In this document: in pieces, positions 1-42,486 of the stretch
Layout: each line of letters starts with the position of its first letter
Position numbering within the stretch: position 1 is the stretch's first letter
Source of the DNA: Methanoregula sp.
Lineage (GTDB): Archaea; Halobacteriota; Methanomicrobia; Methanomicrobiales; Methanospirillaceae
Length of the DNA: 42,486 bases
Reading direction: 5' to 3'
Assembly (NCBI GenBank): GCA_030694985.1
Contig: JAUYTV010000034.1
Span: forward strand, 1-42,486
Notes under the pieces: model-generated
What the model was told of the DNA's origin: nothing
Databases searched by the model: none
The model's input: only the letters and a program-made list of their open reading frames with translations
Translations under genes and position numbers: made by a program

Positions 1-190
1 ACGTGCAGGAAACCGGTCCCTTTGCCAATAAGTTCCTCGCGCGAACAACCAAAGATCCGGGTACTGGCGTCGTTGCACTCAATGATCAGGCGGGTCACCG
101 GATCAACTAAGAAAATGGCTTCATCGAGAGATGCGATGGTCGCCTCGAACCGGTCGTGTGATTCCCGCAGTGCTTCTTCCGCCTGTTTGA
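1..190 (-). repeat. In-frame direct repeat, copy 1 (PAS unit 7)
   Basis: Positions 1-119 match 1516-1634 without a difference that I can see, and similarity continues with scattered substitutions to about 190. The offset is 1515 bases, a multiple of three, so the copies encode the same PAS segment in the same frame. The left limit is unknown because the window starts inside the repeat. Confidence 0.9.
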
Positions 191-2669
191 GTTCGGTGAT
201 GTCATCATAGATCGCAACAATTTCGCCGCTTTGCAATCGGAAAACGCGATTTTCGTACCATCTGGAATACTTCTCATCAATGTAAACTTTTTGAGGGAAA
301 TATGCGGGAACCCCGGTCTCCCAGACATGCTGAAACACCTGGATTAGTCCATATTCATCGATGGTGGGACGCAGGTCAAAAAGGCTTTTTCCGATTACAT
401 CTTCTTTATTTTCCCCCTCGATCTCCAGCGCCGTCTTGTTGAAATCTTTGATTATGTAATCTTTGCCGGATGCCCCGTTATTCCTGACCTCATAGATGGC
501 AACACCGCTTGTGATCGTGTCAATAAGCCCACGGAACCGTTCCTCACCCTCCCGCAGCGCCTCCTCAGTCCGCTTGCGCTCGGTGATGTCCCGGGCTGCA
601 GCAAAGACGCCGGTAATATCACCCTTATCATCGCGATACACCGTAGCATTATACAACACTGGTGTGATATGCCCATCGCGGTTTCGGATGTTCAGCGGGT
701 AATTCCGGACAGTTCCGTCAGCGAACACCCGCTGATATCCCCTCTTCGCCTGCTCCGGTTCTGTGAAATAGTCCGAGAAATCAGTGCCGATCAGTTCTTC
801 TCTTGAGCAGCCGGTTATTTTTTCTGTTGAGGCATTTACATCAGCAATCTTGCCCTCGGAATTGATTGTGACAAGCGAGTCCAGACTTGCTTCGAGCAGG
901 TTGCGGTTGTAAGCGTTGAGAGTCTGCAGTGCTTCCTCAGCCACTTTACGTTCGGTGATATCTGTTAGGAGCAGAAGGGTTGCAAGTCCATCGTGGTAAC
1001 GGACCAGTGTGCCTTTTGCAATAACTGTTTTCCGCTGCCCCTCTTTTGTGATGAGGACGGTCTCGTACTCGGGGGGGTCATCCCCTTTAAAGCGGGTTGC
1101 TATGGCGGCAGTTACTCTGGTGCGGCACTCAGGAGCAACATATGAAATCACTGAGGTACCAACCAACTCATTCAAATTATAACCAAATCCCTTCACCGTA
1201 GCCGGGTTCGCATAGAGGATTTTCCCGTCCGGTCTGTACACGATGATATAATCCGGCAGGTTCTCCACAAGACCACGGTTGAATGACTCACTCTCCCGCA
1301 GTGCTTCCTCTGCCTGCTTGCGCCCGCTGATATCTCGCACTACACTGACCACATACAGGATCCGACCGTTCGGATCATGGATTGGCCGGACAAAGTGTTC
1401 GGTCGGAAACACGTCTCCGTTCTTCCGGCGCATTTCAAACTCCCGCGTGTAGAATCCGGGTTCCTTGTAGGTGGCATTCACCTCCCGGCTGAACTGTTCA
1501 AGGTGCGCCTGGTCTACGTGCAGGAAACCGGTCCCTTTGCCAATAAGTTCCTCGCGCGAACAACCAAAGATCCGGGTACTGGCGTCGTTGCACTCAATGA
1601 TCAGGCGGGTCACCGGATCAACTAAGAAAATGGCATCATCGAGCGAAGCGATGGTCGCCTTGAACCGGTCATGTGATTCCCGCAGTGCATCTTCCGCCTG
1701 CTTGCGTTTGGTGATGTCGATGACTGTGCCTTCAATAAAGAGTATAGTACCCTCCGGATCACGGACAACCCTTGCGGTTATTGATATCCATATCCGGGTC
1801 CCATCCCGTTTACAGTGCAGGGTTTCAAAGTTCTCGACTTTTCCTTTTTCTGCAAGAATCCGGTATATTTCTTTGCGGTCTTCCGGATTGGCATAGAGCG
1901 ACCTGCTGATATAGAGGTTCTCCCGTGTCTGATTGTCGGCTGTCATTTCAGCCGCGCTGGAATAATCGTATATGCGGGCAAAAGCATCGTTTACAGCGAT
2001 CAGTGCACCTTCATGGGTTATCTTGAATAACCCGTTTACAGATTTTTCAAAAATAACGCGGTACTTCTCCTCACTCTCCCGAAGTGCTTTTTCGGCTTCC
2101 CTGATATCGGTAATGTCACTGATCGCGATATGGATTTCAATCGCCCCATCGCTGCTGATAGTACGTACCCCCTCCAGCTGTGCTGGGAAGGTTGAACCGT
2201 TCTCCCGTATGAACACGAATGTGCAGACCTGTTTTTTTACGTGTTGCCTTTGGATATTTGCAAAAAACTGGTACCATCTTTCAAAATCTTCGGGAGCGAT
2301 GAACTGCTCAAACCTGTGGTTGATAATCTCATTTCGTTCAGCACCCAAAAGCATTGCACCTGTCAGGTTTACATCTGTGATCAGCGCATTGTCGTTGAGC
2401 GTGAGATATCCAAGCGGTGCAAAGTCATAGAGATCAAGGTACTTGTCACGCGACACTTCAAGTGCGAGATGTGATCTACGGAGTTCTTCTGCCTGCATTT
2501 CCAGATGGATTTGCAGATCCTGAAGTTTGCTGATGAGTTGTTCCTTTGACTGCCCTGTGAGATCAGGAGAACCCTTCAGAGGTAGGTCAAGTTGTTCTTT
2601 GGTATGATCCGGCAAAGAATGGGTGTCTGCAGCGTCTCTTTCCTTCTTATCCTTCTTTTTTGCAGCCAT
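1..2669 (-). CDS. Multi-PAS sensor protein, probable histidine kinase (3' end outside window)
   Basis: An uninterrupted reading frame runs from ATG at 2669 to the window edge (889 codons, no stop), so the C-terminus is missing. After a Lys-rich N-terminus and a short coiled-coil stretch (residues about 25-70) I count at least seven PAS/PAC units, beginning near residues 70, 195, 333, 460, 581, 708 and 838. Each ends in a PAC-like signature such as DITERK or DISGRK followed by a linker of the EEALRES type. No membrane segment is visible, so it is probably a cytoplasmic sensor. In methanogens such chains normally end in a HisKA/HATPase kinase, but that part is not in view and the kinase call is inference. 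The start is supported by a purine-rich GGAAGG about 8 bases upstream and by an in-frame TAG 15 bases upstream. PAS units 3 and 7 are almost identical at DNA level. Confidence 0.88.
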   Translation of the reverse strand, partial: MAAKKKDKKERDAADTHSLPDHTKEQLDLPLKGSPDLTGQSKEQLISKLQDLQIHLEMQAEELRRSHLALEVSRDKYLDLYDFAPLGYLTLNDNALITDVNLTGAMLLGAERNEIINHRFEQFIAPEDFERWYQFFANIQRQHVKKQVCTFVFIRENGSTFPAQLEGVRTISSDGAIEIHIAISDITDIREAEKALRESEEKYRVIFEKSVNGLFKITHEGALIAVNDAFARIYDYSSAAEMTADNQTRENLYISRSLYANPEDRKEIYRILAEKGKVENFETLHCKRDGTRIWISITARVVRDPEGTILFIEGTVIDITKRKQAEDALRESHDRFKATIASLDDAIFLVDPVTRLIIECNDASTRIFGCSREELIGKGTGFLHVDQAHLEQFSREVNATYKEPGFYTREFEMRRKNGDVFPTEHFVRPIHDPNGRILYVVSVVRDISGRKQAEEALRESESFNRGLVENLPDYIIVYRPDGKILYANPATVKGFGYNLNELVGTSVISYVAPECRTRVTAAIATRFKGDDPPEYETVLITKEGQRKTVIAKGTLVRYHDGLATLLLLTDITERKVAEEALQTLNAYNRNLLEASLDSLVTINSEGKIADVNASTEKITGCSREELIGTDFSDYFTEPEQAKRGYQRVFADGTVRNYPLNIRNRDGHITPVLYNATVYRDDKGDITGVFAAARDITERKRTEEALREGEERFRGLIDTITSGVAIYEVRNNGASGKDYIIKDFNKTALEIEGENKEDVIGKSLFDLRPTIDEYGLIQVFQHVWETGVPAYFPQKVYIDEKYSRWYENRVFRLQSGEIVAIYDDITELKQAEEALRESHDRFEATIASLDEAIFLVDPVTRLIIECNDASTRIFGCSREELIGKGTGFLH
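1516..1705 (-). repeat. In-frame direct repeat, copy 2 (PAS unit 3)
   Basis: Second copy of the repeat at 1-190, inside the same gene. The near identity of two PAS units in a gene whose other PAS units are strongly diverged points to recent duplication or gene conversion. Confidence 0.9.
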
Positions 2670-3069
2670 CACACACCCTTCCTATCCATATTGCCAGGTT
2701 TGAATTCGACAAAAGGAATGAAGCACGGTGTGAAATTTTCCATAAAAAGAGAATGACCTGACCTGACCTGACCTGACCTGACTTGACTTGACCTGACCTG
2801 ACCTGACCTGACCTGACTTGACTTGACTTGACTTGACTTGACTTGACTTGACCTGACCTGACCTGACCTGTCCTGTCCTGACCTGACCTGACCTGTCCTG
2901 TCCTGACCTGACCTGACCTGACCTGACCTGACTTGACTTGACTTGACTTGACTTGACTTGACTTGACTTGACTTGACTTGACTTGACTTGACTTGACTTG
3001 ACTTGACTTGACTTGTCCTGTAATGTCCGGACTTTTTTTTCCGGCAGAGGGCTCGTCTGATTTTTTCAT
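2647..3069 (-). CDS. Doubtful ORF translated through the pentanucleotide repeat
   Basis: ATG at 3069 opens a 140-codon frame: about 19 ordinary residues (MKKSDEPSAG then KKSPDITGQ), then a run of QVKSS and QVRSG pentapeptides from the 5-bp repeat, then about 36 residues ending at 2647, inside the start of the PAS gene. The segment SPDITGQ resembles SPDLTGQ in the N-terminus of the PAS protein (residues about 34-40), so this may be a remnant of a paralogous gene start into which the repeat expanded. No known domain. It could be a leader ORF or untranslated. Confidence 0.2.
   Translation of the reverse strand: MKKSDEPSAGKKSPDITGQVKSSQVKSSQVKSSQVKSSQVKSSQVKSGQVRSGQVRTGQVRSGQDRTGQVRSGQVKSSQVKSSQVRSGQVRSGQVKSGQVRSGQVILFLWKISHRASFLLSNSNLAIWIGRVCDGCKKEG
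2756..3020 (+). repeat. Pentanucleotide microsatellite, 53 units
   Basis: 265 bp made only of 5-bp units: ACCTG, ACTTG and a few TCCTG, in homogeneous blocks (for example a long ACTTG block from about 2931 to 3015). There is no spacer, so it is not a CRISPR. It lies 87 bases upstream of the PAS gene start. Read on the minus strand the units contain no stop codon in any frame. Block-wise variants suggest growth by slippage or unequal recombination. Confidence 0.97.
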
Positions 3070-3447
3070 CGTCTCACACCATTCTGATATTTTCTGCTGG
3101 CATTTGTCAGTTCATATATTCCTGTGCAATAATTCCGGAACACAAGTAACAGCATATTTTGTGCGCTCTTAATCACAGGAATGAACACCAGATGAAATGT
3201 CACGTATCATCGCAGATTTTTTATAGAATCCAGTTTTTATTCCATCTTGGTGGTCGGTAAGTGATGAAATGGTGTGTGCTGTCTTAATGGTTACGATGGG
3301 CAGGAGTTCTCATTTGGATCTCTCCGTGGGTTAGATACGCGGGTATCACGAGCTAAGCGACAGATGAGAAAAATTGCCCGAGGTGACCTGATAGGGCCCG
3401 GGTTTGTCCATATTGTGGACAAGGAAATAAGATCTGCTCATTTCCCA

Positions 3448-3486
3448 TAATGGGATACCTGATCACCTGAGATGACCCGGTCACTG
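3448..3486. repeat. Palindromic repeat, copy 1
   Basis: Carries TGATCACCTGAGATGACCCG; the part TCACCTGAGATGA is close to self-complementary. Matches 3784-3819 with few differences. Confidence 0.6.
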
Positions 3487-3783
3487 TCATGACCCCAAAA
3501 ATGTCTATCCGGGTCTATTTCAGACCCCGATTGTCCGAAACGTGAACTTTACGACCGGCCAGTTAAGCGGGTTTTTTGGGGGGTTTTTCCGGATGTTTCT
3601 GATATGGGCTTTATAGGCGATTCCGGAGGTTTTAAACGCGAAAAAACCGGCCTGTTTGGAGCTGTTTGGATTGAGGATCGGGAGGTAGGGTTAGGTAACC
3701 TATGCAGCGGGGGTTTTTGGGAAGTTAGAGGGCTGTTTTGGATCCCGGCTTTACCGCTCTCAATTCCGGGAGTACACTCTATC

Positions 3784-3819
3784 AGATACCCTGATCACCT
3801 GAGGTGACCCGGTTACTCT
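3784..3819. repeat. Palindromic repeat, copy 2
   Basis: Carries TGATCACCTGAGGTGACCCG, matching copy 1 at 3448-3486. A weaker related sequence (GAGGTGACCTGAT) lies near 3380. It could be an operator pair or a REP-like element. Confidence 0.6.
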
Positions 3820-4122
3820 GGTCATATTGCCCTGATTAGTTGATATTTTATAAATCGGATACGCCAATAACTCATACAGTCCAAACATGGTCAAACAGTC
3901 CGTATCCCATTGCAGGGAACTGGCAGATCTTTTTTAGATGTTCGTCTCTCATGGGAGACGTCGGTGGTTACGACAAAAATTAATATCAACCTATTACAGA
4001 AGCACGACCAATTTTTTTAACCATCAACAAACGAGACGGGAAAAATATGCAAATCTAAAAGATCCGTCACAGTACTTGAACCCATCCTCATGGGGATAAA
4101 CAGATTTTGCTCATTACGGGAA

Positions 4123-5502
4123 TCAGCTTACCGTTACCACCATCAGGGTAATATCATCAAACTGGGGCTGCGAACCGGTAAAAGCAAACACAGAACGAAT
4201 AATTTCATCCACAATTTCCTGTGAAGAGGAATCACCGTTTTTCCGGATCGTCTCGATGAGCTGGGGGACATCATACATCTCCTCCCGGTCGTTTATTGCC
4301 TCAGTGATGCCGTCAGTGTATAACACGATTACATCACCTGGGAAGAGCTGCAACTCTTCCTGAGTATATTCAGAGTCATCCATAGCTCCAACGGCAACAC
4401 CCGTGAGATTGAGCTCCTCAATCTCACCGCTTTTTTTCCGCAGCACAATGGGAGGATTATGCCCGGCATTCACATACGTAAGTGTCCGGGTATCATTGTC
4501 AATAACACCGTAAAACAAGGTGACGAACATTCCTGTTTTTGAATTGTTCGCAATGATGGGATTTGCAAAGGATATCACTTCTGATGGTTTTTTAAACCAC
4601 ATGGCAGTCACCCTGACAACAATCCGGGACAGGGCCATGAAAAGGGCCGCAGGAACACCTTTACCCGATACATCGGCAATCATCAGGCCGGTCCGGGTAT
4701 TGCTCATGGGTATTACTTCAAGCGGCATCACATCAAAAAAATCCCCGCCCACCTCTTTTGCCGGTATACTTTTTGCCGCAATTTCAAACCCCTGGGTCTT
4801 AGGAATCGTCTCGGGAAGGAAATTTCTCTGGATCTCGGCAGCTATCTGGAGTTCGGCATTCTTTCGTGCCATCTCGGACTCCAGTTTTTCCTTTTCCAGC
4901 TTAATTCTTCGCTCATCAAGAAGGTTATGGATAATTTTTGAGAAGATAAAAACGGCCACAGCATTGATGGTGATCATCGGAAGGGCAACAAACGTAACAA
5001 TTTTTACTACCTGCGACGCCGGTGTCACCATGACGATCTGCATGATGGACAAGAGAATCTCAATAAGGATAGTATAGATGACTGCATTGGTGGTGCTGAT
5101 GAATTCTTTTTTATTAGCAATGTAGATCAGGCCACTCAGGACTCCGGCAAGAATTGTTGCAAGGCTTGCAGCATACATATACTGTCCACCCTGGGTGAAA
5201 CGGAATGCTCCGCCGATCAGCCCTGCGCCGAGACCAACATAGGGACCGCAGGTCATCCCTGCGATAATCGGACCGAGATCATGGACGTTTAAGACCGCCC
5301 CGTACAGGCTTATTCCACTTATCGATCCGTAAACAGAAAGGACACCAAACACCAGTATAAGGATGATTTTTGTACTGAGGGTAGCCCGGTGTTCGAACAC
5401 CTCGAGGAAATAGCGGCTCCGGGTAAAAAGGTAGGCAAAAACAATGATGACGCAGATCATCTGAAAGAGCGTGATGATGCTTTCAAGGATGCCTGCTTCC
5501 AT
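4123..5502 (-). CDS. SpoIIE/RsbU-type serine phosphatase with 5TM sensor domain
   Basis: A 459-residue protein. Residues 1-200 hold about six hydrophobic segments resembling the 5TMR-LYT sensor module (GPYVGLGAGLIGGAFRF). Residues about 198-228 form a charged coiled coil leading to AAEIQRNFLPE, typical of RsbU-like proteins. Residues about 240-459 are a PP2C/SpoIIE phosphatase domain with the metal-binding motifs EVGGDFFDV, ADVSGKGVPAALFM, NAGHNPP, LYTDGITEA and FDDITLMVV. It should dephosphorylate a Ser/Thr-phosphorylated partner, possibly an anti-sigma-antagonist-like protein, in response to a membrane signal; the partner is not in the window. The ATG at 5502 has GGAG five bases upstream. 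It lies downstream of panE on the same strand with a 123-bp gap. Confidence 0.9.
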   Translation of the reverse strand: MEAGILESIITLFQMICVIIVFAYLFTRSRYFLEVFEHRATLSTKIILILVFGVLSVYGSISGISLYGAVLNVHDLGPIIAGMTCGPYVGLGAGLIGGAFRFTQGGQYMYAASLATILAGVLSGLIYIANKKEFISTTNAVIYTILIEILLSIMQIVMVTPASQVVKIVTFVALPMITINAVAVFIFSKIIHNLLDERRIKLEKEKLESEMARKNAELQIAAEIQRNFLPETIPKTQGFEIAAKSIPAKEVGGDFFDVMPLEVIPMSNTRTGLMIADVSGKGVPAALFMALSRIVVRVTAMWFKKPSEVISFANPIIANNSKTGMFVTLFYGVIDNDTRTLTYVNAGHNPPIVLRKKSGEIEELNLTGVAVGAMDDSEYTQEELQLFPGDVIVLYTDGITEAINDREEMYDVPQLIETIRKNGDSSSQEIVDEIIRSVFAFTGSQPQFDDITLMVVTVS

Positions 5503-5625
5503 ACTCCATTATTTTAGGGTTTCATAAAGAAATAATCCGCGATCTAAAAACCAGTACCTGCACGGGGAGCCGTAATTTTAAAGATTTCATTAATGGATTT
5601 TCTTGTGGATCAATCTGCCGGATCA

Positions 5626-6564
5626 TCACGATCCGGTAAGCCGGCGATTGGATTCCTTAAACCGGATGATATCGGATATGCAGGCATTATAGGGTGTTGC
5701 AATGCCGAGTCTTTTTCCTGCAGTGACAACAGCACCATTGAGATAATCGATCTCGGTCTTATGCCCGTGTAAAATATCCTGCAACATGGAAGAACTGTGC
5801 CCGGCCATCACCGGGATCAGGGCCCCATACAGGTACCCGAGATATGCATCCGGATCTCCCCACTGGAGGGAGATCCCTTCGCTTTTCACAACTGCAAAGA
5901 TCTCCCTTGCAATCTGATCAATGATATGCCAGCTATCCGGTTCCTTAAGTTTCCCATACGTGACCCCCGTAATAGCACTGAGAGGATTTAATGAGCAGTT
6001 GATTAAGTTTTTTGACCAGAGCTTCCCCTTAATATGCTCCGCAGTTTCAATGGGAATTCCTGCGCTGGTCATGAGATCAGCAAGACCCTGAACACCTGCA
6101 TCAAATCCATCAGGGAACCTGCCGATCTGCATTGCCCCCGCATTGGCAGTCACACGAACTTCCCGGTCTCCTGCCCGGACAAATCCTGTCATAACAACGC
6201 CACCAATAACGCGATCAGAATATTTTAAAATCGTTTCCTCATTACCGATACCATTCTGGAAACTAACTACATCCCCATTACTCATCAGTCCCTGGTATTG
6301 CTCGCAAATACGCAACGTATCCTGGGATTTTGAGGTGATAAGGATATAATCAAAATTCGTATCGCCCGTCACTTCGCTGACACACGTAAACCTGCCGGTT
6401 TCAGATCCCCATGCACCGCTGATTAAAAGTCCCTGGCTGGATATTTTACTGGCATGCGGTTCCCGTGTTACTGCAACAACTTCAGCAACCCGGGATAGTT
6501 TTGCTGCCAGCGGTAGTCCCACCGCCCCGGCACCAAGAATAAGTATCCTGACCGGGCGTACCAT
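5626..6564 (-). CDS. panE: 2-dehydropantoate 2-reductase (ketopantoate reductase, ApbA/PanE family)
   Basis: 312 residues, usual length for the family. The N-terminus carries the Rossmann motif ILGAGAVGLPLA (residues about 8-19) for NAD(P)H. The central FQNGIGNEE and the C-terminal GKLWSKNLINCSLNPLSAIT match the ApbA/PanE dimer-type C-domain with its catalytic Lys and Asn region. The predicted reaction is NAD(P)H-dependent reduction of ketopantoate to pantoate for coenzyme A synthesis, which in archaea continues through pantoate kinase and phosphopantothenate synthetase. The family has paralogues acting on other 2-oxo acids, so the substrate is inferred. The ATG at 6564 is preceded by a weak AGGT Shine-Dalgarno. 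The upstream gene is trm5 (96-bp gap, same strand). Confidence 0.88.
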   Translation of the reverse strand: MVRPVRILILGAGAVGLPLAAKLSRVAEVVAVTREPHASKISSQGLLISGAWGSETGRFTCVSEVTGDTNFDYILITSKSQDTLRICEQYQGLMSNGDVVSFQNGIGNEETILKYSDRVIGGVVMTGFVRAGDREVRVTANAGAMQIGRFPDGFDAGVQGLADLMTSAGIPIETAEHIKGKLWSKNLINCSLNPLSAITGVTYGKLKEPDSWHIIDQIAREIFAVVKSEGISLQWGDPDAYLGYLYGALIPVMAGHSSSMLQDILHGHKTEIDYLNGAVVTAGKRLGIATPYNACISDIIRFKESNRRLTGS

Positions 6565-6660
6565 AACCTGAAATATCGTATCTCATTGGTAATCAACCTT
6601 CATAGGGTAATGATTCTGGCCGCCCAGCAGGATGAAAAAATTATGGTGAATTTAAATTAC

Positions 6661-7605
6661 CTACGGAAGTTTTGCCTCATTGACCCTCACATCATACACC
6701 GCGTGCCACTGCCCCGGTGAGTACGACCGCACCATCCGCTCAGCAATAACCTCGCCACCGAGTCCCTGTATGCATGAAAGGTGCTCCCCCTCTTCAGACA
6801 CCAGCGAATAGAAGTGAATCATACCCCCGGACTTGCAGAGCCGGAACGCTTCGGGTAAAAATTCCGTACCGGACAGCGGGAGATTCATTACAATCCGGTC
6901 AAATTGCCACGGGAAGATTCCGATAAGTCTGCGGGCATCTGCAAGCACAGGAAGCACGTTTAAAATCCGGTTCTGTGCAATATTTTTAAGCATCAGTTCA
7001 ACCGCCTGCGGGTTAAGATCGCAGGCAACCACGATTGCGGCCCGCGCAGCGAGCGTGATTGCAAACGGCCCGACACCGGCAAACATATCGAACACGGCCT
7101 CGTTCCTGCCGGTCTGATGAAGAATGCGTTGCCGCTCAGAGGAGAGCCGGGCAGAGAAGTAGGCAGCTGCAAGGTCCACATGGAAGCGCTGCCCGTACTC
7201 GATCACTTCGGTGCGGGTTGTGGGAGCACCGGCAAGCACTTCGAAATCGCGGGTGCGGTACTCACCCGATACCTCACCTTTTGCATAGACGATGGTGTGG
7301 AGCGAGGGGCGAAAAGCAAGGATTTTGTGCGCTCCTGCTACATCCCGCTCCTGTATGATGGCAATCCCGCCCACCAGTTCGTGCCGGGCCAGCACCACCC
7401 TCTGTGGGTTCTGCTCGAACTGGCACTGCTCTGCACCCTCGCGCCAGTCAAGGAGCGGGAGGAAAAGCCAATCGCCATCGCGCCGGACTTTCAGTGAGAG
7501 ATCGAGTGCGCCTTCGTCGATTAACGCCCGTCGCGTAGGTTCTCCTTCGCGTGCAGGCACCCTTAAACCCCATTGTCCGACCGTGATTCCAACCACGTGT
7601 ATCAT
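6661..7605 (-). CDS. trm5: tRNA (guanine-37-N1)-methyltransferase, Trm5 family
   Basis: 314 residues from ATG at 7605. The start further upstream (7704) would overlap the divergent HMG-CoA reductase gene and add a Pro/Ser-rich tail with no family likeness; from 7605 the sequence begins as archaeal Trm5 does, with GEPTRRALIDEGALD. The SAM-binding motif I is FDMFAGVGPFAI (mid-protein), followed by the acidic motif ACDLNPQAV and the catalytic-loop MNLPLSG that replaces NPPY in Trm5. It makes m1G37 next to the anticodon of tRNAs reading CNN and some other codons, preventing frameshifting; Taw2-like paralogues are the main alternative. The start codon is only 25 bp from the divergent gene's start. 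Confidence 0.88.
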   Translation of the reverse strand: MIHVVGITVGQWGLRVPAREGEPTRRALIDEGALDLSLKVRRDGDWLFLPLLDWREGAEQCQFEQNPQRVVLARHELVGGIAIIQERDVAGAHKILAFRPSLHTIVYAKGEVSGEYRTRDFEVLAGAPTTRTEVIEYGQRFHVDLAAAYFSARLSSERQRILHQTGRNEAVFDMFAGVGPFAITLAARAAIVVACDLNPQAVELMLKNIAQNRILNVLPVLADARRLIGIFPWQFDRIVMNLPLSGTEFLPEAFRLCKSGGMIHFYSLVSEEGEHLSCIQGLGGEVIAERMVRSYSPGQWHAVYDVRVNEAKLP

Positions 7606-7630
7606 TAATTTATACGTGCTACCATTATTC
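7606..7630. promoter_or_regulatory. Very short divergent spacer, trm5 / hmgA
   Basis: Only 25 bp separate the two start codons. On the plus strand it contains AATTTATACG (7607-7616), a TATA-like box about 15-20 bases before ATG 7631. That spacing leaves almost no leader for hmgA and places at least one promoter inside the neighbouring coding sequence. Confidence 0.45.
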
Positions 7631-8908
7631 ATGACTGATGATGGCGGGCACCGATCAGGGGCCGGAAAAGGTGATGGTTCCGGTCGCAACAATGAGCGGG
7701 ACACAATAATTCACGGCAAACTCAAAAGCGGGGAACTCAGGCTTTACCAGCTGGAAAGAGAGCTCACACCCATGGATGCAATCCGGGTGCGCCGGGAATA
7801 TATTGAACAGGAGACCGGTACAAAGACGGAGAATATCGGTATCTTCTCCATCGACATCGAGCGCGTGGTCAAACGAAACTGTGAGAACATGATTGGCACC
7901 GTGCAGGTACCACTCGGCGTGGCAGGGCCAATCGCAATAAAAGGCGGGTACGCGCAGGGCAATTTCTGGCTCCCGCTCGCAACTACCGAGGGTGCACTTG
8001 TTGCATCAGTGAACCGCGGGTGCAGTGCGATTACAAAAGCCGGCGGTGCGGATGTGCGCGTGCTTCACGATGGCATGACCCGGGCACCGGTCTTTGCTGC
8101 GGACAGTATTGTGCATGCAGCAGAGGTGTGCGACTGGGTTGCCGCTCACCATGATGAACTCCGCCTTGCCGCAGAGAGTACCACATCGCACGGGAAACTG
8201 ATCGATGTCGTCACCTTTGTTGCCGGTACAAGCGTCTTTGTCCGGCTCGAGTTCGACACCAAGGACGCGATGGGCATGAACATGGTCACCATCGCAAGCG
8301 CAAAAGTAGCAGAACTGGTGGCGCAGGCTACCGGCGCCCGCCTTATCGCCCTTTCAGGCAACATGTGCACCGACAAGAAACCCGCAGCCATCAACACGAT
8401 TATGGGACGGGGCAGGAGCACTGTCGCAGGTGTTTTCCTCTCTCATGAACTTATCGCGCAGGTGTTCAAGACCGATGCAAAGACCATCCATGAAGTGAAC
8501 TACCGTAAGAACCTCTTAGGTTCTGCCCGGGCCGGCGCAATGGGGTTCAACGCCCATGCGGCAAATGTCGTTGCTGCGATGTTCATTGCCTGCGGGCAGG
8601 ATGCTGCCCATGCCATCGATGGCAGCACCTGCATTACAACAGTAGATCTCACAGATACCGGCATTTATGTCGCCGTCACGCTCCCCTCCCTTCCGGTCGG
8701 TACTGTTGGTGGAGGAACAGGAGTCGAGACACAGCAGGAATGCCTCAGGATCCTCGGGGTTGCCGGTGGAGGGGAACCTGCGGGCACCAATGCGAGAAAA
8801 CTTGCAGAGATCATCGCTGCCGGGGTTCTTGCAGGGGAACTTTCCCTGTTAGGTGCGCTTGCTTCACAGCACCTTGCCCGGGCTCATCAGAAGCTCGGGC
8901 GGGGATAA
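7631..8908 (+). CDS. hmgA: 3-hydroxy-3-methylglutaryl-CoA reductase (class I)
   Basis: 425 residues from ATG at 7631; an open frame extends upstream to 7292 but it only mirrors trm5. The enzyme reduces HMG-CoA to mevalonate with NADPH, the committed step to archaeal isoprenoid lipids. Visible family motifs: ENMIGTVQVPLGVAGP, TTEGALVASVNRGC, the DKKPAAIN segment with the catalytic Lys, DAMGMNMV (NADPH/catalytic Asp region) and GTVGGGTG; a catalytic His is likely the SQHLARAHQ element at the C-terminus. There are no N-terminal membrane segments, as expected for prokaryotic class I enzymes. The first 40 residues are Gly/Arg-rich and poorly conserved, so the exact start is less certain than the identity. 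Confidence 0.96.
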   Translation: MTDDGGHRSGAGKGDGSGRNNERDTIIHGKLKSGELRLYQLERELTPMDAIRVRREYIEQETGTKTENIGIFSIDIERVVKRNCENMIGTVQVPLGVAGPIAIKGGYAQGNFWLPLATTEGALVASVNRGCSAITKAGGADVRVLHDGMTRAPVFAADSIVHAAEVCDWVAAHHDELRLAAESTTSHGKLIDVVTFVAGTSVFVRLEFDTKDAMGMNMVTIASAKVAELVAQATGARLIALSGNMCTDKKPAAINTIMGRGRSTVAGVFLSHELIAQVFKTDAKTIHEVNYRKNLLGSARAGAMGFNAHAANVVAAMFIACGQDAAHAIDGSTCITTVDLTDTGIYVAVTLPSLPVGTVGGGTGVETQQECLRILGVAGGGEPAGTNARKLAEIIAAGVLAGELSLLGALASQHLARAHQKLGRG

Positions 8909-8926
8909 TTTTTTTCTTTTTTTTTC
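8909..8926 (+). terminator. T-rich terminator after hmgA
   Basis: Directly after the TAA there are two T runs (seven and nine T) separated by a C, typical of archaeal intrinsic termination. It sits between convergent genes. Confidence 0.7.
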
Positions 8927-8988
8927 TCTGAAAAATGAGAGCCGGATGCCATCAGGAAGGGGCACTGCAATTATTCAGGATATGTTCT

Positions 8989-10182
8989 TTACTTACGCCG
9001 TAACGCAATTCCGGCTGTTGCCGTGCTGAGTGCAGCAATGACAAGCAGGGATTCGAGGCCGGACTTCTTTGTCGTTGCGGGATTTGGTGCCGGTGTGCCT
9101 GATGCTGCCTTTGCCTGGACGGCACTCCATTCTGCCTGTGCAGCCGTTGTATCGAAAGGTGCTGGTGTTCCAAGACCTGTACTGGTTGCTGTTACCTGCT
9201 GGCCACCAGAGATCATGACCTTCTTTCCATCTGCCTTCCCGGTCACTTCAACGGTTCCTTCGATCATCTGAACGGTGGACTGCTTACCATCCGATGAGCA
9301 GATGAAGGTGGTGCCCTTGGCACCGGCAATAGCCTGGTTCATCTCGATCTCCATTGTGCCACCCTTGAGCATATTCTTAACGTTAGTCCAGATGTTACCG
9401 GCAACCAGTTTTACCTTGCTATCTCTGTCAGGAGGTGAAGCCAGCACAATCTCGGACTCCTGCTTCACTACAAACGTACTCATATCGGCAAATCCGAGGA
9501 TGGCAGACGAATCTTCCCCGGTTTTAATGTGGTCGTCCACATACAACATACGCTCGCGTTTTGCAAATCCCCACGCGTTTGGATCTTTGATATTCCCCCC
9601 GGTGCATTCACTAAAGATCTCAACCTGACCGGAAATACCGGTAAACCGGACGCCCGAATCCTTGCATCCCTCTGGGGTGGTCGCCTTTGCTACAGGTGCA
9701 GCAACCGCTTTTTGGAATGTTTTGGGTTCAGTTATAAGGCTCCATTTGGGTTCAGGATAATCCACAAAATCCATCCCATAGAAGAACTGGTTGCTGGAAC
9801 CCTGACCTCCCTCGCGCTGCCAGAGAGCATCTTTTCCCGCAGAATCAGTAACGGTCAGCCATACACCATACCGTGGTGTACCGCTGGTATACAGCTGCTC
9901 AGCCGGGATAGTCACACTTGAGTATTCTTTGCCTTCATAGAGAGTCTTGATACCCGGAGGGTTCATCCACTTGTAGGTGTAGGGCGGGGATCCTCCGGAA
10001 ACAGTCGCCATGAAGACATAGGATCCTGTAGCACGATAGCCCCCTTCCAGGTTATTCGGCCCTGATATACCGTTGACTACCGGGTGATCTGACAGGGCTG
10101 CACCCGTAATACCCGTGCAGAGCAGAAGGGTAAGGATAGTGACTGCACAAAGGTAGCGTATAGGGGTCATAGCACATTGCAT
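8989..10182 (-). CDS. Secreted FecR-domain protein with C-terminal membrane anchor
   Basis: 397 residues. The N-terminus (MTPIRYLCAVTILTLLLC from the second ATG at 10170) is a signal peptide; ATG 10170 is as likely a start as 10182. Residues about 30-130 resemble an Ig/PKD-like fold (GSPPYTYKW, PRYGVWLTVTDSAGKD). Residues about 180-330 form a FecR-type domain: VRFTGISGQVEIF, DDHIKTGEDSSAILGF, VKLVAGNIWTNVK, IAGAKGTTFIC, IEGTVEV. The C-terminus has a hydrophobic segment followed by RRK, a surface-anchor pattern. FecR domains in bacteria relay iron signals, but in archaea this domain is found in exported proteins with unknown role, so only location and fold are claimed. A TTTTTTTAAT box lies about 27 bases upstream. 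Confidence 0.82.
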   Translation of the reverse strand: MQCAMTPIRYLCAVTILTLLLCTGITGAALSDHPVVNGISGPNNLEGGYRATGSYVFMATVSGGSPPYTYKWMNPPGIKTLYEGKEYSSVTIPAEQLYTSGTPRYGVWLTVTDSAGKDALWQREGGQGSSNQFFYGMDFVDYPEPKWSLITEPKTFQKAVAAPVAKATTPEGCKDSGVRFTGISGQVEIFSECTGGNIKDPNAWGFAKRERMLYVDDHIKTGEDSSAILGFADMSTFVVKQESEIVLASPPDRDSKVKLVAGNIWTNVKNMLKGGTMEIEMNQAIAGAKGTTFICSSDGKQSTVQMIEGTVEVTGKADGKKVMISGGQQVTATSTGLGTPAPFDTTAAQAEWSAVQAKAASGTPAPNPATTKKSGLESLLVIAALSTATAGIALRRK

Positions 10183-10263
10183 ACGTTCTTCTTATGTTCA
10201 GAAGATTAAAAAAACTCGCGAAACCGGCTCGGATGAGGTGGGGGGAACAATCCGGGGATCGCG

Positions 10264-10749
10264 TTAAAACCGGAACCACTTCATCATCACAAACGCATCC
10301 TCGCCATTCGCATAGTACTGGTCGATCCCAAACACATGATGGTAGCCGAGCCGTTTGTAGAACTGTTGCGCTGCCGTGTTGGATATCCGCACTTCGAGCT
10401 GGACGGCAGTTGCAAGTTCAATGGCAAACTGGTGCTCAACCCTGCGCACAAGCAGTTTTCCGATCCCACGGTGCCGGTATATCGGACTCACGCCGATATT
10501 GCAGATATGGCCGTAGATATTCTCCCCGTTATCTTCAAGTGCCCCCACCACAAAACCTGCCACCTGCCCATCGCAGACCGCAACAAAATACGTTGTCGGA
10601 TAATAGGTGAGTGCCTCTAAGAAGACGGACAATTCCCACGGGTCGATAAAAGAGTCTTTCTCTATAGCAACTATCGCTGTGAGATCAAAAGGCATTGCCC
10701 GCCTTATCTGCGGTAAGGGAAAGGTCACAAGATCGTGGGGTCTGATCAT
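10264..10749 (-). CDS. rimI: GNAT N-terminal acetyltransferase, RimI/Ard1 (NatA-like) family
   Basis: 161 residues from ATG at 10749, which has AAAGGG upstream; a TTG at 10767 would add six residues. The acetyl-CoA-binding signature is visible as the stretch NIGVSPIYRHRGIGKLLV, and the segments IEKDSFIDPW, LEVRISNTAAQQFYKRLGY and MMKWF follow the archaeal RimI/Ard1 pattern. Such enzymes acetylate the N-terminal alpha-amino group of proteins (Ser, Ala, Thr, Met starts); in archaea a single enzyme has broad specificity. Located in the cytoplasm or on the ribosome. It is divergent from the DUF1015 gene. Confidence 0.88.
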   Translation of the reverse strand: MIRPHDLVTFPLPQIRRAMPFDLTAIVAIEKDSFIDPWELSVFLEALTYYPTTYFVAVCDGQVAGFVVGALEDNGENIYGHICNIGVSPIYRHRGIGKLLVRRVEHQFAIELATAVQLEVRISNTAAQQFYKRLGYHHVFGIDQYYANGEDAFVMMKWFRF

Positions 10750-10908
10750 ATAGGGGTCCCTTTGCAATGGGGTTTATGCAGTACTGCTGGGTTCCCGCAA
10801 GTCATAGTATTTGCCCTTAAGCGGACGAAAAGGTGTGTGCGGAAATATAAGGGATCACACCCAACTTTGAGAGCAACGGTTTCTCCCTGTCAGAGTGCTG
10901 GTGTTGGT

Positions 10909-12174
10909 ATGGTAAGGATCTATCGTTTTTCCGGGGTGCGCCCCACACGCGAATGTGCGCAGGCGATCGCTGCTGTCCCGTATGATGTCGTGACGGCAGA
11001 AGAAGCCCGCAGGATCATTGAGAAAAAACCCGATAGTTTTCTGCGCGTGAGCAGACCGGATGCGGAACTGCCAGGTATCGATCCCCACGATGACAAAGTA
11101 TACGAGCGGGCGCTGAAGAACTTTGCCGCACTTGAAACAACAGGTAAGATACGAAAGGACGCAGAGCCCGGCATGTATGCCTACCGGGTGAAACAGGATG
11201 GAGAAACGTTCCTTGGTCTCTGTTGTTGCCTTGATGTGGAAGATTACCGGCAGAACAAAATCCGCAGGCACGAGCAGACCCGGTACGATAAGGAAGAAGA
11301 CCGGACCCGGCACATCGAAGCGGTAAAAGCGCACAATGGGCCGGTCGTGCTCCTGTACCGGAACAGCGGGGATATCTACTCGCTCATCAATGCGCAGGTT
11401 TCCGGGGGCGCAATTCCCGATGCAGAGGTGCGCACCGATGAGGGGGGCATTCACCAGATCTTCCGGATCACCGACATACAAATCCTCGCCCGCATCGAGC
11501 AGCACTTTGCAAACCTTCCCTTGCTCTATATTGCTGATGGCCATCACCGGGCAAAGGCGGCAGTGAATGTTGCAGATAGGAGGATTGAGGCAGATATCCC
11601 CTCCGGCCCTGAAGCGTTCCGGTTCATGGGAGTCATGTTTGCCCATGATAAAGTGAAGATCCACGGGTACAGCCGGTTGCTTGCGGATCTTGGCACATAT
11701 ACGCACGACACCTTCTTAGAAGACTTAAAAAAATACTTTGATGTAGTACCGTACGGCAGGGTTGACGGGCGCGGGTATAATATCCGGCCGAGATGCAAGA
11801 AGCCTGAACGCTACCATATCATGCATATGTATCTCGGCGGCCAGTGGTACGAGTGCACCCGCCTGCTTGAGAAGAATGCGGCACTGTTAGAAACCCTCGA
11901 TGTGGCAGTGCTCCAGCAGTGGGTCTTAGAGGGTATGCTTGGGATCACCGATCCCCGTGGCGATGCCCGGCTCCAGTATCTTGGGGGTGCTCGCCCGGTT
12001 GCAGATCTTGAGAGGCTGGTTGACAATGGGCAATACCGGCTTGCGTTTGCCATGCAGCCGGTCCGGGTTGAGACCGTTCTTTCCATTGCTGATGCCGGCG
12101 GAATAATGCCCCCCAAGTCCACGTGGTTTGAGCCCAAGCTCTTAAGCGGGCTTGTGGTACACACGTTTGAGTGA
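10909..12174 (+). CDS. DUF1015 family protein
   Basis: 421 residues from ATG 10909, where the family's N-terminus starts (IYRFSGVRPT, then AAVPYDVVTAEEAR). An upstream extension to 10735 is open but overlaps the divergent acetyltransferase and is not family-like. Hallmarks are IADGHHRAKAA in the middle and FRFMGVMFAHD after it. No membrane segments. The biochemical function is not securely known to me; DUF1015 genes are often beside amino-acid genes (notably phosphoglycerate dehydrogenase), and here hisG follows 56 bp downstream on the same strand, which fits an amino-acid metabolism role but does not prove it. Confidence 0.85.
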   Translation: MVRIYRFSGVRPTRECAQAIAAVPYDVVTAEEARRIIEKKPDSFLRVSRPDAELPGIDPHDDKVYERALKNFAALETTGKIRKDAEPGMYAYRVKQDGETFLGLCCCLDVEDYRQNKIRRHEQTRYDKEEDRTRHIEAVKAHNGPVVLLYRNSGDIYSLINAQVSGGAIPDAEVRTDEGGIHQIFRITDIQILARIEQHFANLPLLYIADGHHRAKAAVNVADRRIEADIPSGPEAFRFMGVMFAHDKVKIHGYSRLLADLGTYTHDTFLEDLKKYFDVVPYGRVDGRGYNIRPRCKKPERYHIMHMYLGGQWYECTRLLEKNAALLETLDVAVLQQWVLEGMLGITDPRGDARLQYLGGARPVADLERLVDNGQYRLAFAMQPVRVETVLSIADAGGIMPPKSTWFEPKLLSGLVVHTFE

Positions 12175-12196
12175 TTTCTGCCACACAGCACCCCTC

Positions 12197-12207
12197 ATTT
12201 TTATTGT
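12197..12207 (+). promoter_or_regulatory. TATA-like box upstream of hisG
   Basis: ATTTTTATTG lies about 25-32 bases before the hisG ATG, the spacing expected for an archaeal promoter giving a leaderless or short-leader transcript. Confidence 0.5.
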
Positions 12208-12230
12208 TTTTACCGCAAACAGTGTACCGT

Positions 12231-13103
12231 ATGATTACCATTGCTCTTCCAAAAGGCAGCCTCGAGGCGCAGACACTCCAGCTCTTTAAGGAGGCAGACC
12301 TTGAAGTCAGGCGCACGGATCGCGACTACAACCCCCGCATTGCAGATGAGCGGATCGGTAAGATCAAAATCCTGCGGCCACAGGAGATCCCGACTTATGT
12401 GGAGAAGGGGTATTTTGATATCGGTATCTCCGGTCTCGACTGGGTGAACGAGACGAACTCCGATGTCATTGAAGTAGCAAACCTCTCGTACAGCAAGACA
12501 GGAGAAGGAAACGTAAAGATCGTGATCGCCGTCCACCGCGATGAGCCGATCGAGAATGTCTCCCAGATCCGGCCAAACAGCCGGGTGACTACGGAATACC
12601 CCGAACTTACCCGGAAGTATTTCGAAGACCTCAAGATCCCCGTACAGATGTTTCATTCATTCGGTGCATCCGAAGCAAAAGTGCCCGATCTCATGGATGT
12701 TGTTGTTGACCTGACCGAGACCGGCACCACACTGCGCAAGAACGGCCTGAAGATCATCGGGCAGATCATGGAGTCGCATACAGTGATCTGTGCAAATAAG
12801 GCAAGCTGGGCAGATCCGGTGAAGCGCCGGGAGATCGAAGAGATCCGGACACTGTTATTTGGGGTGATTGAAGCAAGGAACAAGGTGCTCTTGACAATGA
12901 ACGTCCCCTCCGCATCCATGGAGCGGATCGTAGCCGCTCTCCCGGCTATGAAGAAGCCGACCGTGAGCCAGCTTCACGGGATTGACTTTTATAGTATCCA
13001 GACGGTTGTTCCAAAGAACATGGTCAACCAGCTAATCCCGAGACTCAAGGCCTGCGGGGCGGAGGATATTTTAGAGATCCCGATAACAAAGATTGTGCCG
13101 TGA
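12231..13103 (+). CDS. hisG: ATP phosphoribosyltransferase, long form
   Basis: 290 residues from ATG 12231 (MITIALPKGSLEAQT, the classical start). It catalyses ATP + PRPP to phosphoribosyl-ATP, the first step of histidine synthesis. The PRPP-binding loop is DLTETGTTLRKNGL (residues about 160-175), and the C-terminal 80 residues form the ACT-like regulatory domain of the long, HisZ-independent form (PTVSQLHG ... ILEIPITKIVP). The protein is complete. A shortened copy of its 3' end occurs 680 bp downstream. Confidence 0.96.
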   Translation: MITIALPKGSLEAQTLQLFKEADLEVRRTDRDYNPRIADERIGKIKILRPQEIPTYVEKGYFDIGISGLDWVNETNSDVIEVANLSYSKTGEGNVKIVIAVHRDEPIENVSQIRPNSRVTTEYPELTRKYFEDLKIPVQMFHSFGASEAKVPDLMDVVVDLTETGTTLRKNGLKIIGQIMESHTVICANKASWADPVKRREIEEIRTLLFGVIEARNKVLLTMNVPSASMERIVAALPAMKKPTVSQLHGIDFYSIQTVVPKNMVNQLIPRLKACGAEDILEIPITKIVP

Positions 13104-13238
13104 AGACACGACATGAACATTCATACCTGACCCAAACGGTTCTTACACGAATCTGTAGAACAACAAAGTTCGTGTAATCTGCCCGGCATCACAGATATCA
13201 GAAATTTCAAACAAATGACGAGCCTACTGAACTGGTGA

Positions 13239-13502
13239 TCAGGAATACACCTCGTCATGATGCCTGAATTTTAATAAGACCACACAATGTTCCTGGTGTT
13301 CAATTTTATAGATCAGGACATAGGGTCCGATATGCACTCGCCATTTTCCCTTTAACAGGTTGCGAAGGGGTTTGCCATTTTCCGGGTATTCGGTGATAAA
13401 TTCGATCTTTCTGGAGAGTTGTTCTAATCGAGCCGGATCATTTCTAAGATATTTGAGAATCTCCTCTCTCAGACCCGGCCGATAGCGCAGTGTATATGTC
13501 AT
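13239..13502 (-). CDS. RelE/ParE-type toxin
   Basis: 87 residues with the RelE/ParE pattern: N-terminal beta strand MTYTLRYRPGL, two helices (REEILKYLRNDP, LEQLSRKIEFI), GKPLRNLLKGKWRVHIGPY and a C-terminal strand ending KFRHHDEVY. The Arg, Lys and final His/Tyr positions fit a ribosome-dependent mRNA interferase. The gene starts inside the end of its antitoxin gene (4-base overlap), the typical co-translated order antitoxin then toxin. Confidence 0.85.
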   Translation of the reverse strand: MTYTLRYRPGLREEILKYLRNDPARLEQLSRKIEFITEYPENGKPLRNLLKGKWRVHIGPYVLIYKIEHQEHCVVLLKFRHHDEVYS

Positions 13503-13720
13503 CTTTTCAGATTTTCAATAAAAGATCTCGCAGAATCGCAATTAACATAATTCCCGGTGTCAATCTCTTTTTCTGCTTCTAATACTTCTTTAATTATATC
13601 CGCCTTTATTGTGGATTCTGCCGGGTATTCAAGTTCGTACAGTCGCTCTTCGATGATCTCAAGTTTTCCTAAGATCTTCTGAAGCATCATTCCGATGTTC
13701 TGACTGTCCATTGTATCCAT
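13499..13720 (-). CDS. Antitoxin of the RelE-type pair
   Basis: 73 residues, mostly helical and acidic (ILGKLEIIEERLYELEYP, then IIKEVLEAEKEID), ending SARSFIENLKR. There is no recognisable DNA-binding motif, which is common in the small archaeal antitoxins paired with RelE/ParE toxins. Assignment rests on size, the 4-base overlap with the toxin gene and order. A TTTTTTTAAG box lies 30-40 bases upstream (13750-13760). Confidence 0.75.
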   Translation of the reverse strand: MDTMDSQNIGMMLQKILGKLEIIEERLYELEYPAESTIKADIIKEVLEAEKEIDTGNYVNCDSARSFIENLKR

Positions 13721-13778
13721 AATCTTTCACGATCTATAGAGCACCCGATCTTAAAAAAACTATCATCGGATTCTTTCG

Positions 13779-13901
13779 CTGCGCAAGAACGGATTAAAGA
13801 TAATCGGGCAGATCATGGAGTCGCACACTGTAATTTTCGAAAACAAAACCGGCGAGGCGGAGGATATACTGGAGATCCCGATAACAAAGATTGTGCCGTG
13901 A
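13779..13901 (+). pseudogene. hisG: hisG 3'-end remnant with internal deletion
   Basis: Translated in frame, this gives LRKNGLKIIGQIMESHTVI, a short divergent joint, then AEDILEIPITKIVP and a stop, i.e. hisG codons from the PRPP loop joined to the last 16 codons, with roughly 85 codons missing between. Most differences from hisG are at third codon positions (GGC-CTG against GGA-TTA), so the fragment derives from a diverged hisG and not from a recent copy of the neighbouring gene. It has no start and cannot make an enzyme. Confidence 0.92.
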
Positions 13902-13916
13902 AAAGACCTAAAAAAA

Positions 13917-16900
13917 TTATTCGAGTTTGATAAATATTGTACCACCGGGCAATGCTTTGCATTTTGTGATTGGGTTTGTTATCGCTGCATTCGCATCCTC
14001 TGCTCCTGCCACGATCTGTATGTCAAAGCATTTTCCCGTGGGCCATAATGCTGTATCGGAAGTGGGTATTGTTTGCTGAGTCGTTTCTTCGATTACAGGT
14101 GTAGTTATGAATACCAATCCACCGGGAACGGTCTTCCATTGCGTATCTCCCGTCACCCGGTACAGGATCGCTTCCTGAACGGTTTTGTCGCCATCATAGG
14201 TGGTATTCCACTTTATGGTCCAGACATTCGGATCAGGGTTTGCACCTTCAACAAATGAGAGATTATCTACCCGGAGCGTTTTGCTGCCAAAACCGGTATT
14301 TACGATACTCGCCCTGACCCTGCACTGCATTGCGGGAATAAATCCCGTCTGGGTTATACCAGTTGACGCATCCGTAAACGAGATGGCTGAACTACCTAGG
14401 CCAAACAGATCAATACTTCCTGCCTTTGTCAGGTTCAGTTGGAATGTTGCGCGCCAGGTTTCATTGAGCTTGATCGTGCCGACATCAAAAGCCATGGTCC
14501 GGGCATTCCATGCAGCGGTATCGTCACGGCTTTCACTGAAAATCTGGTGAATGACACCATCTTTGGTGATGTTGAATTTGTTGATGTACGTGGAGTAACC
14601 CTCGTGATACTCATAATCCATATACTTCGTGATGTACTCATCATTGATCTTTATGGTCCCAAAATCCAGATTCACCTGAGTCTCGCCACCTGCCGTTTCC
14701 TGCAGGTCACCGGCAATATTTGTATAGATCTGTTCGAGTTCCCCGGGATCATTTGCATTTGAATACTTACCCCCGGTTGTAGTTGCATATCGTTCTAAGA
14801 TTGTCTGATAAGCACTCGACACGCCGAGACCTACCGGGTAAATTTTAATATCCTTGTTTTTTGCATAGGTGATGACACTGTCAGTTTCTGCGAGATCGGC
14901 AGCAGAAAATCTTGGCGTAGCACTGGTGAGTGCTTCAGGATCATTGCCTGTATTGTATTCGCCATCCGTAAGCAGGATAATCGCCCGTACCCTTCCGGGA
15001 GTTGAAGCGGGCAGCATGTTGACCGCCCGATAGATCCCTTCGCGTGTTGGAGTGCTGCCCGCAGGTACAATTGACTTCATTGCCGCATCCACATCCGCCT
15101 GGGTATGAGTACCAAAGGAGAGATCTTCCCGGTATTTCACACCCGCCCCATAATCCCGCGGAACTCCATCATTGTAATTTGATACAATATACTGGTGATG
15201 GGGTGAGGTAAGGGAATAAACACCTCCAATACGCACTAATGGATACCATGTAGGTAACTTACACCCTACACAATCCAGACTGTCCCATTTCGAATCATCC
15301 GTTTTCGCCAGATACGCAGAACTATAAACATTGGTCCAGTCCCAGCTACCATCACTTCCTGTCGGAGCTAACTGTGCCCACCGGGTATCTCCAAATGAGA
15401 TTTCACCTATCTTATCAACTGAAGCCAGTTTTGAGAAAAAGAGCGAACAGGCAGCTTTTGCGCTGACCATTCGATCCGGATCCCCTTCAAGCATGCTCCC
15501 GGAACGGTCATTTAAGAGTACTACATCAATGGGTTTTGGCCAAAGCGCCGCGCCGTCCCCCTTGAGTTGTATGGTGATACTAATTTTGTCCCCCACCTGG
15601 GAGTTCCCACAGTCCGCAATAGATGATGTGCTGATGTACGGATAGTTTTTCCAGACCAGCGTGACATCCTTAGTGATCAGGATACCGGATTTGTTCGTCC
15701 ACGATGCCGTAGCAACAACCTGCCCGGTGGCTGTAGCATTATATCCATCAGCACCATAGATTGCGAATGCTCCCGGGCTGAATTCTACGGTTGCATATCC
15801 GCTGATACCATCTACAGGCACGGGTAATTGAGTAGATAGGCTGGGATCTGCAGTCACGATATAGGGCCCCCCGGGATAGGTCGAGGCTGCAAGCGAGAAT
15901 GTGACAAGTTCTCCTGTCACCGGGTTGCCCTTGATATCGATCACCCGTGCCTGGAGAACGGCCCGGGTCGAGGAAGCAACATCAAGACTCGTCATGGACT
16001 GCGGATTTCCGGTAAATGTCAGGTCTACGGGGTCGGTATTATAATATTCAATATCCTGACTGCAATACCCCACAGTGCCGGTGTTTATCCCGGTGCACAC
16101 AGCGCTCGCATTCTCAAGAGGGGTCGCTTTAAGAGTATAAACACCGATCGTATCTTTCGGGCCAAAGGAAATTCTTAATCGTCCCCAGGTATTAGTTGGT
16201 GCAATCACGCTCATTCCATCTGTTGAATCACAGTACACAGATGCCCCGGTGATCGGGTTGTTGTACTTATCAGTTACCGTGTAATAAATTTCTACAGCGC
16301 TTTCCGGGAGCCCATCGGCAGGAAGGGATGAACCGGGACTGGCCGGGGTCTGCGCAATATAATAGGGTTTGCTTTCCGCTACACCCTGGATATATGTCCC
16401 CGGGGGAACTACGATATTTCCAATGGGATCCATCTGGATGTAATTACTTCTGACAGCAGTCGATATTCTGAGAACGGCAGATACGTTACCATCTGCATCC
16501 GTTGAATAGGTTTTCTGGGTAACGTAATTCTCACCATCCTGTAATCCTGCGCCACCATCATCTGTCATGGTGAGACGGATGGTTTCTGCACTATTTTTGT
16601 TATCTATCCGATTGCCCCATCGATCAACAAGGGTTACACTTACACCGGTTATTGAACCTACCGGTAACTCCGCCGGGTTTTCAAACGTTGCCCCTTGAGG
16701 TGTATCGTGATCGATCCGCTGGATGGTGGAAACCTGAACCGGCGTTGTAGTACCATCATTAAAGGAGATTGTTGCAATTATTGTGGCAGTACCGCTTTTT
16801 TTACTGGTTGTAAATACCGCTGTTGCTTTTCCATCAGCACCGGTTACCACAGATGCCGGAGCTAAAGGGGAGATCGTTCCCAAATCCTGAGAGGCCGGAT

Positions 16901-17117
16901 CAAGAGAGAAGATGACATTTGCACCAGAGACGGGGGTTGGGGGAGTCCCTGTCGCCAGTGCATAAACGGTGATTGTGGATTGGTCGCTCCCGTCATTTGC
17001 AATGAGCCAGCCCGGATTGCTGCTGCTGATAGTTGACGGAAAAAGGTCTATTGCAGCTGCTGAACTTATCAGCAGAGCCAGACAAAAAAAAACCAGAACC
17101 CATCGTTTAACTAACAT
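13917..17117 (-). CDS. Large surface protein with Ig-like (Big-1) and von Willebrand A domains
   Basis: 1066 residues from ATG 17117 (a TTG at 17150 would add 11). Signal peptide at residues 1-24 (WVLVFFCLALLISSAAA). Residues about 25-510 hold four or five Big-1/invasin-like Ig domains, recognisable by GANVIFSLDP, TGADGKATAVFTT, DRWGNRID, DKYNNPITGASV and DIKGNPVTGELVTFSL. Residues about 530-800 are a vWA domain with MIDAS motif NDRSGSM (Asp about 537), TPTREGIYRA and LLTDGEYNTG; roughly 90 residues with Trp, Tyr and a CVGC pair are inserted after the first strand. The C-terminal 250 residues are beta-rich. There is no clear C-terminal anchor. It is divergent from the pilin-like operon. vWA domains bind ligands through a metal; an adhesin or pilus-tip role similar to PilY1 is inference. 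Confidence 0.85.
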   Translation of the reverse strand: MLVKRWVLVFFCLALLISSAAAIDLFPSTISSSNPGWLIANDGSDQSTITVYALATGTPPTPVSGANVIFSLDPASQDLGTISPLAPASVVTGADGKATAVFTTSKKSGTATIIATISFNDGTTTPVQVSTIQRIDHDTPQGATFENPAELPVGSITGVSVTLVDRWGNRIDNKNSAETIRLTMTDDGGAGLQDGENYVTQKTYSTDADGNVSAVLRISTAVRSNYIQMDPIGNIVVPPGTYIQGVAESKPYYIAQTPASPGSSLPADGLPESAVEIYYTVTDKYNNPITGASVYCDSTDGMSVIAPTNTWGRLRISFGPKDTIGVYTLKATPLENASAVCTGINTGTVGYCSQDIEYYNTDPVDLTFTGNPQSMTSLDVASSTRAVLQARVIDIKGNPVTGELVTFSLAASTYPGGPYIVTADPSLSTQLPVPVDGISGYATVEFSPGAFAIYGADGYNATATGQVVATASWTNKSGILITKDVTLVWKNYPYISTSSIADCGNSQVGDKISITIQLKGDGAALWPKPIDVVLLNDRSGSMLEGDPDRMVSAKAACSLFFSKLASVDKIGEISFGDTRWAQLAPTGSDGSWDWTNVYSSAYLAKTDDSKWDSLDCVGCKLPTWYPLVRIGGVYSLTSPHHQYIVSNYNDGVPRDYGAGVKYREDLSFGTHTQADVDAAMKSIVPAGSTPTREGIYRAVNMLPASTPGRVRAIILLTDGEYNTGNDPEALTSATPRFSAADLAETDSVITYAKNKDIKIYPVGLGVSSAYQTILERYATTTGGKYSNANDPGELEQIYTNIAGDLQETAGGETQVNLDFGTIKINDEYITKYMDYEYHEGYSTYINKFNITKDGVIHQIFSESRDDTAAWNARTMAFDVGTIKLNETWRATFQLNLTKAGSIDLFGLGSSAISFTDASTGITQTGFIPAMQCRVRASIVNTGFGSKTLRVDNLSFVEGANPDPNVWTIKWNTTYDGDKTVQEAILYRVTGDTQWKTVPGGLVFITTPVIEETTQQTIPTSDTALWPTGKCFDIQIVAGAEDANAAITNPITKCKALPGGTIFIKLE

Positions 17118-17554
17118 ACCAATCAGATTGAAAAGAGTGATAACACCCAATATTATATATAATTTTCCTTTTTAAAAATTGCTTTAAAATAACTCTGAAG
17201 TAAAAAATAACAGTAATATTGGCAAATTTTGTGAATACGCACCATATCCATAAGGGATCTTGGTTCGGTAAAAAACATCAGGCCCGGTCAAACGAAAGAT
17301 TCCATTGCCGGAGATACAAACAAAAACCTTTCCAAACTGTTGATTGCGCTAAAAAGAGATGCTTTCAACTGCTAAACTCGCTCGTGGGACTGATAACTGA
17401 TCACGCAAACATAGTATTTTTTCTAAATCCAATGTGTTTCTCCTCCCCAAATCCCGTTCTTTTTTCCGATTCGATTATTAAGAAGAAATTTCGCAGATCC
17501 AGATAAACCAATCTTTATATTCACCATCCATCCTATAAACCATGAGGCAAACCC
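17118..17554. promoter_or_regulatory. Divergent promoter region between adhesin gene and pilin-like operon
   Basis: 437 bp with no convincing gene. A TATA-like TTATATATAAT (about 17152-17162) reads toward the adhesin gene, 35-45 bases from its ATG. CTTTATATTC (17512-17521) reads toward the operon, 34-43 bases from ATG 17555. The AT-rich interior shows nothing else that I can name. Confidence 0.55.
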
Positions 17555-18169
17555 ATGAGAAAAGGGGCATATGTTTTTTTTTTCATACTGTTGGTTGTAG
17601 CCATCGTTGTCATGATTGTAGGAAACCCGCTCTCATTTTTTAATCCGTCTCAAAAAGCCACACACTCAAAAGTTGATGTCGGGTTTGTTGTTCTGAACCA
17701 GTCCGATGAGTTTGTTCGGATCAATTTTGAAGAGATCGCACCAAATGTCAAGTACGTTGGGATAAACCGGGAAGAAAGTCCATCTCAAAATACTACAAAA
17801 ACAACGCACATCCATCTGATCCGAGGATATAAACTGGATGCAACAGGAAACGCAAGCAGTTGGATCTTTGTTGTCCGGCAACCGCAACAGGTGTCACTGG
17901 TAACCTACGATCGCTCTGGTGAAACAGTAAATACCTGGCTGGGCGGGTACCCGGAAAAAGAGATAATCATCAGTGAGATAATTACACCACGTAAACTTTT
18001 TGAAAAGAACCGGGAGCAGATTTTTAAAACACCCCAGGCGATCACAACAGAGTCAAGAGAACTTGCCCTGGCAGAAGGTAACTATTATCTCACAATAAAC
18101 GGCCCGCAAAAAACAAGGTACCTCGTATTCGATGCAAAGACTGGGGTGTTGACATCATCAAATGACTAA
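17555..18169 (+). CDS. Membrane-anchored protein, first gene of pilin-like operon
   Basis: 204 residues. One N-terminal transmembrane segment (residues about 5-27, VFFFILLVVAIVVMIVG) after MRKGA, then an extracytoplasmic domain of about 170 residues with several beta-like strands (VDVGFVVLNQSDEFVRINF, WIFVVRQPQQVSLVTY, YYLTINGPQKTRYLVF) and NXT glycosylation-type sites. I do not recognise a family. Its 3' end overlaps the next gene by 8 bases, which argues for one transcript and a shared function with the pilin-like proteins. GAGG lies about 10 bases before the ATG. Confidence 0.75.
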   Translation: MRKGAYVFFFILLVVAIVVMIVGNPLSFFNPSQKATHSKVDVGFVVLNQSDEFVRINFEEIAPNVKYVGINREESPSQNTTKTTHIHLIRGYKLDATGNASSWIFVVRQPQQVSLVTYDRSGETVNTWLGGYPEKEIIISEIITPRKLFEKNREQIFKTPQAITTESRELALAEGNYYLTINGPQKTRYLVFDAKTGVLTSSND

Positions 18170-19265
18170 AGATTCCGGATTAATGTCGATTGACTTTTTA
18201 GTAGGTTTCACTATCTTCATGATTACCTTTATCTGGGTGGCAACCCTGATACCGGGGCTGTTTATCGGCCTTCAGTCACATACGATCGATTACGATGCCG
18301 TTGCATACCGGACAGGAGTAATTCTTGTAGAGGACCCCGGAGCTGTCGGACCACTGGTAATAGGTGACCAGCCGTGGGAGATCCAGAACGACAAGCGCGA
18401 TGTTGCACGATTCGGCCTTGCGGTCTCAAAAGATACCCCCCTCATTCTCTATGAAAACAAGGTGAACCGCTTTTTCTGCTCCACGGCGTTTTCCTATCCG
18501 GAAGATTATCAGAAACGGGCGATCTTCGGGGACTTTATCTACCAGTTCAACATCTCCCTCAGGTCTGTTGGCGAGGATACAATCCGATCGGTTGGCGATG
18601 TTGTTCCAGACAATTACCAGTACGGGTATATCCGCAGGGATGTAAAGATCAAGGGTTCAAGCAACACAACGATCGGTAATACGATGATCACGAAGTATGG
18701 TTACAAAAATACCGAGAACGTGACGTTAAACGAGTTCCGGATTGTAATCAATTCATCGCACCTCCTTACAGGGGATGTGGGTGAAATTGTCAATCCAAAC
18801 GGCGATGCTGCGTACCGGATCAACCCAAACGGGGATCGAATTATTATCAATATTACTGATCTGGAGGATACGCGAAATACGGTTGCACATCCCCCATCCG
18901 AACCTTACACAGTCAACCTAAAAGAAGTAAAATTCTACCAGACACACATTGGGGATGTAAACCTCTATTCCTTTTCTCCAGCTGCGGCATTTGAAAATTA
19001 TGTGTATGTCAACTGGGGTACGACTGCAGTAAAACCACCAGTCAGCCTTGGTACCGACAGAAATCTGTCGATGATTTTTGAGCCGGGGTTTTTCTTAAGT
19101 ACGGATAAGTACGGTGCGATCTACATCAACCTGACCTTTGAACTGGATCCACCCCAACAGTTCCTCAATAATACCCGTACCCGTCCGTTTGATTACAATT
19201 ACCATCCCGCAAATGTTACACAACCCGCATTGACTGACGCAGTCATGGAGGTGGCCATATGGTAA
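18162..19265 (+). CDS. Pilin-like membrane protein (type IV pilin-like N-terminus), second gene
   Basis: 367 residues; a second in-frame ATG at 18183 is possible. The short charged leader MTKDSGL is followed by SIDFLVGFTIFMITFIWV, a class III-like signal/hydrophobic helix as in archaeal pilins and in haloarchaeal pilin-like DUF families (xTxDFxxGxxxF pattern). The remaining 340 residues are extracytoplasmic, beta-rich, with several N-X-S/T sites. There is a second hydrophobic stretch only up to residue about 38 (TLIPGLFIGL). Overlaps both neighbours (8 bases before, 7 after). Likely a minor pilin or pseudopilin; large for the class. Confidence 0.78.
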   Translation: MTKDSGLMSIDFLVGFTIFMITFIWVATLIPGLFIGLQSHTIDYDAVAYRTGVILVEDPGAVGPLVIGDQPWEIQNDKRDVARFGLAVSKDTPLILYENKVNRFFCSTAFSYPEDYQKRAIFGDFIYQFNISLRSVGEDTIRSVGDVVPDNYQYGYIRRDVKIKGSSNTTIGNTMITKYGYKNTENVTLNEFRIVINSSHLLTGDVGEIVNPNGDAAYRINPNGDRIIINITDLEDTRNTVAHPPSEPYTVNLKEVKFYQTHIGDVNLYSFSPAAAFENYVYVNWGTTAVKPPVSLGTDRNLSMIFEPGFFLSTDKYGAIYINLTFELDPPQQFLNNTRTRPFDYNYHPANVTQPALTDAVMEVAIW

Positions 19266-19771
19266 ACACCGATGGGCAACTGTATACCATCGAGGGCATA
19301 GCCGCTGGTCTCATCATGCTCATGACTGCCTACATTGTGATCAACAGTACGTCCGTGTATACGTTGGGTGACACGCATATCAGCGATATGCAACTTGAAG
19401 TGCTGGGGAGTGATGCCCTGAACCTGATAAATACGGCCCCCAATAGTACACTTGGCAGGAGCCCGCTCCAGACAATCGTGGAAACCGATGATGCCGAAAC
19501 ATTCCGGTCAATGTTCCTTGCCATAGTCAACAACAGAGCCGGATCTGATCGGGATCATATTCAGTTTGTGGCAAATGTAACATACGTGGACTCGGGCGGT
19601 TCTGTAAGCAGTACAGTTCTGAGTGATTCCCTGCGACCGTTAGTTAGGGGGGAACACGCGGTGCGTGTTTCTGACTGGGTAATTATTGAAAAACAATTTC
19701 CTGACTGTTCAGCCCAGTCCTGTTCGGGTAAACATGCCGTACTCGTGGAGGTGCTCTTATGGCGGGATTAA
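19259..19771 (+). CDS. Pilin-like protein, third gene (DUF7288-like by pattern)
   Basis: 170 residues. The leader MVNTDGQL is followed by YTIEGIAAGLIMLMTAYIVI. The Gln and the Glu-5-like residue before the hydrophobic helix match the type IV pilin pattern, in which Glu5 aids filament assembly. The same 'GQxxTxEGxxA' arrangement is what I recall from haloarchaeal DUF7288 proteins; this family name needs a profile search. The periplasm-like domain is about 135 residues and includes two cysteines in CSAQSC. It overlaps the previous gene by 7 bases and the next by 13. Confidence 0.78.
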   Translation: MVNTDGQLYTIEGIAAGLIMLMTAYIVINSTSVYTLGDTHISDMQLEVLGSDALNLINTAPNSTLGRSPLQTIVETDDAETFRSMFLAIVNNRAGSDRDHIQFVANVTYVDSGGSVSSTVLSDSLRPLVRGEHAVRVSDWVIIEKQFPDCSAQSCSGKHAVLVEVLLWRD

Positions 19772-20139
19772 AGGATGATGCGCAGTGGATTGTGCTTATG
19801 GGTTTTGTGGTGAGTTTCAGCTTGTTCTTTATCGCAATTGTTCTCAACCAGTCAACAGTAATAGGACAAACAACCGCAGAAGCCGTATTGGAATTCCCAA
19901 AAAACGATATCCGTGGAGTAAGAGATGTGATCATCCAGTCCGAATTTCTGGATGACGGGGGGATATTTCTTAATAAAACAAATGTGCACAATGACATCCG
20001 GATCCTGTCATTGAGCCGACAGAATTCCGTAGTGAATATCTCGTCCACACCACCTACAGCTGGCAATCCCTATACCACTATCAATATTCATTACAACAAC
20101 GGAGTGACCGTATACAATGAGATCTGGAGATCAGAATAG
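19759..20139 (+). CDS. Pilin-like protein, fourth gene (DUF7261-like by pattern)
   Basis: 126 residues. MAGLKDDAQ is followed by a hydrophobic helix WIVLMGFVVSFSLFFIAIVL and then NQST. The 'DxAQ + hydrophobic + LNQ' start resembles haloarchaeal DUF7261 pilin-like proteins (from memory). The soluble part is about 95 residues. It starts 13 bases inside the preceding gene and ends 23 bases inside the next, so translation is presumably coupled. Confidence 0.75.
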   Translation: MAGLKDDAQWIVLMGFVVSFSLFFIAIVLNQSTVIGQTTAEAVLEFPKNDIRGVRDVIIQSEFLDDGGIFLNKTNVHNDIRILSLSRQNSVVNISSTPPTAGNPYTTINIHYNNGVTVYNEIWRSE

Positions 20140-20581
20140 AAGGACCCCGTGGAGCAAAGAAGCCGGCGTGGCAACATTGATAGGGTATATCATAATATCC
20201 GGAGTCCTCATGGCCCTCTTCATTGTCCTGCTCCTGTTAGTGAATGCAAATTTCATGGAAGGGCCTGCAAACACCCTCACGTATTCAGCATTCACCGATA
20301 TCAGTAACGGCATCTCCACCCGGATCGTTGACACCTATGCCATTGCACCCGACACCGGAAATATTACCTCACGATTCGACATACCGGATGACATTGCGGG
20401 GCGGGAATATTTTGTTGAGATCGGCAATACTGACGATCTGACCGCCCAGACCGTGACGGTATCGAGAGGTTCGATTGTCACGAATGTGGCAATCGCCGGT
20501 ATCGGTTCAACGCGAAGGGCGGGGGGAAATACCACGGGTACAGGTATGAACAGGATAAGTTACGATTCTGGAGGTTTTTAA
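20117..20581 (+). CDS. Pilin-like protein, fifth gene (DUF7266-like by pattern)
   Basis: 154 residues. The leader MRSGDQNRRTPWSKE is basic, then AGVATLIGYIIISGVLMALF starts the transmembrane helix, close to the xAVSxxxGYxLxxxV start of archaeal pilin-like families. The domain after the helix is about 110 residues, beta-rich, with an N-X-T site and a Gly/Asn-rich end. It overlaps the fourth gene by 23 bases and its stop shares one base with the start of the sixth gene. Confidence 0.77.
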   Translation: MRSGDQNRRTPWSKEAGVATLIGYIIISGVLMALFIVLLLLVNANFMEGPANTLTYSAFTDISNGISTRIVDTYAIAPDTGNITSRFDIPDDIAGREYFVEIGNTDDLTAQTVTVSRGSIVTNVAIAGIGSTRRAGGNTTGTGMNRISYDSGGF

Positions 20582-21390
20582 TGACGGGCAAAAATTACCG
20601 GATATCCTGCACTGCAGGGGTGTCTGAATCCATCGGATTCTTACTCATCTTCACCATAGTGATCGCGGGCATCGGACTTGTTACACTCTACGGTTACCCG
20701 ATGCTCCTCAAACAGCAGACCAGCGCCGATGAGCAGATCATGCAAAAGAACATGATCGTGTTGCAAAACGATCTGAAAAGTCTCGCGTACAAGACCGTGC
20801 CGTACAAAGAGACATCCTTAAAGATTGGGGGTGGGGCACTGATGGTATATAATTCGAGTTACACTCCCGCTTCATCAACGATAAAAATCTATGATCAGAA
20901 TAATATCGTGTACGTGAACGTATTCCAATCCGGGGATTTGCTATATTCCTCTGACAGTGCCGGTACAGACATCTCCCTCCAGAACGGAGCAGTGGTAAAG
21001 CGCCAGCACGCGGAACAGGGATCGGTGATGCTCGCTGAGCCCCGGTGGTTCTATGACAGCGAGACAAAGACCATGGTCATTAATTTCGTAAACCTCACCA
21101 GCACCGGAATAATGGCCAAGACCGGAGTCGGCACGGTACAGATGGTATTGGGAGAGGCCCGGTTCCAGAAGACAGATACTCCCCCTCTTGCCACTCCGGT
21201 ATACCTTGAATATACACCCGATCCGGTACAGGATTACTCAATAGCCTGGAACAACTACTTTACAAACCCCTCTTTGGGAATGACACTGTTGAGTGGAACA
21301 CCGGGGACTGGAACGATGCTGAAATATCAACTGCCCGATACTACCACACTGGTTATCAAACAATACGAAGTGAACATCAAATCGCTCTGA
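20581..21390 (+). CDS. Pilin-like protein, sixth gene (DUF7289-like by pattern)
   Basis: 269 residues. The leader MTGKNYRISCTAGVSES precedes IGFLLIFTIVIAGIGLVTLY, followed by YPMLLKQQTSADEQIMQKNM, a helix with the 'SxSxGFxLxFxI...' layout seen in haloarchaeal DUF7289 proteins and in pilins with a Ser at the cleavage region. The next 200 residues are beta-rich (YKTVPYKETSLKIGGGALMV, WFYDSETKTMVINFVNL). It is the last gene of the operon; a run of eight T follows the stop codon. Confidence 0.77.
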   Translation: MTGKNYRISCTAGVSESIGFLLIFTIVIAGIGLVTLYGYPMLLKQQTSADEQIMQKNMIVLQNDLKSLAYKTVPYKETSLKIGGGALMVYNSSYTPASSTIKIYDQNNIVYVNVFQSGDLLYSSDSAGTDISLQNGAVVKRQHAEQGSVMLAEPRWFYDSETKTMVINFVNLTSTGIMAKTGVGTVQMVLGEARFQKTDTPPLATPVYLEYTPDPVQDYSIAWNNYFTNPSLGMTLLSGTPGTGTMLKYQLPDTTTLVIKQYEVNIKSL

Positions 21391-21398
21391 TTTTTTTT
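21391..21398 (+). terminator. T8 run ending the pilin-like operon
   Basis: Eight T directly after the TGA. On the opposite strand the run CCTTTTTTGC (21429-21438) could end the convergent LysE gene. Confidence 0.6.
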
Positions 21399-21460
21399 AC
21401 TGGCAGCGGTAAAACCCTAAATAAAGCAAAAAAGGCCTCACACCAGAAGAAGTCTCATCC

Positions 21461-22093
21461 CTATCCCTTAATATAAGGTATTGCCAGCAGGAGCAGCAAC
21501 CCCGCACCAAAGCAAACGATCAGCAATCCGGATATCAGGTTAATCTGCCTCAGGTGATCAGCACTGATAAGTGAACGCACGGAACCGATCGCACCACAGA
21601 TAATGATCCACCAGAGTGTAGATCCTAAAAAGACACCCCCGACAAACTCCCATGCCGTAAGAATGGAATTTTCATAAAACACCACACCAAAACCGGGCAG
21701 GATGGCAATAAAGAAGATGAGCGTTAATGGGTTTGCAATCGTGATTGCCACCATTGAAAGGTAATCTTTGAGGTACGTCTCGTGCTCGGTTTTTACACTC
21801 ATCGGTGCGGGTATTGAAAAAAAGATACGTATCCCCACAAAGATGAGAACCAGACCCGCTGCGAGCCGAAGGGAGAACTGGTTGGCGATGATGAGCCCGG
21901 ATATGGCAGTAAGCCCTAAAATGGTGACAGCAGCATAAAACGAATCTGCGGTTGCCACTCCAAGACCCGATACAATCCCGTGAAGCCTGCCATCGGTGAC
22001 CGCCCGCTGGATGCACAGGAGAGCAATCGGACCAACCGGTACAGCAAGCGTAAGGCCGATGATCATTCCCTGGATGAATAAACTGGGATCCAT
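21461..22093 (-). CDS. LysE/RhtB-family amino acid exporter
   Basis: 210 residues, six hydrophobic segments, the usual size for the family. The N-terminus GLTLAVPVGPIALLCIQRA carries the conserved PVGP(x)xLL motif, then GIVSGLGVATADSFYA and the mid-protein IANPLTLIFFIAILPGF. It exports amino acids or analogues across the cell membrane; the substrate cannot be read from the sequence. Convergent with the pilin-like operon. Confidence 0.9.
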   Translation of the reverse strand: MDPSLFIQGMIIGLTLAVPVGPIALLCIQRAVTDGRLHGIVSGLGVATADSFYAAVTILGLTAISGLIIANQFSLRLAAGLVLIFVGIRIFFSIPAPMSVKTEHETYLKDYLSMVAITIANPLTLIFFIAILPGFGVVFYENSILTAWEFVGGVFLGSTLWWIIICGAIGSVRSLISADHLRQINLISGLLIVCFGAGLLLLLAIPYIKG

Positions 22094-22544
22094 GTATACA
22101 CGTGCCCGGATATTCTCGCGCCCGGTTGACCGGGATCGAATCGTTTAGATCTGCCACATTGATGACCCGTGAGGTGGGTGGCAGTGAGCGGTAAGATCGC
22201 TTGTCAAGTATTCCTACCATACATTCCGTTTTACCGATGTTGAGGGTTTCGGTACAAGTTCATCATTTAACGAACCGGGGGTCTGCTGCGAGAATTGATC
22301 TGCATGCCTTTTTATCGGAAACTGGACTTCAAAACGAGAATTATGAAAACAAGATGCGGGGTTATAGTTATCTCAGTTTTTGCCACCCATCAGTTCTTAC
22401 GTCGTTTCTGATATCACATCTCAAAAAGCAGTGTGGGGATTTTGTCGATTTTTTAGGGATTAATGAAAAAGGGGGATTAAAGTCTCCAAACCCAATAATA
22501 TAAAATAATAATATTCATTACTTGTAAGAATAAATTAAAATAAA
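22094..22544. other. Intergenic region at the left side of the accessory region
   Basis: 451 bp between the exporter and the first AT-rich gene. A 100-codon TTG-initiated frame is open but has no gene-like features. Contains a dispersed repeat (22361-22425) and, just before the next gene, AT-rich sequence with several possible TATA boxes (22495-22540). Confidence 0.55.
22361..22425. repeat. Dispersed repeat, copy 1
   Basis: Shares with 29149-29207 the ordered blocks GGGTTATAGTTATCT, CCACCCATCAG and TGATATCACAT, separated by variable spacers. Function unknown. Confidence 0.65.
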
Positions 22545-23528
22545 ATGGGTCGTAAGGGGCGGAAATATCGAAACAAATCCACAAAAGCACTTTTGGAATA
22601 TTATGACGACGCATTCATCGTAAGTGAAGAAGAATCATATACCATCAATGATCAGGAATACTTGCTCAGGGATAGTCTGCATGTTGTGAAGGATGGTAAT
22701 GAATTCCTCTTCATTGACAACGAACCATACCTGATAAATAAAACGCCATCATCTGCTCCTCATAAAAAAACATCGACCATCGGAACTGTTTTCAAATTAT
22801 TGGTCGGCATTTTTGTTGGTGCTTTGATAGCTGCAATAATAATTTCATCTTTATTCGGATCCAACGTCATCGGCAATATGGCTAGTGATGTACAATCCAA
22901 ATTGAGTACCTTGCATACTACTTCTGCAACTCTGCCAACCACTCCTATTGTAAAGTCAGGCTCAATTGAACAACAACGAGCTGAAAAAATTAAAGAGGCG
23001 ATGGATTTTACAAATCCGGTAACAAGAGATTTTGCACTGACCTTTATCCCAAAATCGCACAGTGGAGAATACAATATAGCTCAGATTTGCGATCTCTGGG
23101 AGACGATCTATAAAAAATGGACCTATGTGAACGATCCCAGAGGGAGAGATTATTATTCACCTGCAAGCAGGACGATTCAGCTCGGGTTAAAGGGAGATTG
23201 TGATGACTTTGCAATTACTGTCGCGTCTGTTATCCAGTCAATTGGAGGCAGTTCCCGAGTTGTCACTGCGTATAATGCAGAAGGAGGGCATGCTTACCCG
23301 GAAGTATTTATTGGAACAAGAAAAACCTCCCTCGATGCTGCTGCTGAGTATATCAGCAAACGATATCATGTCAAGAGTATCGCCTATCACACACACACCA
23401 AAGATGGAGTTACTCAGTACTGGCTTAATCTTGATTGGCAATCTCAACATCCCGGAGGGAAATTTTTCCATGACTCCGGCGAATTGACATTCTATTATCC
23501 GAATGGATATTGGTATCAATCAAATTGA
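22545..23528 (+). CDS. Membrane-anchored transglutaminase-like (BTLCP/TgpA-type) protein
   Basis: 327 residues. Residues 1-75 form a small charged domain with repeated short strands (EEESYTINDQEYLLRD), residues about 80-105 a transmembrane segment (FKLLVGIFVGALIAAIIIS), then a Ser/Thr-rich linker and a papain/transglutaminase-like domain from about 150. The likely catalytic triad is Cys in GLKGDCDDFAITVASV, His in EGGHAYPEVFIG and Asp in WLNLDWQ. The active domain should lie outside the cell. Such proteins are usually cysteine proteases or peptide cross-linkers; the substrate is unknown. The gene is AT-rich compared with the housekeeping genes on either side. Confidence 0.85.
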   Translation: MGRKGRKYRNKSTKALLEYYDDAFIVSEEESYTINDQEYLLRDSLHVVKDGNEFLFIDNEPYLINKTPSSAPHKKTSTIGTVFKLLVGIFVGALIAAIIISSLFGSNVIGNMASDVQSKLSTLHTTSATLPTTPIVKSGSIEQQRAEKIKEAMDFTNPVTRDFALTFIPKSHSGEYNIAQICDLWETIYKKWTYVNDPRGRDYYSPASRTIQLGLKGDCDDFAITVASVIQSIGGSSRVVTAYNAEGGHAYPEVFIGTRKTSLDAAAEYISKRYHVKSIAYHTHTKDGVTQYWLNLDWQSQHPGGKFFHDSGELTFYYPNGYWYQSN

Positions 23529-23590
23529 CAATATCAGTCGAAAATTACATATCATAATTTTTATCATTATGTAAGGATTCAAGTTAACAT

Positions 23591-23827
23591 ATGGTAAGTC
23601 TCTCTAAAATTTTAATTGGAATAGTACTTATTGGTGCATTATATCTAATTCCAATTAGCAAAAAATATTCAATTTCATCGCTAGCATCGATGTGCAATAA
23701 TGCTATTGGCGCTTTACTCGGCGGATCGCAGTGTCAGTTTTATATATATCTCTTTTACTTAGGATGGATTGTAGGCATTGTCCTTATCTTATGGGGGTTA
23801 ATGTCTCCAAATACGAGTAACGATTAA
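23591..23827 (+). CDS. Small membrane protein, two transmembrane segments
   Basis: 78 residues: a first hydrophobic segment at 4-22 (LSKILIGIVLIGALYLIPI), a short loop with two cysteines (CNNAIGALLGGSQC), then a second segment at about 50-70 (YLFYLGWIVGIVLILWGLM). No family recognised. It lies 62 bp downstream of the transglutaminase-like gene on the same strand and may be its partner. Confidence 0.65.
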   Translation: MVSLSKILIGIVLIGALYLIPISKKYSISSLASMCNNAIGALLGGSQCQFYIYLFYLGWIVGIVLILWGLMSPNTSND

Positions 23828-23882
23828 GGGTAACCTTTTACATACTTTTCCCATAGATCTGACTGCCCCCTGTCATGTTTAT

Positions 23883-24013
23883 TCAAGATGGATGGCTGTC
23901 ACTCTCTGCGATCTTCTTCAAGGAATTCAAGCCACCACCTTTCCCCTCCAACAGGAGATCTGCCAACAGAAATGCAATGGCGAGGTCTGCCGTCAATGCT
24001 GGATCGGTGAAAC
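23883..24013 (-). pseudogene. Remnant R1 of an unknown gene's C-terminus
   Basis: The minus strand reads DPALTADLAIAFLLADLL, then EGKGGGLNSLKKIAESDSHPS and a stop, with no start. Parts of the same peptide recur, decayed, at 25495-25580, 29041-29080, 30225-30300 and 30640-30740. The intact parent gene is not in the window. Confidence 0.6.
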
Positions 24014-24053
24014 CTACAAAATACATCCCCATTAAACGTCGCAGAAAATAACA

Positions 24054-24470
24054 TCACTTGAATAACTTCGTTTGTTTCCCAGTAGACTCCAAAGTGTGAC
24101 TACAGGAATCCATTGTTTTCCTCTGTGCCAGATCCAGCTGGTCGCGTGCACGGTCATCGTGTGGATGGATCTTCAATAATTTGTTAAATGCACGAATCGC
24201 TTCAAGGTATTTCTGTTGATGCATGAGTGCTAAGCCCTTGTTGTACCATGCCTCGGTGAATTCCGGGTCGATGTCGGCTGCCTGTGCAAATGAGTTCAAA
24301 GCATCCTGGTATCTGCCCATTTTGAAAAGTATTATGCCTTTGTTATACCACGAGTTTGCATTGTTGGCGTCGAGTTTGATTGCCCTGTCCACGAGATCCA
24401 GTGCCTCGTTGTATTGACCGGATTCAGCGAGTTCAACGGACCTGTTGGAGAGATCTCGGGCATCGGGCAT
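24054..24470 (-). CDS. TPR-repeat protein, copy A
   Basis: 138 residues from ATG 24470 (MPDARDLSNRSVELAESGQY). Three tetratricopeptide repeats follow: EALDLVDRAIKLDANNANSW, YNKGIILFKMGRYQDALNSF with DIDPEFTEAW, and YNKGLALMHQQKYLEAIRAF with KIHPHDDRAR. TPRs mediate protein-protein contacts; the partner is unknown. An open extension to 24650 exists, but in the paralogue at 31489 that stretch differs mostly by amino-acid-changing substitutions, whereas the TPR core is well kept, so I place the start at 24470. There is no Shine-Dalgarno, so the start remains uncertain. Confidence 0.75.
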   Translation of the reverse strand: MPDARDLSNRSVELAESGQYNEALDLVDRAIKLDANNANSWYNKGIILFKMGRYQDALNSFAQAADIDPEFTEAWYNKGLALMHQQKYLEAIRAFNKLLKIHPHDDRARDQLDLAQRKTMDSCSHTLESTGKQTKLFK

Positions 24471-24763
24471 AATATTGTGTCGTAGTGGTGAGGGGATGAA
24501 GGTTGTGGAGGGGACAATGATTCCGGGCATGTAACTCATTATGATCCGGGTTGCAGCTATTGCACTCATACGGACCCGTAGCAGGCTCGTGGCGATTGGT
24601 TGAGCGCCCGGGCTTGTGTGCATTTGATATCCGAGCCGCAGGCTCAACAAATGAGCGCAACAAAACCACGGACCTACAACGCAACAGAGAATGATTGAGA
24701 AATAGTAAACAGATGGGTTATGGGAGATTCATCATAACCTTTTTTATTTGTGCATACAGAGGA

Positions 24764-24860
24764 CCCGTGCCTATGCCCCTGGGTGCCAGGGTCAAGACAC
24801 TGTGTTCGCATGGTAGGTATGACGCGCCTATGTCCTGCAAGCAGGCCAAGACGCTGGTTA
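24764..24860 (+). ncRNA. Candidate structured RNA, copy A
   Basis: Four consecutive stem-loops can be drawn: CCCTGG/CCAGGG with a GTG loop (24777-24791), ACTGTG-TTCG-CATGGT (24799-24814, with two wobble pairs), AGGT/GCCT (24815-24829) and CCTG-CAAG-CAGG (24834-24845). The second copy (32202-32297) keeps the stems, with base changes that keep pairing in the third, while replacing the fourth hairpin by another, longer one. G-U pairs make sense only for the plus strand. A TTTTTTATTT stretch (24740-24749) could be a promoter. A spurious coding explanation is not excluded. Confidence 0.45.
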
Positions 24861-24899
24861 CGGACAGCGCCAGGAACTCAGGGGAGAACAGCCAAAAAA

Positions 24900-25480
24900 C
24901 CGTCGTCGCTCAAACAGGCCTTCGTAATGACCTATTTCGGAGATCAAAATCACCGAGATCACCCAATAGAACATGTATTGCTGAGATGAATATCGGTCGG
25001 TCATGTTCACTCGTCCTCGCTGAGGCTACGGCTCGCTTCACATCACCTCCCTTGTTTTCCCGGAGTTGCCCTGCTGATATGCAGTACGCCCTGGCTTGTC
25101 GCGATGCTCCTGCGCCAGCGGCTGCTCTGGCACACTCCTCACACCATGCTACGCATCGTGTTTGTCGTTGTTGATCGTACTCATGCAGTACACTCAGTGA
25201 CTCATCCGCACGACGCATCAGGGGCTCGGACTCACCGCTGATGCGGTTCGTTACCTTCGCACCCTGAAGCGGTGCTCCCTCGGGCCGCTGGGCCACGGGA
25301 CCCGCCGCCCGTGCTTTGCTCGCTTACGGGGATGGACAAGCATCCCCCCGCTCACAATCCTTCGGATCGCACTCCTCCCGCCCATAAAAGGGACGGGCAG
25401 TCAACAGGATGCCCCTGCTTCGAAGGCAAAACCCGGGTCCGGGTATGGTAAAAACAGTTCCGCTGCACAGATCACATCAA
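24900..25480. other. GC-rich, hairpin-rich non-coding stretch
   Basis: Several frames are open by virtue of base composition but none shows a domain or plausible start. From about 25000 to 25400 the sequence is clearly GC-richer than the flanking genes. Perfect hairpins: CGCATCAG/CTGATGCG (25214-25221 and 25238-25245) and GGGGATG/CATCCCC around GACAAG (25328-25347). It may hold a non-coding RNA or be decayed foreign DNA. Confidence 0.5.
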
Positions 25481-25494
25481 AACGGCATTTCTTT

Positions 25495-25580
25495 TCATTT
25501 ATCACGGATATTCGCCCATCATGCTGGAGATTTGCCAACAGAAACGCAATGGCGAGTCTGTCATCAAAGCGGGATAGGAA
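25495..25580 (-). pseudogene. Remnant R2 of the unknown gene family
   Basis: Reads PALMTD, then after a one-base loss LAIAFLLANL, matching PALTAD/LAIAFLLADL of R1. After that the sequence leaves the shared part. The frame change shows it is not functional. Confidence 0.6.
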
Positions 25581-25640
25581 ATATCCCTGGATGAATCACC
25601 AATAAGAAAGTATATCGTTTGTCAAATGAAAGGGGGAAAT

Positions 25641-26042
25641 ATGAAAAACTGGCGAATTACAGGAATATTTATAATTCTGATAATTGGATTTTTATTGATG
25701 TGTGGATGCACAAGCACAGGATCTACGAGTTCAGCACCGGTGGCAACACCAACAACATCTGTAATATCCCCTGTAGTTTCCGTTGTGACAAAGCAGCCAA
25801 TAATACCAACCACAACTATCATAGAAACTCAATCCACTTTAATAACTCCAACGAAAGATCCGAATCAACCACTAACACATGATGATATAACCAAAATCCA
25901 AGTTGAAGGACGATTAGCATTAGAACGGCAACAGTGTATGGCGGGTTTGGGAAATCTTGATGATTGTTACAAAGTTGCTGTAAAAAACGGAATGGCTAAT
26001 AGTACTATGAAGGCAATGTGGTGTCGGACAAATACCTGTTAA
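25641..26042 (+). CDS. Small lipoprotein with Thr/Pro-rich linker
   Basis: 133 residues from ATG 25641, which has GGGGG a few bases upstream; an earlier ATG at 25626 would add five residues. Signal sequence ITGIFIILIIGFLLMCGC ends in a lipobox, so Cys is probably lipidated and the protein is anchored outside the cell. A low-complexity Ser/Thr/Pro linker of about 45 residues leads to a short C-terminal domain with four cysteines (QQCMAGLGNLDDCYK, MWCRTNTC). No family recognised. 61 bp upstream of the AN1/transglutaminase gene and possibly co-transcribed. Confidence 0.75.
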   Translation: MKNWRITGIFIILIIGFLLMCGCTSTGSTSSAPVATPTTSVISPVVSVVTKQPIIPTTTIIETQSTLITPTKDPNQPLTHDDITKIQVEGRLALERQQCMAGLGNLDDCYKVAVKNGMANSTMKAMWCRTNTC

Positions 26043-26103
26043 CTATTCATAATCTTTTTCCCCATCGCAACCTATTTCGTCACCAACCTCTGATTCAATC
26101 ATA

Positions 26104-27810
26104 ATGCTCCGTTGCCATTTCTGTGGAAAAATACTTCATGAAATGCCCTACAGATGTCAACGCTGCGGTAATATTTTCTGTTCTGATCATCGTCTACCCG
26201 AAAACCACAACTGCTCATCGCATCCTCAAGCAACACCGACAAATCTAAAATGTGATCACTGCGGTAAACAATGCAACCTCCATTCATTCCATTGTTCATA
26301 TTGTGGTGGAACATATTGCGGTGATCACCGACTTCCATTTTCACATAATTGCATCAATGAAGACGCTTGGAGAAAAGGAACTTCAAGACCTAGATCTGAT
26401 GACAAACCAAAAGAGGAGAAACCCTCTCCCCCATTAACAGAGTGTGCTTTTTGTGGAGTGAGAACATCAAAAATATTTTATTGTTATTCATGTGGACAGG
26501 ATTATTGTTTCATTCATAAGTCCCCTCCGAATCATAATTGTGTATCTTGTAAAACACACAAACCACAATCAAGTAACTTTAAGAGGACAGTGAGACCCTC
26601 AAAGAGCGCTTCAAGTAATCAAATTTTTGTGGCGGTTTTATTGATAGTGGCCATAGTGTTAGGTTCTGTTTTTGCATTCGCAGTGTTCGGTCATATTGGT
26701 GGACCTGATACAACAAACCAACCTGCAGATACAACCGCAAATTATGTGAGTCCAAAACCCACAGCGTCGCAATATACCTCTGTATCAGTTACAGAGACCC
26801 CAAAATCAATTTTTTCTCCAATTGCAATTCCAACAAAAAATCTTGAGACTGGATTAACATCAAAATCTTTTCCCTATATTCTTCGAGGCAAATCAGGGAG
26901 TATTGATGTAAATCTTTACTCTGGTGTATACACTGAAATTTTATCACAACCCTCTCCCGTATGGTGCACGCGATACAATTCTGACTCCTCTCCATGCACA
27001 AATGAAGAAACCCGACAATACAATTTGAAATATCTTGACAATCCTATTCCAAAAAAGTATTTGGATGGATTAGTCAATTCGATAAAATCCAAAACCTCCA
27101 ACAATGATGATCAGGCAAGGATCGCTATTAATTTGGTTCAACAAATCCCCTATGACTACAGTAGATTATATTCGACAAATTATAGGGGTCGCTCCCCTTA
27201 TGAAGTTCTTTATGATAACAAAGGTGTGTGTGGCGAAAAATCATTGTTATTGGCATATTTATTGAGGGAATTAGGATATGGTGTTGTGCTATTCGAGTTT
27301 TCATCACAGAATCATATGGCAGTTGGGATAAAAAGTCCCGTTCAATATTCTTACAAAAATTCGGGATATGCGTTTATTGAATCTACTTCTCCGACAATTC
27401 CTACAGATTCTGAAGGTGATTATGTAGGTGCAGGAAAACTTACCAGCATTCCACAAATAATCCAAATCAGTCAGGGAGATTCTTTCTCGTCCGTATCAGA
27501 AGAGTATCGTGATGCACAATTGTACAATCAGCTGTTAAGCATGGGGCAGGTTTTGGATGTATCGTACTATAACCTATGGGTAGGATTGATGCAAAAATAT
27601 GGTATGAAGACTGAGGGGGGATCATTGTATCAAGTTACGACTTTCCCGACTCAAAGGTACACTTCGCAATCATACTATGCGACATGCAACGTTGGTCTTG
27701 GACAATATTGTCAAGCGGGTTCTAATTGCTGTGAAACGGATGGTCTTTGTTATTTACAATGCAGAAGTGGAACGTGGGATCCCCACCAATGTGTTTGTAT
27801 TGTGGGATGA
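26104..27810 (+). CDS. Membrane protein with three AN1-type zinc fingers and a transglutaminase-like domain
   Basis: 568 residues. Three AN1-like fingers lie at residues about 4-40, 48-82 and 113-148, each with the C-X2-C...C-X2-C-X4-C-X2-H-X5-H-X-C layout (for example CQRCGNIFCSDHRLP and CSYCGGTYCGDHRLP). A transmembrane segment follows at about 178-198 (FVAVLLIVAIVLGSVFAFAV), then a Thr/Pro linker and a transglutaminase-like domain with likely catalytic Cys in NKGVCGEKSLLLAYLLREL and His in SSQNHMAVGI. The last 40 residues are Cys-rich (SNCCETDGLCYLQC). The fingers should face the cytoplasm and the enzyme domain the outside. AN1 fingers are known mostly from eukaryotic ubiquitin-linked proteins; the archaeal function is unknown. 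Confidence 0.85.
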   Translation: MLRCHFCGKILHEMPYRCQRCGNIFCSDHRLPENHNCSSHPQATPTNLKCDHCGKQCNLHSFHCSYCGGTYCGDHRLPFSHNCINEDAWRKGTSRPRSDDKPKEEKPSPPLTECAFCGVRTSKIFYCYSCGQDYCFIHKSPPNHNCVSCKTHKPQSSNFKRTVRPSKSASSNQIFVAVLLIVAIVLGSVFAFAVFGHIGGPDTTNQPADTTANYVSPKPTASQYTSVSVTETPKSIFSPIAIPTKNLETGLTSKSFPYILRGKSGSIDVNLYSGVYTEILSQPSPVWCTRYNSDSSPCTNEETRQYNLKYLDNPIPKKYLDGLVNSIKSKTSNNDDQARIAINLVQQIPYDYSRLYSTNYRGRSPYEVLYDNKGVCGEKSLLLAYLLRELGYGVVLFEFSSQNHMAVGIKSPVQYSYKNSGYAFIESTSPTIPTDSEGDYVGAGKLTSIPQIIQISQGDSFSSVSEEYRDAQLYNQLLSMGQVLDVSYYNLWVGLMQKYGMKTEGGSLYQVTTFPTQRYTSQSYYATCNVGLGQYCQAGSNCCETDGLCYLQCRSGTWDPHQCVCIVG

Positions 27811-28016
27811 AAACCAATAAAAAAATCAATAATTAAATGAAAAAAACGCGCATCATTTTTGAAATCTATTGCCAATTTTGTAACTTCTGTTTCCATTTAA
27901 TATGTTTTTAAAAAAGGTAGAGTCCGGTCAAGGCATATTTCCCTTATTTTTCTTTTCAAGTGCAAACTACAGTTCGGAGTTAAAAAAGTTATCAACATCC
28001 TTAATAGTCGCCAAAG

Positions 28017-28613
28017 ATGAATACAAAATACATGGGATTGTTTGATTTTTTATTTAAAAGAAATAGAGATCCTATTCATAACGATCCTGTTAAAGAAGAA
28101 TATGAAAGGGCATTATATAGATACAATCAAGCACTTGCAATTAATGATACGGATCCCAATATTTGGGACAAAAAGTGCTTTGTATTAATTCAATTAGGAA
28201 GGTTCGAAGAGGCGATAGACGCTGGTAAAATAGGAGTTCAACTCGCACCAAATGATCCTGAATTATGGGATACTTTACACGATGCGTATATCAGTAGTAA
28301 TAATCTAGAAAAGGCAGATGAATGCTGGAAAAATGTATTAAATTTAATAAAACAAAAACGAGGGACAGATAGTCAAGGAAGTTTAGAAAACCCGAGCAGG
28401 GGGAGAAAGGGTCCTCGTAAAAAATGTAATTGTTGTGGTATAAACGTAAGTGAGATTATCCAGTGTGGTCCCTGTGGCAGATATTTCTGTCCAGATTGTT
28501 GGAGAGATCATCAGTGGGTACATGGGAAATCACCATCAATTGGAATTTCATATACTGCCGATGGTTCATTCTCTGGTTTTGACGGAGATGAAAGGATTAG
28601 GTATAATAAATAA
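28017..28613 (+). CDS. TPR protein with C-terminal zinc finger
   Basis: 198 residues; ATG 28032 (MGLFDFLFKR) is an equally good start. Residues about 25-115 form TPR-like helices (ERALYRYNQALAINDTDPNIW, RFEEAIDAGKIGVQLAPNDP, LEKADECWKNVLNL). After a basic linker comes a zinc finger at about 136-168, CNCCGINVSEIIQCGPCGRY then FCPDCWRDH, similar to the AN1 fingers of the gene 200 bp upstream. Probably cytoplasmic. The shared finger type suggests that the two genes are functionally linked. Confidence 0.78.
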   Translation: MNTKYMGLFDFLFKRNRDPIHNDPVKEEYERALYRYNQALAINDTDPNIWDKKCFVLIQLGRFEEAIDAGKIGVQLAPNDPELWDTLHDAYISSNNLEKADECWKNVLNLIKQKRGTDSQGSLENPSRGRKGPRKKCNCCGINVSEIIQCGPCGRYFCPDCWRDHQWVHGKSPSIGISYTADGSFSGFDGDERIRYNK

Positions 28614-28640
28614 CCGTTTTTTTAATTTTCAAACTGTTGA

Positions 28641-28958
28641 TCACTTTCTTAAAAAAGAAAAGAAATCCAAAATTCTGTAATACCATTTTATTTTGCATTT
28701 GCTATCTCCCGTGACTTCATAGGGTATAGAATATCTTTTTAGGATAGGGTACCTGCGTTGTGCGATGTTCCATAAGTCGTGTCGGATTTTCTGTCTCCCC
28801 TTATGTCCACGTGCTCCCTGTGTTTTATAAATGGCATGAGAGGTACTAACAATTATCCAGTTTACTTTGTCCCATCGGATTGTATCGTCATTGGTATAGG
28901 ACACTACATGGGAAATACTCCGCATTGCAATCCCGGTGTGATTTATGCGATGGTTCAT
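28641..28958 (-). CDS. Doubtful ORF, 105 codons
   Basis: Basic protein with no recognised domain (GARGHKGRQKIRHDLWNIAQ is its most ordered stretch). No clear Shine-Dalgarno or promoter. It lies in a region full of remnants and may be a decayed gene. Kept only because nothing else explains 28614-29296. Confidence 0.2.
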   Translation of the reverse strand: MNHRINHTGIAMRSISHVVSYTNDDTIRWDKVNWIIVSTSHAIYKTQGARGHKGRQKIRHDLWNIAQRRYPILKRYSIPYEVTGDSKCKIKWYYRILDFFSFLRK

Positions 28959-29040
28959 TGGTAATAGTTCTTGATTGTTTTTACCCGTAGAAGAAAGTAT
29001 CCCGATTGAAAAAGAGTCCTATTACTTCGAGTACGCCAAT

Positions 29041-29080
29041 CCACCCATAGAACTGCGATGGCAAAGTCTGTTGTCAATGC
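29041..29080 (-). pseudogene. Remnant R3 of the unknown gene family
   Basis: Reads ALTTDFAIAVLW, matching ALTADLAIAFLL of R1. Only about 40 bp are recognisable. Confidence 0.5.
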
Positions 29081-29148
29081 TTAAATGATTCTCGCCCTTC
29101 ATGACATTTGGTGGGTTCAAATCTGACTCTTCGTATTGTTGTTTTGGG

Positions 29149-29207
29149 TTATAGTTATCTTTCATTTTACCACCCATCAGATTTGATATCACATTTTCGT
29201 TAAATTG
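29149..29207. repeat. Dispersed repeat, copy 2
   Basis: Shares GGGTTATAGTTATCT, CCACCCATCAG and TGATATCACAT with 22361-22425. Confidence 0.65.
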
Positions 29208-29296
29208 CTAAAAGAGCGGCACGTGGGTTAAAATTATTTTTTAATACAATTCATAAAAAAGGGCATTTAAATATGAAATCTTTGTAGGATTTTACA

Positions 29297-30133
29297 TTAA
29301 TCGTCTTCTTTATAATCTTTAGAGAAGGATTCGTGAATTAATACGAGAATACACATAATTATCAGCGCAATCCAAAAAACAATACTAATTAATAAATTTT
29401 CTTGAGGGTGTGAAAACGTAATAACTATAAAAACAATAACTAAAAGGATAACTATTATCCATTTTCTTCTATTTGAATCTCCGATACACGATTTAACTAA
29501 AGAATGTTTATTAAAGAAATTAGTGCAGTGTGTAGCAATAATTCCATACCAACCGAATTCGGTTTCATCTAATAGTATATTCTTGATTTCTGAAATATTT
29601 TTTTTAGGAACTGCTTTCCATTTTCTAAAATTCTTAAACGATTCAAAATAAAAAAAAACATCAGATTCTTTAATAATTCTTCTAAACTTCTGAGGCGCAT
29701 CGCCATTTTCATAAGTGACTAATATATATCGTTTATCAAAAAACATCCATACAATTCCAATAACCATTGATACCGATATTAAAAGTATGAATATAAAAGA
29801 TCCGATAGTCAATAAATTTCCATAAATTATTAGGTTATTTATTGCGTCATCCAATGCGGATTGATGTAAAATTCCAAGACTAACCAAAGTAGCAAAATGA
29901 TCCAATATCGGCCGTATTAGATATTTTACTAAATTAGCGTTAGTGGCAAGAATCAACCAAAAAAATGAGATTAACCACAATCCGATAGTAATATTTGAAA
30001 ATAATTTCTCACTTTCATCTCGTAATTCATACGGAAGATTTGCACGACGATATAAGTAAAAAGAATCCTTGATAATGAAACCTAATATTGCAATAGCAAT
30101 TATTACGAAACTGATGTCAATGAGATCTGACAT
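29297..30133 (-). CDS. Hypothetical multi-pass membrane protein
   Basis: 278 residues with about five hydrophobic segments: residues 5-25, 48-66, 110-132, and a C-terminal pair at about 222-240 and 248-266. Between segments three and four is a soluble part of about 90 residues (YILVTYENGDAPQKFRRIIK ... ILLDETEFGWYGIIATH). No family recognised. Strongly AT-rich. A TATA-like CTTTATATT lies directly before the ATG, closer than usual, so the true start could be different. Confidence 0.65.
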   Translation of the reverse strand: MSDLIDISFVIIAIAILGFIIKDSFYLYRRANLPYELRDESEKLFSNITIGLWLISFFWLILATNANLVKYLIRPILDHFATLVSLGILHQSALDDAINNLIIYGNLLTIGSFIFILLISVSMVIGIVWMFFDKRYILVTYENGDAPQKFRRIIKESDVFFYFESFKNFRKWKAVPKKNISEIKNILLDETEFGWYGIIATHCTNFFNKHSLVKSCIGDSNRRKWIIVILLVIVFIVITFSHPQENLLISIVFWIALIIMCILVLIHESFSKDYKEDD

Positions 30134-30224
30134 AATATAAAGTATGTTTTCAACTTGATTGAATTTTGGGTTAATGAAATCTCACTTATGAAAAAGTGAC
30201 TCCTTATTAATGAGCGCAAGTTTC

Positions 30225-30300
30225 CCACCCATCCAACCGCCCCTCACATGTTTATTGAGTGTGAATGGCTTGTCACTTTCTGCAATCTTCTGGTCTTTCT
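30225..30300 (-). pseudogene. Remnant R4 of the unknown gene family
   Basis: Reads KIAESDKPFTLNKHVRGGW. It overlaps in content with R1 (KKIAESD) and R5 (PFTLNKHVGERLD), which lets the three be placed in order on one parent protein. Confidence 0.55.
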
Positions 30301-30310
30301 ACAAATCCCG

Positions 30311-30577
30311 TTACCATATACCCATGAGCTTCGTACCGATGGCAACGAAAACCAATAATCCAACAATCCACCCCCCCAATTTGCTTCCGGTTGAACCATT
30401 AGACCGGGTTGATTGACGGTATGGGCTGGTCAGTTTCTTATATTTGTGATAATTTACATTCTGGGGTGGCATGAGGTATTTCGAAGTGATGGGTTCTTTT
30501 TTCTTGTAAGGGTTCACCAAAATTTCGTCCTTTTTTCCGATCTGCGCTCTCTGAATGCCCCGGTCTATATCATCCAT
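30311..30577 (-). CDS. Small protein with C-terminal membrane segment
   Basis: 88 residues: a charged, Lys/Tyr-rich N-terminal 65 residues (KKKEPITSKYLMPPQN) and one C-terminal hydrophobic segment (GGWIVGLLVFVAIGTKLMGIW), a tail-anchored layout. No family recognised. A TATA-like box (30604-30618) at proper distance supports expression. Confidence 0.5.
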   Translation of the reverse strand: MDDIDRGIQRAQIGKKDEILVNPYKKKEPITSKYLMPPQNVNYHKYKKLTSPYRQSTRSNGSTGSKLGGWIVGLLVFVAIGTKLMGIW

Positions 30578-30603
30578 CTATCTCACAGTGTTTTAGTCAA
30601 TGG

Positions 30604-30618
30604 ATGATATATTAAAAA
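30604..30618 (-). promoter_or_regulatory. TATA-like box for the tail-anchored gene
   Basis: Minus strand TTTTTAATATATC, about 30-40 bases before ATG 30577. Confidence 0.45.
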
Positions 30619-30639
30619 CTTCCATCCGTCCATTGCATC

Positions 30640-30740
30640 ATCTGCATATCCACCGATCCAACCGCTCCCCTACGTGCTTATTCAACGTAAACGGTTGTTC
30701 TCCCTCAGCATTCTTCTTCATTTAATTCAAACCACCTTTC
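30640..30740 (-). pseudogene. Remnant R5 of the unknown gene family
   Basis: Reads KGGLN, a stop codon, MKKNAEGEQPFTLNKHV, then GERLDRWICR and a stop. The internal stop replaces the Ser of KGGGLNSLKK in R1. Confidence 0.6.
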
Positions 30741-30791
30741 GAACAGAATCATTTATTCATTCAGGAGAAGAACGGTGAATCAGGAGTTTAT

Positions 30792-31250
30792 GTGAAAGTC
30801 TATCTCGATGTATGCTGCCTGTGTCGGCCGTTTGATGACCAGAAGATGAACCGCATTCATCTCGAATCTGAAGCCATCAAGGAGATCCTGATGCGATGCA
30901 CTCAGGACTGGACGTTTGTGACCAGTGATGCTGTCAGTTTTGAGATCTCACGCATTCCTGACAGAACGCGGATGAAAAAAGCCCAGAAACTAACCGATCT
31001 GGCAAAAGAGCATGTAGCAATCACAAAACCCGTTTCCCGGCGATATCATGAATTTGTAGAACTGGGTATTGATTCTGCTGATGCATTGCACCTTGCATGT
31101 GCAGAATCAGCAGGTGCGGTTCTGCTTACGACAGATGATGCGATCGTCAAAGTTATTAAGAGGCACGGTAATCAGATAACTACTGAAGTTAAAAATCCCG
31201 TTGAATGGCTTATGGAGGTGAACGCATATGGAGGCAAAGACGTTGAATGA
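30792..31250 (+). CDS. PIN-domain protein (VapC-like toxin)
   Basis: 152 residues from GTG 30792 with CAGGAG seven bases upstream. PIN-domain acidic residues: Asp in KVYLDVCCL (residue 6), Glu in SDAVSFEISR, Asp in IDSADALHLACAE and Asp in LLTTDDAIVKV. A metal-dependent RNase, probably inactivated by the protein of the following overlapping gene. The order toxin then partner is opposite to most VapBC pairs. Confidence 0.85.
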   Translation: MKVYLDVCCLCRPFDDQKMNRIHLESEAIKEILMRCTQDWTFVTSDAVSFEISRIPDRTRMKKAQKLTDLAKEHVAITKPVSRRYHEFVELGIDSADALHLACAESAGAVLLTTDDAIVKVIKRHGNQITTEVKNPVEWLMEVNAYGGKDVE

Positions 31251-31437
31251 AATCCACAAACAAGGTATTGATGCACTCGTAAAAGTACTCGGACCAGTCG
31301 ATGCGGTCCGGTTCCTCCAAATATATGATCCGGGAAGCGGCGATTACACCAAAGAACGAAAACAGTGGCTTGAAGCGGATCCTGACAAATATCTGGCGGC
31401 TGTTATCGCTCACGGAAAGAAAAAATCCCGTGCATAA
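31228..31437 (+). CDS. Probable antitoxin partner of the PIN protein
   Basis: 69 residues: MEAKTLNEIHKQGIDALVKV then DPGSGDYTKERKQWL and a basic end (GKKKSRA). It starts 23 bases inside the PIN gene. Small proteins of this pattern follow PIN genes in other prokaryotes; antitoxin function is inferred from that arrangement. No known DNA-binding fold is visible. Confidence 0.68.
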   Translation: MEAKTLNEIHKQGIDALVKVLGPVDAVRFLQIYDPGSGDYTKERKQWLEADPDKYLAAVIAHGKKKSRA

Positions 31438-31488
31438 TTTTTTTCATCAGTATACCCCGTTGGGCAAACCCGGATTTCTCTGGTCCCA

Positions 31489-31908
31489 TCACTTGATCAA
31501 TTTCGTTTGATCTTTGGAAGGAGACGATTGCGAGAAACTCCCGTACTCTATAATCTTCCTCTGCGCCTGATCCAATTGTTCGCGTGCCCGTTCATCATGC
31601 GGATGGATCTTCAATAATTTGTTAAACGCACGAATCGCCTCAAGGTATTTTCCCATATGCATGAGTGCTAAGCCCTTGTTGTACCAAGCCTCGGTGAATT
31701 CTGGATCGATGTCGGCTGCCTGTGCAAATGAGTTCAAAGCATCCTGGTATCTGCCCATTTTGAAAAGAATTATGCCTTTGTTATACCACGAGTTTGCATT
31801 GTTGGCGTCGAGTTTGATTGCCCTGTTCACGAGATCGAGTGACTCGTCATATTGACCGGACTCGGCGAGTTCAACGGACCTGTTGGAGAGGTCCCGGGCA
31901 TCAGGCAT
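31489..31908 (-). CDS. TPR-repeat protein, copy B
   Basis: 139 residues from ATG 31908, paralogous with the gene at 24054 and near-identical in the three TPRs (YNKGIILFKMGRYQDALNSF is unchanged). Differences cluster at the C-terminus (RKIIEYGSFSQSSPSKDQ against RKTMDSCSHTLESTGKQ). The same open upstream extension exists here (to 32088) and is treated as non-coding for the reason given for copy A. Confidence 0.75.
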   Translation of the reverse strand: MPDARDLSNRSVELAESGQYDESLDLVNRAIKLDANNANSWYNKGIILFKMGRYQDALNSFAQAADIDPEFTEAWYNKGLALMHMGKYLEAIRAFNKLLKIHPHDERAREQLDQAQRKIIEYGSFSQSSPSKDQTKLIK

Positions 31909-32332
31909 AATATGGTGTCGTAGCGGCGAGGGGATGAAGGTTATGGATGGGACAATGATTCCGGGCATGTGACTCAATATGATCCGGTTTGGAGCTATTG
32001 CACTCATACGGACCCGTAACAGGCTCGTGGCGATTGGTTGAGCGCCCGGGCTTATGTGCATTTGATATCCGAGCCGCAGGCTCAACAAATGAGCGCAAAA
32101 GATACTGCGAACCTACAACGCAACAAAGAATGATTGTGAAATAGTAAACAGATGGGTTATGGGCGATCCATCACACCTTTTTGATGTATGCATATAGAGG
32201 GCACGTGCCTATGCCCCTGGGTGCCAGGGTCAAGACACTGTGTTCGCATGGTGGGTATGACGCGCCTACGCCCCTTTTGGCGGGGCGAGACGCTGGCATT
32301 GCGGTTCCGTCCAGATGAGGTCAACAGCCCAA
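31490..32332. repeat. Large duplication, copy B
   Basis: Counterpart of 24049-24895, in direct orientation about 7.4 kb away. Confidence 0.9.
32202..32297 (+). ncRNA. Candidate structured RNA, copy B
   Basis: Same hairpins as copy A. The third stem has GGGT/GCCT in place of AGGT/GCCT and its outer pair changes from G-U to G-C. The fourth hairpin is CGCCCC-TTTTGGC-GGGGCG (32269-32287), unlike copy A in sequence but in the same place and also perfectly paired. Confidence 0.45.
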
Positions 32333-32617
32333 ATTCCATAAAGATCCACCGATGGCCTAACCGCTATCCAAAGTAGAGAGTATAATTGGCCAGTGAGGGA
32401 AGAATCGCTACATCATGTGAAGGTCCCCACTTACAATGCCTTTAAAGGGGCACTGAACGCGTTCTGTACGCAGTTCTCCTGTTTGATGTGATTATGTGAT
32501 GGGGAGCCCGATTTGCAAATCCAAATGCGGTTTTGGCAAAAACGGATTCCCCTAAAAATTTGTTTCGTAGAAGTTGCATGCAAAAATCACCTGCAAAACA
32601 ATTATCTTTTCGAAAAT
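32333..32617. other. Spacer between duplication and tRNA cluster
   Basis: About 285 bp without a convincing gene. Confidence 0.4.
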
Positions 32618-32641
32618 GCGAGGGGATTTGAACCCGCGAAG
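32618..32641 (-). pseudogene. tRNA-Leu 3'-end fragment
   Basis: Minus strand TTCGCGGGTTCAAATCC then CCTCGC, the T arm and acceptor end of the neighbouring tRNA-Leu with a 4-base deletion. Resembles an attachment-site copy left by integration. Confidence 0.8.
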
Positions 32642-32673
32642 AAAAATTTTCAAGGAACAAAGTATAATTAGAT

Positions 32674-32757
32674 GCGAGGGGAGGGATTTGAACCCGCGAA
32701 CTTCTGCAAGAACAGATCTTGAGTCTGCCACCGTTGACCAGGCTTGGTTACCCTCGC
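32674..32757 (-). tRNA. tRNA-Leu (CAA)
   Basis: 84 nt. Acceptor stem GCGAGGG/CCCTCGC; anticodon arm CAGA-CTCAAGA-TCTG with anticodon CAA; long class II variable arm with TTCTTGCAGAAG; T arm GCGGG-TTCAAAT-CCCTC, which has one C/T mismatch. D stem ACC/GGT. No intron and no encoded CCA. It sits at the right end of the accessory region, divergent from nothing and upstream of remnants of itself. Confidence 0.9.
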
Positions 32758-32829
32758 TCCAGAAAGAAATGTTGGAATAGTAAATGGATTTGAGATTAAA
32801 AGAATCTTACCCTGAAAAACTTTATTAAG

Positions 32830-32871
32830 TCTTGAGTCTATCGCCGTTGGCCAGGCTTGGCTTTTCCCCGC
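32830..32871 (-). pseudogene. tRNA-Leu 5'-half fragment
   Basis: Minus strand GCGGGGAAAAGCCAAGCC, then TGGCCAACGGC and AGACTCAAGA: acceptor 5' strand, canonical D arm GCC/GGC and anticodon loop with CAA, then the likeness stops just after the anticodon, at the usual intron position 37/38. No matching 3' half follows directly. Confidence 0.75.
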
Positions 32872-32917
32872 TTTATGCAGGATACTGTTGGTGAGAGAGA
32901 TACATAAGCTCAACGGA

Positions 32918-35900
32918 TCACATGAAATCCGCTAAACCCAGCTGATGCACCTTCTCCTCACCAAACGTAGACTGGATCGCAAGGTCGATCACCTCAACCC
33001 GCTGCTTTGTGTACTCTGATACCTTGTATTTCCGGCAGATCTCGCGGGACATCTCAAGATATTTCTTCACCGAACCTTCGTGCACTGTAGGAATGATGTT
33101 GCCATTGCACGGGTGCTTGCCCTTGAACTTTGTACACTTGCCAACAAGTGGCATCCGGCGGTAGCTCGTGTTGCACTTTGTGCACCGGAACTTCTGCTTT
33201 GAAAATGCCGAGAGGTTGCCCATTAAGTCCCGGATGAAATGCGTGTTGAGTACCCGCTCTGCCACATCATCCACGTCAACAGCCCGGATCTTCTCTGCCA
33301 GCACCAGTTCAGCTTCGAGCTTGTCAGTCATGGTCTTGAGCTGGGTGTACATCGATTCGATGGGACCTGCCGAGATATCCGAAGTGTCGTGCGTGAACTG
33401 GAACCCTTCCAGCTGGGCGGGGGTACCGATCCGGTTTTCAACCCGGTCGATAAGTTTTGCAATGGTCTTTGGCTCAATATAGTTGAGCGCACCGGTGTAG
33501 AGTTCGAGAGGATAGTTTTCACAGACATCGACATTCTGCGCTTCCTTGTCGATCTGGGCTGGATCGATCCTGCTCGTCAGCACGAGCGGGGCATCCATGG
33601 TACCTCCCCGGTTCTGGGGCAGGAACGAGCGGGAAAAGTTGATCAGGCCGTCCATGAGGAGCATGATACAGTCTTCATCGCCATCGCACTGGCCGGTGAA
33701 GATCCCGTTTGCCACCATTGTATGGTCGTTATCAACGGTCAGGCAGTAGACCCGGTCCTCCGGTGCCGGCACAATCTCAATTGCGCAGATACGGTCAGAG
33801 ATCACATTCATGCCCTCCTGCACCGGCACTGCATCCCCGACTTTGAGTTCGAGCGCCCTTATCTTCCTTAAGTATGCAGTATCCCAGACGAGCATCGCAT
33901 GATCGGGAGTGACAGCGATATCCTTCCCAAGCGCAGTTGTGATCCGTAGCAGGGTGGCCGGCGACCGGTGGATGGAGACCGTAGTGATTTTACGGATGTG
34001 CATCACGCCATTTGTATCAATGGTGCGGGTGTAATACGGGCGGGCAGGGTCCGAGTAACAGGTGCCGAACTGGTCGATGCCCGGGCGGCTAACGTCAAAG
34101 TTCTCCAGCACAAACTTCCTTATCGGGTGCCGGGCCCATGACCTGCCATCGTACACCTCGATCATGGTATCGCCAAAGAAGCAGTTGCGTCGCTTGGCGG
34201 CATGGAAGAACGGGTGGGCATAGCCTACGTCTGCCCGGGTGAACCCTATGATCCGGGCGAGCACACCGGCGCTCGTGTGCGGAGCAAGGCCAATGACAAG
34301 ATGGCCCACCAGATCCTGGGGTTTCTCCACATTGTAAAACGGGGGCAGGCCATAGACTTTTACCAGCAGGTCGTCCATGAACTTTGCCACGCTCACCATG
34401 TACTCGGCGCAGGAATCGGATACAAGCAAGTCCTGTGCACGGAGTTCAACCACCTGTTTGCCGTTCTGGAGATCGTACCCGTGCGTGTCTTTGGTATATC
34501 CCAGCGAGCGGAGTTTCTCTACAGGCACCCGCACTTCATCGGGCCGGATATGGGTGAGCGGCAGGTCGATCATATCAAACCGCGTGGTTCCGTCCTTAAA
34601 GACCCAGATGTTTTGTATCCCCCGTAAGATCCCCTTCTCCATCGCCTCGACAGACTTCTCCTTCGAGATCATACCCTTGACACCTTTTACAAGCGCAACC
34701 GCATCGGTTTTCATCCCAAGGCGTGCCATCACCCTGGCATATTCCCCTTTGAGATCAAGTTTCACCCGCTGGGTGCAGGTGGCCACGGCATCACAACCGG
34801 GACACCTAGGCTGATGGGTCTCCCTGCCGCATTTGGTGCAGGTGAAGACTGCAATCGTATGCCCCCCGCACTTGTCGCACCGGTTGAGATAGGTGATCTC
34901 ATTGCACTGGGAACAGCGCCTTCGGCCAACTTCGATCTCGATGACCCCGCTTTCTTTATGAAAGCCAATCTCGGTATCGTTCTGATCCGTCTCCTCGATA
35001 TGGGCAGAAGCGGACTGAAACGACCGCCTTGCACCACCGGTGTCTCCGAGCGGGAAGAGGACATGCGGGGGAGGATTCATCTTGCGGGGCTTGGATTTGC
35101 CCGGTCTCCCCATACGTCCGCCAATCCGCGTTCCTGAACGTGAACGCATTTTTAACCCGGAAAGATGCTGGATGAGTGCAAGCTGGGAAGTATCCGGAAC
35201 ATTGTTCCAGGCCTCGCGTTTCTTTAAGTTATTATCCAGCCCGAGGCAGGCAATGAATGCCCGGTATGTTTTGATCTGCACCCCCCCGTTCCGCACCACA
35301 TGAGGGATGAGCAGGGTTTCGAGTATTTCTTTTGTAACCGGGTCAAGAGGAAGATGGAGGGTATCATCAACAATCTTTCCCGTACCAGCTACCGCATCTG
35401 CGAGAATACGAATCTGTTCGATGGTGATATCGTCCCAGAACCATGTATAGGCAGGATGAAGATATCCTCCGGCCCGGGCAAATGCGAGAGCTTCACCCTC
35501 ATCTTTTGGGGTTTTTGTGCCGGGTTCACTGTCGAGCAGCCACCACTCATCGCAGTACCCGGACGGTATCAGAGGGTGGTTGTTTTCGTGGAACTCCCCA
35601 AACGAGATGAGGATCTCACCCACATCGAGGATCCGATCGATGCCGGGCCGGAGCCGCCGGGCCGTTGCTTCGTCATCGATGCGAAGCACATCGCCATCGG
35701 TCAGGCGCACGGTCGGACCTTCGATCGAATCCACCGGCACCACCCCACAGGCTTTACCCGGCCGCTCGGTCTTCATCTGGGTGCCGGTGGCAAGGAACTC
35801 GCCCAGCACATACAGGGTAGCAGGGTGGAGCCCGGCTGCGGCAAAGCCGGTGTTACGCGAGCGTCCGTACCGGAGCCGGAAGCCTCCTTTTCTCATAGGA

Positions 35901-36832
35901 TAGGCAAAGACCGGTCTCCCGCCTATCAGGTCGCGGAGGTACTTGTCCAGCGGTTTGATGCCAACCGTTTTTTCCTCATCCCCGGACTTCGAGGCCCCGG
36001 CAATGAGCTTGTCGAGCCAGTCCCACCCCCCCATCTTCATCTTCTCAACCCGGCTCTTGAGCTTGCGGGCTTTACCGGCAATGCCTTCTCCGATAACCAG
36101 CGCCATTCCGCCCCTGACCGAGTTCGTCTCAACCCGCTCGAGGTTCCGGTGCCCGGACACCTCCTCTTTTTCGGTTGCTTCACCGTCAATGCAGACCGGG
36201 CAGTTCTCGATGATGAGTCTTATTTCGGCTTCGCTTGGGAGATACTGGAGGTTCATAATCGAGTTGTACTGCCGGATTTCTTCGATATACCGCTCAATTT
36301 CCTGCTGCCGGGGAATGTACCGGTTGATCTCTAACTTCTGGCGCACGTAATCTCCTACAAGCACCGAAAGAGCCTGTGCAGTCCCACCGGCACTCCGGAT
36401 CGGTCCGGCATAGAAGATCATCAGGTACTGGCTGCCATCATCGTTCTTGCCGAAATCAATCTTTGCAATCCCTTCAGTGGGGGCTGCGACCACTCCCTCG
36501 GTGAGCAGGGCCATCGCCGTCCGGATGGAATGATCGAGAACCTCTAGTACAGTGGTCTCTCCAAATTTGCGGGCAACGAAATCATCACCGATTGCGAGCG
36601 CCACTTCCTCACGTGACATCAGGGCTTCGAGTTCGCGGATTCGCACGGCCACCCCTTTGATCCCAAGGAGCGCTTCTACGCGATCCGCCAGATCGCTTGC
36701 TATGGGAATCTCAATATCAGTGGAAGGATCGAGACCACGCGAACGGGCTTTTTTTGCTATCGCTATCGCACGATGAAGATCATCCATGAGGGACTTTTCA
36801 TAAGCCTCCATCGCGGGCGAGAGTACTAACAT
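32918..36832 (-). CDS. polC: DNA polymerase D large subunit (DP2) with intein
   Basis: 1304 residues in the precursor, 1139 after removal of the 165-residue intein (residues 884-1048). DP2 is the catalytic subunit of the archaeal replicative polymerase D, working with DP1 (not in the window). The N-terminus ([20 protein letters not shown]) and [21 protein letters not shown]-type region are family-typical. Zinc-binding Cys clusters lie near residues 635-690 ([34 protein letters not shown]) and near 1215 ([10 protein letters not shown]). The catalytic acidic motif CDGDEDC follows the intein directly. A second ATG at 36811 (MEAYEKSL) is a possible start. TTTTTTTTAAAG at about 36882-36893 may be its promoter. 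Confidence 0.97.
33689..34183 (-). other. Mini-intein in DP2
   Basis: 495 bp, exactly 165 codons. It starts with Cys after AAKRRN ([10 protein letters not shown], block A), carries block B ([14 protein letters not shown]) and block F ([18 protein letters not shown]) and ends TGQ before the extein Cys of CDGDEDC. The space between blocks B and F is far too short for a homing endonuclease. The last residue is Gln where most inteins have Asn, and the usual penultimate His is Gly. A Gln end is known for the DP2 intein of Pyrococcus abyssi, which splices. Confidence 0.95.
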
Positions 36833-36926
36833 AACGTTACGATAGTTCGGGAGGGGATTTATCCCTTCGGTTTATCTCGCTTTAAAAAAAAGTGAAGCCC
36901 GGTTCTTGTGCCGGATGTGCACAGGG

Positions 36927-37481
36927 TTAAGTTGTATCCTCATCATCCTGCACCTTTTTTATTATCGCAGGAAGACCGGTCCCGCCCATCTGCCAGAGGG
37001 TGAGTGCAGCACAGGATTTGATAATATCATCGGCATCATCCAGCCGGCAGGTGAGTGGTTCCACTGCCGGCTTTCCTATCCGGCAGAGCGCACGGGATAG
37101 ATAGCCCCGCAGATCCGCATCATCGCATCCCATAGCAGTAATCAGGGGTTCTATTGCAGGACTGCCCATATCCCCAAGAGCAGCAGCACCGTAGCGCCGG
37201 AACTCCTTTTCCCGGTTCGCCCGCATGGCAGCGATCAGGGGTTCGATCGCAGGTTTGCCAATCCGTGAGAGGGCGACTGCTGCATACCAGCGGGAATCAT
37301 TGTCCGCTGAATCCGCAAGTGCCCTGATCAGGAACGGTACCGCAGGTTCACCGCATTCCTTAAGCGCCCGTATTGCCTCGTGCCGTATATCAATAGATGG
37401 ATCCCCCAGAGCAGCAATCATCACATTGATCTTCTGCTCATCGGGCATGTGCGGATCGTTTCGTTTATTCTGCTGCGCCAT
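36927..37481 (-). CDS. HEAT-repeat (PBS-lyase-like) protein, second gene
   Basis: 184 residues with about five HEAT repeats, for example GEPAVPFLIRALADSADNDS, WYAAVALSRIGKPAIEPLIA and AAALGDMGSPAIEPLITAMG. Alpha-solenoid for protein contacts; no enzymatic motif. Its ATG overlaps the stop of the upstream HEAT gene (TAATG), so both are translated together. Confidence 0.85.
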   Translation of the reverse strand: MAQQNKRNDPHMPDEQKINVMIAALGDPSIDIRHEAIRALKECGEPAVPFLIRALADSADNDSRWYAAVALSRIGKPAIEPLIAAMRANREKEFRRYGAAALGDMGSPAIEPLITAMGCDDADLRGYLSRALCRIGKPAVEPLTCRLDDADDIIKSCAALTLWQMGGTGLPAIIKKVQDDEDTT

Positions 37482-38452
37482 TATTTCCTCAGGTTCTTAC
37501 CTTTGCATTCTTTTTTTGTGTTTCCATCCCGTATCCTGCGCACCAGCGGTTCGACTGCAGGAATCAGGATGGCATCGATTGCATCAGCGATTGCCTGCCG
37601 CTCATCATCATCTGCATTCTCAAGGAGCTGGACAAGGGGTTCGATTGCATCTGCGTTCTTAAGTTCCCCAAGCGCAGTCATCACTTCGATACGGGTCTCC
37701 CCTTTTGAACCCTTCAAAAAAGCCAGCAGTGGACCGAGAGCCGGAGTACCGATCAATGCAAGCGCTGATGCGGCTTCTGCCCTGACCATCGCCTCCTCAT
37801 CAGCAAGGGCAAGGATCAGCGGTTGAACGGTAATCGGGTTTTTTGTTTTTCCCAAAGCCATGGCAGCTCCCCACCGGACACCGTAATCACCCTTCTGTAG
37901 TGCATGAATGAGAGGTCCGATTGCCGGATTGCCAATCATACTGAGTGCGTGCGCAGCCCGGCTTCTCACAAACCGGTCATCATCTGAAAGCAGGTGGATG
38001 AGAGGTTCAACTGCGTCCGGGTTCCCGATCTCGCCGAGGGCAATTGCTGCTTTCCAGCGGACATCATCATCAGCGTATTGCAATGTCGCGATGAGTGGCT
38101 CGACTGCAGGATTCCCAATCTTTGACAGCGCTTCTGCTGCCTTCCACCGCACGCCGCTGAACTCATCGCGTTTTAATGCGGTGATGAGCGGGCCGATCGC
38201 ATTTTCGTCCCCTATGTTCCCCAGCGCTTCTGCCGCCTCGTACTGGACCTGTGGATCCTTATGTTCCAGCAGGTGGGAAAGAGCGGCAATATCCCGTCGG
38301 GCGGTAAGTTTTTTCACATCAGGGATGAGAAGCCCCACCGGATTGATACGGTCAAAAAAGGTTAGTTCCACCAAACTGAGAACCATCAGGTAAAGAAGAC
38401 GTTTGTACCTGAAAACCGGCGGGATAAATTCCATCTGATGATACTTTGGCAA
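37481..38452 (-). CDS. HEAT-repeat (PBS-lyase-like) protein, first gene
   Basis: 323 residues. Residues 1-55 contain a moderately hydrophobic stretch (RLLYLMVLSLVELTFF) that may touch the membrane. From about 60 follow some eight HEAT repeats of about 30 residues, such as QYEAAEALGNIGDENAIGPL and RWKAAIALGEIGNPDAVEPL. Such repeats occur in phycocyanobilin lyases but in methanogens serve as scaffolds of unknown partner. Co-translated with the next gene. Confidence 0.85.
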   Translation of the reverse strand: MPKYHQMEFIPPVFRYKRLLYLMVLSLVELTFFDRINPVGLLIPDVKKLTARRDIAALSHLLEHKDPQVQYEAAEALGNIGDENAIGPLITALKRDEFSGVRWKAAEALSKIGNPAVEPLIATLQYADDDVRWKAAIALGEIGNPDAVEPLIHLLSDDDRFVRSRAAHALSMIGNPAIGPLIHALQKGDYGVRWGAAMALGKTKNPITVQPLILALADEEAMVRAEAASALALIGTPALGPLLAFLKGSKGETRIEVMTALGELKNADAIEPLVQLLENADDDERQAIADAIDAILIPAVEPLVRRIRDGNTKKECKGKNLRK

Positions 38453-38732
38453 GAGAAAGGATAAATGGATTGTGTGTTGTTTGCAGGGAGGGGGATCTTT
38501 AGTAAAACCGGGGCTGCCATAAGCTGGACAGATCGCGCACAGATAAGAGCGGGATCACAATTTTTGATCAGCAGTTGAATACATGTCATCAACAGCGCTC
38601 TGCACGTCAGTCCGCAAGAATTGTTAAAGAGGTGCGGGAGCAGAGTCATATTATTCTTTTTTTGCCCTGGTGCCTCATATCTGCATATCATATATCATTG
38701 GGGTGAAAAAACCCTGCCGGGATACAAGAAAC

Positions 38733-38740
38733 TATTTATT
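38733..38740 (+). promoter_or_regulatory. TATA-like box upstream of the ATP synthase H-I genes
   Basis: TATTTATT about 55 bases before ATG 38792, within the 339-bp gap (38453-38791) between divergent genes. Otherwise that gap shows nothing I can assign. Confidence 0.4.
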
Positions 38741-38772
38741 CACCTTCGATGGAATAGACCAATTGATTATCT

Positions 38773-38781
38773 CAGGAGGTG
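38773..38781 (+). promoter_or_regulatory. Strong Shine-Dalgarno deciding the start at 38792
   Basis: CAGGAGGTG lies 10 bases before ATG 38792; the two following genes also have good sites (AAGGAGG and GGAAAGGA). Confidence 0.75.
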
Positions 38782-38791
38782 TCTCGTCGAA

Positions 38792-38992
38792 ATGGTTAAC
38801 GATATCATAAAAGCCATTGATGCTCTGAAAAATACGGCTGTGGCAAGATGCCGGGAGCGAATCGAGGAGGCAGCCTTAAAAGCGCGTGGATTGCGTGGAG
38901 GCGGTTCTGCTGAAGAGAAGACAGATAGCCCCGGTTCCAGTGAACCCCCGTGCGGGGTTACATCGATCCTGAAACGCAGGCACGGGCTATAA
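38792..38992 (+). CDS. Small protein in front of ATP synthase subunit H
   Basis: 66 residues. An amphipathic helix (VNDIIKAIDALKNTAVARCR then ERIEEAALKARG) followed by a Gly/Ser/Pro-rich tail (CGVTSILKRR). No family recognised. The strong ribosome-binding site, 10-bp gap to the subunit H gene and same strand argue that it is real and co-transcribed. It may be an accessory or stalk-related peptide of the ATP synthase. Confidence 0.7.
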   Translation: MVNDIIKAIDALKNTAVARCRERIEEAALKARGLRGGGSAEEKTDSPGSSEPPCGVTSILKRRHGL

Positions 38993-39002
38993 GGAGGATT
39001 GT

Positions 39003-39323
39003 ATGGACACAGAAAAGACACTGCTGCAACAGATTCGGGAAAAAGAACAGGATGTGGCAAAGAAAATTGAGGGTGTGAGAGCCAGAACAGATGCAACAAT
39101 TGCCGCTGCAAAAACTGATGCGGAGAACCTGCTGTGCACTGCAAACGCTGAGGGAAAAACTGCAGCTGAAGAGCTGTACTGGAAGGAGAAAGGAAAGACA
39201 GAGGAACGGATAGAACAGATGAAGCAAGAAGCTGGACTTGTTGCTGAAGCTGCAGCAGAGACTGGCAAGAGGAACAGTCCCGCAGCAGCAGAAGCCATTG
39301 TACGCTTTGTGACCAGAGAGTAG
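39003..39323 (+). CDS. atpH: A-type ATP synthase subunit H
   Basis: 106 residues, almost entirely a Lys/Glu/Ala-rich coiled coil (LLQQIREKEQDVAKKIEGVR, EGKTAAEELYWKEKGKTEER), the size and character of AhaH/NtpF-type peripheral stalk subunits, which pair with subunit E and bind subunit I. AAGGAGG precedes the ATG. Directly followed by subunit I. Confidence 0.85.
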   Translation: MDTEKTLLQQIREKEQDVAKKIEGVRARTDATIAAAKTDAENLLCTANAEGKTAAEELYWKEKGKTEERIEQMKQEAGLVAEAAAETGKRNSPAAAEAIVRFVTRE

Positions 39324-39349
39324 CCCGGTATTTCCCGGAAAGGAACTGT

Positions 39350-41287
39350 ATGCTCCAGCAGATGAAAAGAATCCAGGTAATCGGGCCAAAATCTGCATTC
39401 AACCCTGTTGTTGACCTGCTGTACCAGGAAGGAACTCTTCATCTTGAAAACGTATCAAAGTTAATTTCTCCTGATGAGATCCCATTAGACAAAGTGGTGC
39501 TGGATACCGCAGGCGATGTTGCTGAAGTATTGGGAAAGATCAATGGGATCTTTTCAACACTTCCTAAAGTCAGTGATGATCCGTCCCGTCTCAATGAGAT
39601 CCAAAAAACCCTCCAGAACCAGAGCCATGAACAGATTCTGTTGAGGGCACAGGAGATCATAAGAAATCTTGAGACCACTACACGGAATCTTGCTTCAAGA
39701 GTGAGTGAACTCACCTTAACCATCACCGCCCTGAACCGGTACTCAAAAGTCCTTGATATCCTCCAGCCGCTCGAGCACGAAATTCCGATGCTGGAGGGGT
39801 TCGAAGTCACAATCCTGTTGATCCAGAAGGAACACAGCGAGGTTGTTGAACTGATAAAAAAAGAATTAGACATCATCACAAACAACCATTTCGAGATGAC
39901 ATCGACAAGTGTTGACGCCGAAACCCTCGCTGCCATCATGGTATTTAACAAGCGGTATTCCGAACAGGTTCATTCCTTCATCTATTCGGTGAATGTGAAC
40001 GAGGTGCGTCTGCCAAAGGAATACATGGGAAAACCGTTTTACGAGATGTTTGCCTTAATCGAGGAGAACAAGCTCCGGGCCAATAACGAGATCCAAAAGA
40101 TCGAAGAGGATCTTCTTGCCCTTGCATCCACCTGGCACCAGGAACTATCAGTGCTGAAGAAAAATTTAGAGGACATGAATGACGAGAGGGGTGCATTTTC
40201 AAACTTTGCGTTGTCTGAATATACCTTTGTCATCATGGGATGGATTCCCAAAAAAAAGTTACACCATGTGAAAAAATCCATTGCGGATCTTTACTCTGAC
40301 CGGGTTGTAGTAAAAGAACTGGACACTACAGAAAAAGATATGGAAGGGGCGCCGGTCTTTTATGATAACCCCCGTTGGGTAAAACCCTTTGAGACGATCA
40401 TGCAGCTCGTCTCTCCCCCGCGGTACCGGGAGATCGATCCATCTCCGGTTCTTGCGTTCTTTTTCCCGCTCTTTTTTGGGATCATGGTTGGGGATATCGG
40501 GTACGGGATCGTGATTCTTCTCATCGCGCTCCTCATCAAAAAGGTGTATGGAGCCATTACATTTGCCGCAAGCATAGCTGACATCCTTTTAATCTCTTCA
40601 ATACCGACCATCATCTTCGGCTATTTATACGGAGAATTTTTCGGGGATTTCGGCGAGATAATGGGCTGGCTGCACCCGGTTCATTTCCTCGGCATCACGT
40701 GGAACCGGGTAGAGGCGATGATCCCCATGCTGATCCTTGCCATCGGTATTGGCGCTATTCATGTTATTCTGGGGATCGTGATTGGGATGCGCAATGCGAT
40801 GATCATGAAAAGCAGAAAGCATCTCTCTGAAAAAGCCGGCATGCTCCTTATGCTGATCGGGATCATCATTCTCATGGGAATGCTGGCAGGAGTGGTTCCT
40901 GATATGGGGATCTATCCCACGGTCATACTTATGGTAATTGCGCTTCCCCTGATCCTCTATGGCGCGGGAGTTTTTGGGATGATCGAGGTCATGAGCACAT
41001 TAGGAAACATTCTCTCCTATGCCCGGCTGATGGCAATCGGCATGGCATCTGTGATCCTTGCCATGGTTGCAAACAAGCTTGGTGAGTCCTTTGAGATCCT
41101 GATCATCGGTATCATTGTGGCATTACTGCTGCACGCACTCAACATTGCGCTTGCCATGTTCAGTCCCTCTATCCACTCGATGCGTCTGCATATCGTGGAG
41201 TTCTTCTCGAAATTTTATTCCGGGGGCGGCGTAGTGTATAAACCGTTTAAGAAAGCGGTTGTGGATGATGCGGTGAGGCAGGAATAG
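39350..41287 (+). CDS. atpI: A-type ATP synthase subunit I (a/I membrane subunit)
   Basis: 645 residues, normal for the family. Residues 1-350 form the cytoplasmic stalk-binding part with coiled coils. From about 358 (RYREIDPSPVLAFFFPLFFG) the membrane part has seven or eight helices, including DIGYGIVILLIALLI, GYLYGEFFGDFG and TLGNILSYARLMAIGMA, where the Arg is the conserved residue facing the rotor ring. It forms the ion half-channels. The other subunits (K, E, C, F, A, B, D) are not downstream; the next gene is convergent and unrelated, so H-I stand apart here. Confidence 0.95.
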   Translation: MLQQMKRIQVIGPKSAFNPVVDLLYQEGTLHLENVSKLISPDEIPLDKVVLDTAGDVAEVLGKINGIFSTLPKVSDDPSRLNEIQKTLQNQSHEQILLRAQEIIRNLETTTRNLASRVSELTLTITALNRYSKVLDILQPLEHEIPMLEGFEVTILLIQKEHSEVVELIKKELDIITNNHFEMTSTSVDAETLAAIMVFNKRYSEQVHSFIYSVNVNEVRLPKEYMGKPFYEMFALIEENKLRANNEIQKIEEDLLALASTWHQELSVLKKNLEDMNDERGAFSNFALSEYTFVIMGWIPKKKLHHVKKSIADLYSDRVVVKELDTTEKDMEGAPVFYDNPRWVKPFETIMQLVSPPRYREIDPSPVLAFFFPLFFGIMVGDIGYGIVILLIALLIKKVYGAITFAASIADILLISSIPTIIFGYLYGEFFGDFGEIMGWLHPVHFLGITWNRVEAMIPMLILAIGIGAIHVILGIVIGMRNAMIMKSRKHLSEKAGMLLMLIGIIILMGMLAGVVPDMGIYPTVILMVIALPLILYGAGVFGMIEVMSTLGNILSYARLMAIGMASVILAMVANKLGESFEILIIGIIVALLLHALNIALAMFSPSIHSMRLHIVEFFSKFYSGGGVVYKPFKKAVVDDAVRQE

Positions 41288-41414
41288 GGTTTTATTTCGG
41301 CAGAGCCTTGTTGGGCAGCCTCCATATCAGGAACATTCTGGCAGACTGATTACTCACGTAAGGTCACAATGGTAAGGGAATACCTGATCGTCTAAATAAA
41401 AGGATACCGGACGA

Positions 41415-41470
41415 TTTTTTTCAATCAAAGGCTGGAACTTTTTTCATGCATGGTTCGATTGAAAATTTTT
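41415..41470. terminator. Bidirectional terminator-like inverted repeat
   Basis: Between convergent genes: TTTTCAATC (41418-41426) and GATTGAAAA (41457-41465) pair perfectly, with T runs on both strands (seven T from 41415; five T after 41465 on the plus strand). Confidence 0.45.
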
Positions 41471-41504
41471 GAGCAGGGTCCGGTTGAAAATTGTGAATTA
41501 TGAA

Positions 41505-42486
41505 TCATCCACTGATCTCAGCACACAGGATTTCAGCCTGCTCAAGAATGGTTGCAACTGCCTTTGGCTGCTTGTCAGGCGGATATCTGTATTTGGTCAG
41601 GATTCGTTTCACCATCACCCGCATTTTTGCCTTGACACCTTCCTTTACAGTCCAGTCAATGGTGGCATTTTTCCGGATCTGGTCCACCAGTTCGTGGGCT
41701 ATTTTCCGGAGAACCTCGTCCCCGAGGATCATGACTGCACTGTCATTGACCTCAAGTGCTTCATAGAACGCCAGTTCCGCTTCCGTAAGTCCGAGATCAT
41801 GACCTCGTTTGTCCGCTTCCCGCAGTTCCTTTGCAAGATTGATAAGCTCCTCGATGACCTCAACGGATTCAATGGCCCGGTTCTTGTACCGGTGAATGGT
41901 CTCTTCGAGCATCCGTTCAAAGGAACGGGACTGGACAAGCCGCTTCTTCTGCCGGGTCCGGATCTCGTCATTCAGGAGTTTTCTTAAGAGTTCTACTGCC
42001 ACGTTCTTTTGCGGGAGCCCCCTGACTTCTGCGAGGAACTCCTCAGACAGTATCGAGATATCCGGTTTTTTGAGACCGGCCGCAGAAAAGATGTCGATGA
42101 TCTGATCAGAAACGATCGCCCCGCTGACGATCTGGCGGATGGCGTGTTCCATGTCCCAGGTCCGGTCTGCCTTTTCACCAATACCATCAAATTTTAACAG
42201 CGCGGTTCGTACTGCCTGGAAAAATGCCACATCGTCCCGGATCTTTATTGCTTCATCGTGAGGGACCGCAAGGGCAAACGCCTTGGAGAGTTCCGTAACA
42301 GCTGCAATAAACCGTATCTTCCCATCTTTTTTACCAAGGATGGCACTCTGGGCAACCGGCAGGAGCGCAAGCCGGCGCTGCGGGTCTTCCCAGTCCGACC
42401 AGTCGAATCCGTGGAAGATACCGCAGCAGATTTCGTATTTCTCCTGCATGACGGCGACTGCTTCTTCCTGATCGATTGCGGTTTTA
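41505..42486 (-). CDS. hsdR: Type I restriction enzyme R subunit (HsdR), C-terminal part, 5' end outside window
   Basis: The frame is open from the right edge (first codons read [19 protein letters not shown]) to the stop at 41505, about 327 residues. It matches the C-terminal DUF3387/EcoEI-type region of Hsd[66 protein letters not shown] and [11 protein letters not shown]. The nuclease and translocase domains would lie to the right. HsdR cuts unmodified DNA together with HsdM and HsdS, which are not in the window. Confidence 0.92.

Follow-up and report, generated by a model that had tools for sequence, protein, structure and literature searches.

A pilin-like operon of Methanoregula and its divergent vWA/Ig gene: a candidate adhesin module of euryarchaeal type IV pili

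In a contig of Methanoregula sp. (JAUYTV010000034.1; the window is the whole analyzed stretch of 42,486 nucleotides), a gene for a large vWA/Ig protein on the minus strand is divergent from a six-gene operon, g1 to g6, on the plus strand. The reading that we favor, and hold to be moderately probable, is that this module consists of a minor-pilin set of a euryarchaeal type IV pilus and its partner adhesin, a secreted vWA/Ig protein. The pilin set g2-g6 is an already known kind of pilin cluster; the link between the vWA gene and the pilin operon looks new, and no paper describing a vWA pilin, or a tip adhesin with vWA, from an archaeon was found in the literature searched, subscription journals and preprints being outside its scope. 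In our judgement, little is known of the means by which archaeal type IV pili attach.

Results

Organization of the locus

The features of the locus are as follows.

13917..17117 (ORF to TTG 17150), minus strand: vWA/Ig protein gene, Pfam Big_1/Invasin_D3 and VWA
17118..17554, no strand: divergent intergenic region, AT-rich, with TATA-like stretches close to both genes (by eye)
17555..18169, plus strand: g1, putative membrane-anchored non-pilin, without a family match; lipobox-like Cys in aligned orthologues
18162..19265, plus strand: g2, pilin-like, DUF7287; leader ...KDSG/LMSIDF, D at +5
19259..19771, plus strand: g3, pilin-like, DUF7288; leader ...NTDG/QLYTIEG
19759..20139, plus strand: g4, pilin-like, DUF7261-type slot, no Pfam match of its own; leader ...KDDA/QWIVLMGF
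20117..20581, plus strand: g5, pilin-like, DUF7266-type, 0.7 bit short of the cut-off; this slot carries the vWA fusion in family f9
20581..21390, plus strand: g6, pilin-like, DUF7289; N-terminal helix and beta-rich domain in the model

The open reading frames g1-g6 lie where the sequence-only reading had placed them (17555-21390), and the overlaps of 1 to 23 bases by which it described them as chained were measured as 8 (g1/g2), 7 (g2/g3), 13 (g3/g4), 23 (g4/g5) and 1 (g5/g6). The vWA reading frame, 13917-17150, opens at a TTG 404 bases from g1 and would encode 1077 amino acids; the ATG at 17117, which gives 1066, is the likelier start. A promoter and terminator scan, built for bacteria and applied here to an archaeal host, scored about as high as the shuffled mean.

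Five pilin-like proteins and one non-pilin

Each of the six operon proteins has a single predicted hydrophobic segment, located near the N-terminus. In five of them, g2 to g6, this one hydrophobic helix comes with a pilin-type leader, which confirms the earlier count of five in six; in the alignments, read by eye, all five have class III leaders with a small residue before the H-domain helix, under the rule given in the available text of PMC4371748. The sixth protein, g1, had been counted among "six pilin-like genes", a description that is not supported: it is not a pilin and looks like a lipoprotein, with a lipobox-like Cys past the helix in 15 of the 20 rows of its orthologue alignment, a residue that is absent from the window copy.

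Profile comparison with the suggested DUF families succeeded for g2 (DUF7287, 30.9 bits), g3 (DUF7288, 41.9 bits) and g6 (DUF7289, 66.9 bits), each over a cut-off of 27, but fell just short for g5 (26.9 bits against DUF7266, cut-off 27.6), and the Pfam search returned nothing for g1 or g4; NCBIfam held nothing specific to any of g1-g6. The g4 profile matches L119:8798-9259, in a locus of another family, which is itself a DUF7261 match at 28 bits. In the predicted structure of g6, a 59-residue N-terminal helix is joined to a beta-rich domain (mean pLDDT 84). This model had no Foldseek match in the PDB at E < 0.001, which counts against our main reading, and reached Z 2.0 with one chain, and the best match of the g6 profile to PDB sequences had an E of 0.38.

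The vWA/Ig protein

Read from the ATG at 17117, the divergent gene encodes the secreted Ig/vWA protein of 1066 residues that had been proposed, with Pfam matches to Invasin_D3 (55.3 bits), Big_1 (51.4), VWA_2 (33.2) and VWA (31.3), all over cut-off. Its Ig repeats are N-terminal to the vWA domain, the protein contains a DxSxS motif, and its conserved C-terminal strand has the form [YF]I[KR][LI]E. A Sec-type signal was recognized by eye; there is no further hydrophobic segment and no C-terminal hydrophobic anchor. Pfam found in it neither DUF3821 nor PGF-CTERM, S-layer-like features of Methanomicrobiales; two neighbors of relatives' vWA genes carry both. PilY1-type adhesins have a C-terminal beta-propeller, the PilC/PilY1 domain; the C-terminal part of the window protein is beta-rich in the model, at middling confidence, and has no Pfam match to that domain.

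Judging from the model, the vWA fold is promiscuous, non-pilus proteins scoring as high as pilus adhesins. The top Foldseek match was the pilus adhesin RrgA (7e-15); RrgA and SpaC pili are sortase-linked. In structure comparison, the best VIA match was the non-pilus 4fx5 (Z 24.3), which counts against our main reading, and the scores of Mfa5 (Z 22.6), the complex of the archaeal regulator ArnB (8s05; Z 22.2) and SpaC (Z 20.9) were accompanied by those of TFIIH subunits, similar to that of Mfa5 and over that of SpaC. The vWA profile had 12 matches among PDB sequences, the best being a hypothetical membrane protein, 4rck, and the second Mfa5. Matches of the model to complement and alpha-2-macroglobulin were set aside as generic Ig-chain matches.

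Gene order and assembly machinery

Of 17 sampled loci from outside the genus (L117-L133), 10 keep the order g2-g3-g4-g5-g6, a recurrence beyond chance. Five further loci of the 17 adjoin PilB/TadC and are rearranged or incomplete (L118 without g4, L126 partial, L127, L128 and L129 permuted); the full order of the window occurs in none of these five, which counts against our main reading. In L118, PilB and TadC are followed by DUF7287, DUF7288, DUF7266 and DUF7289 in window order, in line with the haloarchaeal-type DUF clusters near PilB to which the operon had been likened.

As noted earlier, the window contains no PilB or TadC, which counts against our main reading: the PF00437 matches of the genome are all on other contigs, C3, C50, C34 and C54. 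Contig C34 encodes PilB (813 aa), two TadC, a MinD-type ATPase and an A24 prepilin peptidase; with assembly genes elsewhere in the genome, the suggestion of an independent pseudopilus is not supported. The C34-type PilB is the likelier motor because PilB-A orthologues, separated from the PilB-B type in relatives by bit score alone, are missing from five operon-bearing, 99% complete genomes (G042, G049, G051, G054 and G059). The sole PilB match of G015 groups with the C34 PilB at support 100/100, and in a tree of ten PilB, the operon-linked PilB of L128 joined the C34 type with weak support (83/72), which counts against our main reading. PilB-B-type matches are present also in genomes without the operon.

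vWA-pilin fusions and neighbors in other families

The pairing of vWA with pilins, first proposed from the window, recurs in other families both as fusions and as neighboring genes. In family f9, the start of g5 and a vWA domain fall in open frames equal in length (756-995 codons) in 26 of 55 genomes; the fusion occupies a single ORF in 17 of 20 loci that were inspected, with g3-g4 on the 5' side in 17/17 and g6 on the 3' side in 13, and in these g5-vWA proteins the vWA is interrupted by a beta-rich domain. In family f25 (L125), g4 is fused to vWA. A vWA gene neighbors the operon in L119, L120 and L130 (families f8, f24 and f1), as a larger gene in f8 and f24. When the window-family vWA profile was run against 992 ORFs in 22 loci, it matched five, all at or in the pilin operon. 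That pilin and vWA form one protein in some other archaea suggests that the large vWA protein is carried on the appendage and makes it adhesive, and we infer that its position there is the tip. Against our main reading counts the absence of vWA from the 17-20 kb around 9 of the 14 phylum loci.

The vWA gene and the operon within the genus and order

Synteny of adhesin and operon, whose loss the sequence-only reading had listed among several refuting outcomes, is limited: it was found in 17 of the 35 genus relatives and in none of the 24 genomes from other families of the order, which counts against our main reading. Three genus members (G005, G025 and G026) also have the vWA gene away from the pilin locus, and many of these displaced copies adjoin S-layer-like genes. 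At that locus, it occupies three placements (upstream, between g1 and g2, or downstream), with proteins from different parts of a tree that left out 14 of the 93 matches (< 800 aa, cut or broken).

Among 60 genomes, own included, 49 have both operon and vWA, three the operon alone (G003, G007 and G015), one vWA alone (G022) and seven neither (Fisher p 2e-6), where operon presence was called from g2 and DUF7289, and where G002 and G028, whose contigs are cut, and G003, which lacks DUF7289, were counted as present. We set this test aside as support; contig gaps can explain several absences: the neighboring hisG orthologue is also missing in G016, G022, G032 and G035, and the contig of G021 ends within hisG. 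In G010 and G023, from bins that are 82% and 71% complete, other genes follow hisG, and operon and vWA are both absent; G055 (99% complete) has g6-like remnants only, vWA being absent. Co-loss is weak, a further point against our main reading, with five independent pairs and a median p of 0.125 on a tree built from the aEF-2 of 57 genomes, in which some rows are fragments and from which G010, G014 and G016 are missing (marker absent). In G015, g2 is split across two frames.

Discussion

Under the model that we favor, g2-g6 would pass through Sec, would be cut by the A24 prepilin peptidase of C34, and would be assembled by the PilB/TadC set of the same contig into a short complex that initiates the filament or caps it, with g1 as a membrane-anchored accessory. 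The vWA protein would be exported on its own and would then dock on the g2-g6 complex, binding a surface or partner cell via its metal-ion site; in f9 and f25, vWA would be a covalent part of the pilin complex. The working mode would resemble that of PilY1 with its minor pilins, and the fused form that of S. sanguinis PilB or Caulobacter CpaL. A broader proposition, which we regard as possible although somewhat doubtful, is that one minor-pilin set extends phylum-wide with an interchangeable vWA tip, secreted and docked in Methanoregula and Methanolinea, encoded by a neighboring gene in f8 and f24, or fused to g5 in f9 and to g4 in f25; in Methanomicrobiales, this adhesin family would have been lent to the S-layer as well.

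If this holds, archaeal type IV pili would have a tip complex that adheres and may sense force, and a single lineage would contain both the PilY1-like and the PilB/CpaL-like solution. The pairing of the pilin set with a vWA adhesin suggests that bacteria and archaea have arrived at one tip design, with the two parts either separate or fused. Pfam assigns no function to DUF7287, DUF7288, DUF7261, DUF7266 and DUF7289; the vWA pairing and the natural fusions give these families a testable job. In methanogens like Methanoregula, the module is a candidate means of holding on to surfaces or to syntrophic partners.

The vWA/Ig protein might instead be an S-layer-associated surface protein, unrelated to the operon, that drifted beside it in Methanoregula and Methanolinea. 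This we consider unlikely, although the genomic settings of the gene lend it substance: in 27 of 61 named loci, a PEGA/CarboxypepD membrane protein is encoded close to vWA, and of these 27, 18 also have a DUF3821-type S-layer-like protein and 19 have CetZ, compared to 17 of 61 at the pilin locus and none in both settings; vWA copies occur in tandem, five in L156; and a PEGA gene is present in 55 of 60 genomes. Drift does not readily accommodate the fusion of vWA to two different pilins, the vWA neighbors in f8, f24 and f1, or the three placements at the pilin locus by proteins from separate tree parts. Moreover, vWA does not simply follow PEGA, because all 10 genomes that lack a vWA match, several of them incomplete bins, contain PEGA.

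It is improbable, in our estimation, that g2-g6 form a short membrane pseudopilus, or a secretion or sensory complex, without an extended filament, the vWA protein being a substrate or surface sensor. No major pilin was identified within the window, and similar dosage of the six genes is likely since all overlap, two points in favor of such a complex; against this, five loci elsewhere have the same families next to PilB and TadC, and the accessible sections of Makarova et al. (PMC4858521) describe major pilin genes that stand alone and modules of ATPase and TadC that act in trans. That the vWA protein is a TadG-like anchor or a regulator of the pilus machine rather than an adhesin appears very improbable: the Sec-type signal, Ig repeats and DxSxS, with no other hydrophobic segment, speak against it, notwithstanding that the same source gives a presumed pilus-anchoring role for TadG-type vWA proteins and notes vWA plus MoxR/GvpN genes at some archaeal T4P loci, and that ArnB is among the close structural matches. 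ArnB is an archaellum repressor (PMC4187195, available part); PMC3875500, as far as available, has ArnB only as a reference.

With respect to known systems, our main reading places the operon with the euryarchaeal clade-2 T4P of the PilB4 type (Makarova, Koonin, Albers 2016, PMC4858521, portions available), which likewise have several distinct pilins per operon. The DUF7287, DUF7288, DUF7266 (under its cut-off, as above) and DUF7289 pilins are in one operon here, and PilB, TadC and an A24 peptidase are in the genome; PilB/TadC within the locus, common and not required in clade 2, is lacking, ATPase and TadC being on another contig, and in that description these may act in trans. The signature pilin of the clade, arCOG02911, is variable in length and duplication-prone, and DUF7289 may correspond to it, given its length and duplication. 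The portions available name no vWA adhesin, whereas the window operon is paired with a vWA/Ig protein.

Bacterial T4aP, as described in the available parts of PMC5979040 and PMC9934059, likewise encode a non-pilin vWA protein, PilY1/PilC, with minor pilins (FimU-PilVWXE), and the window has a non-pilin vWA/MIDAS protein, secreted to judge from its signal, beside its own set. Unlike in PilY1, the Ig repeats precede the vWA, and the machine is archaeal and Tad-like. RrgA and SpaC (PDB 2ww8 and 6m48) also combine a vWA with flanking beta domains, a resemblance of fold only, with no shared pilin. In S. sanguinis PilB (PMC9934059) and Caulobacter CpaL (PMC12607857), pilin and vWA are in one chain in the portions accessible, in contrast to the separate genes, other pilin families and other domain of life of the window; single-chain proteins with a pilin leader and vWA do occur in f9 and f25. 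In the same portion of PMC12607857, the top Dali matches of CpaL include SpaC, RrgA and Mfa5, which the window vWA model also matches, and a beta-rich domain interrupts the vWA of CpaL, just as it does that of the g5-vWA proteins of f9.

Association of vWA genes with the pilin operon

The link between vWA proteins and the pilin operon is recurrent, not universal. In the genome under study (2.49 Mb, 96% complete; nearest named relatives Methanoregula and Methanomicrobiales bins), the window is the complete contig C16, and the two partners are divergent:

17555-21390, + strand: g1-g6, rightward, six ATG starts, successive overlaps of 8, 7, 13, 23 and 1 bases
13917-17117, - strand: vWA gene, 1066/1077 residues, on the strand opposite to g1-g6

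Among 35 genus relatives, the vWA gene stands at the pilin locus in 17, either upstream and divergent as in the window (12 genomes: G004, G008, G012, G014, G017, G018, G020, G024, G029, G030, G033, G034) or downstream of g6 (five: G001, G006, where it is fragmented, G011, G028, G031). It lies elsewhere in G005, G025 and G026; in the remaining relatives, one partner is missing or the two are on separate contigs. In a third arrangement, the gene lies between g1 and g2 and is read in the reverse direction; this is found in loci L131 and L132 and in eight named loci (six Methanolinea, one Methanoregulaceae and one uncultured). In a tree of 80 vWA proteins, the upstream copies form one clade (support 100), joined by the G009 copy, which occupies its own contig; two middle copies form another (99), and the downstream copies are scattered among unlinked ones. 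The G006 gene (L173:4699-7984) is split into three ORFs and looks decayed or misassembled.

The sequence-only reading had named loss of adhesin-operon synteny in relatives as a point against it; the synteny holds for this part of the genus and does not extend to 24 genomes of five other families of the order, none of which showed a vWA gene beside the pilin genes (in 15 this comes from the locus itself; in the rest, the matches listed fall on different contigs or at a distance of 60 kb or more). Taken alone, the locations in the genus and order would favour an S-layer associated protein: of 61 named vWA loci, some duplicating genomes in our set, 17 coincide with the pilin locus and 27 have a PEGA/CarboxypepD membrane protein close by, accompanied in 18 cases by a DUF3821-type protein and in 19 by CetZ. 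The DUF3821/PGF-CTERM proteins near vWA genes are presumably S-layer proteins. However, pilin-vWA fusions and vWA neighbours at the operon in four other families of the archaeal phylum (f9, f25, f8 and f24) tip the balance toward a pilus-linked vWA adhesin.

At locus L121 (f9), the operon reads g2-g3-g4-g5-g6-g6, and the g5 slot holds an 807-residue protein that runs from a g5-type pilin through PKD and a split vWA domain to a beta end. Its vWA domain aligns directly with the window protein (31% over 142 residues, 3e-08) and reaches 4e-32 against the vWA profile of the window family. As a query, the fusion protein matches somewhere in 46 of 55 f9 genomes, many through PKD only. In 26 of the 55, both the pilin start and the part past query residue 700 are matched in open frames of one length (756-995 codons); this count omits G171, where the frames have two lengths, and G212, where the matches lie on two contigs. 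Among the 20 f9 loci fetched, g5 and vWA share one ORF in 17, the cut loci being L350, L354 and L360; all 17 fusions are preceded by g3 and g4 and retain the helix start VSx[LM][VIL]EY[LI], D.SGS and [ST]DG, and g6 follows in 13.

In L125 (f25), vWA is carried by g4 (DUF7261). The f8 loci L119 and L120 have 2005- and 1964-residue genes with two vWA regions each, convergent to g6, which the former overlaps by 8 bases; in the f24 locus L130, g2 is preceded by a vWA gene of 833 residues. When the vWA profile of the window family was run on the 992 ORFs of 22 loci with E values allowed up to 10, only genes of L119, L120, L121, L125 and L130 matched. No vWA was found in nine of 14 phylum loci (L117, L118, L122-L124, L126-L129; 17-20 kb read each); G067 does have a 1310-codon vWA frame, about 13 kb away from the genes of L122. 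Genomes G141, G179, G164 and G178 have 3-6 VWA_2 matches each, and the probability of a chance vWA neighbour is 0.01-0.03 per genome (rough estimate, 8 kb).

Identity and distribution of the pilin set

Each of g2-g6 begins with a short leader, a small residue and a single hydrophobic helix. The leaders (g2, G/xLSIDF, Asp at +5; g3, G/QLYTIEG; g4, (A or G)/QWI; g5, G/VAxLIEY; g6, G/VSE(S/T)(I/V)G) were judged against the class III rule of PMC4371748, namely G, A or S before the site and a charge at -2, with acidic +5 in an archaeal subset only; by sequence, they resemble archaeal class III signals. In g1, a lipobox-like Cys follows the helix in 15 of 20 aligned rows (it is absent from the window copy, L214, L215, L219 and L255); g1 is treated as a putative membrane-anchored accessory and is the one of the six genes that is not counted as a pilin. 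The window's g5 (20117-20581) has Gly in its pilin helix (LIGYI), where 13/13 other rows of the alignment have Glu (LIEYI).

Three of the five DUF families named from the sequence alone were recovered by Pfam (g2, DUF7287; g3, DUF7288; g6, DUF7289); g5 fell slightly below the DUF7266 cut-off, and DUF7261 was reached only via g4 relatives. DUF7289 is present in 54 of 60 neighbourhood genomes including our own (50 above cut-off) and in 105 of 148 sampled across the phylum. Outside the genus, slots were recovered with profiles iterated from the order in 17 loci (L117-L133; the 3-kb L114 was excluded). The order g2-g3-g4-g5-g6 is found in 10 (L117, L119-L121, L124, L125, L130-L133); no g4 was recognised in L118 and L122, L126 is partial, and the genes of L123, L127, L128 and L129 are permuted. 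Four L118 proteins score 90-216 bits against DUF7287, DUF7288, DUF7266 and DUF7289.

The G003 g2 pilin (DUF7287; L332:3-2618) is another modular pilin, with a long C-terminal extension of cadherin-like and Ig domains. A second DUF7289-like cluster (340, 334 and at least 198 aa) lies at the end of contig C47 of our genome (L153:7074-9820).

Structure of the vWA protein

Ig-like Big_1/Invasin_D3 repeats are followed by the vWA domain (DRSGS and LTDG motifs, with an insert) and a beta-rich end, with no second hydrophobic segment at the C-terminus and no PGF-CTERM match in the Pfam/domain search. The 80 relatives share a C-terminal motif, [YF]I[KR][LI]E (Ile at -4 in 68, Glu last in 48), beyond which at least three rows (L162, L195, L202) have a tail. 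With the AlphaFold model (mean pLDDT 79, pTM 0.48), the top Foldseek match was the pneumococcal pilus adhesin RrgA (7e-15), and SpaC was also matched, at low whole-chain TM-scores. VIA-align placed the bacterial vWA protein 4fx5 first (Z 24.3) and Mfa5 second (Z 22.6; 188 residues, 3.2 A), with the archaeal ArnAB complex at Z 22.2, SpaC at Z 20.9 (327 residues, 4.4 A), and TFIIH subunits and integrin I domains interspersed. The fold points to a vWA domain, not to a pilus role.

Other Methanomicrobiales have tandem vWA/Ig arrays of 2-5 copies (L156:3453-19674, L157:2511-15256, L224, L227, L242), often flanked by a PEGA/S-layer-like pair on one side and CetZ on the other, an arrangement reminiscent of a cassette for surface variation.

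Candidate assembly machinery

As had been noted from the sequence, the window contains no PilB; PilB/TadC genes are on other contigs:

C50: PilB-A and one long TadC
C34: PilB-B (813 aa), two TadC, a MinD/ParA-type ATPase and an A24 prepilin peptidase
C3: third T2SSE gene, taken for archaellum by its layout

PilB and TadC adjoin the pilin set in 5 of the 17 loci outside the genus (L118, L126-L129), none with the window's full gene order, so the motor link rests on common families and not on an identical operon. PilB-A orthologues are absent, by bit score, from 17 of 60 genomes, including the 99% complete, operon-bearing G042, G049, G051, G054 and G059, and the single PilB match of G015 is of PilB-B type; from this we infer that PilB-B is the probable motor of this pilin set. 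Genomes that lack the operon have PilB-B too, so its role must extend to other pilins. In G011, two small pilin-like genes accompany an additional PilB/TadC pair (L140:1494-6823), which sits on a long branch in the tree of PilB proteins.

A proposed model of the adhesin complex

The observations are most simply explained by a complex of minor pilins bearing a vWA adhesin, which would dock on it in this genome and is fused to a pilin in other families; the adhesin's tip position, docking and ligand are what we infer. The f9 and f25 fusions resemble S. sanguinis PilB and Caulobacter CpaL, which PMC9934059 and PMC12607857 describe as thought to act as pilin-borne vWA adhesins in fused form; the window pair is encoded by separate genes, as with PilY1, a vWA adhesin separate from the minor pilins. 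In two of the three arrangements at the pilin locus, upstream divergent and reversed between g1 and g2, the vWA gene cannot be on the operon transcript, which suits docking in trans and a looser tie as well.

The pilin set is known in kind, as a 2016 census already describes it (PMC4858521); its pairing with a vWA protein and the fusion of pilin and vWA in archaea appear new, with no prior account found in a literature search outside subscription journals and preprints.

Between hisG and the vWA gene, a small ORF (13239-13502) is RelE/ParE-type toxin-like by eye, and the membrane protein encoded just beyond the module (22545-23528) has a transglutaminase-like domain (Transglut_core, 32 bits).
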